Origin: an uncultured Oscillospiraceae bacterium
GTDB lineage: Bacteria > Bacillota > Clostridia > Oscillospirales > Acutalibacteraceae
DNA length: 64,000 nucleotides
NCBI GenBank assembly: GCA_900541565.1
Contig: UQKB01000004.1
Location: 62,001 to 126,000 of the forward strand
Direction: 5' to 3'
Shown: piece after piece, positions 1 through 64,000 of the stretch
Layout: every line of letters starts with the position of its first letter
How positions within the stretch are numbered: the first letter of the stretch is position 1
Notes under the pieces: model-generated
What the model was told of the DNA's origin: nothing
Databases searched by the model: none
Seen by the model: only the letters and a program-made list of their open reading frames with translations
Program-made: the position numbers and the translations under genes

Positions 1-547
1 TTAGGTAATATGGATAGATGCCGTTGAGCAGCATGCCCACGTCGTGGTTTGACTCAATAATCACACAGTCACAACCCAAAACAGCCTGTTTGATAGCTTC
101 TGTCAAAATGCCGGTGTCTGTTGCGACGGCGGCCTTTCTTCCATCGCCGGTGGTAACGACAAAGCCCGTACTTTCTTTTGCGTCATGTGATGTTTGAAAA
201 GGCCGGATCAGCATATCGCCGGCCTGCACGCCGCTGCTTTCGACCGTATGGCTTTTAAACTGACCGTTTAGGACACCTTGGGCGTCCAGTGCTTCAAGCG
301 TGCCGGAGGATGCATAGACATCCATATGGTAACGCGAAGCAAGCACGCGCAGCCCCTGTATATGGTCAGAATGCTCATGTGTAATGAAAATGCCTTTTAC
401 AAAGCGGATATCCAGTTCGTTTTGTACCATGGCAGCTTCAATTTGCTTGGCGCTGCGGCCCGCGTCAACCAAAATGCCGCCGCTGCCGCTGCCTATGTAG
501 TAGCAATTGCCTTTGCTGCCGGAAAACAGTGGGCATAAACGTGCCAT
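1..547 (-). CDS. WalJ/YycJ-like metallo-beta-lactamase-fold hydrolase (3' end outside window)
   Basis: The reading frame begins with ATG at 547 behind an AAAGGAG site and runs off the left edge, so only about 182 codons are seen. The N-terminus carries the FSGSKGN segment typical of the YycJ/WalJ branch, then the metal-binding HxHxDH motif (THEHSDH, residues 56-62). Members are small cytosolic metal-dependent hydrolases or nucleases; in Bacillus the family member is linked to the WalRK cell-wall regulon and DNA repair. It lies directly downstream of murA on the same strand, separated by a terminator. The family is clear; the biochemical activity is inferred. Confidence 0.8.
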   Translation of the reverse strand, partial: MARLCPLFSGSKGNCYYIGSGSGGILVDAGRSAKQIEAAMVQNELDIRFVKGIFITHEHSDHIQGLRVLASRYHMDVYASSGTLEALDAQGVLNGQFKSHTVESSGVQAGDMLIRPFQTSHDAKESTGFVVTTGDGRKAAVATDTGILTEAIKQAVLGCDCVIIESNHDVGMLLNGIYPYYL

Positions 548-601
548 ATGAAAAAGCGCTCCTTTAAAAATCTTTGTGTCTTTTACGTTTTTGTATATAT
601 G

Positions 602-640
602 AAAAAAGAAGGCAGACAAAGCTGTCCGCCTTTCCTTCTT
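602..640 (-). terminator. Rho-independent terminator of murA
   Basis: On the minus strand a roughly 10-bp stem (AAGGCGGACA pairing with TGTCTGCCTT, one G-U pair) is followed by a run of six T. It lies between murA and the WalJ-like gene. Confidence 0.8.
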
Positions 641-669
641 TTAAAAATCATCACCGGTGCTTTAAAAAA

Positions 670-1956
670 TCAAGCCGTTACAACGTGCGTGGTAGTTTGT
701 GTACGCTCTTTTTTGATGTCTGCGCCAAGTCCCCTGAATTTATTGACAATATCTTCATAGCCGCGCTCTATATGCACAATGTTTTCAATTTCTGTCGTGC
801 CCTTTGCGCAAAGGCCGGCAATAATCATAGCCGCGCCGGCACGCAGGTCGGTTGCCTTTACGGGTGCGGCGATCAGCTCTTCCACACCCTCGATAATAGC
901 AAGCCTGCCGTCGACAGAAATTTGCGCGCCCATCCTGCAAAGTTCACTGACATAGCGGAAACGGTTATCCCATACGTTTTCGTTAATGATGCTGGTACCG
1001 TTGGAAATCGACAGAAGTGCCGCAAACTGCGGCTGCATATCGGTTGGGAAACCGGGATGCGGCATTGTTTTTATATTGCAGCGTGAAAGGCGTCCGCTGC
1101 TCTTTACATGGACGGCCTCGTCATATTCCGTAACCTGTGCGCCCATTTCGCGCAGCTTTGCAGAAATGGATTCTAAATGCTTGGGGATAACGTTTTTAAC
1201 CAGAACATCGCCGTTTGTGGCAGCAGCGGCGACCATATAGGTGCCTGCTTCGATCTGGTCAGGAATAATGGAATAGGTTGTTCCGTGCAGATGCTGCACA
1301 CCTCTGATTTTAATGACGTCTGTACCTGCGCCGCGGATATCTGCGCCCATGGAGTTTAAAAAATTTGCAAGGTCGACAACGTGCGGTTCCTTTGCGGCAT
1401 TTTCCAGCACAGTCATGCCCTGTGCCTTTACGGCTGCAAGCATGATGTTCATGGTTGCGCCCACAGAAACGACGTCCAGATAAATATGCGCCCCCACAAG
1501 CTGTTCGGCGCTTACGCTGATGACCGCACCGTTGATCAGTTCGTGCTTGGCACCCAAAGCGGCAAAGCCCTTTAAATGCTGGTCGACAGGGCGAACGCCA
1601 AAATCGCACCCGCCCGGCATGGCAACCTGCGCCTGGTTGAATTTCCCAAGGAGTGCGCCCAAAAGATAATAAGAGGCGCGCATGCCCTTGACCTGTTCGT
1701 AGGTTGCAATAGAGGTACGTATACCGGTGGGGTCTATTTCCAAAGTGGATTTGTTAATTCTTTTAACGCTGGCGCCGATTTGCGCCAAAATATTTGCAAT
1801 AAAGGTTACGTCGCTGATGTTTGGTATATTTTCAATGCGGCAGGGCTCATCGGCAAGAATAACAGCCGGAATAATGGCGACAGCCGCATTCTTTGCCCCG
1901 CTTACGGTAACTTCCCCTTTTAGGGGGAGGCCGCCGTTGATCACAAATTTATCCAA
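670..1956 (-). CDS. murA: UDP-N-acetylglucosamine 1-carboxyvinyltransferase (first copy)
   Basis: MurA transfers enolpyruvate from PEP to UDP-GlcNAc, the first committed step of peptidoglycan synthesis, in the cytosol. With a TTG start at 1956 (GGGAG about 10 nt upstream) the protein has 428 residues, the usual size. An upstream in-frame ATG at 2106 would add 50 residues unlike MurA, has no ribosome site, and falls in the leader, so I reject it. The SGAKNAA substrate loop (about residues 19-25) and the catalytic PGGC cysteine (C117, the fosfomycin target) are present. A second MurA homologue lies at 49483-50736. The leader carries a terminator-like hairpin. Confidence 0.93.
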   Translation of the reverse strand: MDKFVINGGLPLKGEVTVSGAKNAAVAIIPAVILADEPCRIENIPNISDVTFIANILAQIGASVKRINKSTLEIDPTGIRTSIATYEQVKGMRASYYLLGALLGKFNQAQVAMPGGCDFGVRPVDQHLKGFAALGAKHELINGAVISVSAEQLVGAHIYLDVVSVGATMNIMLAAVKAQGMTVLENAAKEPHVVDLANFLNSMGADIRGAGTDVIKIRGVQHLHGTTYSIIPDQIEAGTYMVAAAATNGDVLVKNVIPKHLESISAKLREMGAQVTEYDEAVHVKSSGRLSRCNIKTMPHPGFPTDMQPQFAALLSISNGTSIINENVWDNRFRYVSELCRMGAQISVDGRLAIIEGVEELIAAPVKATDLRAGAAMIIAGLCAKGTTEIENIVHIERGYEDIVNKFRGLGADIKKERTQTTTHVVTA

Positions 1957-2030
1957 GTGTGGCACACTCCCATATCGTTTTTCAGTTTGCGCCGTTTTAT
2001 GTACCAACGGTGCAATCCGCCTATGTATAA

Positions 2031-2055
2031 AAATTCCGGAACCAGTCCGGAATTT
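2031..2055 (-). promoter_or_regulatory. Terminator-like hairpin in the murA leader (possible attenuator)
   Basis: A perfect 10-bp inverted repeat (2031-2040 with 2046-2055, 5-nt loop) on the minus strand is followed by a short T run (AATTTTTAT). It lies between the murA promoter and the murA TTG start. A partly matching third arm (2056-2065) could pair alternatively with the 3' arm. Confidence 0.45.
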
Positions 2056-2151
2056 GTCGGAATTCAAAACCTGCGAATTTGTTTTTTGTTCGATATAATC
2101 AAACATATGGTTGTTTGCTGTTGCAACATTACCAAAAAAACACTACTTGCA

Positions 2152-2180
2152 ATGATAATACAATTCCATATTCTTGTCAA
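2152..2180 (-). promoter_or_regulatory. Sigma-A promoter of murA
   Basis: Minus strand TTGACA (2175-2180), 17-nt spacer, TATCAT (2152-2157). Transcription should start near 2145, giving a leader of about 190 nt before murA. The rest of the 1957-2313 gap holds no convincing gene. Confidence 0.8.
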
Positions 2181-2313
2181 CCGAAAATCGTGTTCGTAAC
2201 ATCATTTTAACCAATTTTGTAATTATTTACACAAAAGTGCGGCGCAATCGTGCAGGTTTCTTTTATATGGCTATATGGCGCGTGAAATCAAACGATAAGG
2301 CGCGCGGTTTTAT

Positions 2314-3840
2314 TCATACTGTGCGCCAGTATTTCCGGTCGAGACTTCTGTACTGGATTGCTTCTGCAATGTGCGCAGAGCGGATTATCTGGCTCCCTTC
2401 AAGGTCCGCAATGGTGCGCGATACCTTCAGCACACGGTCATAGGCGCGTGCTGAAAAGCCCAGTCTGTCAAAAGCGTTCTTTAATAAAAGCTCGGCCTTA
2501 GCGTCCATAGGACAGCAGCGCTGGAGCATAGCGGGGCTTAAATGTGCGTTGCATGTAATTTTGCTGTCTTTGTAACGCGCGCGCTGTATTTCTCTTGCAC
2601 GGTTTACGCGCGTTTGCACCTGTTGAGAGCTTTCTTCATGGCTGTCTTTTGCCAGTTCTTCGAACCGGACGGGAGGAACCTCTATATGCAGATCCAGCCG
2701 GTCCAGCAGCGGGCCTGACACGCGCGAAAGATAGCGCGCTACAGCGCCGGGTGTGCAGGAGCATTTGCGCGTGGGATGGCCAAAATAGCCGCATGGGCAG
2801 GGGTTCATAGCGGCAACCAGCATGACGCGGCAGGGATAGGAAACGCTGCCGCTGACCCTGGATATGGTTACGACGCCTTCCTCTACCGGTTGGCGCAGCA
2901 CCTCAAGTGCGCTGCGCGAGAATTCCGGCAGCTCGTCCAAAAAAAGTACGCCGTTGTGCGCCAGCGAAAGCTCGCCGGGCTTTGGTATTGCGCCGCCACC
3001 GGAAAGGCCCGCGGCCGAAACCGTGTGGTGCGGGCTGCGGAATGGCCGGCTGCGTACAAGCTGCCCGTTTTTTAATACGCCGGCAATGGAATGGATTTTT
3101 GTCGTTTCTATGGTTTCTTCAAAACGCATGTCCGGCAAAATGGAAGGCAGGCGCTTGGCAAGCATACTTTTGCCGGAGCCGGGCGGGCCGACCAGTAGGA
3201 TATTGTGGCCGCCTGCGGCGGCGACCTCCATAGCGCGCTTTGCTTCGTACTGACCTTTGACCTGGGAAAAATCCAGCAGGGTTGGGGGCTGCAAAGCGGG
3301 TTCGGCAGCAAGGCGGGCGGGCGTTATTTCCTGCCTGCCGTTTAAATGTAAAAGCAACTGCTTCAGGTTTTGTACAGGGTAAATGCAAAGCCCCTGTACA
3401 ACGGCGCCTTCCTGCGCGTTTGCATAAGGAACAAACAGCTTTTTGATCCCTGACTGCTTTGCATGGATGGCCATAGGCAGTATGCCGTTTATCCGTCGGA
3501 TCTCCCCGCTTAGGGACAGCTCGCCGATCAGAGCGACGTCGTCCGGCAGCGGTGCGATCTGCCCGGTTGCCTGCAGCAAAGCGGCGAGAATGGGCAGATC
3601 GTATAAGGGGCCTTCTTTACGGATATCTGCCGGTGCAAGGTTGATGGTGATCCTGCCTAAGGGAAAAGTAAACCCGCAGTTTTTCAATGCGGCGCGCACC
3701 CGGTCACGCGATTCTTTGACGGCGGCATCGGGCAGCCCGACAATATCAAACGCGGCCATCCCGTTTGATACGTCTGCTTCTACCTCTACCAAAAAGGCAT
3801 CCAACCCGAAAAGCCCAAGGCTGTTGCAATGTACGACCAT
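2314..3840 (-). CDS. YifB/ComM-family Mg-chelatase-like AAA+ ATPase
   Basis: The ATG at 3840 follows AAAGGAAG and yields 508 residues, the family length; longer upstream extension is AT-rich leader. An N-terminal Lon-substrate-like ChlI domain (about 1-170) precedes the AAA+ module with Walker A GPPGSGKS (218-225), a Walker B-type FLDELPEF segment, and a C-terminal Mg-chelatase domain. A cysteine group (CPCGYFGHPTRKCSC) sits in the AAA part. ComM, a relative in naturally competent bacteria, drives branch migration during recombination; YifB function in Clostridia is otherwise unsettled. It is monocistronic between murA and a sigma factor. Confidence 0.9.
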   Translation of the reverse strand: MVVHCNSLGLFGLDAFLVEVEADVSNGMAAFDIVGLPDAAVKESRDRVRAALKNCGFTFPLGRITINLAPADIRKEGPLYDLPILAALLQATGQIAPLPDDVALIGELSLSGEIRRINGILPMAIHAKQSGIKKLFVPYANAQEGAVVQGLCIYPVQNLKQLLLHLNGRQEITPARLAAEPALQPPTLLDFSQVKGQYEAKRAMEVAAAGGHNILLVGPPGSGKSMLAKRLPSILPDMRFEETIETTKIHSIAGVLKNGQLVRSRPFRSPHHTVSAAGLSGGGAIPKPGELSLAHNGVLFLDELPEFSRSALEVLRQPVEEGVVTISRVSGSVSYPCRVMLVAAMNPCPCGYFGHPTRKCSCTPGAVARYLSRVSGPLLDRLDLHIEVPPVRFEELAKDSHEESSQQVQTRVNRAREIQRARYKDSKITCNAHLSPAMLQRCCPMDAKAELLLKNAFDRLGFSARAYDRVLKVSRTIADLEGSQIIRSAHIAEAIQYRSLDRKYWRTV

Positions 3841-3880
3841 AGTGCCACTTCCTTTTACAATGCGTATGATATATGACCGT

Positions 3881-3886
3881 ATTTTA
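3881..3886 (-). promoter_or_regulatory. Extended -10 promoter upstream of yifB
   Basis: Minus strand TGG followed by TAAAAT (3881-3886), about 40 nt before the yifB ATG. No good -35 hexamer at 17 nt. Confidence 0.45.
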
Positions 3887-4053
3887 CCATAGCGTATACA
3901 AACAAAATAAAATATGTTTGTATTCTTCACAAATGAGCGGCAAAGAAAGCTCAAAAGGGCATACAAAATTTGCTTTTACGACAGGAATGTGTAGATTGTA
4001 TCTAAAAATTTAACACATCTTTTTATAATTTTACAAGGAATAGAAAAAAGTAT

Positions 4054-4082
4054 TTGACTTATTTTTAGAAATGCAGTACAAT
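4054..4082 (+). promoter_or_regulatory. Sigma-A promoter of the sigma-H-like gene
   Basis: TTGACT (4054-4059), 17-nt spacer, TACAAT (4077-4082), about 40 nt before the ATG at 4124. Confidence 0.75.
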
Positions 4083-4123
4083 ATCCATTACACAGGCAAA
4101 AGGATCGGCGGCGGGGTAATTTT

Positions 4124-4711
4124 ATGGGTAAAACATGGTCGGATAAGCATATGGACAACTATTCTGACGACCGCCTGATTGCATTGATCCGCAGCGGCGA
4201 TGGAAATGCGTTTAATACGCTGGCAGAGCGCTATCTTTCGGTAATCCGGGCGAAGGCTTCTGTATATCGCGGAGCCAAAACGGAGCTTGAGGACTTTATC
4301 CAGGAGGGTTTTATTTCTTTTATTCATGCGGTAAAGAGCTTTGACAGTACGGCAGGCGCTTCTTTTTCCACTTATGTAGGGGTTTGTATTCAGCGGCGCT
4401 TTATGTCTGTATATAAAAGTGAAAAGAGGGCAAAGGATATTCCGCAGGAATGCCTTGTGCCGTTGTCTGACAGCAGCCTGCAGCCGGGCGGTGGGGTGTC
4501 CCGTGATCCGGAGCAGGAACTGATTGACGCAGAAAGCTATCAAGCGGTGATGCGGCACATTAAAAGCGTGCTTTCTCCTTTTGAGCTGCAGGTGCTTTCT
4601 TACTATTTAAGTGGACACACCTACGCCCAAACAGCAAAAGCTTTGGGTACGCACCCGAAGGCGGTAGACAATGCTTTACAGAGAATAAGAAAAAAACTCA
4701 GGAGCGTTTAA
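4124..4711 (+). CDS. RNA polymerase sigma factor, sigma-H (Spo0H)-like
   Basis: The 195-residue product has a sigma-70 region 2 (LIALIRSGDGNAF ... EDFIQEGFISFIHAVKSFD) and a C-terminal region 4 ending VDNALQRIRKKL, a wording characteristic of the SigH group. Sigma-H drives early sporulation and transition-state genes. The protein is a little shorter than Bacillus SigH (about 218) and is not next to the usual secE-nusG neighbours, so it could be a second SigH-type factor. Start is ATG 4124 or the in-frame ATG at 4151; neither has an ideal ribosome site. It has its own promoter and no terminator is obvious downstream. Confidence 0.8.
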   Translation: MGKTWSDKHMDNYSDDRLIALIRSGDGNAFNTLAERYLSVIRAKASVYRGAKTELEDFIQEGFISFIHAVKSFDSTAGASFSTYVGVCIQRRFMSVYKSEKRAKDIPQECLVPLSDSSLQPGGGVSRDPEQELIDAESYQAVMRHIKSVLSPFELQVLSYYLSGHTYAQTAKALGTHPKAVDNALQRIRKKLRSV

Positions 4712-4824
4712 AATTCAATATGTCCCATGTAGCTTATTCCAGAAGAGCGTTGTTTTACAAAGGCGGCGGTGCAAATCCGCCCGGGGGCGAAAAATTTATT
4801 TAATCCAAAGCGAGGTAAAATCAC

Positions 4825-5106
4825 ATGTACGAAGACAAAACTCTCATTTGCAAGGAGTGCGGGCAGGAATTTATTTTCACCGCGGGCGAGCAGGAATTTT
4901 ATGCGGAAAAAGGCTTTGTAAACGAGCCGCAGAGATGTAAGCCCTGCCGTGACGCAAGAAAGAACGCGGCGAAGGCTGACCGCGAAATGTTTGTGGCCAC
5001 CTGTGCAGCATGCGGACAGGAAGCCAGGGTTCCTTTTAAGCCCAGAGAAGACCGCGCTGTATATTGCAGTGACTGTTTCGCAAAAATGAGAGAAGAGCAG
5101 GAATAA
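4825..5106 (+). CDS. Zinc-ribbon domain protein
   Basis: A 93-residue protein starting with ATG at 4825 behind GCGAGGT. It contains two treble-clef-like zinc ribbons with four CxxC pairs: CKEC near 10-13, CKPC near 38-41, CAAC near 59-62 and CSDC near 75-78. This pattern matches the small probable zinc-ribbon family common in Firmicutes and candidate phyla; no catalytic motif is visible and the role is unknown. The 113-nt gap upstream contains a small GC-rich hairpin resembling a tRNA T-arm (4765-4781). A strong terminator follows. Confidence 0.75.
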   Translation: MYEDKTLICKECGQEFIFTAGEQEFYAEKGFVNEPQRCKPCRDARKNAAKADREMFVATCAACGQEARVPFKPREDRAVYCSDCFAKMREEQE

Positions 5107-5138
5107 AATTCTTTTAAATAGAGTTTTTCATGCGAACA

Positions 5139-5173
5139 AAAACCTCCGGCTATGTTTTGCCGGAGGTTTTTTT
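5139..5173 (+). terminator. Rho-independent terminator after the zinc-ribbon gene
   Basis: AACCTCCGGC / GCCGGAGGTT 10-bp stem with an 8-nt loop followed by a long T run. Confidence 0.9.
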
Positions 5174-5215
5174 GTGTGCTGTGCAATTTTGACAAAATCT
5201 TGTTTAATTTGCCTA

Positions 5216-5244
5216 TTTACTCTATCTTGTTAATATGATAAAAT
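5216..5244 (+). promoter_or_regulatory. Candidate promoter of the amino-acid ABC transporter operon
   Basis: TTTACT (5216-5221), 17-nt spacer, TAAAAT (5239-5244), 55 nt before the start codon. A perfect TTGACA also occurs at 5189-5194 but its spacing to a -10 is poorer. Confidence 0.45.
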
Positions 5245-5298
5245 TTGCCTTGTCGGCGTGTTTTTCACGCTAAAACATTTTGTATGGGGGAGCTTTTT

Positions 5299-6171
5299 AT
5301 GAAGAAAATAACAGCGTTTATTCTTGCGGCGCTTATGGTGATGACGCTGATAGCGGGCTGCTCGCAGGAAAATGCACAAACAGGCGGTAATGAAAGCGAA
5401 GCGGACATTGCTACACAGGGTGGTACGGATGATTCATGGACAAAGGTTCAAAGCGCAGGGAAGCTGGTCCTTGGCCTGGATGCGGAATTTCCGCCCATGG
5501 GGTACAGGGATACCGAAACAGGGGAAATTGTCGGCTTTGATATTGACCTTGCAGAGGAGGTTTGTAAGCGCCTGGGCTTGGAACTGGTAAAGACGCCCAT
5601 TAACTGGGACAATAAGCAGCTTGAGCTTGACGGCGGCAACATTGACTGCATCTGGAACGGTATGAGCTATACCGAGGAGCGTGCGCAGGAAATGCTGGTG
5701 TCGGCTCCTTATATGCAGAACAAGCAGTTTATCATTACGCTGAAAGGATCTGCATACACGACAATGGATTCGCTCGCCGGGAAAATTCTGGGTGTGCAGA
5801 AGGACAGTTCAGCAGAAACGGCGCTTAATGAGAATGAAGCGTTTAAAAATACGTTAGGTCAGGTTATTGGCATAGAAAATTATACGTCTGCCGTTTTGGA
5901 GCTGCAAAACGGAACGATTGATGGAATTGCCATTGATGAAATTGTGGCACGCTATTATATTGCAAGGGACCCGGAGCTGTACCAGATTGTACAGGATGAA
6001 AACGGGGAGGAAGCGTCCCTTGCTCAAGAGGATTATGTAATTGGGTTCAGAAAAGGCGACAAGGCACTGAAAGACAAAATTTACAGCACACTGCAGGAAA
6101 TGAAGCAGGACGGTACGCTTGCAGAAATTTCTAATGACTGGTTTGACGAAGACATTACGGCAGTGGAATAA
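5299..6171 (+). CDS. Polar amino-acid ABC transporter substrate-binding lipoprotein
   Basis: The ATG at 5299 follows GGGGGAG; the earlier in-frame ATG at 5245 lacks a ribosome site and would bury the signal peptide. The 290-residue product has a lipoprotein signal with lipobox LIAGC (lipidated Cys21), then a bacterial extracellular solute-binding family 3 fold (about residues 50-285, starting GKLVLGLDAEFPPMGY). Anchored outside the membrane, it would deliver an amino acid such as glutamine, cystine or a basic amino acid to the permease encoded next. Exact ligand cannot be read from sequence. First gene of a three-gene import operon. Confidence 0.9.
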   Translation: MKKITAFILAALMVMTLIAGCSQENAQTGGNESEADIATQGGTDDSWTKVQSAGKLVLGLDAEFPPMGYRDTETGEIVGFDIDLAEEVCKRLGLELVKTPINWDNKQLELDGGNIDCIWNGMSYTEERAQEMLVSAPYMQNKQFIITLKGSAYTTMDSLAGKILGVQKDSSAETALNENEAFKNTLGQVIGIENYTSAVLELQNGTIDGIAIDEIVARYYIARDPELYQIVQDENGEEASLAQEDYVIGFRKGDKALKDKIYSTLQEMKQDGTLAEISNDWFDEDITAVE

Positions 6172-6310
6172 AAGCATAGAAACATCCGGGGGGCGGGAGC
6201 TTTGACCGCCCCCTTGCGGTTTTATCAGGCTTTCCGAAAAAACGACAGCGGTGCGGCGCGTTTTACAGAAAGCTGGGAAGTGGAATCCGGGGCAAAGGAG
6301 AACATATATC

Positions 6311-6949
6311 ATGAATTTTCAGGTGTTATTGGAGGAAATGCTCTCCGGTGCGATGTTCACCGGTATGATTTTTGGGCTGACGCTGCTGTTTGCACTGCCG
6401 CTGGGGCTGATTCTTTCTTTTGGAAGGATGTCGAAGCTGAAAATTGTGCGCATACCGATCCAGCTGTATTTGCTGGTTATGCGCGGTACGCCGCTTATGC
6501 TGCAGCTGATGTTCGTGTTTTTTGGCCTTCCTTTTATTGGAATTGTTTTTGACCGCTTTACCGCCTGCATTATTGCATTTTCTTTAAATTATGCGGCATA
6601 TTTTGCAGAAATTTACAGAGGCGGAATCCAAAGCATTCCCCAGGGGCAATATGAAGCCTCCAAAGTTTTGGGTTTTACAAAGGGACAGACATTTTTAAAA
6701 ATTATACTGCCCCAGGTGATTAAGCAGATTCTTCCGCCGATGGGCAATGAGTTTATCACGCTTGTAAAGGATACGTCTTTGGCGCTTACCATATCGGTTA
6801 TTGAGCTGATGAACGTGACCAAGACCTTTGCAAATTCTGCAGTGAGCGTTGTACCGTACATCATAGCCGCGCTGTTCTATCTTGTGATGAATGGGATTGT
6901 TACGCTGTTCTTTTCTGCACTGGAGAAGAAGCTGAGCTATTATAGATGA
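6311..6949 (+). CDS. Polar amino-acid ABC transporter permease
   Basis: The ATG at 6311 follows AAAGGAG and gives 212 residues with about five membrane segments. The HisM/GlnP-type inner-membrane signature EASKVLGFTKGQTFLKIILPQ (the EAA loop that docks the ATPase) is near residues 116-136. In this family the permease usually forms a homodimer with one ATPase dimer. It follows the binding-protein gene by about 140 nt and precedes the ATPase gene by 39 nt. Confidence 0.9.
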   Translation: MNFQVLLEEMLSGAMFTGMIFGLTLLFALPLGLILSFGRMSKLKIVRIPIQLYLLVMRGTPLMLQLMFVFFGLPFIGIVFDRFTACIIAFSLNYAAYFAEIYRGGIQSIPQGQYEASKVLGFTKGQTFLKIILPQVIKQILPPMGNEFITLVKDTSLALTISVIELMNVTKTFANSAVSVVPYIIAALFYLVMNGIVTLFFSALEKKLSYYR

Positions 6950-6988
6950 GCTGAAAAGGCTGTTGAACGATGAAGATAAGGGGAAAAT

Positions 6989-7759
6989 ATGATGAAGATC
7001 CTTACAGCTGAAAAAATTAAGAAAGCATACGGCAAAGCTGTTGTCCTTAAGGATATATCCGTCGAGGTAAAGCAGGGGGAAGTGCTTGCCATTATTGGGC
7101 CGTCCGGCTCAGGGAAGAGCACACTTTTGCGCTGCATTACACAGCTGGAGACCATTGACAGCGGCCGGATTGAAATTTGCGGACAAACGCTTGTGCAGAC
7201 CAACGAAAATGGGCGTGCCGTGTATGCGGATAAAAAGACATGCGTAAAAATAGGCCTGCATTTGGGTCTTGTTTTTCAAAACTTTAACCTTTTTCCGCAT
7301 TTTTCTGTTATGCGCAATATTACAGAGGCGGCGGTGACGGTGCTGAAAACGCCGCGGGAAGAAGCACAGGAAACGGCGCTTGCACTGCTTGAGAAAATGG
7401 GGCTGAAGGATAAAGCGCAGGCATACCCTTACCAGCTTTCGGGGGGACAGCAGCAACGTGTTTCTATCGCCAGAGCTTTGGCGCTTAAACCGGAGCTGCT
7501 CTTATTTGACGAGCCTACCTCCGCGCTGGACCCGGAGCTTACGGGGGAAATCCTCAAGGTGATCCGGTCCCTGGCAGCGGAAAAAATGACGATGGTTGTG
7601 GTTACGCATGAAATGGCCTTTGCAAGAAGTGTTGCAGACAGGGTTATTTTTATGGACGGCGGTGTAATCATTGAAAGCGGCACGCCGCAGGAGCTTTTTG
7701 GCAATACACAAAATGAAAGGACCAAAGCGTTTCTTGCGCGCTTTGACCAAAGCCTATAA
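6989..7759 (+). CDS. Polar amino-acid ABC transporter ATP-binding protein
   Basis: A 256-residue GlnQ/HisP-type ATPase. Walker [10 protein letters not shown] (about 36-44), Q-loop within [16 protein letters not shown] signature [15 protein letters not shown], and Walker [14 protein letters not shown] are intact, followed by the H-loop histidine (VTHEM). It energises uptake by the preceding permease. Two adjacent ATGs (6989, 6992) follow GGGGAAAAT; either may start. The operon ends in a bidirectional terminator shared with the convergent M28 peptidase gene. Confidence 0.92.
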
Positions 7760-7807
7760 AAAAGCCCGTTATCCGCTGAAAGAAAGCATAGCGGATAATG
7801 GGCTTTT
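7759..7807. terminator. Bidirectional terminator between the ABC operon and the M28 peptidase
   Basis: A 17-bp near-perfect stem beginning AAAGCCC and ending GGGCTTT, with A tract on one side and T tract on the other. Confidence 0.85.
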
Positions 7808-7817
7808 ACGTTGCGGT

Positions 7818-8591
7818 TTATTGCAGTCCGTCGTATAAATATTGAACAAGCATATCTATGGAGGCCTGTGACACGGCGCCGATATGGTCTTTTGCGCCCA
7901 AATGCATGGTTGCAATTACATCCAGCGCCAGAAAGCGTGTTTGATCTTCTTCCGTAAGAGGCTGTCCGGCATTTATTTTTTGCGATATGTATTGAAAAAA
8001 GGCAAGGTCCTGGCTGTTTAACGCACAAACGGAAATGTTGGGGATACCGGCTTGAGAAAACCGGTCGTCGTCCCCGTTTGGCAGATACGCGACGGCATGG
8101 ACGTTGTGCTTTTTTAATATGGAGCCATCCATCACGCGCATAAACAGAGCGTTGCCAATGTTGCCTTTGTCGGAAACAACAATGTTTTCGCCGTGCCCGC
8201 ACATGTCCAGATTGATCATGGCGGAAATCGTTTCTTTTCCGGTGTATGTAAGATAGGCGGTGCTTCCGTGATCTTCATACTCTTCCCTGTCAAAAAACAC
8301 AAGGTCTATGCTGTGCTTTGAGCTTGTAAGCAGCGCGGCAAGACGGATTAAAATACTGCAGGCCGCCGCATTGTCGTTTGCACCGGTGCTGCCTGCTACG
8401 CTGTCCCAATGGGCGCCGATTACAAGGCGCGAGGAGGAGGGGTTATAGGAAACAATGATGTTTTCCGGCGTATGTTTTCCTAAGACTGCTTTTTGCCGTG
8501 TATAGCGGATACCCAGTTCGTCGAGTATGGAAAGGATTGCGTTTTTTCTGTCTTCCTGTGTTACCTGTGCGATCCTTTTTACATATTCCAT
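7818..8591 (-). CDS. M28-family zinc metallopeptidase
   Basis: The preferred start is ATG at 8591 (AAAGGA eight nt upstream) rather than ATG at 8600, giving 257 residues. Metal ligands of the M28 aminopeptidase family are visible: H61 and D63 in GAHWDS, bridging D73 in GANDNAA, catalytic E103 with E104 in DREEYE, D129 in NLDMCGHG, and a C-terminal histidine in MHLGAKDH. There is no signal peptide, so it is likely a cytosolic aminopeptidase or dipeptidase; substrate is unknown. The gene is a single unit with a terminator shared with the amino-acid importer. Confidence 0.85.
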   Translation of the reverse strand: MEYVKRIAQVTQEDRKNAILSILDELGIRYTRQKAVLGKHTPENIIVSYNPSSSRLVIGAHWDSVAGSTGANDNAAACSILIRLAALLTSSKHSIDLVFFDREEYEDHGSTAYLTYTGKETISAMINLDMCGHGENIVVSDKGNIGNALFMRVMDGSILKKHNVHAVAYLPNGDDDRFSQAGIPNISVCALNSQDLAFFQYISQKINAGQPLTEEDQTRFLALDVIATMHLGAKDHIGAVSQASIDMLVQYLYDGLQ

Positions 8592-8678
8592 TTTATCCAT
8601 CCTTTTGTATACTGTAAATAGCAGACGCCGCAGCGTGTGCGATCAAACATATAGCAGGTATCGTAAAGCTTTTGCAAT

Positions 8679-8684
8679 ATTATA
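8679..8684 (-). promoter_or_regulatory. Extended -10 promoter of the M28 peptidase gene
   Basis: Minus strand TGC followed by TATAAT; leader of about 80 nt. Confidence 0.4.
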
Positions 8685-8899
8685 GCATTGGACCGGGTGG
8701 GGAAACAAGAAAAAGGTGGCGCACAAGGGGTATTTTGTACATCTGCCTTTTGAAAAAGCTGCCCGCAGGATGTGTGTCCGGAAGGATGCCCGCTTTCTGC
8801 TTTAAGCGGTTTTGCGCGGCAGGTGACCGCAGGCGGTTTGATAGGATAGGGTTCATAAAAAATAATTTTTGCAGATCCCTTAAAATTCCGTTTGATCTA

Positions 8900-8908
8900 T
8901 GGTATAAT
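8900..8908 (+). promoter_or_regulatory. Extended -10 promoter of proBA
   Basis: TGG followed by TATAAT (8903-8908), about 50 nt before proB; -35 is weak. Confidence 0.55.
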
Positions 8909-8957
8909 CAAATGGAATTCTTTTTTATCAGGGATAAATGTGACGAGGTAATGGGGT

Positions 8958-9755
8958 ATGAAGGAAAAAAAGCTTGTAGTGAAGGTGGGAACCTCCACTC
9001 TGACATATGAAAGCGGCAGACTGAATTTAAGGCGGATGGAGCAGCTTTGCAAGGTTTTGTGTAATTTGCAGAATGCAGGCTACGACGTGGTTCTGGTGAG
9101 TTCGGGCGCCATTGGCGTGGGGATTGGCAAGCTGGGGCTGAAGGAGCGCCCAAAGGAAACGCGCAAAAAACAGGCGCTTGCAGCAGTCGGCCAGTGCGAA
9201 TTGATGTTTATGTATGACAAATTTTTTGGGGAATACAACCATACGGTTGCACAGGTGCTTTTAACAAGAAGAGTGATAGAAAACGAGCACAGCAAGCAGA
9301 ATGTAATCAATACGTTTCATACATTGCTGGAAATGGGGATTATCCCTATTGTCAACGAAAACGATACGGTGGCAATCGACGAGCTTGACGGGCAGAATTT
9401 TGGCGACAACGATATGCTTTCCGCCATTGTAGCCAGTATTATTGGCGCGCAGCAGCTTGTAATATTAACGGACATTGACGGGTTATATGATAAAAACCCA
9501 AAGGCAAACCCGGATGCCAAGCTGATTCGGCAGGTTGAAAGGATAGACGGCGCTATAAAAAAAATGGCGGACGGAACCGGTTCGAACAGAGGAACAGGCG
9601 GTATGCGCACAAAGCTGCTTGCAGCGGAGCTTGCTACGGCAAGCGGGATAGAATGCTGTGTGATCAACGGAACCGATCCGGAAAATATTTATGCGCTGCT
9701 GGAAGGCAAAGAGATCGGAACAAAATTTATGGCGAACAGTGAAATAAACAATTAA
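8958..9755 (+). CDS. proB: Glutamate 5-kinase
   Basis: ProB phosphorylates L-glutamate at the gamma carboxyl, the first step of proline synthesis. The 265-residue protein covers only the amino-acid kinase domain (VVKVGTSTLT at the start; SSGAIGVG near 50; NENDTVA near 134; TDIDGLYDKNP near 174). The C-terminal RNA-binding PUA domain found in longer ProB proteins (about 370 residues) is absent, a known short form. The start is ATG at 8958 with a weak GAGG site. proA follows after 17 nt, forming a proBA operon. Confidence 0.95.
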   Translation: MKEKKLVVKVGTSTLTYESGRLNLRRMEQLCKVLCNLQNAGYDVVLVSSGAIGVGIGKLGLKERPKETRKKQALAAVGQCELMFMYDKFFGEYNHTVAQVLLTRRVIENEHSKQNVINTFHTLLEMGIIPIVNENDTVAIDELDGQNFGDNDMLSAIVASIIGAQQLVILTDIDGLYDKNPKANPDAKLIRQVERIDGAIKKMADGTGSNRGTGGMRTKLLAAELATASGIECCVINGTDPENIYALLEGKEIGTKFMANSEINN

Positions 9756-9772
9756 ACAGGGAGGAAGCCAGT

Positions 9773-11017
9773 ATGACAGTTCTTGAACAGATGGGAAAAA
9801 GGGCCAAAGAGGCGGCGGCAGTGCTGCGTGTTGCAGGCAGCAAAAAAGATGACGCGCTATTGGAAATTGCGCGGGCTCTGCTTGACAACAGCGAACAGAT
9901 CCGCAAAGAAAATGCAAAGGACCTGGAAAACGGCAGAAAGGCCGGTCTGACAGACGCGCTTCTTGACAGGCTTTGCCTGACGCAGGCGCGTATAGAAGGG
10001 ATGGCGCAGGGTGTGCGCCAGATTGCGCAAATGGATGATCCCATTGGGGAGGTTTTAAGCGGAAAACAGCTTAAAAATGGGCTGGAAATCAGGAAAATAC
10101 GGGTGCCGCTTGGTGTGATCGGGATTATTTTTGAAGCCCGTCCCAATGTTACCTCGGACGCTGCGGCGCTTTGCCTGAAATCTGGCAATGCCGTTATTTT
10201 AAGGGGAGGAAAGGAGGCCATTTGCTCCAACACTTGTATTGCGGCCATTATGCGCGGCGCGATAGAGCGCGCCGGGTTGCCGAAGGATTGCATCCAGCTT
10301 GTAGAGGATACAACGCGGCAGTCTTCCATGGAGATGATGGCGCTTTCCGATTATCTGGATGTGCTGATCCCGCGAGGAGGCGCCGGGCTGATCAGGGCCG
10401 TTGTGGAAAATTCCCGCGTGCCGGTTATTGAAACGGGCGTGGGCAATTGCCATGTATATGTGGACAAAAGCGCAGACCTTGCTATGGCCGCGGACATTAT
10501 TTATAATGCGAAAACGTCGCGCCCGTCTGTTTGTAACGCGATAGAAACCATTCTTGTCCACCAGGACGTCGCGCAAAAAGCCCTGCCGATGATCAAGGCA
10601 AGGCTGGATGAAAAGAATGTGCAGCTTCGTGGCTGCGCGCGGACGATAGAAATATTGGGCGATCGTGTAGCCGAGGCGACAGAGGACGACTGGTATACGG
10701 AATATTTGGATTATATCCTTGCCGTGCGTGTGGTGGATTCGTTTGATGAAGCGGTTGCGCATATTGCAAAGTATTCCAGCGGGCACAGCGAATGTATTGT
10801 GACAAAAGACTATGCACGCGCGCGCAGGTTTACCGCCTGTGTAGACAGCGCGGCGGTATATGTCAATGCCTCTACGCGCTTTACAGACGGCGGCATGTTC
10901 GGCATGGGCGCGGAAATTGGCATTTCCACACAAAAGCTCCATGCCAGAGGGCCCATGGGGCTGCATGAGCTTACTTCCATGAAATTTATTATCAACGGCG
11001 ACGGGCAGGTCAGATAA
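9773..11017 (+). CDS. proA: Gamma-glutamyl phosphate reductase
   Basis: ProA reduces gamma-glutamyl phosphate with NADPH to glutamate semialdehyde, which cyclises towards proline. The 414-residue product is full length for this aldehyde-dehydrogenase-superfamily enzyme. The catalytic cysteine is in the SRPSVCNAIETILVH segment (near residue 250); GVGNCHVYVD and FTDGGMFGMGAEIGIST are family signatures. ATG at 9773 follows GGGAGGAAG. Its last 8 nt overlap the end of the convergent unknown gene at 11010, and I see no terminator between them. Confidence 0.96.
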   Translation: MTVLEQMGKRAKEAAAVLRVAGSKKDDALLEIARALLDNSEQIRKENAKDLENGRKAGLTDALLDRLCLTQARIEGMAQGVRQIAQMDDPIGEVLSGKQLKNGLEIRKIRVPLGVIGIIFEARPNVTSDAAALCLKSGNAVILRGGKEAICSNTCIAAIMRGAIERAGLPKDCIQLVEDTTRQSSMEMMALSDYLDVLIPRGGAGLIRAVVENSRVPVIETGVGNCHVYVDKSADLAMAADIIYNAKTSRPSVCNAIETILVHQDVAQKALPMIKARLDEKNVQLRGCARTIEILGDRVAEATEDDWYTEYLDYILAVRVVDSFDEAVAHIAKYSSGHSECIVTKDYARARRFTACVDSAAVYVNASTRFTDGGMFGMGAEIGISTQKLHARGPMGLHELTSMKFIINGDGQVR

Positions 11018-11327
11018 TTAGGTACATCAGCGCAAGCAACAGGCCGCTGTCGGTATTTTCGCTGGAAAGAAGCAAAATTAAAAGTAAGATCAGGTTGCGT
11101 TCCTTGTCTTCAAAAAAGCCTGCAAGAAGGTCTTTTGCAGGCTTTTCGTTTTCAAACGTGCTGTTATCTATCGCAGGCAGTCCCTCCGGCGCCGGAGGAG
11201 AAGGGGGAGCTTTTGTGGGGCTTGCCGGGGAAGCCTGCGGCTTTCCGGCGGCCGGGCGGGATCTTGCCTGCATTTCGTGCATTCGGCGGACAGCCTCCTG
11301 CTGCATCCGGTCCATAGTATCGCTCAA
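11010..11327 (-). CDS. Small protein with proline-rich middle and hydrophobic tail, unknown
   Basis: TTG start at 11327 preceded by GGAGG (9 nt). The 105-residue protein has a charged, Met/Arg-rich N-terminus, a Pro/Ala/Ser-rich linker (about residues 24-50), and a C-terminal strongly hydrophobic stretch of Leu/Ile (about 78-105) split by a short polar turn. That tail resembles small clostridial proteins of unknown role that often accompany envelope or spore genes, but this is only an impression. Last gene of a three-gene run on the minus strand; its 3' end overlaps proA by 8 nt. Confidence 0.6.
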   Translation of the reverse strand: MSDTMDRMQQEAVRRMHEMQARSRPAAGKPQASPASPTKAPPSPPAPEGLPAIDNSTFENEKPAKDLLAGFFEDKERNLILLLILLLSSENTDSGLLLALMYLII

Positions 11328-11349
11328 GCGTTGTCACCTCCCGCGTTTG

Positions 11350-11718
11350 TTAAAGCTGCAGTCCCTTGAGCATAGGCAGCAATTTCATCATATGCAGCAT
11401 TCTGGAAGCTTCGTCGAGCTTTTTTTTGCGCGCGTCGCTTAAAAACGGGCGTAGGGCGTGCAAAAGGCGTGTAGACGCATCTTCCTTTTTAAATTCGTTT
11501 AAAAGAGGCATAACGCGCATGATGGTTTGCATTGTGTCGCCTGAAAGCGCGGAGGAAAGGTCCAGCCCTCCTGTCCCGGCGGCAGGGGTTTCCTGGGCGG
11601 CCGGCGCAGCCGGAGGGGCGGGCGTTTCCTTTTGCAGCATGCCTGTCAGCCCCTTTAGTTGCTGCAGGGTTTCGGGGTCGCTAAGCATTTGAGAAATTTT
11701 TCCCGCCAGGTCATCCAT
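11350..11718 (-). CDS. Small conserved-looking protein of unknown function
   Basis: ATG at 11718 follows AAGGTGAC. The 122-residue product has two predicted helical regions (about 1-30 and 65-122) joined by an Ala/Pro/Gly-rich linker. The helical parts are amphipathic, with LSDPETLQQLKGL at the start and a Leu/Met-rich end; no transmembrane segment or catalytic motif is evident. Middle gene of a three-gene minus-strand operon, 22 nt from the next gene. The two helical blocks with phase-matched leucines suggest protein-protein contact; no function is assigned. Confidence 0.6.
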   Translation of the reverse strand: MDDLAGKISQMLSDPETLQQLKGLTGMLQKETPAPPAAPAAQETPAAGTGGLDLSSALSGDTMQTIMRVMPLLNEFKKEDASTRLLHALRPFLSDARKKKLDEASRMLHMMKLLPMLKGLQL

Positions 11719-11786
11719 TGGGCGTCACCTTCCTTTCATTGTGATGTTTAAATGTGTTACATTAAATGATCGATGGGAGATTTAGA

Positions 11787-12044
11787 TTATTCGCCGCCCA
11801 TTAGCTTTTTTAAAAGTGCTTTTGCCTGCGGCGTGTTCAAAAGCTTTTCAGAGGCCTCTTTATCGTTGAGAATTTGCTGAATTTTTTTTGCCTGGTTTTG
11901 ATCCATTTGATTCAAAAGGTTTTGCAGGTTCCCTTGTTTTGCGGCCTTTCCAAGCGCTTCAGGATTTGTTCCCAGACGCTGGGAAACGGTATTTATTAAA
12001 TTTTGCATTTGTTCGTTGTTTTGGTTTTTACCATTGTTTTGCAT
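11787..12044 (-). CDS. Small Asn/Gln-rich helical protein of unknown function
   Basis: ATG at 12044 follows AAAGGTGG; an upstream in-frame codon at 12083 lacks a site. The 85-residue product has an Asn/Gln-rich N-terminus and then repeated short helices (NLLNQMDQNQAKKIQQIL, then ASEKLLNTPQAKALLKKLMG). The wording LLN-x-PQAKALLKKL resembles the helical ends of its downstream neighbour, hinting at a shared fold. First gene of the three-gene minus-strand cluster and divergent from yfcE. Confidence 0.6.
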   Translation of the reverse strand: MQNNGKNQNNEQMQNLINTVSQRLGTNPEALGKAAKQGNLQNLLNQMDQNQAKKIQQILNDKEASEKLLNTPQAKALLKKLMGGE

Positions 12045-12135
12045 ATAAGCACCACCTTTATAAAAATAAGGCCTACAGCACATATTATGCAGTAGGCAGA
12101 AAAAATATACTTTTACTTACAGGGGTGTAAAAAAT

Positions 12136-12606
12136 ATGAGGATATTGGTCGTTTCCGATACGCATGGCGATTATGATACGCTGCGCAGGGTGGTAACCGC
12201 CCAGCCAAAGGCGGAGGTCGTGATTCATTTAGGCGATGGGGAGGAGCAGTCTGCGCAGTTGGTTACAGATTTTCCCGAAAAAATGATTGTACGCATACGG
12301 GGGAATTGCGATTGGGGGTCGTCGCTCCCTTCCAAGCAGGTGCTGACGGTTGCGGGAAAGAAGATTTTTGCAACACATGGACATCTGTATCAAGTCAAAA
12401 TGGGATATTACAATATTTACTGTGCCGCGCGGGAGGAAAAAGCCGATGTTTTGCTGTTTGGGCATACCCATACCGCTATGACCGATTATGAGGACGGGTT
12501 GTATGTGATGAATCCCGGAAGCCTGCACGGCCTGTATGCTTCGTTTGGTATTGTAGATATAACAGACGCAGGGATTGTGACAAACGTTGTAAATATTCCA
12601 TATTGA
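12136..12606 (+). CDS. YfcE/MJ0936-family metallophosphoesterase
   Basis: A 156-residue calcineurin-like phosphoesterase with all metal-site motifs: SDTHGD (7-12), HLGDG (near 36-40), RGNCD (near 55-59), THGH (near 76-79) and GHTH (near 109-112). Relatives hydrolyse phosphodiester bonds of small substrates; the physiological substrate here is unknown. In many Clostridia this gene follows rph and an NTP pyrophosphatase, which are not present here. ATG at 12136 follows GGGGTG. It converges with the AraC regulator gene without a clear terminator. Confidence 0.88.
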   Translation: MRILVVSDTHGDYDTLRRVVTAQPKAEVVIHLGDGEEQSAQLVTDFPEKMIVRIRGNCDWGSSLPSKQVLTVAGKKIFATHGHLYQVKMGYYNIYCAAREEKADVLLFGHTHTAMTDYEDGLYVMNPGSLHGLYASFGIVDITDAGIVTNVVNIPY

Positions 12607-12629
12607 TTTGTATGGCCAATATATTGCTA

Positions 12630-13472
12630 TTATATAGAAAATTGTTTTTTATAATGCATAGGCGTACAGCCGTATACCTTTTTACAGAAGGTTATGAAGG
12701 ATTTTACGTTTGCAAAACCATTTTCTAAAGCTGCGTCGGTGACCGATAGGTTATCGTATATCATGTCCTGTAAAGCATGCTCCAGGCGCACATTATTCAA
12801 ATATTGCGTAAAATTGCTTTCTGTTATTCTTTTAAAATATTTAGAAAAATATGCGGGTGTTAAGCCAACAAGAGCAGCCATATCGTTAAGCGTAATTTCA
12901 TTTTTATAATTTAGGCCTACGTATTCAATTACCTTCTTTGCGTAAGTGAAGGAATCTGGTACATACGCATTGTAAGGCTTTTTTTTGTAAACGATGCATT
13001 GGCTTAAAAGGATGTAGTAAATATTCATGATTTGCGCGTTGATTTTTAAGCCTGCATATGGGTCGTCTTTATCGTTTTCCTTAAGATCTATAAGCTTAAT
13101 AAAGCATTGTTTGAGTGGTTCTTTTACAGATTGTCTGCCGTTTACATCAAACATGACGCTGTCCAATTTTTTGCAGTAATTCCGCATAAAATCATGGGAA
13201 AGCAAGATAACAATGTATTTATTAATAGAATCATCGTCTATAGCGGAGGTGATATGGATTTCTTCGCTGTTTGCAAAATAGAAATCCCCGTCTTTAATTT
13301 GGAGACTTTTCCCACTAATATTTACATTAAGCGTGCCTTTGATTATATATACAAATTCCAGTTCCTTATGCCAATGTAACGTTGTATTGCAACGCGAGCC
13401 TGCTTTATCTTGCATCAAAATCTTTCCGGGACAATTTTTTTCATATTTTACAACTTCATAGAAATATTTCAC
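12630..13472 (-). CDS. AraC-family transcriptional regulator
   Basis: A GTG start at 13472 follows GGGGGG. The 280-residue product has an N-terminal cupin effector-binding domain (about 20-110, HWHKELEFVYIIKG and GDFYFANSEEIH) and a C-terminal pair of helix-turn-helix motifs (about 180-280: NEITLNDMAALVGLTPAYFSK and LSVTDAALENGFANVKSF). It would sense a small ligand, often a sugar, and act on DNA. It lies 254 nt downstream of the secreted phosphatase gene on the same strand and shares its AT-rich composition, so that gene is a candidate target. Confidence 0.88.
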   Translation of the reverse strand: MKYFYEVVKYEKNCPGKILMQDKAGSRCNTTLHWHKELEFVYIIKGTLNVNISGKSLQIKDGDFYFANSEEIHITSAIDDDSINKYIVILLSHDFMRNYCKKLDSVMFDVNGRQSVKEPLKQCFIKLIDLKENDKDDPYAGLKINAQIMNIYYILLSQCIVYKKKPYNAYVPDSFTYAKKVIEYVGLNYKNEITLNDMAALVGLTPAYFSKYFKRITESNFTQYLNNVRLEHALQDMIYDNLSVTDAALENGFANVKSFITFCKKVYGCTPMHYKKQFSI

Positions 13473-13620
13473 ACGATCCCCCCGCTATTCGTAGTATACC
13501 TTGTTTTGAAAAATAAAAACAGAAATTTTATTCAGAGTTTCTGATTTTATATCTATTTGGTTTGCTTTGATTTTTTCGTTAAGGATATCACACGCTTTGT
13601 TCTTTTGTTGCTGGTTTAGC

Positions 13621-13656
13621 ACAAGAGCCAGTGCCCCAAAAGGCACTGGCTCTTGT
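13621..13656. repeat. Perfect 15-bp inverted repeat (hairpin) downstream of the phosphatase gene
   Basis: ACAAGAGCCAGTGCC (13621-13635), 6-nt loop, then the exact complement (13642-13656). No T run follows on either strand, so it is a weak intrinsic terminator at best, though it may stabilise the 3' end of the phosphatase transcript. A second C6/G6 hairpin lies at about 13685-13705. Confidence 0.6.
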
Positions 13657-13726
13657 CGTGGCCTTATAAACGGCTTATCAGTTCCCCCCTCCTCTTAGGG
13701 GGGTGGTTATGGTTTAGATTTGCACA

Positions 13727-16700
13727 TTAATTGTTTAGTATAGCAGTAAGCGTTTGTTCGGCAGTGTTTACTGCGTCTTGGTCGACGGTTACTTTGTCAG
13801 AATAAGATGTGGAATTGTAGACCGTAAGAGCTTCGCTTAATGCGTCTAGCAGAGTGTCTGTGGGAGAAACTTCTTTTTGCGCCTGTACGATCGCATGGTG
13901 TAGTGCAGTATAGTCTACGAGATTTTCGTCTTTTGTATAATCGTAACGTTTGTTTGAAAACCATGCGTCTGTGCTTATCTCTGCGGTCATATTGTATTTA
14001 TTGGATGAGTTAGAAAAAGTTACATTTACTGTTTCCTGTGTGGTGGTAAAGGTGTAAGCATACCAGCCCCCTGTTTGATCGGCGGATGCTTCAAGTGTGC
14101 CTAAGTCGGTGTTATTATCCAAAAGTTTCATGTCAAATACTTCCGCGTTGATCATTACCTGCTGTATATAGTATTCTGTGCCACGCATATTTTTAAAGTA
14201 AACAGTAATTTCTCTTTCCTCTCCAGGAGGAGCAGGCTCGTATTTTGTCCAAGCACCCTCAGAGCTGGAGGTGGCAACATACATATTATTCTCGCCCATG
14301 CTTACAGGTGTTTTTGGAAAGCTGTTCCACACTCTGCCGGAATCGCGATCAACTCTGTTGAAAATAACCAGATCCCAATCCTGCGGTACGCTTGCTGTCC
14401 AAACGGTGTTGTCTTCGTTTGGGGTGGCTATAATTTTTTTGCTGCCGCACTGTGCAAAAATAACGGGATCGTCAGAATGGATACCCCAGCTGGTTTCATC
14501 TTTAAGGTAAATTTCTTTTTTGGGTACATCTTCAAATTCTTTAGAGTCGTCTTGATTTGGATCGAATGGTTCTGTGGGGTCTGTCGGATCGGTGGGATCG
14601 GTAGGGTCGGTAGGATCGGTAGGTTCCACTATGCCGTCAAATTTGTCCCAATAGCCGGTTGTACTGCCTGTAACACAATACATATCGTTTTCTTCCCGTG
14701 CTGTGGCAGGGCAAAATGCATTCCAAACAACGCCGTCCTTGGGATTGCTTCTTGTAAACACAATACCCTTATAATTATCTGTGACAGTTGCAGACCATAT
14801 TTTAGAGCCAAGATAGGTCATTGGGATCATATCCCCGTTGTCGCATTGAACGGATATAATTGCGTCATCTGTTGTAATATCCCAGGAGGTTTCATCTTTC
14901 AGATAAATGGTCATTGGGTTTCCAGGATCTGGATCGTCACCGCTGTTGCTATCGTAATCAAACCAACTTCCGTACGCTTTTTTAGAATTTTCGCCGCCAA
15001 AAATCTTATAAATTTTATTGAGTCCAGCAAAATCTATATCTATTGTTTGGTATGTATTTCCATCGCTAAAGACCAGACTGAATTCTAAGGTGGTTTCCAA
15101 AACATCATCTGCCGAAATAGTAATGGAATAAATATTATCTTCTACCTGCTGCATCTTTGTACCAGGCCATACGCCAAAATATGCATCGCCCCATGTATAG
15201 AAGTAAGCGTTTTCCCAGGATTCTGGTTTTTCAAAATAGACAGATCCAAATGTAGGGGTGTAGTCCTCCCATACGCCTGTGGCAGTCTGTGTCTGTTCAT
15301 TGTTCGTAATGGTATATTTTTTATAAAAACCTGCAAACGGAATTTTTTCTGTTTGATATCCGTTTTGGCTGCTAAATATGATAGACAGACCGGCAACGCC
15401 AGGCTTTAATACCTGTGTACCAATGTTATATATGTTTTCTTCTTTTGCAAGGTATTCTTGTATCTCCAGTACGTCCTCGATGGTGATGCTACCGTCGCAA
15501 TTTATATCTGCAGCAAGCTGTGCGTCATCGTTAAATGTTATTAAACGTGATAAATATTTTTGTATATCTAATACATCTTGTATGGTGACTGTTCCATTGC
15601 CGTTTACATCACCCGGAATATACAGATCTTCTGGGGCCGTATTTCCGTCGTAATCCCGCAGCAAAATAGAATAAATATTGTCTTCCTCATGTGTCATTTC
15701 TACTCCGGGAAATTCTCCTAAAGAAATAGCACCCTCGGTATAAGCAAATGGAGCTTCCCAGCTTTCAGGCAATTCTAAAAAGATCTTCCTTGCGTCGTAA
15801 TTTGTAAAATCCTTGGGTGGTGCATAGCCATAGCTTTCCTCTATGGCATCCGCAATAAAATCATGAATTTCCGTGTTATCTATGATAGGTTCGCTGCAAA
15901 GTTCCCATGCCCTTGCGCCGCTTGCAAATACCGGGACGTCGGCGCCTGTATGATTTCCGGTTGTGAACAGATTGTCAGTCAGGTCTTCTGTCGTTGCGTT
16001 GTCAGGAATTTTTAATCCGCCCGTTTCATGGTCTGCTGTTACGATTAACAGCGTGTCGGGATGATCTTCTACATATTTCTGTGCAACTTCAACTGCGTCG
16101 TCGAAGACGATTAACTCCTTAAGCATTTTATCCATATCGTTTTTGTGCGCATAAGAATCTATGTCGGAACCCTCAATCATGGTAAAAAAGCCATTTTCAT
16201 TTGATAAACGCTCCAACCCCGCGGCGGTCATATCTTTCAGATGAGGTTCATCGTCCGCTGTAATATAGGACGTGGAAAATGTCCCCAGAACGTTTTTATC
16301 AGCTGGAACAGACGCGATCTCGCTGAGATCCTTGATCCATATATAATTGTTGGCCTCAATGGCTTCCGTCCTTGTATCAAAGTAAGAGGAACCGCCGCCA
16401 AACAGAAGATCCAGCTGTTGTGTAAGTTGCTGTGCCGCAATCGAATTATAAGAATATCTGGCTGAAACGTGTGCGGTAAAACCTGCGGGTGTTGCATGCG
16501 GCGTTACCTGGGTTGCAATTACGCCGGTTTTAAGGCCTCTGGCTTTTGAAAATTCTACAAGATTTTCAACTTTCGTACCATCTTCGAGCATGCCGACCAT
16601 GTTATTAGCTGTTTTATAACCGGTGGCAAGAGCTGTAGCCGCGGCAGCGCTGTCTGTGATGCCGCTGTTGGAATAAGTGGTGACCATAGTGCTGTATGGC

Positions 16701-17194
16701 ATTTGTTGCATGTGCAACGTTTCACCTTTATAGATGCTACCTGCCTTGATTTGTTCTGACCCCATACCGTCGCCAATCATAAATATGACGTTTTTTACAG
16801 CGTATTGTTCCAGCGTGCCGCTAAAGAATATATTTCCGTTTTCTTGCTGAGTACCACCGTCTGGTATAAAGATTTGGCCGTCAGTAAAATCGGTGATGGT
16901 TTGTGTACGTTGCGTGTTGCCATCATAAAAATACACACCGTCTGCACTTTCAGCAATTTCTACGTAAAATACGGATTCATTGCTTTGCGCTTGTGTGGCT
17001 TGTACGGAGGTTTGTCCATCGGACATCAGCAAACACGCTAAAACCTGTTCCCAATTTTCTGTATTGTTAAAATACAGTTTCCCGCTGTTGAGTCCGGGTG
17101 TTTGTGCTGCTGCCGCCAATGTACAGATCGTGAACATGCTTAGCACGATCAGAAATGTCAGAAGTGACGATACCACCCTTTTCCATGTTTTCAT
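13727..17194 (-). CDS. Secreted multidomain alkaline phosphatase with dockerin and carbohydrate-binding-like modules
   Basis: The ATG at 17194 follows GAGG. The 1155-residue protein has a Sec signal (residues 1-30), a short beta module (about 35-110), then an alkaline phosphatase domain (about 133-460) with metal ligand D142 in IGDGMG, nucleophile S182 in TDSAAA, E341/D345 region, D388-H389 in TADHETGG and H415. After it come a split carbohydrate-binding-like module (468-511 and 585-646) interrupted by a type I dockerin (527-584, two DVNGNG-type calcium loops), an intact copy of that module (650-746), a different repeated pair starting IYLKDETSW (763-852 and 895-986) joined by a PTDP linker, a further beta module (995-1085), and a FIVAR-like end (1095-1155). 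Secreted phosphate scavenging on a cell-surface or cellulosome-like scaffold is inferred. Confidence 0.88.
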   Translation of the reverse strand: MKTWKRVVSSLLTFLIVLSMFTICTLAAAAQTPGLNSGKLYFNNTENWEQVLACLLMSDGQTSVQATQAQSNESVFYVEIAESADGVYFYDGNTQRTQTITDFTDGQIFIPDGGTQQENGNIFFSGTLEQYAVKNVIFMIGDGMGSEQIKAGSIYKGETLHMQQMPYSTMVTTYSNSGITDSAAAATALATGYKTANNMVGMLEDGTKVENLVEFSKARGLKTGVIATQVTPHATPAGFTAHVSARYSYNSIAAQQLTQQLDLLFGGGSSYFDTRTEAIEANNYIWIKDLSEIASVPADKNVLGTFSTSYITADDEPHLKDMTAAGLERLSNENGFFTMIEGSDIDSYAHKNDMDKMLKELIVFDDAVEVAQKYVEDHPDTLLIVTADHETGGLKIPDNATTEDLTDNLFTTGNHTGADVPVFASGARAWELCSEPIIDNTEIHDFIADAIEESYGYAPPKDFTNYDARKIFLELPESWEAPFAYTEGAISLGEFPGVEMTHEEDNIYSILLRDYDGNTAPEDLYIPGDVNGNGTVTIQDVLDIQKYLSRLITFNDDAQLAADINCDGSITIEDVLEIQEYLAKEENIYNIGTQVLKPGVAGLSIIFSSQNGYQTEKIPFAGFYKKYTITNNEQTQTATGVWEDYTPTFGSVYFEKPESWENAYFYTWGDAYFGVWPGTKMQQVEDNIYSITISADDVLETTLEFSLVFSDGNTYQTIDIDFAGLNKIYKIFGGENSKKAYGSWFDYDSNSGDDPDPGNPMTIYLKDETSWDITTDDAIISVQCDNGDMIPMTYLGSKIWSATVTDNYKGIVFTRSNPKDGVVWNAFCPATAREENDMYCVTGSTTGYWDKFDGIVEPTDPTDPTDPTDPTDPTEPFDPNQDDSKEFEDVPKKEIYLKDETSWGIHSDDPVIFAQCGSKKIIATPNEDNTVWTASVPQDWDLVIFNRVDRDSGRVWNSFPKTPVSMGENNMYVATSSSEGAWTKYEPAPPGEEREITVYFKNMRGTEYYIQQVMINAEVFDMKLLDNNTDLGTLEASADQTGGWYAYTFTTTQETVNVTFSNSSNKYNMTAEISTDAWFSNKRYDYTKDENLVDYTALHHAIVQAQKEVSPTDTLLDALSEALTVYNSTSYSDKVTVDQDAVNTAEQTLTAILNN
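14564..14626 (-). repeat. Tandem repeat encoding a Pro-Thr-Asp linker
   Basis: Nine-base units encode repeated Pro-Thr-Asp at residues 857-877 of the phosphatase, a flexible inter-domain linker of the type seen in cellulosomal proteins. Confidence 0.8.
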
Positions 17195-17652
17195 CCTTAC
17201 AACCTCTTTTCATCCCCAAAAAATTTGTTTTTATACGCTTTCTATATTCCATTGTGATCTAAGGCCAGCAAAAATCAGTTTTTGACTATGAAATATATGC
17301 GTATTTTTGTATAGGCAACCAGAAAAATGTAGCCTATATGTTCATTGTACATAATGTAAACGATATTGATATGCAAATTTTGTGCATTTTTTTGTTATTT
17401 TTTGTCTTATACATAGTAAAATGAGTAAAAAATATATAGTGAATTTTGACATATAAAAAATGTATAAAATAATAACTGCAAGAAAAATATGGAAAAATTG
17501 AATTTATAAAAACACATTAGATAAAAATAGGTTTGATAAGTATAGGAAAGCAAGGGAAGGTTGGATTTATATATTGAAAAAGAACGGGAAATCCGATATA
17601 ATACAAATATTGCGGCGTTTTAAACCGACGTACAACGAAAGGGCAGATGAAA
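17195..17652. other. AT-rich divergent intergenic region between the phosphatase gene and proS
   Basis: About 458 nt, markedly AT-rich. On the minus strand TTGCAT, 17-nt spacer, TATGTA is one candidate phosphatase promoter near 17350-17385; others are possible. A weak catabolite-responsive-element-like sequence (11 of 14 consensus positions) lies at 17230-17243. The proS promoter is annotated separately. No gene is evident. Confidence 0.4.
17574..17602 (+). promoter_or_regulatory. Sigma-A promoter of proS
   Basis: TTGAAA (17574-17579), 17-nt spacer, TATAAT (17597-17602), about 50 nt before the start codon. Confidence 0.8.
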
Positions 17653-19089
17653 ATGGCAGAAAAGAAAATGGTGGAATCTATTACTTCTATGGAAGAGGAT
17701 TTTGCAAAATGGTATACCGATATTGTAAAAAAGGCGGAGTTGATTGAGTATACAAGCGTAAAAGGCTGTATGGTTATACGCCCTTACGGCTATGCGATAT
17801 GGGAAAATATACAGCATATTCTTGACGGCATGTTTAAAGCTACGGGGCATGAAAACGTGTGTATGCCCATGTTTATTCCGGAAAGTCTGCTGCAAAAGGA
17901 AAAGGACCACGTTGAGGGCTTTGCCCCGGAGGTAGCCTGGGTTACGCACGGCGGCGACGAAAAGCTGGAAGACCGGCTTTGCGTGCGGCCCACGTCTGAA
18001 ACGCTGTTTTGCGAGCATTATGCGAATATTATACAAAGCTGGCGCGATTTGCCCAAGCTTTATAACCAGTGGGTAAGCGTTGTGCGCTGGGAGAAGACAA
18101 CGCGTCCTTTTTTGCGCAGCAGGGAATTTTTATGGCAGGAAGGACATACCATCCATGCCACTGCGCAGGAAGCGCAAGAGGAAACAGAGCGCATGCTGGG
18201 GATATATGCCGATTTTTGTGAAAATACACTGGCAATGCCGGTTATTAAAGGCAGAAAGACAGACAGCGACAAATTTGCAGGCGCAGAGGCCACCTACGCC
18301 ATAGAAGCGCTTATGCATGACGGAAAGGCGCTGCAGGCCGGTACGTCGCATAATTTTGGCGACGGGTTTGCAAAAGCCTTTGAGATTACCTATACCAACA
18401 AGGAAAATAAACAGGCGTATCCGTTCCAGACTTCGTGGGGCGTTTCTACGCGGCTGATTGGCGGGATTATTATGACGCATGGCGACGACAGCGGGCTTGT
18501 ATTGCCGCCTGCCGTAGCGCCGATTCAGGCGGTAATTATACCGATTGCCCAACATAAGCCGGGCGTTTTAGAAAAGGCGGTGCAGCTGAAAACCCGCCTG
18601 GAAAAGAGCGTGCGCGTGAAGCTTGACGACAGCGATAACAGCCCGGGATGGAAATTTTCTGAATATGAAATGAAGGGCGTGCCTGTGCGCGTAGAGCTTG
18701 GTCCGCGCGACATAGAAAACAACCACTGCGTGCTGGTAACCCGCCATAACCGTGAAAAGACGGTCGTTTCTTTGGATGAGCTGGAAAGCGCCGTGCAGGA
18801 AAAGCTTGCGCAAGTACATAGTGGGCTTTATCAAAAGGCGCTGGAAAATAGGGAAAGAAGGACATATACCTGCAAAACGATGGATGAAATCATCCAGGCG
18901 CTTGCAGAAAAAGGCGACGGCTTTGTTAAGGCCATGTGGTGCGGCAGCGAAGCCTGTGAGGATGGCGTAAAAGAAAAAACGGGCGTAGGGTCACGCTGTA
19001 TTCCTTTTGCGCAGGAGCATATTTCCGACACCTGTGTTTGCTGCGGGAAGCCCGCAAAATGTATGGTTATGTGGGGAAAGGCCTATTGA
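17653..19089 (+). CDS. proS: Prolyl-tRNA synthetase, archaeal/eukaryotic-type (ProS type 3)
   Basis: ProS charges tRNA-Pro. The 478-residue product lacks the large editing insertion of the bacterial type and matches the shorter type 3 form with its own C-terminal domain, which here carries cysteines (CGSEAC ... [10 protein letters not shown]) that may bind zinc. Class II motif 2 is in the [21 protein letters not shown] / [14 protein letters not shown] stretch. The ATG at 17653 is favoured over ATG 17647 because GAAAGGG is correctly spaced. Sits with its own promoter, followed 63 nt later by metA. Confidence 0.94.
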
Positions 19090-19152
19090 TAGCACAAGCA
19101 GGCCAATACGGTATTCAAAGAAAAAGTAAAGCGCGAAAGGAGGGGGTTTTGG

Positions 19153-20082
19153 ATGCCCATCAGGATTCAAAGCGACTTGCCGGCCAGAAAGATACTGGAG
19201 TCGGAAAACATATTTGTCATGCCGCTTGAACGGGCGATGATGCAGGATATCCGTCCTTTAAAAATTGTGATTTTAAACCTTATGCCCACAAAGGTCGAAA
19301 CAGAGACGCAGCTTTTGCGCCTTTTGGGCAACAGTCCATTGCAGGTGGATATAGAGCTTTTGCAGATGGCCACACATGTATCTAAAAATACCTCCCAGCG
19401 CCATTTGACAACCTTTTATAAAACATTTGAAGAAATCAAAGATCAGAAATTTGACGGGATGATTATAACGGGCGCGCCTGTGGAGCTGCTGCCGTTTGAG
19501 CAGGTGGATTACTGGGAAGAACTGTGCCTGATTATGCAGTGGAGCAAAAAGAACGTGTATTCCACATTCCACATCTGTTGGGGCGCGCAGGCGGGGCTTT
19601 ATTACCATTTTGGTGTTCCAAAGTATGAGCTGGACGGAAAGATCAGCGGTATATACAGCCACCGTGTGTTAAACCCCAATCACCCGCTTATGCGCGGGTT
19701 TGACGATCGGTTTGCGCTTCCGCATTCGCGGTATACAGGCGTTTTAAGAGAGGATGTGGAGCAGCATCCGGAGCTTGAGATCCTGGCTACGTCCCGTATG
19801 GCTGGGGTGTCCGTTGTATGTAACAAAAACGGACGCCAGTTTTTTGTGATGGGACATGCAGAATATGACCGCAATACGCTGGCAACGGAGTATTTCAGGG
19901 ATGTCAATAAGGGGTTAAACCCACAGGTCCCCTATAATTACTTCAGAAACGACGACCCTTCTGCAACACCGCCGATGACGTGGCGCAGCAATGCGACGCT
20001 GCTTTATACCAACTGGCTGAATTACTATGTGTACCAGCAGACGCCGTACGATCTGGAAGATTTAAAAAAGATGTTTGTATAG
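19153..20082 (+). CDS. metA: Homoserine O-acetyltransferase (MetA family)
   Basis: MetA acylates L-homoserine, the entry step of methionine synthesis. The 309 residues include catalytic C142 (FHICWGAQ) and the conserved RYTGV and [10 protein letters not shown] segments. Residue 111 (in TGAPVE) is glutamate; established work on this family shows E111 marks acetyl-CoA users and G111 succinyl-CoA users, so an acetyltransferase is predicted. ATG at 19153 follows GAAAGGAGGGGG. No SAM riboswitch fits in the 63-nt gap from proS, so it is probably co-transcribed with proS or weakly promoted. Confidence 0.93.
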
Positions 20083-20084
20083 CG

Positions 20085-20134
20085 AAAAAAGGGCCTCCCG
20101 GCGCAAGTATCAGCGCCGGGAGGCCCTTTTTATA
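20085..20134. terminator. Bidirectional terminator between metA and sigF
   Basis: 14-bp GC-rich stem (GGGCCTCCCGGCGC and complement) with an 8-nt loop, A tract before and T tract after; serves the converging metA and spoIIA units. Confidence 0.92.
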
Positions 20135-20138
20135 AAAA

Positions 20139-20816
20139 TTAAACGGCAAGCTTTTCCCGCAGAAGCAGGAGGATTTTCTTTTCCCTGCGGGAAACCTGTA
20201 CCTGTGTCATGGAAAGTGCCTGTGCGGTTTGCGTTTGTGTTTGGTTTTTAAAAAAACGCAGGGTAATCAGCATGCGGTCCTGTTCATTTAGCTCATGGAG
20301 AACCTGCTTTAAAGAGAGCAGCTCTGTCAGGCGTTCTTCCGGCGCGTCTGTGGGGATGTCCAGCTGTCCACCGCCGTTTTCCTCATCGGCAGAAAGGGAA
20401 ACAGGCCTGGCAGCGGCGTTTAGGGCTTCTGCCGCCTGCTGTGGTTCAATGTTTAAAAGAGAGGCCAATTCGTTGATGGTGGGCTCCCTGCCGTGTTCTG
20501 CAATAAAAGCCGTACAAGCCCGGCTTGCCTTTAACGAAAGCTCTTTTAAGCTGCGACTGACCTTGACCGTTCCGCCGTCGCGAAACAGGCGCCGGATCTC
20601 CCCTAAAATGACGGGGACGGCATAGGTTGAAAACTGGAACCCACGCGTACTGTCGAAATGGCCGGCTGCTTTTACAAGCCCCAGGCACCCGGCGCTGTAC
20701 AGGTCGTCGTATTCTATGCCTCTGCCTTTGAAGCGTTTTGCGCAGGCGTGAACCAGCCCAAGGTTTTCCTGTATGATACAGGATTTTTCAACAGTTTCAG
20801 GCATTTTGCTGTACAT
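20139..20816 (-). CDS. sigF: RNA polymerase sigma-F, forespore sigma factor
   Basis: SigF is the first compartment-specific sigma factor, active in the forespore once SpoIIAB releases it. The 225 residues show sigma-70 region 2 (LGLVHACAKRFKGRGIEYDDLYSAGCLGLVKA), region 3 (GREPTINELASLLNIEPQQ) and region 4 (QTQTAQALSMTQVQVSRREKKIL). Third gene of spoIIA; its start overlaps spoIIAB by about 20 nt. ATG 20816 abuts its AGG, so ATG 20804 may be the true start. Confidence 0.94.
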   Translation of the reverse strand: MYSKMPETVEKSCIIQENLGLVHACAKRFKGRGIEYDDLYSAGCLGLVKAAGHFDSTRGFQFSTYAVPVILGEIRRLFRDGGTVKVSRSLKELSLKASRACTAFIAEHGREPTINELASLLNIEPQQAAEALNAAARPVSLSADEENGGGQLDIPTDAPEERLTELLSLKQVLHELNEQDRMLITLRFFKNQTQTQTAQALSMTQVQVSRREKKILLLLREKLAV

Positions 20817-21240
20817 CCTGCGACAGAAATTTTGTCATGGTTACGGTTGTGCCCTTTTGTGGGGCGGAGGTAACCTTTAACTTGTCCGTAAAGCTTGTCA
20901 TGACTGCAAACCCAAGCCCTGCCCGTTCATCGCCGCCGGTTGTGAAAAGCGGCTTCATCGCCTGTTCGATGTCCGCAATGCCGCAGCCTTTATCACGCAC
21001 CCGAATAACGACCTTGCCTTTTTCAAAAATTTGCGCCGTTATGTATATAATCCCTGACGTACCGGCATATGCATGGACAATGCAATTTGTGACAGCTTCT
21101 GATACGGCAGTTTTGATATCTGCCATTTCCCCAATTGTGGGGTCCAGCTGTAAAATGAATGCGGAAACTGCTGCTCTTGCAAAGCTTTCGTTTGCACTGC
21201 GGCTTAAGAAGCTCAGCTTCATTTCATTGATCGGCTTCAT
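20797..21240 (-). CDS. spoIIAB: Anti-sigma-F factor and serine kinase SpoIIAB
   Basis: SpoIIAB binds and inhibits sigma-F and phosphorylates SpoIIAA. The 147-residue protein has a GHKL ATPase fold: N box EAVTNCIVHAYAG (about 48-60), G1 box RVRDKGCGIAD and G2 box GGDERAGLGFAVM. The start codon overlaps the spoIIAA stop (ATGA), indicating translational coupling, and the gene overlaps sigF at its end. Context and motifs agree completely. Confidence 0.96.
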   Translation of the reverse strand: MKPINEMKLSFLSRSANESFARAAVSAFILQLDPTIGEMADIKTAVSEAVTNCIVHAYAGTSGIIYITAQIFEKGKVVIRVRDKGCGIADIEQAMKPLFTTGGDERAGLGFAVMTSFTDKLKVTSAPQKGTTVTMTKFLSQDVQQNA

Positions 21241-21578
21241 TTTTGCACTTCCTTTCCTTTTGTTTTTCCCTTATACTCCAAAACGCCCAGAGCACCCACG
21301 CCGGAAAGCTCGATCAGGCGTTTTAAATGCGGTGGGACGTTAATGACCTTTACGTAGCCTCCGGTCAGCTGCATCAGACGGAAGCGCCCCATGATTAAGC
21401 CAATGGCTGAGCTGTCCATAAACTGGACGTTTGAAAAATCCAGTTTTAAAAGGGATGGATGCAGGCGTTCTATGTCGCTGTCGATTGCTTTTCGAATTTC
21501 GCGCGCTGTATGATGGTCAATTTCGCCGCGCAATAGGGCGGTAAGCTCGCCTTTGGAACAGCTAAGCTGTACATTCAT
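21237..21578 (-). CDS. spoIIAA: Anti-sigma-F factor antagonist SpoIIAA
   Basis: SpoIIAA is the STAS-domain antagonist that displaces sigma-F from SpoIIAB when dephosphorylated by SpoIIE. The 113-residue product includes the phosphorylation site in FMDSSAIGLIMGR (S57, equivalent to S58 of Bacillus). ATG at 21578 follows GGGGAATG. First gene of spoIIA. Upstream lies a structured gap shared with the end of folC; I could not identify a clean sigma-H promoter or Spo0A box by eye. Confidence 0.95.
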   Translation of the reverse strand: MNVQLSCSKGELTALLRGEIDHHTAREIRKAIDSDIERLHPSLLKLDFSNVQFMDSSAIGLIMGRFRLMQLTGGYVKVINVPPHLKRLIELSGVGALGVLEYKGKTKGKEVQK

Positions 21579-21661
21579 TTTACATTCCCCGATTCACATT
21601 TACATATTTTTTTAAAATTCCCCAAAATACGCAGATTATACATGGGAAATACAAAAAAACC

Positions 21662-21704
21662 TGAAAAAATAAAAAAAATCACCTATCCTGTGGATAGATG
21701 ATTT
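21662..21704 (-). terminator. Terminator hairpin downstream of folC
   Basis: Minus strand 13-bp stem (arms 21692-21704 and 21676-21688, one mismatch, 3-nt loop) followed by a run of eight T and then further T-rich sequence. It separates folC from spoIIAA. Confidence 0.75.
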
Positions 21705-21705
21705 T

Positions 21706-21796
21706 CAGCGCCCTTTCTGAAAAGCCGGTTGTAGAAAGGAGCTGTTTTTTTGTTCCGTAGTAAAATCATCTACTGATAGTAATAATAGATGATTTT
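21706..21796 (-). ncRNA. Structured RNA region between folC and spoIIAA (competing hairpins)
   Basis: Upstream of the terminator, a perfect 11-bp hairpin (21786-21796 with 21762-21772) and a second stem (21733-21744 with 21706-21718) occur in order. The 3' arm of the first hairpin is complementary to the 5' arm of the terminator, so an antiterminator is possible. This is a structural inference only. Confidence 0.4.
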
Positions 21797-21836
21797 ATAA
21801 AAATTTTTTATCGAATATGGTTGTCATATTTTTGAA

Positions 21837-23123
21837 TTAATTTCTATTTACTGTCTTAAGTAAAACAGGGCGCAGCTGTGCGGCCAAATACAGGGAGCCG
21901 CAGCATACGACTGCGCCGTCGGCCCCGGCAAGCGAAAGCGCTTTTTCGATGGCCTGTGCAGGATCCTCCATTGCAACCGTATTTGGGAAACAGGCTTTTG
22001 CCTCCTGTGCAAGTGTTTGCGCAGGGAGTGCCCGTGGATTTTGCGGGGTTAGGGTGATCAGCGTGGAAAAAAGCCCGCTTATGTGGGAAAGGGATGAAAT
22101 ACTGTCCTTGTCGCGCAGCATGCCCATGATGCATACGGCTTTTTTATTGGGCAGATAGGTTTGGACGACATCGGCAAGCGCTGAAAGCCCGTCCGGATTG
22201 TGTGAACCATCAAGTAAAACAACGGGGCGGCGGCTTAAAAGTTCCATCCTTGCTGGCAAAAACACCTGTGCAAAGCCGTCTGCAATGGAGGAGGCGCTTA
22301 TGGGAATCCCGCTTTTTTGCAGGACCTGCAGTGTTTGCAAAGCAGTTTTGGCGTTTTTGATTTGATGGCGGCCGATCAACGGCAGCAGCAGGCGCTGCCC
22401 GCCGTAGTCCAGCGTGGTTCCTGCAATTGTGCTTTCCAAGGGTGACAGCGGGACATTGTCTGCATAAAAAAGCGTGTTTTTTTGCTCTGTTACCGCTTTT
22501 TCAATTACGGCGTTGACAGATGGCTGCTGCGGATAAAAAACAGTGTTGCCGTATGGCTTGATGATCCCGCTTTTTTCAAACGCAATCTCCTCCACCGTGC
22601 CGCCCAGGACAGCTGTGTGGTCCAGACCGATAGAGGTAATGACGGAACAAAGCGGCGTTTGGATTACGTTGGTAGAATCAAAGCGCCCGCCCAGGCCTGT
22701 TTCCAATACGACGATATCGCAGTTTTGGCGCTTGAAATATAAAAAAGCGATTGCGGTAATCAACTCAAATTCTGTAATGATTTCATTTTGTGTTGCCATT
22801 TGCTCAACAAACGGCAGCACTTGCTCGGTTATTTCGCTTAGCTGCGTTTCTGGGATCATACAGCCGTTGATCTGTATGCGCTCCCGAAAATCGACCACGT
22901 ACGGGGAAATAAACAAGCCCGTTTTGTAGCCTGCATTTTTCAGTACAGAGGAAAGCAGTGCGCAGACAGAGCCTTTGCCGTTTGTACCTGCCACATGGAC
23001 ACAGGAAAGTCCCTTGTGCGGATTTCCCAGAAGCTGCAAAAGCTTTGTGATCCGGTCAAGCCCGGGACGCGAACCAAAGCGCAGAAGAGAATTGATTTTA
23101 TCGATAGCCTGCCGATAGGTCAT
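21837..23123 (-). CDS. folC: Folylpolyglutamate synthase / dihydrofolate synthase
   Basis: FolC adds glutamate to dihydropteroate and to folates. The 428-residue Mur-ligase-superfamily protein has the P-loop GTNGKGSV (about 46-53), the SPYV segment, the QTPLCSVITSIGLDHT motif and the C-terminal LLDGSHNPDG signature. ATG at 23123 follows AAAGGACG. It is the last gene of the trmN6-rsmI-folC run, 37 nt after rsmI. Because it is a true Mur-family ligase, it is a useful comparison for the degenerate Mur-like protein at 45233. Confidence 0.95.
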   Translation of the reverse strand: MTYRQAIDKINSLLRFGSRPGLDRITKLLQLLGNPHKGLSCVHVAGTNGKGSVCALLSSVLKNAGYKTGLFISPYVVDFRERIQINGCMIPETQLSEITEQVLPFVEQMATQNEIITEFELITAIAFLYFKRQNCDIVVLETGLGGRFDSTNVIQTPLCSVITSIGLDHTAVLGGTVEEIAFEKSGIIKPYGNTVFYPQQPSVNAVIEKAVTEQKNTLFYADNVPLSPLESTIAGTTLDYGGQRLLLPLIGRHQIKNAKTALQTLQVLQKSGIPISASSIADGFAQVFLPARMELLSRRPVVLLDGSHNPDGLSALADVVQTYLPNKKAVCIMGMLRDKDSISSLSHISGLFSTLITLTPQNPRALPAQTLAQEAKACFPNTVAMEDPAQAIEKALSLAGADGAVVCCGSLYLAAQLRPVLLKTVNRN

Positions 23124-23160
23124 TGTAAGCTACGTCCTTTCAAAAAATACTACCTTGCTT

Positions 23161-23997
23161 TTACGGTTGTTTGCCGTTTTGCAGCGCTTTGTAAAGGTCG
23201 CCTTTTTTTAGGCCTGTGGATTTTGCCGCTGTTTTTGCCGCTTCAGAAGCGGACATTCCCTGTTCCACATATTCTTGCGCAAGCAAAAGCGCCTGATCAA
23301 ACGGGCAGGGCTGCGGTTGTTCTTGTGATTTTCCTTCTATTACAAGGACCAGCTCGCCTTTTAACTGGCCCTGCGCATAATGCTGTACGGCGTCTTTAAG
23401 CGTGGTGCGGATTACCTGTTCGTGCACCTTTGTAAGCTCACGGACAATGGAAAGCCGCCTGTCGCCAAAGGTTTGGTACAGGTCTTCAAGCGTGTGGGGG
23501 AGCTTGTGCGGCGCTTCGTAAAAAACCATGGTGCGTGTTTCTTCTTGAAGCTGTGCCAGATGTTCGCGCCTGCTTTTTTTGTTCATGCTTAAAAAGCCTT
23601 CAAAGGTAAAACGCCCGGTGGGCAGTGCAGACAATGCAAGCGCAGACACGACGGCGCTGGGCCCCGGGACAACGACCGCCTGTATACCGCGCTGTGCGCA
23701 CTGCCGTATCAGGTCTTCCCCGGGGTCGGAAATTGCCGGCATGCCTGCGTCTGTAACCAAAGCGCAGTTTTCGCCAGCCTCTATTCTGGTACAGATTACA
23801 TCGCCGCGTTGCAGCTTGTTATGCTCAAAGTAGCTGATCATGGGCTTCTTTATGGAAAAATGGTTCAAAAGCTTTAAGGTGACGCGCGTGTCCTCCGCCG
23901 CAATAAAATCTACGTCTTGCAGTGTTTGCAGGGCGCGCGGCGACAGATCGCCCAGATTACCGATGGGGGTGCCAACTACATATAATGTTCCCGCCAT
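23161..23997 (-). CDS. rsmI: 16S rRNA (cytidine1402-2'-O)-methyltransferase
   Basis: RsmI methylates the ribose of C1402 in the decoding centre. The 278-residue SAM-dependent tetrapyrrole-methylase-fold protein begins LYVVGTPIGNLGDLSPRA and contains AEDTR, VTDAGMPAISDPG and VPGPSA motifs, all characteristic. ATG at 23997 follows GGAGG. It is 14 nt after trmN6 and precedes folC, a frequent clostridial order. Confidence 0.95.
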   Translation of the reverse strand: MAGTLYVVGTPIGNLGDLSPRALQTLQDVDFIAAEDTRVTLKLLNHFSIKKPMISYFEHNKLQRGDVICTRIEAGENCALVTDAGMPAISDPGEDLIRQCAQRGIQAVVVPGPSAVVSALALSALPTGRFTFEGFLSMNKKSRREHLAQLQEETRTMVFYEAPHKLPHTLEDLYQTFGDRRLSIVRELTKVHEQVIRTTLKDAVQHYAQGQLKGELVLVIEGKSQEQPQPCPFDQALLLAQEYVEQGMSASEAAKTAAKSTGLKKGDLYKALQNGKQP

Positions 23998-24011
23998 AGA
24001 AGCTGTCCTCC

Positions 24012-24746
24012 TTAATGTCCGTCCTTATAAGACCCGTAGATTGCGTGCATTTCATCGGAAAGTCTGCCGTTGCGCTCAATAAAAAGCGCGGGTTCCGTAC
24101 GAAGCCCGCCCGGCCTTGCGCCTTTTTTTGCCTCAATCAGAAAAAGCTTGGGGGCTTTGTCTTCACGCGGCTGTACAAAGCGCAGACGTTTTGGCTCCAG
24201 ACCCGCCTGCCGGAAGGCCTGGATACAATCGCAAAGGCGCTCCGGCCGCTGGCAAAGGCAGAACCGGCCGCCAAAGCGCAGCAGAGAGGAGGCCGCCATA
24301 GCGGCGTCTAAAACAGTGCAGGTGCATTCGTGACGTGCAAGCCTTTGCGCGTGGGAGGGGTTGACAAGGCCGCTCCCCAGTGTTTTATACGGTGGGTTGC
24401 ATACAACCAGGTCAAAAGCCCCAAAGGGCAGCAGGCCTTTCAGACTGCGAAGGTCTGCGTGCAGGACGGTTATTTTTTCTTCCAGGCAATTTATTGCAAT
24501 GCTGCGCACAAGCATATTGCAGGCTTCCTGCTGTAATTCAACCGCCACTGTGTGGGCAGGCGCGTTCCCCCTGTTCCACAAAAGGGGAATTGTACCGCAC
24601 CCGCTGCCAAGATCGACGGCCTTTTCACGCGCTGCAGGCTTTGCAAAGTCTGCGAGCAGCACGGTATCTGTAGCAAAATGATGGTCGTCCGATACAATGA
24701 CCTGCACGCCGTTTCCCAAGGGCTCTGTACGCTGGCCGCCAACCAT
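24012..24746 (-). CDS. tRNA1(Val) (adenine37-N6)-methyltransferase-like protein
   Basis: A 244-residue class I SAM-dependent methyltransferase with the glycine-rich motif I DLGSGCGTIPLLW (about 42-54) and the adenine-N6 motif NPPYK (near 116). This matches the TrmN6/YabB family that precedes rsmI in Bacillus and Clostridia (yabB-yazA-yabC order). It would modify A37 of a tRNA. ATG at 24746 follows AGGTG. First gene of its operon with a clear promoter. Confidence 0.88.
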   Translation of the reverse strand: MVGGQRTEPLGNGVQVIVSDDHHFATDTVLLADFAKPAAREKAVDLGSGCGTIPLLWNRGNAPAHTVAVELQQEACNMLVRSIAINCLEEKITVLHADLRSLKGLLPFGAFDLVVCNPPYKTLGSGLVNPSHAQRLARHECTCTVLDAAMAASSLLRFGGRFCLCQRPERLCDCIQAFRQAGLEPKRLRFVQPREDKAPKLFLIEAKKGARPGGLRTEPALFIERNGRLSDEMHAIYGSYKDGH

Positions 24747-24780
24747 ATTTGTTCACCTGCCGTATAAAAGATTTGCGTCT

Positions 24781-24809
24781 ATTATAGCAAAAAAAAAGCG
24801 GTGGGACAA
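24781..24809 (-). promoter_or_regulatory. Sigma-A promoter of trmN6-rsmI-folC
   Basis: Minus strand TTGTCC (24804-24809), 17-nt spacer, TATAAT (24781-24786). Confidence 0.7.
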
Positions 24810-24944
24810 TGCCTGTGTGATTTTCCGCGTTTGCGGGTTAAAAACAGGCAGCGTCTCACTGCTATGGAATCTTTTATTTTGGGCGGAGATAAAATTGCTT
24901 TTTACAGCGCATCGTCCAAACCGCACAAAAGCCATCTGCCCATA

Positions 24945-24999
24945 AATAAAAAAACAACGGCAGGGCCAAACGTGGCAGCCTGCCGTTTATTTTCTGATG
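24945..24999 (-). terminator. Terminator of the ferredoxin gene
   Basis: Minus strand stem AACGGCAGG / CCTGCCGTT with a 14-nt loop followed by a seven-T run. Confidence 0.8.
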
Positions 25000-25012
25000 T
25001 ACACGGAGGTCA

Positions 25013-25183
25013 TCAACCCTGCTGCGGAGCGCCTACGGGGCAGGTGTCTGCGCATGCACCGCACTCTGTGCAGGTATCTGCGTCTATTACGTACTTTCCA
25101 TCCCCTTCGGAAATAGCGCTAACGGGACATTCAGCCTCACATGCGCCGCAGGAAATGCAATCATCATTTATTACATATGCCAC
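25013..25183 (-). CDS. 2x[4Fe-4S] ferredoxin
   Basis: A 56-residue protein starting at GTG 25183 behind GGAGGTG. It has two classical CxxCxxCxxxCP clusters: C9, C12, C15, C19 and C38, C41, C44, C48. It is the low-potential clostridial-type ferredoxin that shuttles electrons among cytosolic oxidoreductases of anaerobes. It is monocistronic, with its own promoter and terminator, and is short enough to be missed by simple gene calling. Confidence 0.93.
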   Translation of the reverse strand: MAYVINDDCISCGACEAECPVSAISEGDGKYVIDADTCTECGACADTCPVGAPQQG

Positions 25184-25215
25184 TTAGAAACACCTCCTTT
25201 TAAAATTACACCTCT

Positions 25216-25243
25216 ATTGTATCATTGTTCAAAAAAAAAGCAA
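25216..25243 (-). promoter_or_regulatory. Promoter of the ferredoxin gene
   Basis: Minus strand TTGCTT (25238-25243), 16-nt spacer, TACAAT (25216-25221) with an upstream TG. Confidence 0.65.
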
Positions 25244-25287
25244 CTGTTTTCCTGAAAAAAGTAAGATTTACATGTCGTGCATAAAAT

Positions 25288-26151
25288 TTACTCCAAGCCT
25301 TTTAATTCTTCTATTTCTTTTTTCTCAAGGCGAATCTGTGCATCCTTTAAAACCTTGACCTCTTTTACCTTGAAGGTTGACGGTGCCGCTTCGGGGGCTC
25401 TGTCCATGCGCACCTTTAAAACGCCGGTAAGCAGATTTTGGTCTACCACAACGCCGCGCCCTTCCGGTGTGCCTACAATGGCACCCACCTTTGGGGTTGT
25501 TTTTAAAAGGTCTGTATAAGCTTCCTGCTCGTATTTTAAACAGCACATCAGCCTGCCGCAGGTTCCGGAAATTTTTACAGGGCTTAAAGACAGCCCCTGT
25601 TCTTTTGCCATCCGAATAGAAACGGGCTGGAATTCACCCAGGAAGGTGGAGCAGCAAAACGGTTTGCCGCAGATGCCAAGACCGCCGAGCATTTTTGCTT
25701 CGTCGCGCACGCCGATCTGCCGCAGCTCGATCCTTGTGCGGAAGACAGACGCAAGGTCCTTTACCAGCGCGCGGAAATCCACCCGCCCGTCCGCTGTAAA
25801 ATAAAACAGAATTTTGCTGTTGTCAAAAGTATATTCTACATCTACCAGCTTCATATCCAGCTTATGGGCGAGAATTTTCTTTTCACAAATGCCAAACGCT
25901 TCTTTTTCCTTTTTTCTGTTTTCTTCTACGCGCGCAAGGTCTTCCTGTGTGGCTTTACGTATTAGCTTTTTAAGCGGATGGACTATGTCCTCGTCCGGTA
26001 TTTCCCTATTTGCGGTAGCCACGCGGCCGCATTCAACACCGCGGGCCGTTTCTACAATGACTGCATCCCCTTCTTGAAGGGTTGTATTGTCGGGGTCAAA
26101 GTAATATACTTTTCCGACATCTTTAAAGCGAACACCAATTACCTCTGCCAT
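25288..26151 (-). CDS. ricT: PSP1-domain protein RicT (YaaT)
   Basis: RicT (YaaT) with RicA and RicF forms a complex that supports sporulation, biofilm formation and, in Bacillus, RNase Y-dependent mRNA processing. The 287-residue PSP1 protein shows the family cysteines in LGICGKPFCCSTFL and GTCGRLMCCLKYE (about 155-200), consistent with the iron-sulfur cluster reported for the complex. ATG at 26151 follows GGAGG. It follows holB by 36 nt, the usual Firmicutes order. Confidence 0.93.
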   Translation of the reverse strand: MAEVIGVRFKDVGKVYYFDPDNTTLQEGDAVIVETARGVECGRVATANREIPDEDIVHPLKKLIRKATQEDLARVEENRKKEKEAFGICEKKILAHKLDMKLVDVEYTFDNSKILFYFTADGRVDFRALVKDLASVFRTRIELRQIGVRDEAKMLGGLGICGKPFCCSTFLGEFQPVSIRMAKEQGLSLSPVKISGTCGRLMCCLKYEQEAYTDLLKTTPKVGAIVGTPEGRGVVVDQNLLTGVLKVRMDRAPEAAPSTFKVKEVKVLKDAQIRLEKKEIEELKGLE

Positions 26152-26187
26152 TTTATCCTCCTGTATTCTATATTGGCTTTCTTTGTT

Positions 26188-27060
26188 TTAATGATTTTTT
26201 TCTTCCCTGAGGGCCGCGCACAGCCAGGTGCAGAAAAGCGCCATGTTGACATTGCGTATAAGCTTTGCCTGCGCGGTGCTTATGACGTTTAAAAGATTTA
26301 AAAGTCCTTGTTTTCTGATATGCGCACAAAGCTCTGTTTCCTGCTCTGCAGCCTGTATATTGCCGGTTATTGAGCAAACCAGCGCGCCGCGGACCAGAAG
26401 TGTGAGCTGTGCCAGCACGTCTGCGGCAAATGCTTTGTCCAAAAGCGCACCTGTCAGTTCCAGCAGATGCATTTCGCTGCCGGTATAAAGCGCCTGGCAA
26501 ATTTGCAGGGCAAGCGCATATGCTTTTTCTTTGGTGGGGTCATCCTGTGCTTGTCCGGACGGTACGGATGACAGGTGAAAAACGGTCGCCCTGGAGCGGA
26601 TTGTGGGCAAAAGGTTTTCCGCGTTTTCGCATGTCAGAATAAAAAGGATATTCTGCGGCGGTTCCTCCAATACTTTTAAAAAAGCGTTTTGCGCGCTTTG
26701 CTGCATATTGTCTGTATCAAACAGCAAATATACCTTGACCGGGGCCTCGTTGGGGACGATGTAAGCGTCCATACAGATCCTGCGAATCTCGTCCACCGGG
26801 ATGGCCTGTGTTTTTCCCGCAGCTTGTGCTGTGTAAATATCGGGATGGCTGTTTTTTACAGCTTTTATACATGCGCTGCATACGCCACACGGCTTTTCCC
26901 TGCCGGTGCATACCGCCCATTTGGAAAGATGCAACGCGGTATCCAGAGCAGTCTGCTTATCGTGGCTTTCCAAAACAACCGCATGCGGCAGGCAGTTATG
27001 CTCCAAAAGCGCAAGAAGTTCCTTTGGAAGAGAAAGCGTTTTGGGTATTACAGCGGGCAT
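26188..27060 (-). CDS. holB: DNA polymerase III subunit delta prime
   Basis: HolB is part of the clamp loader for the replicative polymerase. ATG at 27060 lies 6 nt after GAAGGTG, so I prefer it to the in-frame GTG at 27069; the product has 290 residues. A zinc-binding CGVCSACIKAVKNSHPD segment (about 55-75) and the clamp-loader sensor region ENAENLLPTIRSRA (about 150) are visible, while a canonical Walker A is lacking, as expected for delta prime. Forms an operon with ricT and is divergent from phoH. Confidence 0.92.
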   Translation of the reverse strand: MPAVIPKTLSLPKELLALLEHNCLPHAVVLESHDKQTALDTALHLSKWAVCTGREKPCGVCSACIKAVKNSHPDIYTAQAAGKTQAIPVDEIRRICMDAYIVPNEAPVKVYLLFDTDNMQQSAQNAFLKVLEEPPQNILFILTCENAENLLPTIRSRATVFHLSSVPSGQAQDDPTKEKAYALALQICQALYTGSEMHLLELTGALLDKAFAADVLAQLTLLVRGALVCSITGNIQAAEQETELCAHIRKQGLLNLLNVISTAQAKLIRNVNMALFCTWLCAALREEKNH

Positions 27061-27220
27061 TGCACGCACCTTCTTTTTATGATACGATCTAATTTATTTA
27101 TACTACCATTTTTTCGCCTAAAAAGCAAATAAAAGGACGTATAGAAAAATAGTGAAAAAATACAACAATATAAAGGCTGTTTTTGTTTTGATTATTGGGA
27201 GTTTTAAACAAAAGTTTTTC

Positions 27221-27229
27221 TGATATAAT
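27221..27229 (+). promoter_or_regulatory. Upstream extended -10 promoter of phoH
   Basis: TGA followed by TATAAT (27224-27229). A second candidate, ATGACT (27247-27252), 17-nt spacer, TATAAT (27270-27275), lies just downstream, so the gene may have tandem promoters. Confidence 0.5.
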
Positions 27230-27342
27230 ATTTTTACACAAATTTAATGACTTTAAAAAAATTCTGTGTTATAATTACAGATAATTTGAGTATAGTAGGG
27301 TTATATTGTCTATTTCCCATAATTTATTTTTTGCAAGACCAC

Positions 27343-28326
27343 TTGGATGAAGGTGAAGATACACTGGAGCAAATTGTAAATGTAGACAGAATGGAGCATG
27401 CCGTAGCATTATTTGGCAGCTTTGATGAAAACATTAAGTTGATAGAAAACGAATATGCGGTCGGTGTAATTGGCAGGGGCTCCGATTTGAAAATTACGGG
27501 TGAACCGGAAGCTGTTTCGAAGGCGGCAAAGGTGATTGAAAGCCTCTTAAAGCTTGTTAACCGGGGAGAAAGCTTAAGCGAGCAAAACGTTCGTTATTGT
27601 ATGTCGCTTGTCAATGACGGAAGCGAAGAGAAAATTGAGCAGCTGGCGGGCGATTGCATTTGTATAACGTCGAAGGGTAAGCCTGTAAAACCGAAAACGC
27701 TTGGGCAAAAGCAATACTGTAACGCAATCCGCGACAATACGATTACCATAGGTGTTGGGCCTGCCGGTACGGGTAAAACCTATCTGGCAGTTGCCATGGC
27801 GGTAACGGCGTTCCGTTCCAGGCAGATCAACCGGATTATTTTGACGCGCCCGGCTGTAGAGGCGGGCGAAAAGCTTGGATTTCTGCCGGGGGATCTGCAA
27901 AGCAAGGTGGACCCCTATCTGCGCCCGCTGTATGACGCGTTGTTTGACATGCTTGGCGCCGAAACCTATCAGAAATATGTGGAACGCGGCAATATTGAGG
28001 TTGCGCCGCTTGCATATATGCGCGGCCGCACGCTGGACGACAGCTTTATTATTTTGGATGAGGCGCAGAATACAACCAGCGAGCAAATGAAAATGTTTTT
28101 AACAAGGCTTGGGTTTAACTCAAAAATGGTGATCACCGGCGATATTACGCAAATTGATCTGCCGCCGGGGTGCCGGTCCGGATTAAAGGAATGTGTCAGG
28201 GTTTTAAAAAATATTAAGGATATCTGCCATGTGACCTTTAATGAAAAAGACGTTGTCAGACACAAGCTTGTACAAGATATTATAAAAGCCTATGAAAAAA
28301 ATGAGGAGGTCAGACGTAACAGATAA
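27343..28326 (+). CDS. PhoH-family ATPase
   Basis: PhoH-like proteins are cytosolic RecA-fold ATPases linked to RNA metabolism and often paired with ybeY, as here. Walker A GVGPAGTGKT, Walker B FIILDEAQN and the GDITQIDLP motif are intact. The open frame extends to 27247 but its first 30 residues are unlike PhoH and overlap the promoter region. Homologous sequence begins around LEQIVNVD; candidate starts are TTG 27343, CTG 27364 (best-spaced GAAGGTGA) and ATG 27391. The coordinate given is a compromise. It overlaps ybeY by 1 nt. Confidence 0.88.
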   Translation: MDEGEDTLEQIVNVDRMEHAVALFGSFDENIKLIENEYAVGVIGRGSDLKITGEPEAVSKAAKVIESLLKLVNRGESLSEQNVRYCMSLVNDGSEEKIEQLAGDCICITSKGKPVKPKTLGQKQYCNAIRDNTITIGVGPAGTGKTYLAVAMAVTAFRSRQINRIILTRPAVEAGEKLGFLPGDLQSKVDPYLRPLYDALFDMLGAETYQKYVERGNIEVAPLAYMRGRTLDDSFIILDEAQNTTSEQMKMFLTRLGFNSKMVITGDITQIDLPPGCRSGLKECVRVLKNIKDICHVTFNEKDVVRHKLVQDIIKAYEKNEEVRRNR

Positions 28327-28823
28327 TGGATAAGATCAGAGTAATTATTACAAACAAGCAGAAAGAAGTAAAAATTCCCACAGGACTGCGTATGCTGGTA
28401 CGCCGTTGCTGCAATGCGGTTTTACGTTTGGAAGAATTTAAGGGCCCGGCAGAAATCAGCGTGACCTTTGTAAATAATGCGCAGATCCAGGAGTATAATA
28501 AGCAATACCGTGACAAGGATATGGTTACGGATGTTCTTTCCTTTGGAATGGGGGAAAACGGCGTATATGATACAGACCCTGAAACGGGTGCGCAGATTTT
28601 GGGTGACGTAGTGATTTCCATGGAAAAAGCGCAGGAGCAGGCAAAACGCTTTGACCACAGCCTGCAGCGAGAGGTTGGTTATCTTACGGCGCATTCTGTG
28701 CTGCACCTTCTTGGATATGATCATGAGGATAACCTGGAACGGGTGCGTATGCGCGAAAAGGAAGAATTTATTATGGACCAGTTGGGGCTTCCGGCATCCT
28801 CCAGCTATGTAATTAACGAATAA
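28326..28823 (+). CDS. ybeY: Endoribonuclease YbeY (rRNA maturation)
   Basis: YbeY is a single-strand-specific metal-dependent RNase involved in 16S rRNA 3'-end processing and ribosome quality control. The 165-residue protein has the invariant H3xH5xH zinc motif (HSVLHLLGYDH) and the VLSFGMGENG region. Its ATG overlaps the phoH stop (TAATG), and its stop overlaps the dgkA ATG in the same way, so the three genes are translationally coupled. Confidence 0.95.
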   Translation: MDKIRVIITNKQKEVKIPTGLRMLVRRCCNAVLRLEEFKGPAEISVTFVNNAQIQEYNKQYRDKDMVTDVLSFGMGENGVYDTDPETGAQILGDVVISMEKAQEQAKRFDHSLQREVGYLTAHSVLHLLGYDHEDNLERVRMREKEEFIMDQLGLPASSSYVINE

Positions 28824-29320
28824 TGCGTTTTTTTCGTGCTTTTAAATATGCTGTAAGCGGCATTGCGCACTGTATAAAAACAGAGCGGAATATACGGATA
28901 CATATTGTGGTAGCGGCCTATGTGTTGGCAGTTGCGGCATTTTTTGAATTGCCGGCGCTGCATTGGGCCTTACTTCTTTTGACGATTGCGGCGGTGTTGG
29001 CGGCGGAGCTTTTGAACACAGCGCTTGAACGGGTTTGCGACTACTGCGCAAAGCAGCGCCACCCTTTGATTAAGGCGGCAAAGGATATGGCCGCCGGCGC
29101 GGTTCTTGTTTTGTCGGTTTTTGCCGTGGCCGTGGGCATATGCCTGTTCTGGCAGCCACAAAAGCTGTGGGAGATGGTCACCTTTTTATGTTCCGACCCC
29201 GCGCTGTTTACCATATTTATTTTAACAGTTGTCCTAAGTCTTCTGTTTGTGATGATTGGTCCGTCTGGCATGGCGGAAAATGCAAAATCGGTATGCAGCA
29301 GAAAAAAGGATAAGGATTAG
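28823..29320 (+). CDS. dgkA: Diacylglycerol kinase / undecaprenol kinase
   Basis: A small integral-membrane kinase that in Gram-positives phosphorylates undecaprenol for cell-wall carrier recycling. The first 120 residues hold the family core: RNIRIH, three membrane segments and the ELLNTALERVCD signature. The product (165 residues) is longer than Bacillus DgkA (about 123): a fourth predicted membrane segment (about 127-150) and a basic tail are added. cdd, which usually separates dgkA and era in Bacillus, is missing. Confidence 0.92.
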   Translation: MRFFRAFKYAVSGIAHCIKTERNIRIHIVVAAYVLAVAAFFELPALHWALLLLTIAAVLAAELLNTALERVCDYCAKQRHPLIKAAKDMAAGAVLVLSVFAVAVGICLFWQPQKLWEMVTFLCSDPALFTIFILTVVLSLLFVMIGPSGMAENAKSVCSRKKDKD

Positions 29321-29338
29321 ATCTTGATGATATCAACA

Positions 29339-29369
29339 GCAGCGGAGAGCCGACAACTCTCCGCTTTTT
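29339..29369 (+). terminator. Terminator-like hairpin between dgkA and era
   Basis: AGCGGAGAG / CTCTCCGCT stem with a 7-nt loop and a five-T run; it may only partly terminate, since era lacks a strong promoter downstream. Confidence 0.75.
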
Positions 29370-29397
29370 GCATAAAGCTTAAGCATGGAGGGATATT

Positions 29398-30333
29398 TTG
29401 GCTAGTACAGGTTATCATACGGAAAACAGGCAGGAGAAAACGGCCTTTATTGCGATTGTGGGCAGACCCAATGTGGGGAAATCTTCTATACTGAACCGAT
29501 TGCTGGGGCAAAAGGTGGCGATTGTTTCCAGCAAGCCGCAAACGACGCGCACCAGGATTATGGGGGTTTTAACAAAGGCGGATGTTCAGCTTGTTTTTAT
29601 TGACACGCCCGGCATGCATAAGCCCAAAACGCAGCTTGGCAATTATATGGTGCGTGCCGTCAGGGAATCTGTGTCCGGCGTGGATGCCTGCCTGCTTGTT
29701 GCACAGGCGGGGAAAGCTCCGGCGGATACGGAGCTTTCGCTGGTGGAAAAATTTAAGGCTCTTGGGGTACCGGCGGTGCTGGCCTTAAATAAGATTGACC
29801 TTGTCAAAAACAAAGAGGATTTGATGCAGAATATTGCAGATTACAGTAGTCTGTTTGATTTTTCTGCGATTGTGCCCGTTTCTGCGCTGCATGCAAGCGG
29901 TATGCAGGCGCTGGAGGACGAGCTGAAAAAGCAGGCGCAGCCGGGTGAGCACCTGTTTGAAGAAGATACCTTAACCGACCAGCCTGAGCGGGTGCTTGCG
30001 GCGGAAATGATTCGTGAAAAGCTTTTGCGGCAGCTTAATCACGAAATTCCGCACGGGACGGCGGTTATTGTGGAAAAAATGCAGACAAGGGAACAAAGCG
30101 GCATAATGGATATAGACGCGGTCATCTACTGCGAAAGGGCAAGTCATAAAGGGATTATCATTGGAAAAAACGGGTCTATGCTTAAAAAGATCGGTTCCTG
30201 TGCGCGACAGGATATGGAGGCGTTTTTTGCCTGTAAAATCAACCTTTCGCTTTGGGTAAAGGTTAAAGAGGACTGGCGCAACAGGCAGGGGATTTTGCGG
30301 TCGCTGGGCTATGACAGCGATCATTTTCGCTAA
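29398..30333 (+). CDS. era: GTPase Era
   Basis: Era binds the 3' end of 16S rRNA and promotes 30S assembly. A TTG start at 29398 follows GGAGGG; 311 residues. G1 GRPNVGKSS (about 17-25), G2 QTTRTR, G3 DTPGMH, G4 NKID and G5 SALHASG are intact, followed by the C-terminal KH domain (GIIIGKNGSMLKKIGS). The gene sits in the conserved ybeY-dgkA-era-yqzL-recO order. Confidence 0.96.
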   Translation: MASTGYHTENRQEKTAFIAIVGRPNVGKSSILNRLLGQKVAIVSSKPQTTRTRIMGVLTKADVQLVFIDTPGMHKPKTQLGNYMVRAVRESVSGVDACLLVAQAGKAPADTELSLVEKFKALGVPAVLALNKIDLVKNKEDLMQNIADYSSLFDFSAIVPVSALHASGMQALEDELKKQAQPGEHLFEEDTLTDQPERVLAAEMIREKLLRQLNHEIPHGTAVIVEKMQTREQSGIMDIDAVIYCERASHKGIIIGKNGSMLKKIGSCARQDMEAFFACKINLSLWVKVKEDWRNRQGILRSLGYDSDHFR

Positions 30334-30463
30334 TATAAAAACGGGAAAATTTAACTTTCATTTCTTCTACAATTTACACGCTATATCACCAAACCGGGTG
30401 CGTATACTGTTAATAGGGATGTAAAAACAATCCCCGCTATTTAACGTTAAGGGTGTGTAAGGT

Positions 30464-30640
30464 ATGGATGAAACAGATGCATGGACGGCCTTTTTGAAAT
30501 CGGGCAGCGTTCTGGATTATTTAACGTATACAAGCATAAAAAACAGTAAGGATTTTGCAGACAACACGCAGGAGGCGGAGCATGAAAATCAGCACGGACG
30601 GCCTGATTATAAAGGAACAGAATATAGGGGAGCAAAATAG
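30464..30640 (+). CDS. YqzL-family small protein
   Basis: A 58-codon reading frame with ATG 30464 behind GTAAGG lies between era and recO, the position of yqzL in Bacillus. Its N-terminal half (AWTAFLKSGSVLDYLTY) resembles the YqzL motif of a short Trp/Phe helix followed by Gly-Ser and a Tyr. The C-terminal 20 residues overlap the start of recO by 59 nt in another frame. The role of YqzL is unknown. Support is positional plus motif, hence moderate confidence. Confidence 0.6.
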   Translation: MDETDAWTAFLKSGSVLDYLTYTSIKNSKDFADNTQEAEHENQHGRPDYKGTEYRGAK

Positions 30641-31328
30641 GCTTGTGACAGTGCTTACAAAGAGTCATGGCATTATACGGGCGTTTGTAAAAAACGCGCG
30701 CAGTATAAAAAGCCCCAAGGGTTCTGCAACACGGCTGTTGTGCTATTCCCGGCTTACTATTTTTATAGGCCGGGATACATATACAATTGACGAGGCACAA
30801 TCGCAGGAAATGTTTGTAAGACTGCGCACGGATGTTGTAAAGATGTCTTTGGCGCAGTATTTTTGCGAGCTTGCGTTGGCCTTTGCACCGGAAAATCTTC
30901 CGGCGGAGGAATATTTGCGCTTGTTTTTAAACGGGCTGTACGTATTGTCCAGAGAAAAGCGCCCCAGAGGGCTGATAAAGGCGGCCGTGGAGCTGCGGCT
31001 TTTGTCCATTGCAGGGTATATGCCGGACCTTATGTGCTGCAACGGCTGTCAGTGCTATGCGCATGAGAACATGTATTTTTTACCGCAAAGCGGCATATTG
31101 CTGTGTGGAGATTGTATACAAGGAAAAGAAAGATACGGCATGTTGCTTGGTATGGGTGTGACAACGGCGATGCGCCATTGTATTTATGCGCCGCTTGAAA
31201 AGCTTTTTGGTTTTACCCTGCCGGAAGCTTCCGTTGCGCTTTTGGAGCAGGCAAGCGAGGCGTATGTGCTGCATGTGAGTGAGCATGTTTTTAAAACGCT
31301 TGATTTTTATAAAACCATTCAAAATTGA
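30582..31328 (+). CDS. recO: DNA repair protein RecO
   Basis: RecO loads RecA onto single-stranded DNA with RecR/RecF. The ATG at 30582 lies 7 nt after GGAGG and gives 248 residues; an upstream in-frame start at 30555 is unsupported. The N-terminal OB fold begins KISTDGLIIKEQNIGEQNRLVTVLT; the zinc-binding site CCNGC ... CGDC is near 148-178. Overlaps the end of yqzL. Confidence 0.94.
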   Translation: MKISTDGLIIKEQNIGEQNRLVTVLTKSHGIIRAFVKNARSIKSPKGSATRLLCYSRLTIFIGRDTYTIDEAQSQEMFVRLRTDVVKMSLAQYFCELALAFAPENLPAEEYLRLFLNGLYVLSREKRPRGLIKAAVELRLLSIAGYMPDLMCCNGCQCYAHENMYFLPQSGILLCGDCIQGKERYGMLLGMGVTTAMRHCIYAPLEKLFGFTLPEASVALLEQASEAYVLHVSEHVFKTLDFYKTIQN

Positions 31329-31349
31329 CAACAAGTTGGAGATACATAT

Positions 31350-33707
31350 ATGAACAGACATGAAAGGGCTTTGGAGCTTGATAAAATACTGGACAGGCTA
31401 TCGCAGGAGACAACCTGCCCCGACGCACGCGATCTGGCGCTGCGTTTGGAGCCTGTACACAACGTCACGCAGGCGCAGCGCTTGCTGGAGGAAACGGCAG
31501 ATGCGCATATGCTTGCAGGGCGCTTTGGAGCGCCGTCGTTTTACGGTATGGAAAATGTGACAAATGCGCTGAAAAGAGGACAGGCGGGCGGCATTTTAAC
31601 AATGAAGGAGCTGCTTTTGATAGCGCAATGTCTTCGTGTGATTCGTTCGGTTGTCCAGTGGAGGCAAAAGTCGCTGGCAATAAAGACGGCGCTGGATTTT
31701 CGTTTTGAAGGGCTTGTCCCCAATAAATATATGGAGGATAAAATTACCAACGCGATTTTATCGGAAGATGAAATGGCAGACCAAGCTTCGCGTGCGCTTG
31801 CGGAAATCCGCAGAAAAATAACTGCGACGTCTGCAAAAGCGAGGGAGGCACTTGAAAAAATGGTGCGATCTGCTGCTTATCAGAAGTATTTGCAGGAAGC
31901 GATTATTACAATGCGCGACGGCAGGTTTGTCGTACCTGTCAAGGCGGAATGCAAGGGAAATATCAGCGGGCTGGTACACGATACTTCCGCCAGCGGTGCA
32001 ACACTTTTTATTGAGCCTATGAACGTGGTGGAGGCCAATAATGAAATAAAAGTGCTTAAAGCAAAGGAAGAGCAGGAAATAGAACGGATTTTGTTTGCGC
32101 TTTCTGCAGAGGCAGGCTCGTTTGCAGATGCGATTATCGGCAGCTACGAAAACCTGGTGGAGTTAAATGTGATCTTTGCAAAAGCACAGCTTGGCTATAA
32201 AATGAAAGCCAGCGTGCCCGTGCTCAACGAGGAAGGAATTGTCCGCCTGCACAGCGCGCGCCATCCGTTGATTGATCCGGATCAGGTGGTGCCCACGGAT
32301 ATAGAGCTGGGCGACCACTTTGATACGCTTGTGATTACAGGGCCAAACACAGGCGGAAAGACGGTTTCGCTTAAAACACTGGGGCTTTTAACGCTGATGG
32401 CCATGTGCGGGCTTATGATACCTGCGCGCGACAACAGCCAGATTTCTGTATTTCAAAACGTTTTAGTCGATATTGGCGACGAGCAGAGCATTGAGCAGTC
32501 GCTTTCGACTTTTTCCGCACATATGACCAATATTACACAAATTTTAAAGCAGGCTAATGAAAACAGCCTGGTATTAATTGATGAGCTTGGCGCGGGGACG
32601 GATCCTGTAGAAGGTGCGGCACTGGCCATTGCCATATTGGAACGTTTGCACACAATGGGAGCAAAAACGGCTTCTACCACCCATTATGCAGAACTTAAAG
32701 CGTACGCGCTGCAAACCGAACGTGTAGAAAACGGCTGCTGCGAGTTTGACGTTGCGACCTTGCGGCCGACCTATAAACTTTTAATTGGTGTGGCGGGAAG
32801 GTCAAACGCTTTTGCAATATCAGAGCGTTTGGGATTGGATCAGGCGGTGGTGGAAAGGGCACGCACGCTTGTTTCAAGGGAGAACAGAGCGTTTGAGGAT
32901 GTTATGCAGACATTAGAAGCCAAAAGGCAGGAGCTGGAAGAGCGCTTAAAGCAGGCGCAACAGGCTGCCTTACAGGCGCAGGCGGACAGGCAGGCTGCAA
33001 AAAAAGAGCTCGACGCTGTAAAACAGCAGGCTGAGAGTGAAATAAAAAGGGCAAAGGAAGAGGCGCAGAGCATCAGCGCGCGAACAAAGGCGCAGGCCTA
33101 TGCGATTTTGGACCGCTTGGAAGCGGCACAGAAAAAAGAGGCGCGTCTTTCTGCAGAAGACAGGTCGCGCTTAAAAGCAAAAATAAAGTCTATGGAGGAC
33201 AGTGCAGACCCCATAAGGAAAAAGGAAGACGATGGATATAAGCTGCCAAGAAAGCTTAAGCCGGGGGACAATGTGTTGATTTTTGATATTGACAAAGAGG
33301 GTGTGGTTTTAAAAGAAGAAGACGCTGCCGGGCAGGTGCTTGTACAGGCGGGGATCATTAAAACAAAAGTTCCGGCCGCAAACCTGCGGCTGCTGGATAA
33401 AAAACCAAAACAGCAGGTGATACGCTCTGTAACGAGGAGCGTCGGAGGGAAGTCGGACGTACGGCCTGTAACGGAGATAGACCTGCGGGGAATGACCGCA
33501 ATGGAAGCCGTTATGGAATTGGACAATGCCATTGACGCCGCTGTGCTTTCAGGCATAGGGCAGCTTACGGTGATCCACGGCAAAGGAACAGGCGTTTTGC
33601 GCCGTGAGGTGCATGCGTTTTTAAAGGGGCATAAGGCTGTCCGATCGTTTCGCCTGGGCGTTTATGGTGAAGGCGAAACGGGTGTAACCATTGTGGAGCT
33701 TAAATAA
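31350..33707 (+). CDS. mutS2: Endonuclease MutS2
   Basis: MutS2 resolves or suppresses recombination intermediates and, in Bacillus, also rescues collided ribosomes (RqcU/MutS2). The 785-residue protein has the MutS core and clamp region, Walker A GPNTGGKTVSLKTLG (about 330), Walker B LVLIDELGAGTDP, a long Ala/Gln/Lys-rich coiled coil (about 515-610), and a C-terminal Smr nuclease domain (EIDLRGMTAMEA ... IHGKGTGVLRREV). ATG 31350 follows GGAGATAC, 21 nt after recO. Confidence 0.96.
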   Translation: MNRHERALELDKILDRLSQETTCPDARDLALRLEPVHNVTQAQRLLEETADAHMLAGRFGAPSFYGMENVTNALKRGQAGGILTMKELLLIAQCLRVIRSVVQWRQKSLAIKTALDFRFEGLVPNKYMEDKITNAILSEDEMADQASRALAEIRRKITATSAKAREALEKMVRSAAYQKYLQEAIITMRDGRFVVPVKAECKGNISGLVHDTSASGATLFIEPMNVVEANNEIKVLKAKEEQEIERILFALSAEAGSFADAIIGSYENLVELNVIFAKAQLGYKMKASVPVLNEEGIVRLHSARHPLIDPDQVVPTDIELGDHFDTLVITGPNTGGKTVSLKTLGLLTLMAMCGLMIPARDNSQISVFQNVLVDIGDEQSIEQSLSTFSAHMTNITQILKQANENSLVLIDELGAGTDPVEGAALAIAILERLHTMGAKTASTTHYAELKAYALQTERVENGCCEFDVATLRPTYKLLIGVAGRSNAFAISERLGLDQAVVERARTLVSRENRAFEDVMQTLEAKRQELEERLKQAQQAALQAQADRQAAKKELDAVKQQAESEIKRAKEEAQSISARTKAQAYAILDRLEAAQKKEARLSAEDRSRLKAKIKSMEDSADPIRKKEDDGYKLPRKLKPGDNVLIFDIDKEGVVLKEEDAAGQVLVQAGIIKTKVPAANLRLLDKKPKQQVIRSVTRSVGGKSDVRPVTEIDLRGMTAMEAVMELDNAIDAAVLSGIGQLTVIHGKGTGVLRREVHAFLKGHKAVRSFRLGVYGEGETGVTIVELK

Positions 33708-33718
33708 GGAGGGAAAAT

Positions 33719-34486
33719 ATGCCGGAAAAGGATCAAAACAAGCGGCAACAAGCGTTTGCAGATCAATATGGCGATTCTTATGGGGAATTGCAAAATGGCG
33801 AGAAAAAGCGCGGGCATCTTGGAAGAAATATATTGATTGCGTTCGGCGTTTTGATTGTTTTGTTGGCTGTTTCGGCCATTGTAGCGGTCAATCTGGCGCT
33901 GCAGACGGAGGATCTGCAAAAATTTGATACGCCGCCGGATGATGGATTGGTTTACACGCTGGCGCAGTCGTTTATTTTTGGACAGGAGCAGGAAATTACC
34001 GATGCGCAGATCAACGCGTTTTTTGCCTATCTTTTTGATCAGCAACAGGAGCCTGCGCCAGAGGGCATGCAGATTTCAGCGGATGCGCTCGCGGTATATT
34101 TTTATGAGGAACAGCCAAGCGAGATTTATGTAAAGCTTTTATGCGGAGAACAGGTGGTTGTACTTTCTGCGCTTGCGGATATACGGCTGGATACGGAGCA
34201 AAAGCAATTGATTTTGGATATAAAGGAAACCAAAATTGGCGCGCTTGCGGTGGCACCGGACTGGGTGATTCCGTTTTTGTTTGCGCATCAGGCGGTCACA
34301 CCTGTTTCTGACCAGATTTCCTGCAGCGGGAGCTCGGTATATGTGCCGTCTTGCTGGACGGTGCAGGCGTTTTCAAGCCAGGTGACGTTTGAAATTAAAA
34401 AATTTATCCCGCAGCAGGCGCATGCGAAGGTTCTTACCACCAGCGCTGCGGATGTAATTGAGGAATTTTTTGAAGGGCTTTTTTAA
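33719..34486 (+). CDS. Membrane-anchored protein of unknown function (YpmS-like architecture)
   Basis: ATG at 33719 follows GGAGGG, 11 nt after mutS2. The 255-residue protein has a charged cytosolic N-terminus (1-35), one membrane helix (about 36-60, NILIAFGVLIVLLAVSAIVAV), and an extracytoplasmic beta-rich domain. The outline (short N-terminus, single helix, then a region with ITDAQINAFFAYLF and LQISADALAVYF-like segments) recalls YpmS/DUF2140 proteins, which have no defined function. I do not assign a role; co-transcription with mutS2 is likely and a terminator follows. Confidence 0.7.
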   Translation: MPEKDQNKRQQAFADQYGDSYGELQNGEKKRGHLGRNILIAFGVLIVLLAVSAIVAVNLALQTEDLQKFDTPPDDGLVYTLAQSFIFGQEQEITDAQINAFFAYLFDQQQEPAPEGMQISADALAVYFYEEQPSEIYVKLLCGEQVVVLSALADIRLDTEQKQLILDIKETKIGALAVAPDWVIPFLFAHQAVTPVSDQISCSGSSVYVPSCWTVQAFSSQVTFEIKKFIPQQAHAKVLTTSAADVIEEFFEGLF

Positions 34487-34600
34487 AAAAGCAGAAAGAC
34501 TTGCAGAAAAGCGGATCAATGGTGGTTGTATAGAAAAGCTCCCAAACGCATACAGAAAGATTGCAACCGACAAAGCTTTGTTTTAGTATATTAAGATGAG

Positions 34601-34629
34601 GGCAGGGCGCTGACGCGCTCTGCTTTTTG
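34601..34629 (+). terminator. Terminator upstream of rimM
   Basis: GCAGGGCGC / GCGCTCTGC stem (one G-U), 4-nt loop, five-T run. Confidence 0.8.
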
Positions 34630-34655
34630 CAAAAGTAACCAGGATATGATACAAT
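34627..34655 (+). promoter_or_regulatory. Sigma-A promoter of rimM-trmD
   Basis: TTGCAA (34627-34632), 17-nt spacer, TACAAT (34650-34655), starting inside the terminator T run. Confidence 0.7.
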
Positions 34656-34695
34656 CAACGGAAGATAAAATAAAAAGAGAAAAAAGGAGAGCGGC

Positions 34696-35208
34696 ATGCG
34701 CAAGAGATATTTGGAAATCGGCAAAATTGTTGGAACACATGGGCTAAAGGGCGAAATGCGGGTAGAGCCTTGGTGTGATACGCCGGCCTTTTTTTGCATG
34801 TTTCAAACGCTGTATTTGCAAGAAGGGGGTAAAAAGCTGTCTGTCTGTTCCCGCGCACATAAGCGTATGGCCATTATGAAAGCGGAAGGGATAGACACGG
34901 TGGAACAGGCAGACCTTATGCGGGGAAAAGTTTTGTATATGGACAGAAACGATGTTGCGCTGGAAGAAGATGTGTACTTTATACAGGACATCATCGGACT
35001 TCGTGTGCTTGATGTTGATAGTGGCAAAGAATATGGCGTTATAACGGATGTGTTTAAAACTGGTGCGAACGATGTGTACCAAGTAACGGACAATGAAAAA
35101 AAAGAATTTCTTTTGCCGGTAATAGATCAGATTATCAAAAAAACAGATATTGAAGGCGGCGTTGTGCTGATTAAACCAATGAAAGGACTTTTTGAAGATG
35201 CGGATTGA
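34696..35208 (+). CDS. rimM: 16S rRNA processing protein RimM
   Basis: RimM helps mature the 30S head with ribosomal protein S19. The 170-residue product starts ATG 34696 with an N-terminal reductase-like beta barrel (EIGKIVGTHGLKGEMRV) and a C-terminal PRC barrel (DIIGLRVLDVDSGKEYGVITDV ... LLPVIDQIIKKTDIEGG). It overlaps trmD by 11 nt. rpsP and the KH-protein gene normally just upstream are not here. Confidence 0.95.
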   Translation: MRKRYLEIGKIVGTHGLKGEMRVEPWCDTPAFFCMFQTLYLQEGGKKLSVCSRAHKRMAIMKAEGIDTVEQADLMRGKVLYMDRNDVALEEDVYFIQDIIGLRVLDVDSGKEYGVITDVFKTGANDVYQVTDNEKKEFLLPVIDQIIKKTDIEGGVVLIKPMKGLFEDAD

Positions 35209-35938
35209 CCTGATTACGCTGTTCCCCGAAATGTGTGAGGCGGTTATGGCAGAAAGCATTATTGGACGGGCAAGGCAGCGTGGCGCGCTTGAAGTTGTGT
35301 GCCACCAGCTGCGCGATTTTGCCTTTAATAAACACAACCGTGTGGATGATGCACCGTATGGCGGTGGGATGGGTATGCTGTTAATGGCGCAGCCTGTTGC
35401 GCTTTGCTTTGAGAATATTTGCAAAATTCTTGGAAAAAAGCCGCATTTTATCTATATGTCTCCGCAGGGAAAAGTTCTTACACAGCAAAGAATAAAGGAG
35501 CTGTCGCGGTATGATACTATCTGTATACTTTGCGGCCATTATGAGGGGGTCGATCAGCGTGTGATCGATGCATACGTAGATGAACAGATATCCATAGGCG
35601 ATTATGTTCTTACCGGCGGCGAGCTTCCGGCGCTGGTTCTTGCAGACGCTGTAAGCCGAATGGTACCCGGCGTTTTATCAGATGACCTTTGCTTTGAAGA
35701 GGAAAGCCATTTTGGCGGGCTGTTGGAATATCCGCAATATACGCGCCCGGCGGTCTGGCGCGAACGGGAAACACCGCAGGTACTACTTTCCGGCCATCAT
35801 GCAAATATTGAAAAATGGAGGAGGCAGCAGTCTTTGCTGCGTACCAGGCAGCTTCGTCCCGACCTGCTTGCGCAGGCGCAGCTTTCGTTGGAGGATAGGC
35901 AGTTTTTAAATGAAACAGCGGGGGAAATTGACGAATAA
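35198..35938 (+). CDS. trmD: tRNA (guanine37-N1)-methyltransferase
   Basis: TrmD makes m1G37 in tRNAs reading CNN codons, preventing frameshifts. ATG 35198 (AAAGGA 10 nt upstream) gives 246 residues. SPOUT knot motifs are clear: DLITLFPEMC at the start, DDAPYGGGMGM, LCGHYEGVDQRV and SIGDYVLTGGELPAL. Coupled with rimM; rplS, often next, is absent. Confidence 0.96.
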   Translation: MRIDLITLFPEMCEAVMAESIIGRARQRGALEVVCHQLRDFAFNKHNRVDDAPYGGGMGMLLMAQPVALCFENICKILGKKPHFIYMSPQGKVLTQQRIKELSRYDTICILCGHYEGVDQRVIDAYVDEQISIGDYVLTGGELPALVLADAVSRMVPGVLSDDLCFEEESHFGGLLEYPQYTRPAVWRERETPQVLLSGHHANIEKWRRQQSLLRTRQLRPDLLAQAQLSLEDRQFLNETAGEIDE

Positions 35939-36066
35939 ATTTTTTATGGAAATAAATACTGTATGTCTGAAACAAAAATTGCAATACTTTTTGGCAAAGT
36001 TATACAAGAAAGCGCGGCGGTGTTCGTCGGCAAATCGTTCATCAATCCGAAAATAGAAAAATAATG

Positions 36067-36094
36067 TTGACGGTAGTTTTCTTTGTGTTATAAT
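36067..36094 (+). promoter_or_regulatory. Sigma-A promoter of the HPr gene
   Basis: TTGACG (36067-36072), 16-nt spacer, TATAAT (36089-36094), with a leader of about 100 nt. Confidence 0.7.
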
Positions 36095-36202
36095 ACTAAT
36101 TATTCATAAGAGGAAGTTTTTGTTTGGGAAACGCTTTTGGCATTACATGCAAATAGGTTTATAGCTTAAATGAAATTTATGTATGTAGGAGAGGGTTCAA
36201 TT

Positions 36203-36466
36203 ATGTTTGTAAAAGATGTAGAAGTTCAAAATCAGGTAGGTCTTCACGCGCGCCCGGCAACTTTCTTTATTCAGAAAGCCAACGAGTATAAATCTTCTAT
36301 CTGGGTTGAAAAGGAAGAAAGAAGAGTAAACGCAAAGAGCCTTTTGGGCGTTCTTTCACTTGGTATTGTTGGGGGGACTTCCATCCGGATTATTGCAGAC
36401 GGCGCAGATGAACAGGGCGCTGTAAATGATCTGGTAAAGCTTGTTGAGTCCGGGTTTGCAGAATAA
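36203..36466 (+). CDS. HPr-family phosphocarrier protein
   Basis: HPr carries phosphate from Enzyme I to sugar-specific IIA proteins and, when Ser-phosphorylated, signals carbon status with CcpA. ATG 36203 follows GGAGAGGG; 87 residues. Both regulatory residues are present: H15 in VGLHARPAT and S46 in NAKSLLGVLSLGI. His15 separates it from Crh, where Gln replaces it. It stands alone between trmD and uvrC with its own promoter and terminator, apart from any ptsI gene in this window. Confidence 0.92.
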   Translation: MFVKDVEVQNQVGLHARPATFFIQKANEYKSSIWVEKEERRVNAKSLLGVLSLGIVGGTSIRIIADGADEQGAVNDLVKLVESGFAE

Positions 36467-36489
36467 TTGGAAAACAGGCAAAAGTTTGT

Positions 36490-36518
36490 GGGCGGAGTTG
36501 TACTCCGCCCGTTTTTTT
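36490..36518 (+). terminator. Terminator of the HPr gene
   Basis: GGGCGGAGT / ACTCCGCCC 9-bp stem, 3-nt loop, then a seven-T run. Confidence 0.9.
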
Positions 36519-36568
36519 GTTATGATGAAAAAAATGTCGATTTAAAAAAGAAAGACCGGTGAAACGGC

Positions 36569-38395
36569 GTGAATCAGAATATAGAGAAATTGCGTAAAAA
36601 ATCCATGCGTCTGCCGCTGTTGCCAGGCGTATACATGATGCGTGATAAAAGTGGAAAGATAATTTATATCGGCAAGGCCAAAGCGCTGAAAAACCGGGTG
36701 AGTTCCTATTTTGGGTCGCAGAAAAATCACCAGGAAAAGGTCAGGCGGATGGTGGCGCAGGTGCAGGATTTTGACTATATTATAACGGACAGCGAATTTG
36801 AAGCGCTGATTTTGGAATGCAGCCTGATCAAGCAATACACGCCCAAATATAACATTTTACTGAAGGACGACAAGGGGTATAGCTATATTAAAATTACAAA
36901 GGAAGAATGGCCGAGAATATCGGAATCCAAACAGGCGTCTGACAAAAACGCCGAATATATAGGCCCGTATAACAGCGGCTATTATGTAAAAAACGCAGTA
37001 GATGAGGCAAGAAAGATTTTTAAGCTCCCGGACTGCACCAGGAAGTTCCCGCAAGAGTTTGGGAAGGGAAGGCCCTGCCTGAATTATCATATTAAGCAGT
37101 GCTGTGCTCCATGTACGGGGAAGGTGTCCAATAAAGAGTATAATGAATATGTTGCGGAGGCCGTGGAGTTCCTTAAGGGAGGAAACAGCCTTTCTATTAG
37201 GGATCTGACAGAAAAAATGAACCGTGCCGCAGAAAGTATGGAATATGAGCGTGCGGCAAAAATCCGTGACCGCATTGCAGCGGTACGGCGTATGCAGGAA
37301 AGACAAAAGGTTGTTGCCACTAAGGTGCGCGACCAGGATGTCATTGCGCTTGTACGAAACGGAACCACCGGCTGTTTTGAGGTTTTCCGGTTTAAGGATC
37401 GAAAGCTTTTTGATCGGGAGCATTTTATCATTTCTGATATTGGGGACCCGGTGCAGGCGCGCGCGGAATTTATTGTACAGTATTATTCTATGCGGGAATG
37501 GGTTCCCGGGCAGATTACGCTTGACGGAAGCTGCGAAGACGGGGAAACGCTGGAGCAGTGGCTTTCACAAAAGGCCGGACGCCGTGTGCGGATGGTGATA
37601 CCGCAAAAGGGCGAACAAATGCGGCTTGTGACCATGTGCAAAAATAACGCGGCGGAACGAATTGGGCAGATGAAGGGGAGCAGTGGGCGCGAAGCTTCTG
37701 CGCTGGATGAGCTTGCCTCTATTTTGGGTCTTTCCAGCGTGCCTGCATACATTGAAGCATACGACATATCCAATCTTGCGGGAAATGAAAATGTTGCAGG
37801 AATGGTTGTGTTTGAAAATGGACGTCCTCTTAAAAGCGCCTATCGGAAATTTAAAATTCAAGAAATTGCAGGGCAGGACGATTATGGCTCTATGTGCGAA
37901 GTCATCCGCCGGCGTTTTGAGGAGTATAACAAGGCACAGGAAAGCGGAGAGGGCTTTGGAAGGCTGCCCGACCTGATTTTGCTTGACGGAGGCAAGGGGC
38001 ATGTTTCAGCGGTTCAACCTGTTTTACGCCAGATGGGGATACAGGTGCCGCTGTACGGTATGGTAAAGGACGATAGGCACCGGACCCGCGCGATTACAGG
38101 CGACGGTGGAGAGATTGCGATTCAGTCCAACAGGCGGGCGTTTTCACTTGTTTCCGCGATTCAGGAAGAGGTACACCGATTTGCAATCGGTTACCACAGG
38201 CAGAAGCGCAGCAAAAATGCGTTTAAAAGCTCGCTTACAGAAATTGAAACGATTGGGCCTGCGCGTGCAAAGGCGTTGCTGCGCCATTTTGGTACGATTA
38301 AAAATATAGAGATGGCAGATCTGCAGGAGCTGCTTGCGGCGCCTTCCATGAATAAGGCTTCGGCACAGGCGGTGTACAACCATTTTCACGGTTGA
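36569..38395 (+). CDS. uvrC: Excinuclease ABC subunit C
   Basis: UvrC makes both incisions in nucleotide excision repair. GTG at 36569 (weak GGTG site) is chosen because the N-terminus then aligns with other UvrC; an in-frame ATG is at 36605. The 608-residue product has the GIY-YIG nuclease (GVYMMRDKSGKIIYIGKA, about 20-40), the UVR motif (MEYERAAKIRDRIAAVRRM, about 217-236), the RNase H-like nuclease (DISNLAGNENVAGMVVF) and C-terminal tandem HhH. Confidence 0.95.
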   Translation: MNQNIEKLRKKSMRLPLLPGVYMMRDKSGKIIYIGKAKALKNRVSSYFGSQKNHQEKVRRMVAQVQDFDYIITDSEFEALILECSLIKQYTPKYNILLKDDKGYSYIKITKEEWPRISESKQASDKNAEYIGPYNSGYYVKNAVDEARKIFKLPDCTRKFPQEFGKGRPCLNYHIKQCCAPCTGKVSNKEYNEYVAEAVEFLKGGNSLSIRDLTEKMNRAAESMEYERAAKIRDRIAAVRRMQERQKVVATKVRDQDVIALVRNGTTGCFEVFRFKDRKLFDREHFIISDIGDPVQARAEFIVQYYSMREWVPGQITLDGSCEDGETLEQWLSQKAGRRVRMVIPQKGEQMRLVTMCKNNAAERIGQMKGSSGREASALDELASILGLSSVPAYIEAYDISNLAGNENVAGMVVFENGRPLKSAYRKFKIQEIAGQDDYGSMCEVIRRRFEEYNKAQESGEGFGRLPDLILLDGGKGHVSAVQPVLRQMGIQVPLYGMVKDDRHRTRAITGDGGEIAIQSNRRAFSLVSAIQEEVHRFAIGYHRQKRSKNAFKSSLTEIETIGPARAKALLRHFGTIKNIEMADLQELLAAPSMNKASAQAVYNHFHG

Positions 38396-38420
38396 CACAT
38401 AAAGCAAGGTACGGTACTAT
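38392..38420 (+). promoter_or_regulatory. Sigma-A promoter of rsmD-coaD
   Basis: TTGACA (38392-38397) overlapping the uvrC stop, 17-nt spacer, TACTAT (38415-38420). Confidence 0.7.
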
Positions 38421-38503
38421 GGGATAAGAAAGTGTAAAAGCATCATGAAATAGAAAGACATACTGGATTTGACATGTACGATAAAACGGAAGGATAAAGG
38501 TTT

Positions 38504-39052
38504 ATGAGAGTCATTACCGGAAGCGCAAGAGGAAGAAAACTGCTGACGCTGGGAGGAGAAGAGGTCCGGCCAACGCCGGAGCGCGTGAAAGAGGCGGTTT
38601 TCAGCGTGATACAGTTTCAAATAGAAGGCAGAAGCTTTTTGGACCTTTTTGCAGGGTCTGGGCAAATGGGGATTGAAGCCCTTAGCCGTGGCGCCAGAAA
38701 AAGTGTTTTTGTAGATGCAAGGCGTGAAAGCATAGAAACGGTAAAGAAAAATCTGGAAAATACAGGCCTTAAAAAAGATGCAGAGGTGGTACTGGCAGAC
38801 GCGCTTGCTTATTTGCGGCAATGCCGCGATGTTTATGACCTGGCTTTCTTGGACCCTCCGTATTACAGTGGCCTGCTGCAAAAAGCGTTGCCAATGGTTG
38901 CCGAAATAATGAATCGGGGCGGTTTGATTATATGTGAAAGTCCACAAAATGAAGATTTACCACAGAAAATTGGTGATTTTGTGCTTGACAGGAGCTATCG
39001 CTATGGTAAAATAAAAATTAACACATATTGTCATAAGGATGTGGTCGGATGA
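38504..39052 (+). CDS. rsmD: 16S rRNA (guanine966-N2)-methyltransferase
   Basis: RsmD methylates G966 of 16S rRNA. The 182-residue class I methyltransferase starts MRVITGSARGRKL, has motif I FLDLFAGSGQMGIEALSRGA and the catalytic motif LDPPY (near 129). ATG 38504 follows GGATAAAGG. Its stop overlaps the coaD ATG by 4 nt, the usual rsmD-coaD pair. Confidence 0.95.
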   Translation: MRVITGSARGRKLLTLGGEEVRPTPERVKEAVFSVIQFQIEGRSFLDLFAGSGQMGIEALSRGARKSVFVDARRESIETVKKNLENTGLKKDAEVVLADALAYLRQCRDVYDLAFLDPPYYSGLLQKALPMVAEIMNRGGLIICESPQNEDLPQKIGDFVLDRSYRYGKIKINTYCHKDVVG

Positions 39053-39534
39053 AAAGAACCGTAATCTGCCCAGGCAGTTTTGACCCGGTGACTTTGGGCC
39101 ATGTCGATATTATTGGCAGAGCTGCAAAGATGTTTGATCATGTGATTGTGGCGGTGCTGACAAATCTTGCAAAACAACCCAGCTTTGCGATTGAAGAACG
39201 AATGTATCTTCTGAAGAAAGCGACAAAGGGTATAGAAAATATAGAAGTTGTAAGCTTTGACGGCCTTTTGGCGGAATATGCAAAGCAGAGGGGTGCAATT
39301 GCCGTAGTGAAGGGCCTGCGGGCTGTTTCTGATTTTGAATACGAGTTTCAGATGTCTCTTACCAATAAAAAGTTAAACCCCAATTTGGAAACGGTTTTTT
39401 TAACTTCCAGCGCAGAAAACATGTATTTAAGCTCCAGCATTGTAAAGCAGGTTGCAAGCCTGGGGGGCGATATTACCAACTTTGTACCCGAGTGTATTCA
39501 TGACGAAATCAAGGAAAGACTCTATTCCAAATAA
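39049..39534 (+). CDS. coaD: Phosphopantetheine adenylyltransferase
   Basis: CoaD transfers AMP from ATP to 4'-phosphopantetheine, the penultimate step of coenzyme A synthesis. The 161-residue nucleotidyltransferase has the GSFDPVTLGHVDII motif (7-20), VKGLRAVSDFEYEFQM, and the YLSSSIVKQ ISSTxxR-like site near 125. Overlaps rsmD. Confidence 0.96.
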   Translation: MKRTVICPGSFDPVTLGHVDIIGRAAKMFDHVIVAVLTNLAKQPSFAIEERMYLLKKATKGIENIEVVSFDGLLAEYAKQRGAIAVVKGLRAVSDFEYEFQMSLTNKKLNPNLETVFLTSSAENMYLSSSIVKQVASLGGDITNFVPECIHDEIKERLYSK

Positions 39535-39615
39535 ATATGTGCTTTATGCTAATGTGTGCCAAGCTTTAGTTTTAGTTCAGTATTTAGGGAATCAAGAGAA
39601 AGGAATGAGTGTATA

Positions 39616-40077
39616 ATGAAGGTTGAAGATTTGATTATTGAATTAAGAGAGGTTATTGACGATGCAAAAACCCTGCCGCTTTCCGGGGGGAAGTCCGTAA
39701 TAGACGCGGAGCATGTTAAGGAAATTCTGGATGACATTGAGGAAACGCTTCCGCAGGAGGTAAGGCAGGCAAAGGCGATTGTTGCAGATCGGGCGCAAAT
39801 CATTGCAGACGCAAAAAAGGAAGGCGAAAGCATTGTGCGTTCTGCCGAGGAGCGGAAAAAGACACTTGTCAATCAGAATGAAATTGTGCGCCAGGCACAG
39901 CAGGAGGCAAACGAGATTATTTCTGACGCAAAGCTGAAGGCCAAGGAGATCAGAAAGGCCGCCAACGAATATGTAGAAGAGCTTATGCGTAAAACAGATG
40001 AGTTGATGACAGCGCAGGCAAACGAAATTAAGAAGACAAGACAAAGCTTGAAAGCAAGCCAGCGTACGGGAAACTGA
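39616..40077 (+). CDS. Coiled-coil protein of unknown role next to coaD
   Basis: ATG 39616 follows AAAGGA; the earlier in-frame start at 39556 is not supported. The 153-residue protein has a short N-terminal region, then a long charged helix (about 35-150) rich in Ala/Glu/Lys, with heptad-like spacing. Similar clostridial proteins are annotated loosely as ATPase or V-type ATPase subunit H-like because of coiled-coil similarity alone; there is no nucleotide-binding motif. A structural or DivIVA-like role near division genes is possible but unproved. A strong terminator follows. Confidence 0.75.
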   Translation: MKVEDLIIELREVIDDAKTLPLSGGKSVIDAEHVKEILDDIEETLPQEVRQAKAIVADRAQIIADAKKEGESIVRSAEERKKTLVNQNEIVRQAQQEANEIISDAKLKAKEIRKAANEYVEELMRKTDELMTAQANEIKKTRQSLKASQRTGN

Positions 40078-40115
40078 AGAGAAAAAGTTTTTGATAACAG
40101 GTCTATTCAACAATA

Positions 40116-40148
40116 AAAACGGCAGGTGGGTTCCACCTGCCGTTTTTT
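40116..40148 (+). terminator. Terminator before the dcw cluster
   Basis: AAAACGGCAGGTGG / CCACCTGCCGTTTT 14-bp perfect stem, 3-nt loop, T run. The rest of the 40149-40270 stretch shows no gene. Confidence 0.92.
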
Positions 40149-40270
40149 GTTTTCAAGTGCAGAGACAGAACTGCCGGGGGGAAAAAGACCGGAAAAACGG
40201 GAGAAAACGAAAAAACACATAAAAAATCAGAAAAAATGTGCTTTTTGGCATATCTTTTTTAAAAAACATA

Positions 40271-40299
40271 TTGCAATTTCCAAATCAATCGTCTATAAT
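40271..40299 (+). promoter_or_regulatory. Sigma-A promoter of mraZ and the dcw cluster
   Basis: TTGCAA (40271-40276), 17-nt spacer, TATAAT (40294-40299); start near 40306. Confidence 0.8.
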
Positions 40300-40310
40300 T
40301 GAAACACAAA

Positions 40311-40337
40311 GTGGCACTTTAGACCATTTTGTGGCAC
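40311..40337 (+). promoter_or_regulatory. Candidate MraZ operator
   Basis: Two GTGGCAC direct repeats begin at 40311 and 40331, exactly 20 bp apart, immediately after the predicted transcription start. MraZ is known to bind GTG-type repeats in its own promoter region. Confidence 0.55.
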
Positions 40338-40380
40338 ACAATAGCACTGCAATATGCACGGATGACATGGAAGTGATGGT

Positions 40381-40815
40381 ATGTTTATTGGGACTTACCA
40401 ACATAACATAGATGCGAAAGGCCGCATTATTATGCCCGCAAAGTTTCGTGAGGAGCTTGGCGAGGCTTTCTATGTCACAAAAGGGATCCATACGGGACCG
40501 GAGGAAGGAAAAGGCTGTCTACAGGTGCTTTCCCTTGCAAAATGGGAAGAGTTTCTGGCAAAAATCAGCGCTTTGCCGGTTTCAAAGGCAACAGGGCTGT
40601 ACAGGTATTTCTGTGCGGGAGCAGATGTTTCTGAACCGAACGCACAGGGAAGAATCCTGATCCCGGATCATTTACGGCAGCATGCCTGTCTGGAAAAAGA
40701 GGCCGTGATTATTGGCTGCGGTACAAGGGTGGAAATTTGGAACCGGGAAAACTGGGAAAATTACCTGGATCGCCAGGCAAGCGAGGATATTGTTGCTTTG
40801 CTGGAAATGATTTAG
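40381..40815 (+). CDS. mraZ: Transcriptional regulator MraZ
   Basis: MraZ is a ring-shaped DNA-binding protein that autoregulates the division and cell-wall cluster. The 144-residue product contains two AbrB-like SpoVT folds, each starting with DAKGRIIMPAKFR (about 11-23) and NAQGRILIPDHLR (about 83-95). First gene of the dcw cluster, 19 nt from rsmH. A paired repeat in its leader is the likely operator. Confidence 0.95.
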   Translation: MFIGTYQHNIDAKGRIIMPAKFREELGEAFYVTKGIHTGPEEGKGCLQVLSLAKWEEFLAKISALPVSKATGLYRYFCAGADVSEPNAQGRILIPDHLRQHACLEKEAVIIGCGTRVEIWNRENWENYLDRQASEDIVALLEMI

Positions 40816-40834
40816 CGTGACGGAGGTCGTACCG

Positions 40835-41758
40835 ATGGAGTTTTCCCATATGCCGGTGCTGCTTGCCGAAACCATAGAGGCGCTTGCCATAAAACCAAAT
40901 GGGGTTTACGTGGACGGCACGGCGGGAGGAGGCGGCCATTCAGCTGAGATTTTGAAAAGGCTGAAAACCGGGACGCTGATTTCTATTGACCAGGATCCCG
41001 ATGCCATTGAAGCAGTAACAAAGAGGTTTTTTGGAAATGGCAATTTCAAAGTAGTGCAGGCAAATTTTAGTCAGATGGATACGGTTGTACAGTCGCTTGG
41101 ATTTGAAAGCGTTGACGGGGTGCTGTTGGATATAGGGGTTTCCTCCAGACAGCTCGATACTGCGCAGCGTGGATTTTCCTTTCATTACGAGGCTCCGCTG
41201 GATATGCGTATGAGTCAACAGGGGACGACGGCGTACGAGTTGGTGAACACTCTGCCGTATGGGGAACTTGCAAAGATTATTCGCACCTATGGGGAAGAAA
41301 AATTTGCAGGACCGATTGCAGATGCAATTATAAAGGCCAGGGAAAAAGAAGCGATACAAACGACCACGCAGCTTGCTGAAATTATTAAAGGCGCTGTGCC
41401 CGCGGCCAGAAGGCGAGACGGGCATCCTGCGAGGAAAACGTTTCAGGCGCTTCGCATTGCTGTCAACGGTGAACTTGACAGGCTTTCGCAGGGGCTGGAC
41501 GCCGCGTTTTCCATTTTAAAACCAGGCGGACGGCTTGCGGTGATAAGTTTTCATTCCTTGGAGGACCGCATTGTCAAACAACGTATGGCTTTGTGGTGCC
41601 AGGGATGTACCTGCCCGAAGGATTTTCCCATATGCGTTTGCGGGAAAAAGCCCAAAGCAAAGCTTATTTTTAAAAAGCCGGTGGAGGCATCAGCGCAGGA
41701 ATTGCAGAAAAACCCAAGAAGCAGAAGCGCAAAGCTGCGCGCAGCAGAAAAATTGTAA
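40835..41758 (+). CDS. rsmH: 16S rRNA (cytosine1402-N4)-methyltransferase
   Basis: RsmH methylates N4 of C1402; together with RsmI (also in this window) it makes m4Cm1402. ATG 40835 lies 8 nt after GGAGG; the in-frame GTG 40817 lacks a site. The 307 residues include HMPVLLAET, the SAM motif VDGTAGGGGHS and SFHSLEDRIVKQ. A cysteine-rich segment (CQGCTCPKDFPICVC) near 255-270 is typical of family members. Confidence 0.96.
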   Translation: MEFSHMPVLLAETIEALAIKPNGVYVDGTAGGGGHSAEILKRLKTGTLISIDQDPDAIEAVTKRFFGNGNFKVVQANFSQMDTVVQSLGFESVDGVLLDIGVSSRQLDTAQRGFSFHYEAPLDMRMSQQGTTAYELVNTLPYGELAKIIRTYGEEKFAGPIADAIIKAREKEAIQTTTQLAEIIKGAVPAARRRDGHPARKTFQALRIAVNGELDRLSQGLDAAFSILKPGGRLAVISFHSLEDRIVKQRMALWCQGCTCPKDFPICVCGKKPKAKLIFKKPVEASAQELQKNPRSRSAKLRAAEKL

Positions 41759-42053
41759 CAAAGTTGTAAAAATTGTTAAAAAAAGCTTTGACAAAAGCAG
41801 GTACATGTAGTAGACTATATATTGTGGTTCAATGAAAAAGTTTTGCATGGGACACTACATATTGTGCATACATATGTTCGGCTAACAAGCCGCAAAAAAA
41901 TAGATAAAAATTAAAAAGTTACAAAAATAATACAAGGCAGTTTGCCACCCAAATTCCATAAAAAATACGTTTAAACATAGAAAAGAAAATACAAAAATAC
42001 GACTTCGTTTATATATTTATAGATGTTAAGGGTTTTACATAGAGGTGTAAGGA
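41759..42053 (+). other. Intergenic region upstream of ftsL with promoter and direct repeats
   Basis: TTGACA (41788-41793), 17-nt spacer, TAGACT (41811-41816) gives an internal promoter for ftsL. The sequence ACTAYATATTGTG occurs twice (starting at about 41814 and 41856). A small CGGCT/AGCCG hairpin lies near 41879. No gene is evident. Confidence 0.5.
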
Positions 42054-42572
42054 ATGGCTTTTGAAGAGAGAAATGCAGCGTATGATATTAGCCTGTTTGA
42101 AGCAGCCGAACAGATTGAGATAGAAGAGCCGAAAAAGCAGATTCACAGAAGAAGAAAGAACAATGTTCTGAGCATTCCTGAGGAGCAGTTGGATAAAATA
42201 CGCAGGCGTAAATATAACCCTGCAAAGCTATTTACCGGGTTTATGCTGGGCATGATTGTCACCGGCGCTGTGGTTATGATTGTACATGGACAGGTGCAAT
42301 TGACAGAGCTCAACCAGCAGATCAGCAACGCTGCAAGCGAGCTTGCAGATCAGGAAAGCCTGTATACGCAGTTGCAGATGAAGGTGGAGTCCAAGCTTTC
42401 CCCATCTGTGGTAGAGGCGTATGCATCAGAAGAGTTGGGGATGTCCAGAGCCGACAATTATCAAAAAGAGTACATAAGTCTTTCACAGGGGGATAAAGCG
42501 GAAATCTCTCAGACAGACGGCGGCAATCTGTTTGAATCCATTGCTGATGCGATTGCGGGGCTTTGGTCATAA
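42054..42572 (+). CDS. ftsL: FtsL-like septum protein
   Basis: FtsL links FtsQ/DivIB and FtsB/DivIC to the septal synthase. The 172-residue protein has a cytosolic charged N-terminus (1-60, with RRRKNN and KIRRRKYN), one membrane helix (about 62-82, FTGFMLGMIVTGAVVMIVHG), a coiled coil (about 85-115) and a Ser/Asp-rich end. Sequence conservation in FtsL is weak, so the call rests on topology and the position between rsmH and a class B penicillin-binding protein. ATG 42054 follows GGTGTAAGG. Confidence 0.8.
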   Translation: MAFEERNAAYDISLFEAAEQIEIEEPKKQIHRRRKNNVLSIPEEQLDKIRRRKYNPAKLFTGFMLGMIVTGAVVMIVHGQVQLTELNQQISNAASELADQESLYTQLQMKVESKLSPSVVEAYASEELGMSRADNYQKEYISLSQGDKAEISQTDGGNLFESIADAIAGLWS

Positions 42573-42954
42573 CCAGAGCGGGTTTCTAATACACATATAT
42601 ATAAGAATTATAAGAATGACGAAGCGGTTGTAACAGGGAGCGGCGGTCTGCCGTTTCTGAATGAGTTGGTAAACGGACGTATTACTGTTATGGGGTAATT
42701 GCTGGCTGACTTATGTTACAACCGTATTTTTATATGCAAAACGATATATGTAAAAAGCCGAGGCAAAAATTTCAGGTTTACCCCGTGCGTAAGATATGCT
42801 TATATTATATATGTAGATAGATGCAGGAAAAATATCCTGTAAAAAGTGAAGATATGGATAGTAGTATAAAAATGGTAGCGTCTTCCCGGCGGCCGGCAAG
42901 AGCGGCTGCCTATGCGGGAAAGATCCCAGTGAGTTGGAAGGGAGTTTGTCTGAT
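42573..42954 (+). other. Intergenic region between ftsL and the PBP gene
   Basis: About 382 nt. It holds a predicted three-way-junction-like structure (42625-42724) and a candidate promoter TTTACC (42777-42782), 18-nt spacer, TATATT (42801-42806). A short open frame from 42821 lacks a ribosome site and is not annotated. Confidence 0.45.
42625..42724 (+). ncRNA. Candidate structured leader RNA upstream of the PBP gene
   Basis: A perfect 11-bp closing helix (42625-42635 with 42714-42724) encloses 78 nt containing two smaller hairpins, GCGGC/GCCGT and ATTAC/GTAAT. A T-rich stretch follows. I recognise no known riboswitch family. Confidence 0.35.
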
Positions 42955-45204
42955 ATGTCAAAGGGCGCAAATACAAAGCTGGTTCACAGGTCTGTAATTA
43001 TTTTGGTATTAATTCTTGTGGTTGGTTTTGGCAGCGCAATATTACGCCTTACGCAGCTAAGCGTTGTGCAGGGGGAAGAGCTGCAACAGGCGGCTGTGGC
43101 GCAGCAGCTGAACGATACGACGATCAGTGCAAGGAGGGGTACCATTTATGACACCAACGGAAAGGTGCTTGCGCAAAGCGCTACCGTTTGGAAGGTGGTA
43201 TTGTCCCCGATCAATTTTGAATCTGACGAAGAACGCACGATCGTTTCCCAGGGTTTAGCAGAGATACTGGATTTGGAGCAGGCGGATATTTTTGAGAAAA
43301 CAAAGGAAAGGTCTTATTATGTGGTAGTGAAGCGGCAAATTGAAAGCGACGTCAGAGACGAAATCCTGAAATTTGTAGATGAGCTGGACGAAGAACACGA
43401 TATTACCGGTGTAATCGACCTGATTGAGGACTATAAACGGTACTATCCATATGGATCGTTTGCTTCTTCTCTGATCGGGTTTACAGGCAGCGACGACCAG
43501 GGCCTTTCCGGCATAGAATACCAGTATGATGAAAGCCTGACGGGAACACCCGGCCGGCTGGTAACGGCGAAGAATGCAAACGGGACGGAGATGCCGTTTG
43601 ATTATGAACAAAAGGTACAGGCAGAGGATGGAAACAGCCTGGTGCTGACGATTGACGAGACGATCCAGCATATTATGGAAAAGTATTTGCAAAAAGGTAT
43701 AGAAGAGCACAAGGTATATAATCGCGCGGTGGCGATTATGATGGAGGTCAATACGGGTGCTATTTTAGGAATGGCGGTAGAAGAGGGGTATGACTTAAAC
43801 GACCCGTTTACTTTAGTCAACCAGACGGCAAAGGATGAGATTGCGCAGCTGCCGGAGGATGAAAAGGCTGCGGCGGAAAGCGCTGCGCTTTCCAAGCAAT
43901 GGAGGAACAAGGCGGTCAGCGACACCTATTATCCCGGATCGGTATGGAAAATCATTACTTCTTCCATGGCGCTGGAGGAAAATCTGATTAACGACGAGTC
44001 GCGCTTTTACTGCACAGGATCTTACGTGCCGTTTGAGGGTGCATCGTCCATCAGCTGCCATAATACAGCAGGGCATGGCACACAGACCTTTGAAGAAGCG
44101 TTATGTAATTCCTGCAACCCGGCGTTTATGCAGATTGGTAATTTAATTGGCGCGACAAAATTTTGGGAATATTACCAGGCGTTTGGATTTTCTGAGAAAA
44201 CGGGGATCGACCTGCCGGGCGAATCGGAAGATATCTTTTTTAACGAGGACGGCTCGATGGGGCCCATGGATCTGGCGGTTGCATCGTTTGGGCAAAACTT
44301 TTCTGTAACGCCAATCCAGATGGTGACGGCTGTTTCTGCAGTTGCAAACGGCGGAAAGCTTTTGCAGCCCTATACGGTCAGGCAGATTCTTGACAGCGAC
44401 GGCAACGTGGTAGAGTCGACAGATACAACCGTGAAACGGCAGGTCATTTCGGAAGAGGTGTCTAAGGAGCTGTGCGCCATACTGGAGGAAAACGCGATTA
44501 GCGGTGCGGCGACAAACGGTTATGTACAGGGGTACAGGATTGCCGGAAAAACGGGAACGTCTGAAAAGCTGACCGATTCTAATGACGATGGAATAGAGGA
44601 CTATATTGCATCTTTCTGCGGTTTTGCCCCGGCGGATGATCCGCAGGTGGCGCTGCTTGTATACTTTGACACCCCCACTGGCGGACAGTATTACGGAAGC
44701 CAGGTTGCAGCACCCGTGTTTGCGGAAATTATGGCGGAGGTGCTGCCATATTTAGAGGTTGAAACACAGTATAACGAAGAAGAGCTGTCGATGCTGGATA
44801 CAACGGCGGGCAATTACGTGGGCGAGAGTGTGGAGCAGGCGCAGGCTGCGGCCGAGGAAGACGGATTTGTTTCTATTGTAAAGGGTGAAGGAACGACCGT
44901 TGCTGCACAGATTCCTGCGGCGGAGTCCAGAATTCCGCAGGGCGGTACGGTTGTGCTTTATACAGATGCAGCCGGCGTAGATGAGGATATGGTAGAGGTT
45001 CCCGATCTTACAGGGCTTTCCATATCAGATGTAAACAGTATAGCGTCACAGTATAATTTAAATATCAGCATTGCGGGCGCAAGCGCCGCAGGCGAGGGGA
45101 TTTCCCAATCGCAAAGCATTGCGCAGGGAACCATGGTAAGCCAGGGCACGGTGGTTATTGTGACGTTTGTGCAGGACAGCAGCTATGGAGAACCGATCTT
45201 TTAA
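42955..45204 (+). CDS. Class B penicillin-binding protein with two PASTA domains (FtsI/SpoVD type)
   Basis: A transpeptidase that crosslinks peptidoglycan at the septum or spore. ATG 42955 follows GGGAG; the TTG 42934 alternative has no site. In the 749-residue product: cytosolic tip, membrane helix (about 13-34), dimerisation domain with RRGTIYDTNG, transpeptidase with S329-V-W-K332, S386-C-N388 and K532-T-G534, then two PASTA repeats (about 608-670 and 679-739). PASTA repeats are shared by SpoVD, Bacillus PbpB and streptococcal PBP2x, so vegetative FtsI or sporulation SpoVD are both possible; being the only PBP in the dcw cluster favours FtsI. Confidence 0.92.
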   Translation: MSKGANTKLVHRSVIILVLILVVGFGSAILRLTQLSVVQGEELQQAAVAQQLNDTTISARRGTIYDTNGKVLAQSATVWKVVLSPINFESDEERTIVSQGLAEILDLEQADIFEKTKERSYYVVVKRQIESDVRDEILKFVDELDEEHDITGVIDLIEDYKRYYPYGSFASSLIGFTGSDDQGLSGIEYQYDESLTGTPGRLVTAKNANGTEMPFDYEQKVQAEDGNSLVLTIDETIQHIMEKYLQKGIEEHKVYNRAVAIMMEVNTGAILGMAVEEGYDLNDPFTLVNQTAKDEIAQLPEDEKAAAESAALSKQWRNKAVSDTYYPGSVWKIITSSMALEENLINDESRFYCTGSYVPFEGASSISCHNTAGHGTQTFEEALCNSCNPAFMQIGNLIGATKFWEYYQAFGFSEKTGIDLPGESEDIFFNEDGSMGPMDLAVASFGQNFSVTPIQMVTAVSAVANGGKLLQPYTVRQILDSDGNVVESTDTTVKRQVISEEVSKELCAILEENAISGAATNGYVQGYRIAGKTGTSEKLTDSNDDGIEDYIASFCGFAPADDPQVALLVYFDTPTGGQYYGSQVAAPVFAEIMAEVLPYLEVETQYNEEELSMLDTTAGNYVGESVEQAQAAAEEDGFVSIVKGEGTTVAAQIPAAESRIPQGGTVVLYTDAAGVDEDMVEVPDLTGLSISDVNSIASQYNLNISIAGASAAGEGISQSQSIAQGTMVSQGTVVIVTFVQDSSYGEPIF

Positions 45205-45232
45205 TTTTAGATAAATAAAGGCAGGGAAAGCG

Positions 45233-45820
45233 ATGAAGAGCAAAAAATCAAGCGGCGGCACACCCCCGTACGGACAGATAACGGCGGTGGGAAGGCAGCC
45301 ATTGGTGGAACATTCCTTAAAAGCGTTGGAGCATGTGCTTGCAGAGGCAGGAAAGCGTGTAACGGCAAAAAGTATGGCTGTTTATACGGAGCACCCCTAC
45401 TGCGTTGGAAGTATTACCTTTGCGGCGGGACAGCGTGCGGTCAATACGGTGTTGTTTACAGATGAAAGCGCCTGCCCATATGAGCAGCAGTGGCTGCAGA
45501 CATGTACTACGCTGGTCCTTCCCTATGACGAGATGAGAAAACAGCTGCTGGAAGAAAAGGAAAAAGAGAAAATTGTAGAATATTCCCACAATGACGACCG
45601 AGCGGACCTTGTTGCAAAGAATATAACGCAAACGGCGGAGCATATAAATTTTGAGCTTGTAGGCACGGGACTGATTGGCAGGATTAAGCTAAAAGAGGGT
45701 TGCGGCCTTTCAGTTGAAAATGCGCTTGCACTTGCAGGCGCGCTGCTTGCTTCGGATATTGCGCTAAAAGAGATAGCAAACGGGCTGAGCACCCTTGAAA
45801 GTTTGGCGGCCTTTGCATAA
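45233..45820 (+). CDS. Mur-ligase-like protein lacking the ATP-binding loop (probable pseudo-enzyme)
   Basis: ATG 45233 follows CAGGGAAAG; 195 residues. Residues 15-48 (ITAVGRQPLVEH ... AEAGKRVTAKS) line up with the start of a Mur ligase central domain, but the GTNGKTT phosphate loop is replaced by AVGRQPL. Residues 70-90 (NTVLFTDESACPYEQQWL) resemble the NxDDPY strand, and residues 112-192 (SHNDDRADLVAKNI ... LIGRIKLKEGCGLSVENALALAGALLASDIALKEIANGLSTLESL) match the MurE/MurF segment ending in the NALAA helix. The C-terminal ligase domain is missing. It lies where murE/murF normally sits, between the PBP and mraY, with normal ribosome sites and no frameshift. ATP-dependent ligase activity is not expected. 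Confidence 0.65.
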   Translation: MKSKKSSGGTPPYGQITAVGRQPLVEHSLKALEHVLAEAGKRVTAKSMAVYTEHPYCVGSITFAAGQRAVNTVLFTDESACPYEQQWLQTCTTLVLPYDEMRKQLLEEKEKEKIVEYSHNDDRADLVAKNITQTAEHINFELVGTGLIGRIKLKEGCGLSVENALALAGALLASDIALKEIANGLSTLESLAAFA

Positions 45821-45851
45821 TTTTGAGGTTGAAAATGATGGAGGTTTTTCT

Positions 45852-46871
45852 ATGAACGTTGGTTGGATACTGGGAAGTGCGGTAGTTTCGTTTGCGATTG
45901 CCGCAATTTTAGGAAAATGGCTTGTACCTTTTTTACAAAAGCTGAAATATGGTCAGACGATTTTAGATATTGGGCCAAAATGGCATAAAGGAAAGCAGGG
46001 TACACCGACCATGGGCGGTTTGATGTTTGTGGCCAGTACCATTGTGACGTCTGTTGCCGGTGTTTTGCTTTGCAGCGCGTTTGCTTCGGGAGAGGATCCC
46101 GTATTTACACAGGTGACGCTTTCTTTTAACAAGGTGTTTGCGGGCCTTGCCATGGCGGCGGCATTTGGCGCAATTGGCTTTTTTGACGATTATATCAAGG
46201 TTGTGAAGAAGCGGAATTTGGGCCTTACGGCAAAGCAAAAGCTGATTTTGCAGTTTGGCGTTGCGGCTGCGTATTTGTTTACGTTGTCTTTAACAGGCGT
46301 TACTTCTGAAACACTGATCCCCTTTGTTGGGCCGGTGGATCTGGGATGGCTTTACTGGATATTGTCTGCGGTGCTGATTGTGGGCGTTGTAAACGCCGTT
46401 AACCTTTCAGACGGGATAGACGGGCTGGTAGGATCTATGACCTTTTTTGCCGCGCTTGCTTTTATGCTAATTGCCTCTACCTTGGTTTCGCAGGGGATTG
46501 GGATTATGTCTGCGGCTCTGGCGGGCGGATGCCTTGGCTTTTTGATCTGGAATTTTCATCCGGCAAAGGTTTTTATGGGCGATACGGGTTCCTTGTATCT
46601 TGGAGGTTTTTTATGCGCGTTGGCGTTTGGAATGAATATGCCGATTATCTTAATCCCCATTGCGCTTGTATATTTGCTTGAGATGCTTTCGGTCGTTTTG
46701 CAGGTTGTGTATTTTAAAGCGACAAAAGGAAAAAGGCTGTTTAAAATGAGCCCGATCCACCACCATTTTGAAATGTGTGGATGGTCGGAAGTGAAAATTG
46801 TAGTTGTGTTCAGCCTGGCGACGGCGTTATGCGGCGTGTTGGCACTTGCGTTGGTAATGACGGGCTTTTAA
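45852..46871 (+). CDS. mraY: Phospho-N-acetylmuramoyl-pentapeptide-transferase
   Basis: MraY attaches phospho-MurNAc-pentapeptide to undecaprenyl phosphate to form lipid I. ATG 45852 lies after GGAGG; 339 residues with about ten membrane helices. Catalytic aspartates are in FFDDYIKV (about 112-119) and NLSDGIDGL, and the HHHFE motif is near 310. Uridyl-binding TMGG near 48. Follows the Mur-like gene by 31 nt. Confidence 0.96.
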   Translation: MNVGWILGSAVVSFAIAAILGKWLVPFLQKLKYGQTILDIGPKWHKGKQGTPTMGGLMFVASTIVTSVAGVLLCSAFASGEDPVFTQVTLSFNKVFAGLAMAAAFGAIGFFDDYIKVVKKRNLGLTAKQKLILQFGVAAAYLFTLSLTGVTSETLIPFVGPVDLGWLYWILSAVLIVGVVNAVNLSDGIDGLVGSMTFFAALAFMLIASTLVSQGIGIMSAALAGGCLGFLIWNFHPAKVFMGDTGSLYLGGFLCALAFGMNMPIILIPIALVYLLEMLSVVLQVVYFKATKGKRLFKMSPIHHHFEMCGWSEVKIVVVFSLATALCGVLALALVMTGF

Positions 46872-46918
46872 AATAGGGCTGGCGCGCGTTTTATGTATGA
46901 CTGTATGGTGGTGGAAAG

Positions 46919-48187
46919 ATGGATAGAAAATATCCCCTAAGATACGAGGCGGAGCTTAAACGGAAAGCACAGGAAGCATATAATAGAAGGCGCGGCTACT
47001 ATGCCTCTGTAGCTGCGCACGAAAAAACGGCGGATACAAAACGCCGCGGTATACGGAAAAAGCTCAAGCTGTTTTCGGTACGCGCCGGATTGGATATGCC
47101 TTTTTTACTTTTAATCTTGATTTTGCTTGTTATTGGGATTATTATGATGTTTTCCGCAAGCTATCCGGTTGCTTATTTTACCAACGGAGATAGTTACCTG
47201 TATTTAAAAAGACAGGTAATTTTTGCAGTGATTGGCGTTGCTGCAATGCTTGCTATTTCTTTTTTTGATTATCATCACTTCCATAAGCTGGCGGTATGGG
47301 TTTTGGCCCTTGCGTTTTTACTTTTGGTTGTTGTGCTGTTTATCCCGTCTGAAACGGGTGTGCACCGATGGATTGACCTGGGCATAGCAAGTTTTCAGGC
47401 GTCTGAGCTGATGAAGTTTGCGTTGATTTTGTTTTTTGCCCATTGGGGCTCTGTGTATTTTTATAAGATGGAAACATTTAAATACGGTGTTCTACCGGCA
47501 ATTGTAATCCTTGTTCCTACGGTGGTGCTGTTGCTGTTGGAGCCGCATTATTCCGGTATTGTTATTGTAACGCTTTTAACGGCGCTGATGATGTATATAT
47601 CGGGCGTGAAGGGAAAGTGGTTTTTGTTTGCGGGTGCCGGCATACTGGTTATTTTTCTTATCATGTCGGCCACCGGGCTGCTTTCTTATGCGATGGAGCG
47701 TATGGAAGGCTGGGGACAGGCGCTGGAATACACAACGCCTGAAATGTGGCAGACCACATGGCAGACCAGGAATTCGATGTATGCGATTGGCTCAGGCGGG
47801 CTGATGGGTCTGGGGTTAGGGCAATCCAGGCAAAAGTATCTGTACCTGCCGGAACCGCAAAACGACTTTATCTTTGCGATTGTCTGTGAAGAGCTGGGGT
47901 TGATCGGCGCGGTGATTATTCTTGCAATTTTCGGACTGCTTGTATGGCGCGGGATTACCATATCGATGCGTGCGAAAGATAAGTTCGGTACACTTTTGGG
48001 TGTGGGCCTGACCGCACAAATTGGGCTGCAGGTAATTTTGAATATTCTGGTTATTACCGATTTGCTTCCAAACACCGGGATCAGCCTGCCGTTTTTCAGC
48101 TCAGGCGGAAGCTCGCTTGTCATGCTGTTGGCGCAGATGGGGATTGTGCTTTCGATTTCAAGGACATCCAATATTAATAAAGCATAA
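46919..48187 (+). CDS. ftsW: SEDS-family septal peptidoglycan polymerase
   Basis: FtsW polymerises lipid II at the septum with its partner PBP. The 422-residue protein has a long basic cytosolic N-terminus (1-57) before ten membrane helices. The conserved GVHRWIDLGIASFQASELMKF motif holds the essential aspartate (near 145), and the C-terminal PNTGISLPFFSSGGSS signature is intact. murD, which usually lies between mraY and ftsW, is absent; the gap is only 47 nt. Confidence 0.94.
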   Translation: MDRKYPLRYEAELKRKAQEAYNRRRGYYASVAAHEKTADTKRRGIRKKLKLFSVRAGLDMPFLLLILILLVIGIIMMFSASYPVAYFTNGDSYLYLKRQVIFAVIGVAAMLAISFFDYHHFHKLAVWVLALAFLLLVVVLFIPSETGVHRWIDLGIASFQASELMKFALILFFAHWGSVYFYKMETFKYGVLPAIVILVPTVVLLLLEPHYSGIVIVTLLTALMMYISGVKGKWFLFAGAGILVIFLIMSATGLLSYAMERMEGWGQALEYTTPEMWQTTWQTRNSMYAIGSGGLMGLGLGQSRQKYLYLPEPQNDFIFAIVCEELGLIGAVIILAIFGLLVWRGITISMRAKDKFGTLLGVGLTAQIGLQVILNILVITDLLPNTGISLPFFSSGGSSLVMLLAQMGIVLSISRTSNINKA

Positions 48188-48224
48188 GCCTTTGACAGGC
48201 TGTGTGACAAAGGAGGGTGCTTCT

Positions 48225-49352
48225 ATGAGAGTTTTATTTGCAGGCGGCGGCACGGCGGGCCATATTAACCCTGCGCTCGCGGTAGCCGGCTATATAAGGA
48301 AAAAAGAGCCGGACGTGCAAATTTTATATGTAGGAGCAAAAGGAGGCATGGAGGAGCGCTTGGTGCCGCAGGCCGGTTTTGCTTTTGAAGGGATTTCTGT
48401 GTCTGGATTTAAGCGGAGCTTTTCCCCCAGCGCCGTAAAGGATAATATCATTACAGTAAAAAAGGCGTTGCAGGCAGGCACTGTGTCTAAAAGGATTATC
48501 CGGGATTTTAAACCGGATATTTGTATGGGGACGGGCGGCTATGTAAGCGGCCCGGTGATCCGGGCGGCGGCAAAGCTTTCTATCCCGACTGTGATCCATG
48601 AACAAAACGCCTTTCCGGGCGTTACTACAAAAATGCTTTCCCGGTATGTAAAGCGCGTTATGCTTGCAATGCCAGAGGCAAAACAATATTTAAGCGACGG
48701 ATGCCGCTGCGTTACGACGGGCAACCCTGTAAGGCAGGAAATTTTAACGGCGGACAAAACGGCGTGCAGAAAGAAGCTGGGGCTGGATAGCCGCCCTGTG
48801 GTTTTGTCATTTGGCGGAAGCCTGGGCGCCCGGAAGATCAACGAGAATGTCGCAGGAATGATAGCGCGCAGCGCAAAGGACGGCAAATACCAAATTATAC
48901 ACGCTTACGGCCAATACGGGAAGTGGTTCCCCGATCTTTTGCGAAAGATGGGGGCAGACCCGGACGGCTGTGAAAATTTAGATATAAGGGAATATATTGA
49001 TGATATGCCCGTGTGCCTTGCGGCGGCAGACCTTGTTATATGCAGGGCGGGGGCGATTACGTTAAGCGAGCTGCAGGCGCAGGGAAAGCCCGCTATTTTG
49101 ATCCCTTCGCCCAATGTGGCGGAAAACCACCAGTATCACAACGCTATGGCAATGGCCAACCGACAGGCAGCTCGCGTTTTAAAAGAAGAGGAGCTGACCC
49201 AGGAAGCGGTTATGCAGGCGGTGGACGATATGGTAAGCGATCCGGAAAAGCTTAGAAAATACAGCGAAAATGCCAAAAGACTTGCAATTACAGATGCAAA
49301 CGAAAGGATTTATTCGGTTATTAAAAAGGTGCTTGGCACAGCAGCTGTTTAA
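48225..49352 (+). CDS. murG: UDP-GlcNAc:lipid I N-acetylglucosaminyltransferase
   Basis: MurG converts lipid I to lipid II on the inner membrane face. ATG 48225 follows AAGGAGGG; 375 residues. GT-B motifs: GGGTAGHINPALA (8-20), MGTGGYVSGP, HEQNAFPG, GGSLGARKIN and the C-terminal UDP-GlcNAc site RAGAITLSEL. The gene is 37 nt after ftsW. Confidence 0.96.
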   Translation: MRVLFAGGGTAGHINPALAVAGYIRKKEPDVQILYVGAKGGMEERLVPQAGFAFEGISVSGFKRSFSPSAVKDNIITVKKALQAGTVSKRIIRDFKPDICMGTGGYVSGPVIRAAAKLSIPTVIHEQNAFPGVTTKMLSRYVKRVMLAMPEAKQYLSDGCRCVTTGNPVRQEILTADKTACRKKLGLDSRPVVLSFGGSLGARKINENVAGMIARSAKDGKYQIIHAYGQYGKWFPDLLRKMGADPDGCENLDIREYIDDMPVCLAAADLVICRAGAITLSELQAQGKPAILIPSPNVAENHQYHNAMAMANRQAARVLKEEELTQEAVMQAVDDMVSDPEKLRKYSENAKRLAITDANERIYSVIKKVLGTAAV

Positions 49353-49482
49353 CCGACGGACTGTGCCGGCTGTATAGAAACGGTTTGGTGTTTGTAGCTG
49401 TGTAACAACAGACAGCCTTAAAACATAAGATATCAAGGGTTGATTTTCAGCCCTAAAGCTTTTGTTGGAAAGGGTGTTCTGT

Positions 49483-50736
49483 GTGTCGAAGCTTATGATA
49501 GAGGGATGCAACAGACTAAACGGCAGTATTTCTGTACAGGGGGCTAAAAATAGCGCGCTCCCTGTTCTGGCGGCAACACTGCTTTCAGGCGACCGCTGTG
49601 TGCTACATAACTGCCCGCGCCTTTCCGATGTGGAAACTTCTATCAAAATTTTGCGTTATCTGGGCTGCAATGTCAGCCGCAGCGGCAGCACCCTGACTGT
49701 GGATACACACAGCGTGTGCCGGTATGATATACCGGATGCGTTAATGCGGGAGATGCGCTCCTCCATTGTCTTTTTAGGTGCAATTATTGCCACCATGGGA
49801 AGAGCAAGGCTGTCTTTTCCGGGAGGATGCGAGCTGGGCCCGCGTCCGATCGATTTGCACTTAAAGGCGCTGCGTCTGATGGGGCTGGAAATTACAGAAC
49901 ATCACGGGATTTTAGATTGCAGCGTTCCCAATGGCTTACACGGCGCAAAGATTACGTTGTCCTTTCCAAGCGTGGGTGCTACTGAAAATATTATGCTTTC
50001 GGCTGTGCTTGCCAAGGGAACGACGATCATTACAAATGCGGCAAGAGAGCCGGAGATTTGCGACCTTGCAGACTTTTTAAACGGCTGCGGCGCAAAAATT
50101 TCCGGCGCAGGCGAGGGAACTATTTTTATTGACGGCGTAGAACGACTTACAGGGACGCAGCACACGATTATTCCGGACAGAATTGTGACCGCAACCTATA
50201 TGGCTGCGGCGGCGGTGACCGGCGGCAGCCTGGAACTGAAGCATGTTGTTCCTGCGCATTTGGGTTCCATTATTTCCGTTTTTGAAGAAGCCGGCTGTAC
50301 GATCCGTATCAGCGGGAATACACTGCATATTTTTGCACCGCAACGGCTTAAGGCAGTAAAATTTATAAGGACGATGCCGTACCCCGGTTTTCCTACAGAC
50401 GCGCAGGCGCCCATTATGGCGATGACGGCCCTTGCAAACGGAACGAGCGTGTTTGTGGAAAATATTTTTGAAAGCCGTTATAAACATGTAGGGGAGCTGT
50501 TGCGTCTTGGTGCAAATATTAAGGTGGAAGGCAGAGTTGCCGTTGTAGAGGGCGTAAAGCATTTTTACGGTGCTTCTGTGGAGGCACTTGACCTGCGCGG
50601 CAGTGCCGCACTGGTTGTAGCGGCGCTTGCGGCGGAAGGAACAACCGAGCTTAAGGGCGTAAAATTTTTGGAACGCGGCTATGAGGATATAGAGCTCTAT
50701 TTATCCAGCGTAGGAGCGACGGTCAAAAAGGTATAA
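49483..50736 (+). CDS. UDP-N-acetylglucosamine 1-carboxyvinyltransferase (second copy)
   Basis: A second MurA, the paralogue usual in Firmicutes, here inside the dcw cluster after murG. GTG 49483 is best spaced from GAAAGGG, giving 417 residues. The SVQGAKNSALP loop (about 18-28) and catalytic cysteine C116 (FPGGCELGPRP) are intact, so both copies should be active and fosfomycin-sensitive. The two copies differ strongly in sequence, consistent with old MurAA/MurAB-type divergence rather than recent duplication. Confidence 0.92.
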   Translation: MSKLMIEGCNRLNGSISVQGAKNSALPVLAATLLSGDRCVLHNCPRLSDVETSIKILRYLGCNVSRSGSTLTVDTHSVCRYDIPDALMREMRSSIVFLGAIIATMGRARLSFPGGCELGPRPIDLHLKALRLMGLEITEHHGILDCSVPNGLHGAKITLSFPSVGATENIMLSAVLAKGTTIITNAAREPEICDLADFLNGCGAKISGAGEGTIFIDGVERLTGTQHTIIPDRIVTATYMAAAAVTGGSLELKHVVPAHLGSIISVFEEAGCTIRISGNTLHIFAPQRLKAVKFIRTMPYPGFPTDAQAPIMAMTALANGTSVFVENIFESRYKHVGELLRLGANIKVEGRVAVVEGVKHFYGASVEALDLRGSAALVVAALAAEGTTELKGVKFLERGYEDIELYLSSVGATVKKV

Positions 50737-50791
50737 AACGGAAAACGGCCGGAGAAAGATATGGACTTCAATCTGTAAGGATGTAGAAAAG

Positions 50792-52264
50792 ATGGAAAAC
50801 AAGAACAAAGGCAGCAATCAAAATCAGCAAAACAAGCGGATGTCTGAACAAAGGCCGGGCATGCAAAATGGCAGCCAGAAGATGCGCAATGCAAAAAGGC
50901 CGACAGGCGGAAGAAGGCCTGCCGCAGCCCCGGGCAATAAGCGGACTGCCCCGGAAAAAAGTGCAGGGCGGCCCTTTTCTGAGGAAAAACAAAAAAAACA
51001 ACAGACAAAGCGCAGCCCCGCTATAAAAACGGTGCAAAAGGCCGAGGCAAAATCAACGCGTATGCCCCAACGCGGCGGTAAGAAGGTAGGTGACGCGGCA
51101 AGAAGAGCCAAGAGCGGCCCTGCAAGAAAGACGTATACAGAGGAGCCGATTGTCCGGCGGGACGATTACGGCGACGGCTTTTACACAGATGAAGTCGCTA
51201 TGAAGCAAAATGCCGCCATGCAGGCCGAGGAAGAGGCAAGGATCCAGGAGGAGCTCAGCAGAGAGCCATTTTCCAGAAAAACCAGAAAGGTGATTAACTT
51301 TGCCGTTTGCGGCGCGATCCTGCTGGTGATCCTGATCGTAGGCGTTGTGCTTTCACTGACGGTATTTTTTAAATCAGAACAGTTTGAGGTGGAAGGATCT
51401 GCGCATTACAGCAACCAGGAGATTATTGATGCAAGCGGTCTGACGCTGGGGGAAAATCTGTTTTTAAGTGATAAAAAAGCAGGGGAAGAGAAGATCAAGC
51501 AGACGCTCCCGTATGTGGAAGAGGCGAAAATTGACATACGAATCCCCGATACGATGGTCATACATATTACAGAGGCGCAACCGGCGTATGTGATTGCGGA
51601 AGGGGAAGAATTTGTGGTGATTTCCTCTGAGGGGAGAGTGCTGGAGCGAATCAGTAAAAATACATATGACGCGCCGGTGATCGAAGGCTGTACGCTGGAG
51701 AAGGCCGAGGTGGGAAACACGGCCCAGGTGAAGAATAAGAATATTATGCCGATCTTAAACGAGATCACCAAGGCCTTACAAAAAAATGAATTTAACGGCA
51801 TACGGGAAATTGATGTTTCGAACACGGCCAATATTAAGTTAAATTATGCAGACAGGATCCAGATTGTTCTGGGAATGCCAGAGGATATTGATTATAAAAT
51901 CCGCACGGCGCAGACGATTATTGACCAGAAGCTTGCCCAGACCGATATGGGCGTTTTAGATGTTTCGGCCTGCAATGGCAGCAAAAAGGCATCATATTAC
52001 AACCCGGACAATACGCTGTATGCCACCGAGCCTTCTACCGAGCCCACAACCGCCGCCACCGAGCCTGTGACAGATTATACCTGGCAGGACAGCGGCGATG
52101 GATATACCGACGGCTATACCGACGGCTATACTGACGAAAGCTATTACGATGACGGTTATTCTGACGACAGCTATGCTGACGATGGTTATTATTATGACGA
52201 CGGCTACTATTACGATGGTTATGCCGACGGGACAGACGGGTATGATGATGGGGTATATGCCTGA
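50792..52264 (+). CDS. DivIB/FtsQ-like division protein with long basic head and acidic tail
   Basis: ATG 50792 follows TAAGGA. Of 490 residues, 1-165 are a low-complexity, Lys/Arg/Gln-rich cytosolic segment, 167-193 a membrane helix, 195-265 a POTRA domain (FEVEGSAHYSNQEIIDASG), then the FtsQ beta domain, and 425-490 a tail rich in Tyr, Asp and Gly with repeats such as YTDGYTDGYTDE. Ordinary DivIB is about 260-300 residues. The POTRA-containing core scaffolds FtsL/FtsB at the septum; the extra ends are unexplained. Confidence 0.88.
   Translation: MENKNKGSNQNQQNKRMSEQRPGMQNGSQKMRNAKRPTGGRRPAAAPGNKRTAPEKSAGRPFSEEKQKKQQTKRSPAIKTVQKAEAKSTRMPQRGGKKVGDAARRAKSGPARKTYTEEPIVRRDDYGDGFYTDEVAMKQNAAMQAEEEARIQEELSREPFSRKTRKVINFAVCGAILLVILIVGVVLSLTVFFKSEQFEVEGSAHYSNQEIIDASGLTLGENLFLSDKKAGEEKIKQTLPYVEEAKIDIRIPDTMVIHITEAQPAYVIAEGEEFVVISSEGRVLERISKNTYDAPVIEGCTLEKAEVGNTAQVKNKNIMPILNEITKALQKNEFNGIREIDVSNTANIKLNYADRIQIVLGMPEDIDYKIRTAQTIIDQKLAQTDMGVLDVSACNGSKKASYYNPDNTLYATEPSTEPTTAATEPVTDYTWQDSGDGYTDGYTDGYTDESYYDDGYSDDSYADDGYYYDDGYYYDGYADGTDGYDDGVYA
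52093..52240 (+). repeat. Low-complexity repeat encoding a Tyr-Asp-Gly tail of the DivIB-like protein
   Basis: Twelve-base units first (Tyr-Thr-Asp-Gly three times), grading into irregular Tyr/Asp/Gly codons up to the end of the gene. Confidence 0.7.
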
Positions 52265-52342
52265 TCTTTTCGGGGTACTTGGGTAAAAGGCGTTGAAATC
52301 GAGAATATTTGCCGAATTTTTAAATTTTTCTGCAAGAACTTA

Positions 52343-52371
52343 TTGAAATTTTTCAGCGCTTGTGATACATT
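52343..52371 (+). promoter_or_regulatory. Sigma-A promoter of ftsZ
   Basis: TTGAAA (52343-52348), 17-nt spacer, TACATT (52366-52371); leader of about 90 nt. Confidence 0.75.
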
Positions 52372-52467
52372 ATTAAATAGGCGTATAGTCGATTGGATTA
52401 TAGATTTAAAACATCAGGCTTTTTTAGTTGGATGAAGCAATCAGATGTTGATTAGGAGGAAGTTCAA

Positions 52468-53619
52468 ATGGCATTCGAGCTTGAAAAAGAGTACAGCAAC
52501 AACATCCCTGTTATTAAGGTCATTGGCGTAGGCGGCGGCGGCGGAAACGCTGTAAACCGCATGGTAAAAATGGGTGTGCGCTGTGTTGAGTTTATTGCAA
52601 TTAATACCGACGACCATGTTTTGCAGTTTTCCAATGCTTCACAAAAGCTTCAGATAGGCGAAAAGATTACGCATGGAAAAGGCGCTGGCTCTAAGCCGGA
52701 GGTCGGCAGAGAGGCCGCAGAAGAGAACCGTGAGGAAATTACCGCTGTGCTGCAGGGTACAGACATGGTCTTTATCACTGCCGGTATGGGCGGCGGAACC
52801 GGCACGGGCGCTGCGCCGATTGTTGCGGAAATTGCAAAGGATATGGGCGTATTGACAGTTGCCATTGTAACAAAGCCTTTTGCCTTTGAGGGAAAAAAGC
52901 GTATGGAACAGGCCGAAGCCGGTATTGCGGCCTTAAGGGAGCATGTGGATTCGCTGATTGTTGTACCGAACGAAAGGTTGAAATATGCAAGTGAACAGCG
53001 CATTACATTGAAGAATGCGTTTGACCTGGCGGACGATGTGCTGCGCCAGGGCGTACAAAGCATTTCTGACCTGATCTTGATTCCCGGTTTGGTCAACCTG
53101 GACTTTGCAGACGTAACCTCTATTATGAACAATGCGGGTTATGCGCACATGGGTATTGGTTATGCACAGGGAAAGGACAAGGCGGAAGAGGCTGCAAGAA
53201 TGGCGATTACAAGCCCGCTGCTTGAAACTTCGATTGACGGTGCCAAGGGCGTGATTGTCAATATAACGGCTTCTGCGGATATTGGGCTGGATGAAATTGA
53301 TACGGCTTCCGCAATGATTACAGACCAGGCCGACCCGGAAGCAAATATTATCTGGGGTGCCGTTTTGGATGAAAATATGGAAGACGAAATGAGCGTTACG
53401 GTGATTGCTACAGGCTTTGCATCGTTTGACGGCGGAAAGAAGGACAACGCGCATACATCCAGAATGTCTATGACCTCTTCACGGACAGAAATGCTCAGAA
53501 ACCAGGCGGCTTCTGTTGCGGCGGCAAAAGATGTAGCGGCAAGGAAAACGGGCAATGTGGATGTAGCGGATGACGATGATACCTTCTATGACATCATGTC
53601 TATTTTTAACCGTAAATAA
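52468..53619 (+). CDS. ftsZ: Cell division GTPase FtsZ
   Basis: FtsZ polymerises into the Z-ring. ATG 52468 follows TAGGAGGAAG; 383 residues. The tubulin signature GGGTGTG is at 108-114, preceded by [10 protein letters not shown] and followed by the T7 loop region [11 protein letters not shown]. The C-terminal linker is short and the terminal peptide [14 protein letters not shown] differs from the common IPxFLR-type tail that docks FtsA/SepF. ftsA is absent, as in most Clostridia. Confidence 0.97.
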
Positions 53620-53643
53620 TAAAGGATAAAATAAAAATAAAGG

Positions 53644-53678
53644 GCAGGAAAACAGCAACGCTTGTTTTCCTGCTTTTT
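53644..53678 (+). terminator. Terminator of ftsZ
   Basis: GCAGGAAAACA / TGTTTTCCTGC 11-bp stem, 8-nt loop, five-T run. Confidence 0.88.
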
Positions 53679-53706
53679 GTATGAGCAAACGGAAGAAGGT
53701 TTTTGT

Positions 53707-54525
53707 GTGCATATAGATACGATCGATAAAGGAAAAGCCTTTGATTTTGGAAACACGGCAGAGGAATACGGGAAATACAGGGATATTTACCCGCAAAGCA
53801 TGTACGATAAGCTTTGCACCTTTGGAATTGGAAGGCCGGGCCAAAAAATACTGGATCTGGGCAGCGGTACGGCCGTGCTGCCGCGCAATATGTATGGTAC
53901 GGGCGCAAGCTTTACCGCGACAGACCCTTCGCAAAAGCAGCTTAAAGAAGGCAAAAGGCTTGCAGAAAAGGCCGGTATGGATGCAATTGCATTTAAAGTG
54001 TGCAGCGCGGAGGATACCGGCTTTGCAGACAACCGCTTTGACGCAGTAACCGCCGTGCAATGCTTTTGGTATTTTGATGTAAAGCGGGCAGTACCGGAAA
54101 TTGCGCGTGTTTTACGGCCCGACGGGGCGTTTTGCAAAATTTCCATGGAATGGCTGCCGTTTGAAGACACGATGATACAGGAAATGGAAGCGCTTGTGCT
54201 GCGGTATAACCCAGACTGGACAGGAGGAGGTTTTCGCCCGGTTGCTTATTTGTTTCCGGACTGGGCAAGGCCGTATTTTGCATTGGAAACCGTACATACA
54301 TATAAAGAAAAAATTGTTTTTGATAAAGATGCCTGGCGCGGAAGAATCCGAACCTGCAGGGGAATAGGCGCCAGCCTGCCGGAAGAAAGGGTGCGGCAGT
54401 TTGACCGGGAGTATGGGGCGCTTTTATTGAAATACCCAGGTAACACCGTCGCAATCCGGCATCAGATCCAGATAGAGGTTTACAGGCTAGAGACAAAGCC
54501 CAGTAACCGGAACATGCCGCTGTAA
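53707..54525 (+). CDS. Class I SAM-dependent methyltransferase (UbiE-like)
   Basis: GTG 53707 follows AAGG at good spacing; 272 residues. The Methyltransf_11-type core has motif I ILDLGSGTAVLPRN (about 48-61), an acidic TDPS loop and the FDAVTAVQCFWYFD motif IV region (about 110-124). The substrate is not evident. It follows the ftsZ terminator, so a local promoter or readthrough is needed, and ends at a bidirectional terminator facing cysK. Confidence 0.8.
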   Translation: MHIDTIDKGKAFDFGNTAEEYGKYRDIYPQSMYDKLCTFGIGRPGQKILDLGSGTAVLPRNMYGTGASFTATDPSQKQLKEGKRLAEKAGMDAIAFKVCSAEDTGFADNRFDAVTAVQCFWYFDVKRAVPEIARVLRPDGAFCKISMEWLPFEDTMIQEMEALVLRYNPDWTGGGFRPVAYLFPDWARPYFALETVHTYKEKIVFDKDAWRGRIRTCRGIGASLPEERVRQFDREYGALLLKYPGNTVAIRHQIQIEVYRLETKPSNRNMPL

Positions 54526-54563
54526 AAAAGCACGCCGGGAAATTGTTCCCCGGCGTGCTTTTC
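54525..54563. terminator. Bidirectional terminator between the methyltransferase and cysK
   Basis: AAAAGCACGCCGGG and its exact complement form a 14-bp stem with a 9-nt loop. Confidence 0.92.
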
Positions 54564-54578
54564 TATAAAAAATGAAAA

Positions 54579-55505
54579 TCAGGTAAAAAGCGGCGTGCTG
54601 AAATAACGCTCGGCAGTATCTGGCAGCACGGTAATAACGGTTTTGCCGGGGCCAAGTTTTTTTGCCATTTTCAGTGCGGCCGCTACATTTGTGCCGGAGG
54701 AAATCCCGCACATGAGGCCTTCCAGGCGCGCAAGATCCTTGGCGGTTTGTATGGCTTCTTCGTCGCTTACGATATAAATATCGTCGTAAATCTGTGTGTT
54801 CAGGTTGCGGGGGATCAGGCCGTCGCCTATGCCCATCTGCAAATGGGTGCCTATGTTGCCGCCTGCTAAAATTGCCGCGTTTTCCGGCTCGACCGCCCAG
54901 ATCAGGATATCGGGATATTGCGCTTTTAGCACCTCGCCTATGCCGGTAATAGTACCGCCTGTTCCTATACCGGAGCAAAAGCCGTCGATTGGCTGTGCGA
55001 CCTGTTCCATAATCTCCAAGGCGGTGTGGTGCTTATGTACAAGCGGGTTGGCGGGGTTTTCAAACTGCTGCGGAACATAAACGCGCGGGTCGTCCTTTGC
55101 CATTTGCAGCGCTGTTTGCAGGCAGGTTTCTATGCATTTGCCGATGTTGCCGTCGTCATGGATCAAAATGACCTTTGCGCCGTAGTGCTCGACCAGCTTT
55201 CTGCGCTCGTAGCTTACCGAGTCTGGCATAATGATGACCGTTTGGTAGCCGCGCACCGCGCCGACCAGCGCAAGGCCAATGCCCTGGTTGCCGCTGGTGG
55301 GCTCTACAATAATGGTGTCTTTATGGATAAGTCCATCTTTTTCGCCCTGCAAGATCATGTTATAAGCGGTTCTGGTTTTGATTGACCCGCCTACGTTGAG
55401 CCCTTCGTATTTTACAAGCACCTGTGCGCCGCTTTTGTCTGCCATTCTGTTTAAGCGTATGACCGGCGTATGGCCGATCGCTTCGAGCACGTTGTCATAG
55501 ATCAT
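54579..55505 (-). CDS. cysK: Cysteine synthase-family PLP enzyme
   Basis: Expected to make cysteine from O-acetylserine and sulfide. ATG 55505 follows GGGGCGG; 308 residues. PLP lysine K43 is in GSIKTRTA, and the phosphate loop GIGTGGTITGIG is near 175-186. Two positions depart from the usual enzyme: the substrate loop reads TSGNQG (70-75) rather than TSGNTG, and GSVKDR is GSIKTR. The rest fits CysK closely, so I keep the name but note that specificity could differ. It is divergent from nfo. Confidence 0.85.
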   Translation of the reverse strand: MIYDNVLEAIGHTPVIRLNRMADKSGAQVLVKYEGLNVGGSIKTRTAYNMILQGEKDGLIHKDTIIVEPTSGNQGIGLALVGAVRGYQTVIIMPDSVSYERRKLVEHYGAKVILIHDDGNIGKCIETCLQTALQMAKDDPRVYVPQQFENPANPLVHKHHTALEIMEQVAQPIDGFCSGIGTGGTITGIGEVLKAQYPDILIWAVEPENAAILAGGNIGTHLQMGIGDGLIPRNLNTQIYDDIYIVSDEEAIQTAKDLARLEGLMCGISSGTNVAAALKMAKKLGPGKTVITVLPDTAERYFSTPLFT

Positions 55506-55545
55506 AATGCCGCCCCTTTTCTGTATATAGATTCGCACGAAAAAA

Positions 55546-55574
55546 ATTATACACCGAAACTGCCGTTTGTGCAA
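55546..55574 (-). promoter_or_regulatory. Sigma-A promoter of cysK
   Basis: Minus strand TTGCAC (55569-55574), 17-nt spacer, TATAAT (55546-55551); leader of about 35 nt. Confidence 0.75.
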
Positions 55575-55611
55575 TTGCAAAACAGAGAATAAAAACCATA
55601 GATGCGTTGCG

Positions 55612-55640
55612 TTGTTGTCTGCCTGCAATTGTGGTATAAT
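55612..55640 (+). promoter_or_regulatory. Promoter of nfo
   Basis: TTGTTG (55612-55617), 17-nt spacer, TATAAT (55635-55640) preceded by TGG. Confidence 0.7.
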
Positions 55641-55679
55641 AACTACAATATGCAATTATATGAAAGGACGGAAAAAAAC

Positions 55680-56528
55680 ATGCTGCATATTGGTTCACAT
55701 TTGTCGGCTGCCAAGGGGTTTACCCATATGGCGCAAGAGGCGGTGTCCATAGGCGCCAACACGTTCCAATTTTTTACGCGCAATCCCAGAGGGTTTGCGG
55801 CAAAGGATATAGACCCGGAGGATATTGCGCAGTTTCATGCATATATAGCGGATAAGGGATTTGCTCCCATTTTGGCGCATGCGCCGTATACGCTGAATGC
55901 CTGCTCTGCGGACGCTCACACCAGGGAGCTGGCGCAGATGATTATGGAGGATGACTTAAAGCGGATGGAGCATGTGCCGCATAATTATTATAATTTTCAT
56001 CCGGGCAGTCATGTAAAGCAGGGGGCAGAGGCGGGAATAGAGATGATTGCAGCGCTTCTTAACACGATTTTAAAGCCGGAGCAGACCACGACCGTGCTGT
56101 TGGAAACGATGGCGGGAAAGGGCAGCGAGGTAGGCCGCAGCTTTGAAGAGCTGCGCGCAATTTTAGACCGTGTGCAGCTAAATGAAAAAATGGGCGTGTG
56201 CCTGGACACCTGCCATGTGAGCGACGCGGGGTATGACATTGTGCATGACTTAGACGGCGTTTTGGAGGAATTTGACCGGGTGATTGGCCTTGAGCGGCTG
56301 TATGCGATCCATTTGAACGATAGCAAAAACCCGGGCGGCAGCCATAAGGACAGGCACGAAACGATTGGCAACGGCCATTTGGGGCTGGAGGCAATTGTCA
56401 GGGTGATCAATCACCCAAAGCTTCGGCATTTGCCGTTTTATTTGGAAACGCCAAACGACCTTGCAGGCTATGCGCAGGAGATTAAGCTTTTGCGGGGCCT
56501 GTACAAGGAAGATGGACAATTGGCATAG
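55680..56528 (+). CDS. nfo: Endonuclease IV
   Basis: Nfo cleaves DNA at abasic sites in base-excision repair. ATG 55680 follows AAAGGACG; 282 residues of a TIM-barrel AP endonuclease 2 family with three zinc ions. Ligand motifs are visible: [60 protein letters not shown] and the C-terminal YLETPND. Confidence 0.95.
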
Positions 56529-56820
56529 CCGGGCGCGCTTCTTTTTGTTTTTTAAACTTTCTGCGGGGCGCTTTCTGCGGTTTTTTATCTTACCTGCATA
56601 AAGTACAAACAAAAGCAAGTTTTGGAACAAATAAAAAAGGAACTTTGCAAGTCCCCTCTTTTTTGGTCTTTTGTTCGTTTCTTCCACAAGAAATGAAGAA
56701 AGTCTTTTTAGAAGTAATCTATATAAACGCAGAAACTCGGTGGATAAGATAAAAGCCTCTATAAAACACCCCCATGGAGAAGGTCTGGATAAACAGAAAA
56801 GACAGCATTGCCTATTGAAT
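56529..56820. other. Intergenic region between nfo and the unknown gene
   Basis: About 290 nt, T-rich. A 10-base direct repeat (CTTTCTGCGG) occurs near 56560-56582. A bidirectional hairpin with A and T tracts (56633-56664) should terminate the minus-strand gene at 56821. No gene is evident. Confidence 0.5.
56633..56664. terminator. Bidirectional terminator between nfo and the unknown gene
   Basis: Stem GGRACTT / AAGTYCC flanked by A6 and T6 tracts. Confidence 0.6.
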
Positions 56821-57369
56821 TTAAATATAATAGCCATCCTCCGGTTTAATCCCGCACAGCAAAAGCGTTCCGCACACGGCAAGCAGCGGGTAAACATCTG
56901 TCTTTTGGGAAAGATGCGCAATAAAGTCGTGCGGTTCGTATGCGTCGCCGTTTATAGAGGTCAGCTCACGCTGCAGGCTGATGGTGGCGCGCATATCGTC
57001 CAGGCTTGCAATGCTTAAGGTGTCGCGCAGGCCGGTGCCGCAGGTAATGGCAATGTGGCTTGTGTCTTTTAAGCGGGAAACCGCCTTTTTGTTATTGCTT
57101 TCCAAAACGGGGATCAGGCCCTGGGAAAGCGGAAAGCTGCCCGCGTTTTTAAAATTTTCGTCAAATACCAAAACGCCCTTTGTGTTGTCGGCACGTGGTG
57201 CGCTGTGCGTACAGAAAAGCGTAAAATGGGGGTCCTGACAGCTTGTATACAGAGTATTGCCAAGCATAGCCTGTACGCCGCCATAATTGGAAAGCGCGCG
57301 CAGAAGGATATGGTACAGGCTTTGGTCCCTGCGGCAGGAGCATAACACGACGACGGGCATAAGAATCAT
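56821..57369 (-). CDS. Protein of unknown function, 182 residues
   Basis: Start ATG 57369 (AGGA just upstream) or ATG 57360. The soluble-looking protein begins with a beta strand and a Cys pair (VVVLCSCRRDQ), has a TCGTGLRDTLSIASL segment near 109-124 and ends with a Cys-containing hydrophobic strand (LLAVCGTLLLCGIKPEDGYYI). These strand-loop patterns suggest an alpha/beta fold; no family motif or catalytic set is recognised. It lies 65 nt downstream of a PfkB kinase on the same strand and may share its transcript. Confidence 0.6.
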   Translation of the reverse strand: MILMPVVVLCSCRRDQSLYHILLRALSNYGGVQAMLGNTLYTSCQDPHFTLFCTHSAPRADNTKGVLVFDENFKNAGSFPLSQGLIPVLESNNKKAVSRLKDTSHIAITCGTGLRDTLSIASLDDMRATISLQRELTSINGDAYEPHDFIAHLSQKTDVYPLLAVCGTLLLCGIKPEDGYYI

Positions 57370-57434
57370 CCATTCCTACTGTATTATGTAGAATTTAATT
57401 TATTATTTGCCTTTGCCGCCGTTGTATACGTCCG

Positions 57435-58334
57435 TTAGGTATTTATCAGGGAGTTAAGCGCCGATTCATCTATAAAGCCGTTTGCCGCGCCCGCTTCGCC
57501 AATTTTATAAGAGGCAAAATACACGGCGCGTTGTAAAGAGAAAAGCGCGTCGTTTGTTTTTGTATAAAAATGCATAAAGGAGGAAAAAAGCGCGTCGCCC
57601 GCGCCGACCGTATTGACAACCGGACGGGTGTAAACGGCGGGAATATGGATGCATTGTCCGTTTTCCCTTGTATAAAGCAAAGCGCCTTTATGGCCAAGAC
57701 CCACGGCAATGACCTTACAGCGGTAAATGCCGGCAAGCGCTTTTACAAAGGCCGAAGGCTCGCCGGGGATTGCCTCGTCGCTTAAAAAAAGCACGTCGGC
57801 ATGGTGCATAAAATCTGCATTAAAGGCATCGTGCAGATCCGACAGGACATGAACGTCTGTAGCGATCAAAACGCCGGCCTTTTTTGCAACCGATAAAAGC
57901 GGGCGGTTAAAATTGATATTACATAATATGGCTGCTTTGCAGTCTGTAAGCGCCTGTGCAAAAAGCGCAGGGTCGCATACGGCCTGTTGAATATCCTTCA
58001 GGTCACAATAGATCTGGCGCTTTCCGCTTTTGTCATATAAAACGACCGACTGGGGAGACTGTGCCAGGGCAGGGAGGATATATGCGGCGTCCAGCCCTTC
58101 TTCTTGCACAGCCTGCAAAATGGTCTGCCCGGTTTGGTCGTTGCCTGTCAGGGAAAACAGTGTTACGCTGTCGCCCAGCGTGCGCAACGCTTTTGCAACG
58201 TTGAAGCCCACCCCCGATACAGACGTACTTATACCAAAAAACGGAAAATGAATGGGGCAGTATTCTATGGGAAAGTGGTCGATTTGTACGGTTGCTTCTG
58301 TATTTAAAAGGCCCGATACCAAAATTTGTTCCAC
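57435..58334 (-). CDS. PfkB-family carbohydrate kinase
   Basis: GTG 58334 lies 8 nt after AGGAGA; 299 residues. The N-terminal GVGFNVAKALRTLGD (PfkB signature 1, about 41-55) and C-terminal VVNTVGAGDALFSSFM (signature 2 with catalytic Asp, about 236-251) are present. The sugar or nucleoside substrate cannot be read. It is followed by the 182-residue unknown and is divergent from the thioredoxin-reductase gene. Confidence 0.85.
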   Translation of the reverse strand: MEQILVSGLLNTEATVQIDHFPIEYCPIHFPFFGISTSVSGVGFNVAKALRTLGDSVTLFSLTGNDQTGQTILQAVQEEGLDAAYILPALAQSPQSVVLYDKSGKRQIYCDLKDIQQAVCDPALFAQALTDCKAAILCNINFNRPLLSVAKKAGVLIATDVHVLSDLHDAFNADFMHHADVLFLSDEAIPGEPSAFVKALAGIYRCKVIAVGLGHKGALLYTRENGQCIHIPAVYTRPVVNTVGAGDALFSSFMHFYTKTNDALFSLQRAVYFASYKIGEAGAANGFIDESALNSLINT

Positions 58335-58367
58335 GACGAAATTCTCCTGTTCTGTTGAAAGTGTTTG

Positions 58368-58376
58368 TGCTATACT
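58368..58376 (+). promoter_or_regulatory. Extended -10 promoter of the thioredoxin reductase-like gene
   Basis: TGC followed by TATACT (58371-58376), about 68 nt before the ATG. Confidence 0.45.
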
Positions 58377-58443
58377 AATATAAATACACAATATCCAGGT
58401 TTTTGTCAATACAGACCAGGATGCTTGGAAAAGGGGAAAAAAT

Positions 58444-59358
58444 ATGTTGGATATTTTGATTATCGGCGCAGGCCCCGCCGGCATGAGTGCCGCTATCTAT
58501 GCACTGCGTGCAGGAAAACGCGTTGCCGTGTTTGACAAGGCTATGTACGGAGGGCAAACCGTCAACACCTATGAAATTGAAAATTATCCGGGGATCCGCA
58601 GGATCAGCGGGACGGATTTTGCAATGCAGTTGTATGAGCAGGCCTCTGCACTGGGCACACAGTTTGTATTTGCAGACGTTACGCCGCTTTGTCTGGAGGG
58701 AAAGGAAAAGAAGCTTATGGCAGGCGGACAGGAATATACCGCCAAAGCGGTAATTATTGCAAACGGTGCGGTGCGCAGAAAGCTTGAATGCAATGGCGAG
58801 CAGCGGCTTACAGGGCGCGGTGTGTCTTACTGTGCCACATGCGATGGCGCGTTTTTCAAGGGCAAGCAGGCAATTGTGGCCGGAAGCGGCAATACGGCCC
58901 TGGAGGACGCGCTGTACCTTGCAAATATTTGCGCAGAGGTTAAACTGCTGATCCGCGGGGACCGGATCAAGGGGGAAGAAACAGCGGCGCAGCGGCTGAA
59001 GAAAAAGAAGAATGTAACCATTATTTTTAACGAAAGCATTGCAGAGATTTTGGGCGAGAACCAGGTGGAAGCGGTCCGGACCGTCAACAGGGAAACGGGG
59101 AAGGAACAGCTTTACCGCACGGACGCTGTGTTTGTGGCGGTTGGACAGATGCCAAGCAATGAGCCGTTTCGGGACTTTTTAGAGCTTGACAAGGACGGAT
59201 ATATTGTAGCGGGGGAAGATTGCAAAACCAACATGGAGGGCGTGTATGCGGCAGGCGATACGCGTACCAAACGACTGCGGCAGATTGTAACGGCGGCTTC
59301 AGATGGAGCAATTGCGGCCGTGTATGCAGCAGAATATATAGAAAAATTAGATTTTTGA
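58444..59358 (+). CDS. Thioredoxin reductase-like FAD/NAD(P) disulfide oxidoreductase
   Basis: ATG 58444 follows AAAAGGGG; 304 residues. FAD-binding GAGPAGMSAA (8-17), redox-active C130-A-T-C133, NAD(P)-binding GSGNTALEDALYLA, and the C-terminal GVYAAGDTR motif are all present. It would reduce thioredoxin or a related partner; no trxA gene lies beside it, and some clostridial paralogues use ferredoxin or flavin partners, so the electron donor is open. Confidence 0.88.
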   Translation: MLDILIIGAGPAGMSAAIYALRAGKRVAVFDKAMYGGQTVNTYEIENYPGIRRISGTDFAMQLYEQASALGTQFVFADVTPLCLEGKEKKLMAGGQEYTAKAVIIANGAVRRKLECNGEQRLTGRGVSYCATCDGAFFKGKQAIVAGSGNTALEDALYLANICAEVKLLIRGDRIKGEETAAQRLKKKKNVTIIFNESIAEILGENQVEAVRTVNRETGKEQLYRTDAVFVAVGQMPSNEPFRDFLELDKDGYIVAGEDCKTNMEGVYAAGDTRTKRLRQIVTAASDGAIAAVYAAEYIEKLDF

Positions 59359-59444
59359 GATAAATATGTTGCTTATTTTTTAAATTTGGATTATCATAAA
59401 AGAAAAAGGGGCGCGGCCTCTGAAAGAAACGGACGGAGGAAAAG

Positions 59445-59939
59445 ATGGGAATAAACCGTATAGACAAAAAAAATTATTATTTGGATATAGCAGAAACGGT
59501 TTTAGAGAGAGGTACGTGCCTGAGGCGAAATTTTGGGGCGATTATAGTAAAAAACGACCAGATTGTTTCGACCGGCTATGTGGGGGCGCCAAGAGGCAGG
59601 CATAACTGCATTGACCTGGGGGTATGCATCCGCGAAAGCATGCAGGTACCAAGAGGTGAGCGCTATGAGCTTTGCAGAAGCGTGCATGCAGAGGCAAACG
59701 CGATTATTCATGCTTCCAGAAACGACATGATTGGCGCGACGATGTACCTGGTTGGAAAGGACGCCAAGACCGGCGAATATGTAAAGGATGCAAATTCGTG
59801 CGCAATGTGTAAGCGAATGATCATCAACGCAGGAATCAAGCGTGTGATCATACGCAATTCCAAGGATACATTTACGGCCATTTATGTGGACGACTGGGTT
59901 GCAAACGACGAATCGCTTCACGGAGAGATGGGATATTGA
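59445..59939 (+). CDS. dCMP/CMP deaminase (ComEB-like)
   Basis: ATG 59445 follows GGAGGAAAAG; 164 residues. The cytidine-deaminase-fold zinc site is complete: HAEANAI (near 84-90) and SCAMCKRM (near 119-126). An N-terminal insertion with CLRRNFGAIIV and CIRESMQVPRGERYELC resembles zinc-dependent dCMP deaminases, which make dUMP for thymidylate synthesis. A terminator hairpin follows. Confidence 0.88.
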   Translation: MGINRIDKKNYYLDIAETVLERGTCLRRNFGAIIVKNDQIVSTGYVGAPRGRHNCIDLGVCIRESMQVPRGERYELCRSVHAEANAIIHASRNDMIGATMYLVGKDAKTGEYVKDANSCAMCKRMIINAGIKRVIIRNSKDTFTAIYVDDWVANDESLHGEMGY

Positions 59940-59964
59940 CAGGAAGCAGAACCTTTATGACAGA

Positions 59965-59996
59965 AAAAACCCAGCACGGAAGTGCCGGGTTTTTTC
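59965..59996 (+). terminator. Terminator of the dCMP deaminase gene
   Basis: ACCCAGCAC / GTGCCGGGT stem with one mismatch, 4-nt loop and six-T run; A tract upstream may also serve the convergent abrB gene. Confidence 0.7.
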
Positions 59997-60039
59997 ATGA
60001 AAATTTTTTTGGGCGCATATATTTACTATGTGCCTTTTT

Positions 60040-60318
60040 TTATTCTGCGGATTCCTCCTCATTTTTTACAGAAAGCTTACCTTCCAGTTCTTTAATGCAG
60101 TCTTTGCAAATCAGCTTTCCTTCGTAATTGATAAGGTTTGTAATACTGTTGCAAAAGGTGCATCCGGGCGTGTATTTTCTGATGACAATGGTGTCGTCTG
60201 TGGGGAAAAGCTCGATAGAAGTACCGCTTTCCAGTTCGTAAGACTTTCTTAATGGCTTTGGAATAACGATACGTCCCAGATTGTCAACCGTGGCAAAAAA
60301 GTTTGTGGCATTTTTCAT
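60040..60318 (-). CDS. SpoVT/AbrB-family transition-state regulator with C-terminal zinc ribbon
   Basis: ATG 60318 follows GGGAG; 92 residues. The N-terminal swapped-hairpin AbrB domain (about 5-50, VDNLGRIVIPKPLRK) would bind DNA as a multimer. Unlike Bacillus AbrB, a small zinc ribbon follows (C53, C56, C71, C74). Such proteins repress stationary-phase and sporulation genes; here it is next to spmAB, divergently transcribed. Confidence 0.88.
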   Translation of the reverse strand: MKNATNFFATVDNLGRIVIPKPLRKSYELESGTSIELFPTDDTIVIRKYTPGCTFCNSITNLINYEGKLICKDCIKELEGKLSVKNEEESAE

Positions 60319-60378
60319 CGTAAGACTCCCTTCTACGCTTTCTTGTAAAAAATAAAGTGGTTTAGCAGAATTTTTTTT

Positions 60379-60407
60379 ATTTTACCAAAAAATGCCATAA
60401 TTGTCAA
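60379..60407 (-). promoter_or_regulatory. Sigma-A promoter of the abrB-like gene
   Basis: Minus strand TTGACA (60402-60407), 17-nt spacer, TAAAAT (60379-60384). Confidence 0.85.
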
Positions 60408-60452
60408 TAAATATAACATCTTTGTTATTTTTCCGTGGCGAGGTGACAAATA

Positions 60453-61043
60453 GTGCTAAACTATATATGGGGCGCAATTTTGCTGATTAGCATAATATGT
60501 GGTGTTTTTACAGGAAAAACGGCGCAATTAAGCCAAGGAGCGCTCAACGGTGCGCAAGAGGCAATAGAGCTTTTGCTTACCATGTGCGGCATGATGTGCC
60601 TTTGGTCGGGATTGATGGCAATTGCTGAGCGTGGAGGGATTACCTTGCTGCTGGCAAAAGCCTTTTCCCCTGTGCTTAAGGGGCTGTTTCCCCAATATAA
60701 AGATGACAAAAAAGCTTGCAGCGCAATTTGCTCCAATGTGACGGCAAACCTGCTGGGGCTTGGCAATGCCGCCACGCCGCTTGGAATAGAGGCTATGCAC
60801 AGAATGCAGCTGAAAAACCCGGAACAGGAGCGGGCAAACGACAGTATGGTCATGTTTGTTGTGCTCAATACAGCGTCGATCCAGCTGATTCCCACAACGA
60901 TTGCCGTTTTGCGGCAGAGCCATGGCGCAAGCGCACCGTTTGATATTTTACCGTGCGTATGGGTAAGCTCCGTTTTTGCGCTTGCAATCGGCATTACGAT
61001 GGCAAAGCTGTTACAAAAATGCGGGACAAAGAAGGTGGGTTAG
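60453..61043 (+). CDS. spmA: Spore maturation protein A
   Basis: SpmA and SpmB are membrane proteins needed for full spore-core dehydration in Bacillus and Clostridium. GTG 60453 follows GAGGTGAC; 196 residues with nucleoside-recognition (gate) domain features: LNYIWGAILLISIICGVFTG, GGITLLLAKAFSPVLKGLFP, NVTANLLGLGNAATPLGIEAM. It is followed without a gap by spmB. Confidence 0.95.
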   Translation: MLNYIWGAILLISIICGVFTGKTAQLSQGALNGAQEAIELLLTMCGMMCLWSGLMAIAERGGITLLLAKAFSPVLKGLFPQYKDDKKACSAICSNVTANLLGLGNAATPLGIEAMHRMQLKNPEQERANDSMVMFVVLNTASIQLIPTTIAVLRQSHGASAPFDILPCVWVSSVFALAIGITMAKLLQKCGTKKVG

Positions 61044-61565
61044 ATCGAACAGCTTGGAAATTATGTAATCCCGCTTGTAATCTTTTTGATTATTCTATTT
61101 GCTTTTATCAAAAAAGTTCCCTGCTTTGATACCTTTTTGGAAGGGGCAAAGCAGGGACTGATTTCTACTTATAAAATTGCGCCGTCGCTGATTGGGCTGA
61201 TTGTTGCGGTCAATATGCTCAAGGCTTCAGGCGCGCTGGAAATGCTGATCGATTTTATAAGGCCGGCGGCGGAATTTTTGGGTTTTCCGGCGGAGGTGGT
61301 CCCGTTGGCGCTGCTGCGCCCGGTATCCGGCAGCGGCTCAACGGCAATTTTAAACAGCATTTTGCAGGATTACGGCCCGGACAGCTTTATTGGACGCGCA
61401 GCCAGCGTGATGGCGGGTTCTACAGAAACGACGTTCTATGCAATTGCCGTATATTATGGGGCGGTGGGGATCAAAAAAATCCGCCATACCGTCCCTGCTG
61501 CGCTGTGCGCGGATTTTGCAGGGATGGTGATGGCGGTTTTAAGCGTGCGTTTTTTTTATCCGTAG
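61044..61565 (+). CDS. spmB: Spore maturation protein B (apparent ATC start)
   Basis: SpmB partners with SpmA. The SpmB-like sequence starts IEQLGNYVIPLVIFLIILFAFIKKVP, directly after the spmA stop. The only codon available there is ATC at 61044, spaced 5-6 nt from AAGGTGGG; the first conventional start (TTG 61086) would remove most of the first membrane helix. The core VNMLKASGALEML and RPVSGSGSTAILNSILQDYGPDSFIGRAASVMAGSTETTFYAIAVY regions are intact, total 173 residues. Coordinates assume the ATC start. Confidence 0.9.
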   Translation: MEQLGNYVIPLVIFLIILFAFIKKVPCFDTFLEGAKQGLISTYKIAPSLIGLIVAVNMLKASGALEMLIDFIRPAAEFLGFPAEVVPLALLRPVSGSGSTAILNSILQDYGPDSFIGRAASVMAGSTETTFYAIAVYYGAVGIKKIRHTVPAALCADFAGMVMAVLSVRFFYP

Positions 61566-61569
61566 ACGT

Positions 61570-62988
61570 TTATTTTGTCAGCGGCGTGCGGATCAGTTTG
61601 CGTGCAAGCGCTTTGCCGTTAAACGGGATAAGGGGATACAAATAGCTTTTGCCCGATACCGTTTTGTTTGTCAGCAGCAGGACAAAGGTCAGGGCAATAC
61701 CCGCGCAAAAGCCCCATATATTAAACAGCTGGGTCAAAATCAGCAAAAGCATGCGCAGAAATTTAAGCGAATAGCCCAGTTCATAGCTTGGCTGCGTATA
61801 GTTGGCGATGGCGACAAAGGCCATATAAAGAATTGCTTCTGTAGAAAACCAGCCTACCGTGACGGCAAAATCGCTTAGGGCGATCGCGCCGATAATACTT
61901 AAAGAGGTGCTTAGGCTGTTTGGTGTGTTGACAGAGGCAAGGCGTAGGCCGTCTATGCCCAGTTCCAGAATCATTAGCTGCCAGAAAACAGGGATATTGA
62001 CAGGCTCTGTGATCAATATAAACTCAAAAGGTTTGGGGACAAGATCCGGGTTTTTCAGGGCGAGCAGCCACAGCGGTGTAATGACCAGCGTGGCAAGTGT
62101 GACAATATAACGGGCAAAGCGAATGTAGGTGCCGGTAAGCGGTGGAAAGTAATAGTCGTCGGCTTCCTCGATAATATCAAAGATTGAAGTAGGCAGGATT
62201 AAAACGGAGGGGGAATTATCAACAAGAATGACGATGTTGCCTTCCAGCAGCGAAGAAGCAGCGGTGTCCGGACGCTCGGTGTATTTGATTTTGGGGAAGG
62301 GGTTGTACCATTTGTGTTTATAAATCGCCTCGATCAGGCTTTGCTGGTTCATTGTAAGCGAATGGACGTTGATTGCTTCAATCTGCTTTGTGATTTTTGC
62401 AAGGAGCTGCTTGTCTACTTTATTGTCCATATAGCAGACAGCGACGTCCGTTTTAGATTCTCTGCCTACGACAAAGGCGTTTATGCGCAGGTTGGTATCG
62501 CGTATGCGCCGCCGAAGCAGGGCGGTGTTGCTGATCAGGGTTTCTACAAAGCCGTCTTTGGAGCCGCGCAGGGATTTGTCTTTTTCCGGTTCGCTGGTCT
62601 GTCGCTGTGGATAGGTGCGGCTGTCAATCATAATGGCCTGCTCAAAGCCGTCTATAAATAATGCAGAAACGCCGGAAAGAATATTCATGCAGATTTGCTG
62701 TGAGTTATCTGTGACGGTTACCTCTACATATGGAACGCAGTTTTTAACAAAGGTGTTTGCGTCGCGCATATCCTCTTCTTTGTCAAGCGAATAAAAAAAT
62801 TCCAGCACCTTTTCCATGACCTCATCCTTGATCAGCCCGTCTATAAAAAACAGGCAGCAGCGGCGGCGGTTGATCTGCACAGGCCTGCTGATCAGATCAA
62901 AGCTTTCGTCTGCATGCAGCGTTTTTTTGAATAAAGCTATATTGTCGTCAATGTGCGTAGAAAGCGGCATGTCATCACTCATTTCCAT
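61570..62988 (-). CDS. GerA-family spore germination protein, SpoVAF-like
   Basis: The product (about 472 residues from ATG 62988, other close ATGs at 62982 and 62970) has an N-terminal soluble GerA subdomain with PYVEVTVTDNSQQICMNILSG, RTYPQR and RGSKDGFVETLISNTALLRRRIRD, then about five membrane helices and a short basic tail. RTYPxR plus RGSxDGFVET is typical of SpoVAF, which sits with the SpoVA dipicolinic-acid channel; the other spoVA genes are not in view. It converges tightly with spmB (4 nt gap). Confidence 0.85.
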   Translation of the reverse strand: MEMSDDMPLSTHIDDNIALFKKTLHADESFDLISRPVQINRRRCCLFFIDGLIKDEVMEKVLEFFYSLDKEEDMRDANTFVKNCVPYVEVTVTDNSQQICMNILSGVSALFIDGFEQAIMIDSRTYPQRQTSEPEKDKSLRGSKDGFVETLISNTALLRRRIRDTNLRINAFVVGRESKTDVAVCYMDNKVDKQLLAKITKQIEAINVHSLTMNQQSLIEAIYKHKWYNPFPKIKYTERPDTAASSLLEGNIVILVDNSPSVLILPTSIFDIIEEADDYYFPPLTGTYIRFARYIVTLATLVITPLWLLALKNPDLVPKPFEFILITEPVNIPVFWQLMILELGIDGLRLASVNTPNSLSTSLSIIGAIALSDFAVTVGWFSTEAILYMAFVAIANYTQPSYELGYSLKFLRMLLLILTQLFNIWGFCAGIALTFVLLLTNKTVSGKSYLYPLIPFNGKALARKLIRTPLTK

Positions 62989-63119
62989 TGATAGCGTTCT
63001 TTTTTTATAGTCTGTGCTGTTTTTTTTTCTGTCATACAGGAAAACACAAATTATAAAGAGGATTCCATACAGCTGTCGGCACCTTTTTACCGATATAATC
63101 GTAAAATAAAAAATACAGG

Positions 63120-63148
63120 TTGACAAAACAGAATCAGTGGGCTATAAT
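63120..63148 (+). promoter_or_regulatory. Sigma-A promoter of the T-box/trpB unit
   Basis: TTGACA (63120-63125), 17-nt spacer, TATAAT (63143-63148), consensus at all twelve positions. Confidence 0.92.
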
Positions 63149-63154
63149 GCAAAT

Positions 63155-63420
63155 AAATAGTTAAACCGATGATTAAGAGGAGTACCTGTAAGGAGAGGAT
63201 TTTTTAAGAGAGCTGCAGATGGTGGAAGTGCGGCAGTCCTTTTACAGGGAATGGGCTTATGAGGGCCGGGTGAAATAGCAGTAGCCAGGACGGGAACTCC
63301 GCCCGTTACCAAGGGAGCATGCGTAACAGCGTATGGAGTGAGAGGGCCTTGCGGCCAATTTGGGTGGTACCACGGAAGTTTGCTTTCGTCCCTTTGGGAC
63401 GGGAGCTTTTTTTATTTTAC
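63155..63420 (+). promoter_or_regulatory. Tryptophan T-box leader
   Basis: A T-box riboswitch that senses uncharged tRNA. The Stem I part shows AGAGAGCTG and GGTGGAAGTGC elements; the specifier lies in GAATGGGCTT, with TGG (Trp) at 63253-63255. The antiterminator bulge motif GGGTGGTACCACGG is at 63362-63375, followed by an 11-bp terminator (63382-63406) and T7. Uncharged tRNA-Trp should open transcription of the trpB-like gene 25 nt downstream. Confidence 0.95.
63382..63413 (+). terminator. Regulated terminator of the tryptophan T-box
   Basis: GCTTTCGTCCC pairs with GGGACGGGAGC (two G-U), 3-nt loop, T7 run. Confidence 0.92.
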
Positions 63421-63444
63421 AGACAAAAGAGAGGAGTTTTTACC

Positions 63445-64000
63445 ATGGCAAAAGTACCCTATAGATTTTATCTTCCTGAGGATCAGATTCCGAAGCAATG
63501 GTATAATATGCGCGCGGATATGAAAGAGCAGCCGGATCCGATGATTAATCCTGCCACGATGCAGCCCGCGACGGAGGCGGATTTATACCCGGTATTCTGT
63601 AAGGAGCTTGCACACCAAGAGATGGACGCACAGACGCGCTATGTGGATATTCCCGAGGAAATACGGGAAATGTACAAAATATACCGTCCGGCTCCGCTGA
63701 TTCGCGCTTATAATTTGGAAAAAGAACTGAAAACGCCGGCGAAGATTTACTATAAGTTTGAAGGAAACAATACCTCTGGCAGCCATAAGCTGAATTCTGC
63801 CATTGCCCAGGCGTATTATGCCAAGGAACAGGGGCTGACCTCCCTTACAACAGAAACGGGAGCCGGACAATGGGGGACGGCTTTAAGCGAGGCATGCGCA
63901 TATTTTAAGCTGCCTTTGACGGTATATATGGTCAAGGTGTCTTATGAGCAAAAGCCGTTTCGCAAGGCGGTTATGCAGACGTTTGATGCCAATGTGATCC
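63445..64000 (+). CDS. Tryptophan synthase beta chain, TrpB2 type (3' end outside window)
   Basis: ATG 63445 follows GAGGAG; 185 codons are seen. The N-terminus YRFYLPEDQIPKQWYNMRADM and long lead before RPAPLIRA are typical of the TrpB2 (TrpB-like) group, not of TrpB1. The PLP lysine is K115 in GSHKLNSA, and TETGAGQWG follows. TrpB2 makes tryptophan from indole and serine, often without TrpA. Control by the tryptophan T-box supports a true tryptophan role. Confidence 0.93.
   Translation, partial: MAKVPYRFYLPEDQIPKQWYNMRADMKEQPDPMINPATMQPATEADLYPVFCKELAHQEMDAQTRYVDIPEEIREMYKIYRPAPLIRAYNLEKELKTPAKIYYKFEGNNTSGSHKLNSAIAQAYYAKEQGLTSLTTETGAGQWGTALSEACAYFKLPLTVYMVKVSYEQKPFRKAVMQTFDANVI

Follow-up and report, generated by a model that had tools for sequence, protein, structure and literature searches.

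What is a Mur-ligase-like protein of 195 residues doing between a PBP gene and mraY, and is it a relic in decay or a protein retained for a job? The question is raised by one reading frame in a stretch of 64,000 nucleotides, called the window here. The features of the locus are as follows.

42934..45204, + strand: upstream PBP gene (transpeptidase, PBP dimer and 2 PASTA stretches, by Pfam), one marker of the slot
45223..45226, + strand: ribosome-site-like AGGG, 6 bases ahead of the ATG (direct reading)
45233..45820, + strand: stubA protein, 195 aa, a putative MurE-derived central-domain pseudoenzyme (profile, alignment and model evidence)
45269..45304, + strand: residues 13-24 (YGQITAVGRQPL), the predicted opening strand of the domain and the place at which the ATP loop is lost (model and alignment)
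45560..45802, + strand: residues 110-190, the best conserved part, with YS, AD..AKNI, FEL.G.GLIGRI and two predicted C-terminal helices (alignment and model)
45852..46871, + strand: mraY, the downstream marker of the slot

The reading frame at 45233-45820 is real and intact, and is packed tightly with the PBP gene on one side and mraY on the other. Together with the AGGG before the ATG, this confirms what an earlier note on this DNA had described, an in-frame Mur-ligase-like frame in this position. Pfam recognised the PBP (transpeptidase, dimer and PASTA), FtsW and MurG in the window. As a single query, the window protein returned only two near-copies (92 and 99% identical) in a protein search and only noise in a PDB sequence search. 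The two near-copies alone would have suggested an orphan, and it was the scan of loci through MraY that revealed the family, named stubA here. Its small set leaves out the full-length proteins at L074, L076, L077 and L080, and also ORFs at L009, L021 and L030 that looked by eye like pieces of a PBP. Pfam and NCBIfam profiles did not by themselves establish kinship with Mur ligases: PF08245 gave the window protein 16 bits, below the curated cut-off of 24, and at E<=1 matched 1 of the 20 members of stubA set A1, the window protein itself, whereas a model of the full-length MurE that occupies the same slot in other genomes gave 66.1 bits. Protein P0002 and the window protein are identical over their last 124 residues; the 15 differences between them all fall in residues 1-71 (45233-45445), a pattern that may reflect tight constraint on the late half or else a break by recombination.

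The window protein carries AVGRQPL at the place of the ATP loop and does not match the Mur-type pattern GxxGK[TS]. The same pattern is absent from all 66 stubA rows and from all 12 rows of a second family, stubB, described below, and is present in 23/23 slot-type MurE and in all 16 members of a second MurE set (14 relocated MurE, 11 from stubA genomes and 3 from empty-slot genomes, plus L114 and L118, which are not counted as relocated). A stray GK[TS] was seen in the first 80 residues of 4 stubA rows, and in three of them (L060, L168 and L184) it lies, as placed by eye, just past the expected first strand. The alignment of the window protein spans only positions 134-361 of a MurE of 523 residues. 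By length and alignment, the stubs lack the catalytic middle as well as the two outer domains, and the N-terminal UDP-binding domain and the C-terminal domain of MurE were not found in the 195 residues of the window protein. Thus, the replaced ATP loop and the missing middle and C-terminal domain, as first noticed in the earlier note, are borne out by pattern, length and alignment, and the Mur-type ATP site is lost in the stubs. Compared with the dcw-cluster MurE of the same order, of about 490 residues, the stub has fewer than 200 and is without the N- and C-terminal domains, the ATP loop, the catalytic middle and the DNPR region.

What has been retained is the fold of the central domain, according to structure prediction. 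The predicted model of the window protein (AF2; Foldseek, VIA) has a Mur-ligase central-domain fold, in agreement with the kinship proposed from its motifs, and a confident predicted model of a second, distant member has the same fold. In the model the first strand comprises residues 13-20, which align with the MurE strand and loop GVTGTNGKTT. Across 62 aligned stubA members D125 and R150 are invariant, and conservation peaks in the domain's late half (YS, AD..AKN, GRV and the two helices), not on the ATP side. The motifs YS, AD..AKNI and GRV and the final two helices are shared with the dcw-cluster MurE, as are the position right after the PBP gene and the central-domain fold.

According to profile scores, the nearest parent is the MurE of the slot: against the 66.1 bits of the slot-type model, the window protein scored 25.2 bits with the relocated-MurE set and 24.2 with MurF. 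Because 20 of the 23 sequences in the slot-type model had been recruited with the stub profile, the test was repeated as a control with only the three slot MurE found via MraY. In this control slot MurE beat all 20 random relocated-MurE models in each of the 66 stubA rows (61 distinct sequences, with second copies L103, L137, L142, L167 and L179), and stood above all MurF models in 29 of the 66, the window protein included; many of the fast-evolving members are matched about as well by MurF as by MurE. A tree of the segment shared by stubs, MurE and MurF, without MurC (74 rows, 86 columns), places the stubs as one group (99/89) within slot-type MurE, with most relocated MurE in a separate clade (96/84) and MurF apart; the stub clade also took in one badly cut MurF row, L092, and relocated L087 and L098 had been dropped before the tree was built. 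At the 20 slot-type MurE loci (L108-L132) a PBP reading frame was seen at 19 at first and at all 20 on the pass made for the PBP tree. Of the suggested murE or murF origin, the MurE half stands on profile scores, control, tree and alignment. MurF is set aside as parent of the window protein, since its profile scores are lower and the stubs go with MurE in the tree. These comparisons thus indicate that the window protein descends from slot MurE.

Short-form matches were found in 39/61 genomes of the genus of G003, 11/60 of the genus of G012 and 13/150 of the family of G016. Among 394 genomes taken across the order there were at least 6 with stubA and at least 4 with stubB, and across the phylum, at the strict threshold of E<=1e-12, 1 of 398. 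The slot itself is well kept: the PBP gene precedes the stub at 50 of 52 stubA loci, and mraY follows it at 50, the four misses being near a sequence end. Orthologues at the same locus in related genomes, which the earlier note had proposed to look for, are thus present. With the MraY tree (81 rows), a different aspect is displayed. Rows without stub or slot MurE number 55, including L001, L002 and L004, the nearest to the window, so that in many relatives the stub is dispensable or replaceable. The stub state requires 9 changes on this tree, at least 8 of them forced, and a branch with 100/99 support parts four slot-MurE/MurF rows from the 77 others. Early origin followed by repeated loss is the simplest reading of the history of stubA.

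A different protein of 182-185 aa occupies the PBP-mraY slot at L208, L209 and L210. Its profile gathers 376 proteins, and among the 120 listed the only one named by its source, P0144, is a 'hypothetical protein'. Copies of stubB close to full length are present in 38 of the 41 genomes of its genus, with one further short partial match, and PBP and mraY flank it at all 12 loci examined. With the nearest MurE it shares 37% identity (E=4e-23); Pfam at E<=0.1 matched nothing in three stubB members. In a tree of 101 rows the stubA sequences group as a single clade (97/97) among MurE of the slot type; stubB forms a clade as well (100/100), nested within MurE from its own family (98/85, 97/93, 100/98). 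In a PBP tree of 118 loci, made by a quick method with SH-aLRT support only, all 53 stubA and empty-slot rows fall on one side (SH-aLRT 100), and stubB is placed among genomes with full MurE at the slot (97, 93). An AU test did not reject a common clade of the two stub families (p=0.28, lnL 17.3 worse), and the case for two origins is drawn from the nesting in the 101-row tree and from the PBP tree. On that nesting, stubA and stubB are likely two independent reductions of MurE.

Mur-ligase matches above the family cut-off were found in all 15 stubA genomes searched, and full-length relocated-type MurE with the ATP loop in 13 of them. In G014 the contig ends within the MurE piece, which does not match the ATP-loop pattern, and no MurE was identified among the five matches of G008. 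At several relocated loci of stubA genomes MurE adjoins MurF. For stubB, Mur ligases scored above the cut-off in 8/8 genomes searched, and full-length MurE with the ATP loop was present in all seven fetched. When the window was searched by tblastn with sets of MurE and of MurF, the best five matches for each set fell only on the stub and on one other ORF (21837-23123, - strand), which we take to be FolC-like. Judging from its relatives, the window organism probably has its working MurE elsewhere in the genome.

Changed peptide chemistry was considered as an explanation and rejected, as the DNPR/DNSR pattern contains no consistent switch: DNPR was found in 23/23 slot-type MurE and in one MurE of each of the seven fetched stubB genomes, and DNSR in 13 of 14 rows of relocated MurE (loci L083-L100) as well as in L265 and L266. 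Two neighbouring MurE-like genes, with DNPR and with DDPG or EDSG, were seen in the stubB genomes L260, L261, L262 and L264.

The same piece, kept in the same place and under selection in relatives (see below), and a similar piece in another lineage, indicate that the stub probably serves some purpose besides catalysis, which it has lost the parts for. Both families stay between PBP and mraY, and holding precursor synthesis at the membrane step is for this reason the most likely job. It is proposed that the old MurE of the dcw cluster was reduced to its central domain, of under 200 residues, as catalysis shifted to a different full-length MurE elsewhere; the kept piece would carry a MurE binding surface required at this point of the pathway, and would dock cytosolic precursor enzymes (MurG, or else the replacement MurE or MurF) to MraY or to the adjacent PBP/FtsW machinery, so that precursor synthesis is held near the membrane after catalysis has moved. 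That the stub is a MurE-derived pseudoenzyme kept as such a docking subunit at MraY is the reading preferred here, with a confidence slightly short of even; docking is suggested by gene location and the retained predicted fold. Passages of PMC6420597 report that in other bacteria MurG binds MurE-MurF and that two-hybrid data link MraY with MurF and MurG, and these links make docking plausible. According to the same passages, it has been argued on localisation, two-hybrid and binding data whether Mur ligases act as a membrane-bound assembly. The MurG scaffold of Bordetella, as treated in those passages, shares with the stub the idea that Mur ligases are held near the membrane. MurG, however, is an active glycosyltransferase, whereas the stub has lost its ATP site. 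A vital role is counted against, since many relatives live without the stub.

A wider proposal, held a little more tentatively still, is that the MurE central domain does a second job, apart from catalysis, at the MraY/PBP end of the pathway, and that, when catalysis passed to another MurE, it was left as a free single-domain protein at least twice independently in this order. If true, the stubs lay bare a hidden docking function, one that ordinary MurE enzymes may share. As a natural protein that has kept nothing but a non-catalytic part of MurE, still in the old slot and with probably two origins, the stub would open the question of Mur assembly to direct test: the proteins that bind it should show where docking takes place. 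It also illustrates how an essential enzyme can give way to another and yet leave part of the old copy in place. Pseudoenzymes as such, and the MurE-like PAP11 of the plastid RNA polymerase, are already known; no published description of such a stub family was found in open-licence PMC text.

Inactive paralogues often act as regulatory partners, and the stub might likewise be an inactive subunit that tunes the relocated MurE or MurF rather than a membrane tether. The stub retains the enzyme's own fold, and the 13 of 15 stubA genomes with full-length MurE elsewhere would offer a partner to tune. The retained fragment, however, can bind substrate and ATP with neither of the parts that do so in MurE, both being absent, and gene position suggests MraY and PBP rather than the unlinked murE and murF. 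Such a regulatory role is accordingly considered unlikely, although it is the strongest of the alternatives to docking. A role outside the precursor pathway altogether, as in PAP11, is improbable. Plastid RNA polymerase chains of the PAP11 kind are among the fold matches, and PAP11, which acts in transcription within the chloroplast RNA polymerase, is, like the stub, derived from MurE and serves as a subunit of another complex. It is, however, a long chain of 768 residues, whereas the stub is a single domain still in the cell-wall cluster, and the constant order PBP-stub-mraY in two families favours the cell wall.

A further alternative, a decaying murE relic in frame by chance, has some observations on its side: the stub is absent from many relatives, the members examined are far shorter than MurE and diverge fast, and their dN/dS exceeds that of mraY. 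By NG86, 17 of 122 pairs with >=60% identity were unsaturated, and these pairs, from relatives rather than the window's own species, gave a median dN/dS of 0.147 for stubA. In 15 of the 17 pairs the same comparison gave 0.048 for mraY and 0.056 for PBP, so that the stubA value is about 3 times that of mraY. Values for the closest stubA pairs are 0.02-0.16 (L136/L137, dS 1.22 and dN 0.029; L133/L135, dS 0.50 and dN 0.046; L164/L165, dS 0.50 and dN 0.082), and these low ratios, with D125 and R150 invariant in 62 members, speak against decay, as do retention in 39/61 genomes of one genus and the confident predicted fold of two distant members. Moreover, no decaying trace of MurE or stub was found at E<=0.05 in 22 gaps, namely 18 from the 55 empty-slot rows and 4 between stub and mraY. 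StubB is likewise under purifying selection (median 0.32 over 65 pairs; closest pairs 0.16-0.20). The relic reading, one of the two left open in the earlier note, is consequently abandoned as very unlikely. The other, a pseudo-enzyme with a new role, is supported by the same-slot orthologues and low dN/dS: with catalytic parts lost and purifying selection evident in the relatives' DNA, the protein reads as a pseudoenzyme, and the scaffold suggested in the earlier note as an example of such a role would fit, at the strength given above for docking. That the ORF is a mere spacer for coupling transcription or translation of PBP and mraY, as its tight spacing and its own ribosome-site-like sequence might suggest, is scarcely credible against purifying selection on the protein, a conserved predicted fold and relatives that manage with a geneless gap.

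Several minor observations concern the surroundings of the slot. In many bacteria murD sits between mraY and ftsW; in the window the interval 46871-46919 between these genes contains no gene. At L050 two tandem ORFs of 757 and 749 aa lie 5223 to 415 bases before mraY, and were called PBP by a KTGT-type motif only. Further downstream in the window, the ORF at 50792-52264 (+ strand), ftsQ by position, has a tail rich in Tyr, Asp and Gly (TDGYTDG, DDGYYYDDGYYYDG).
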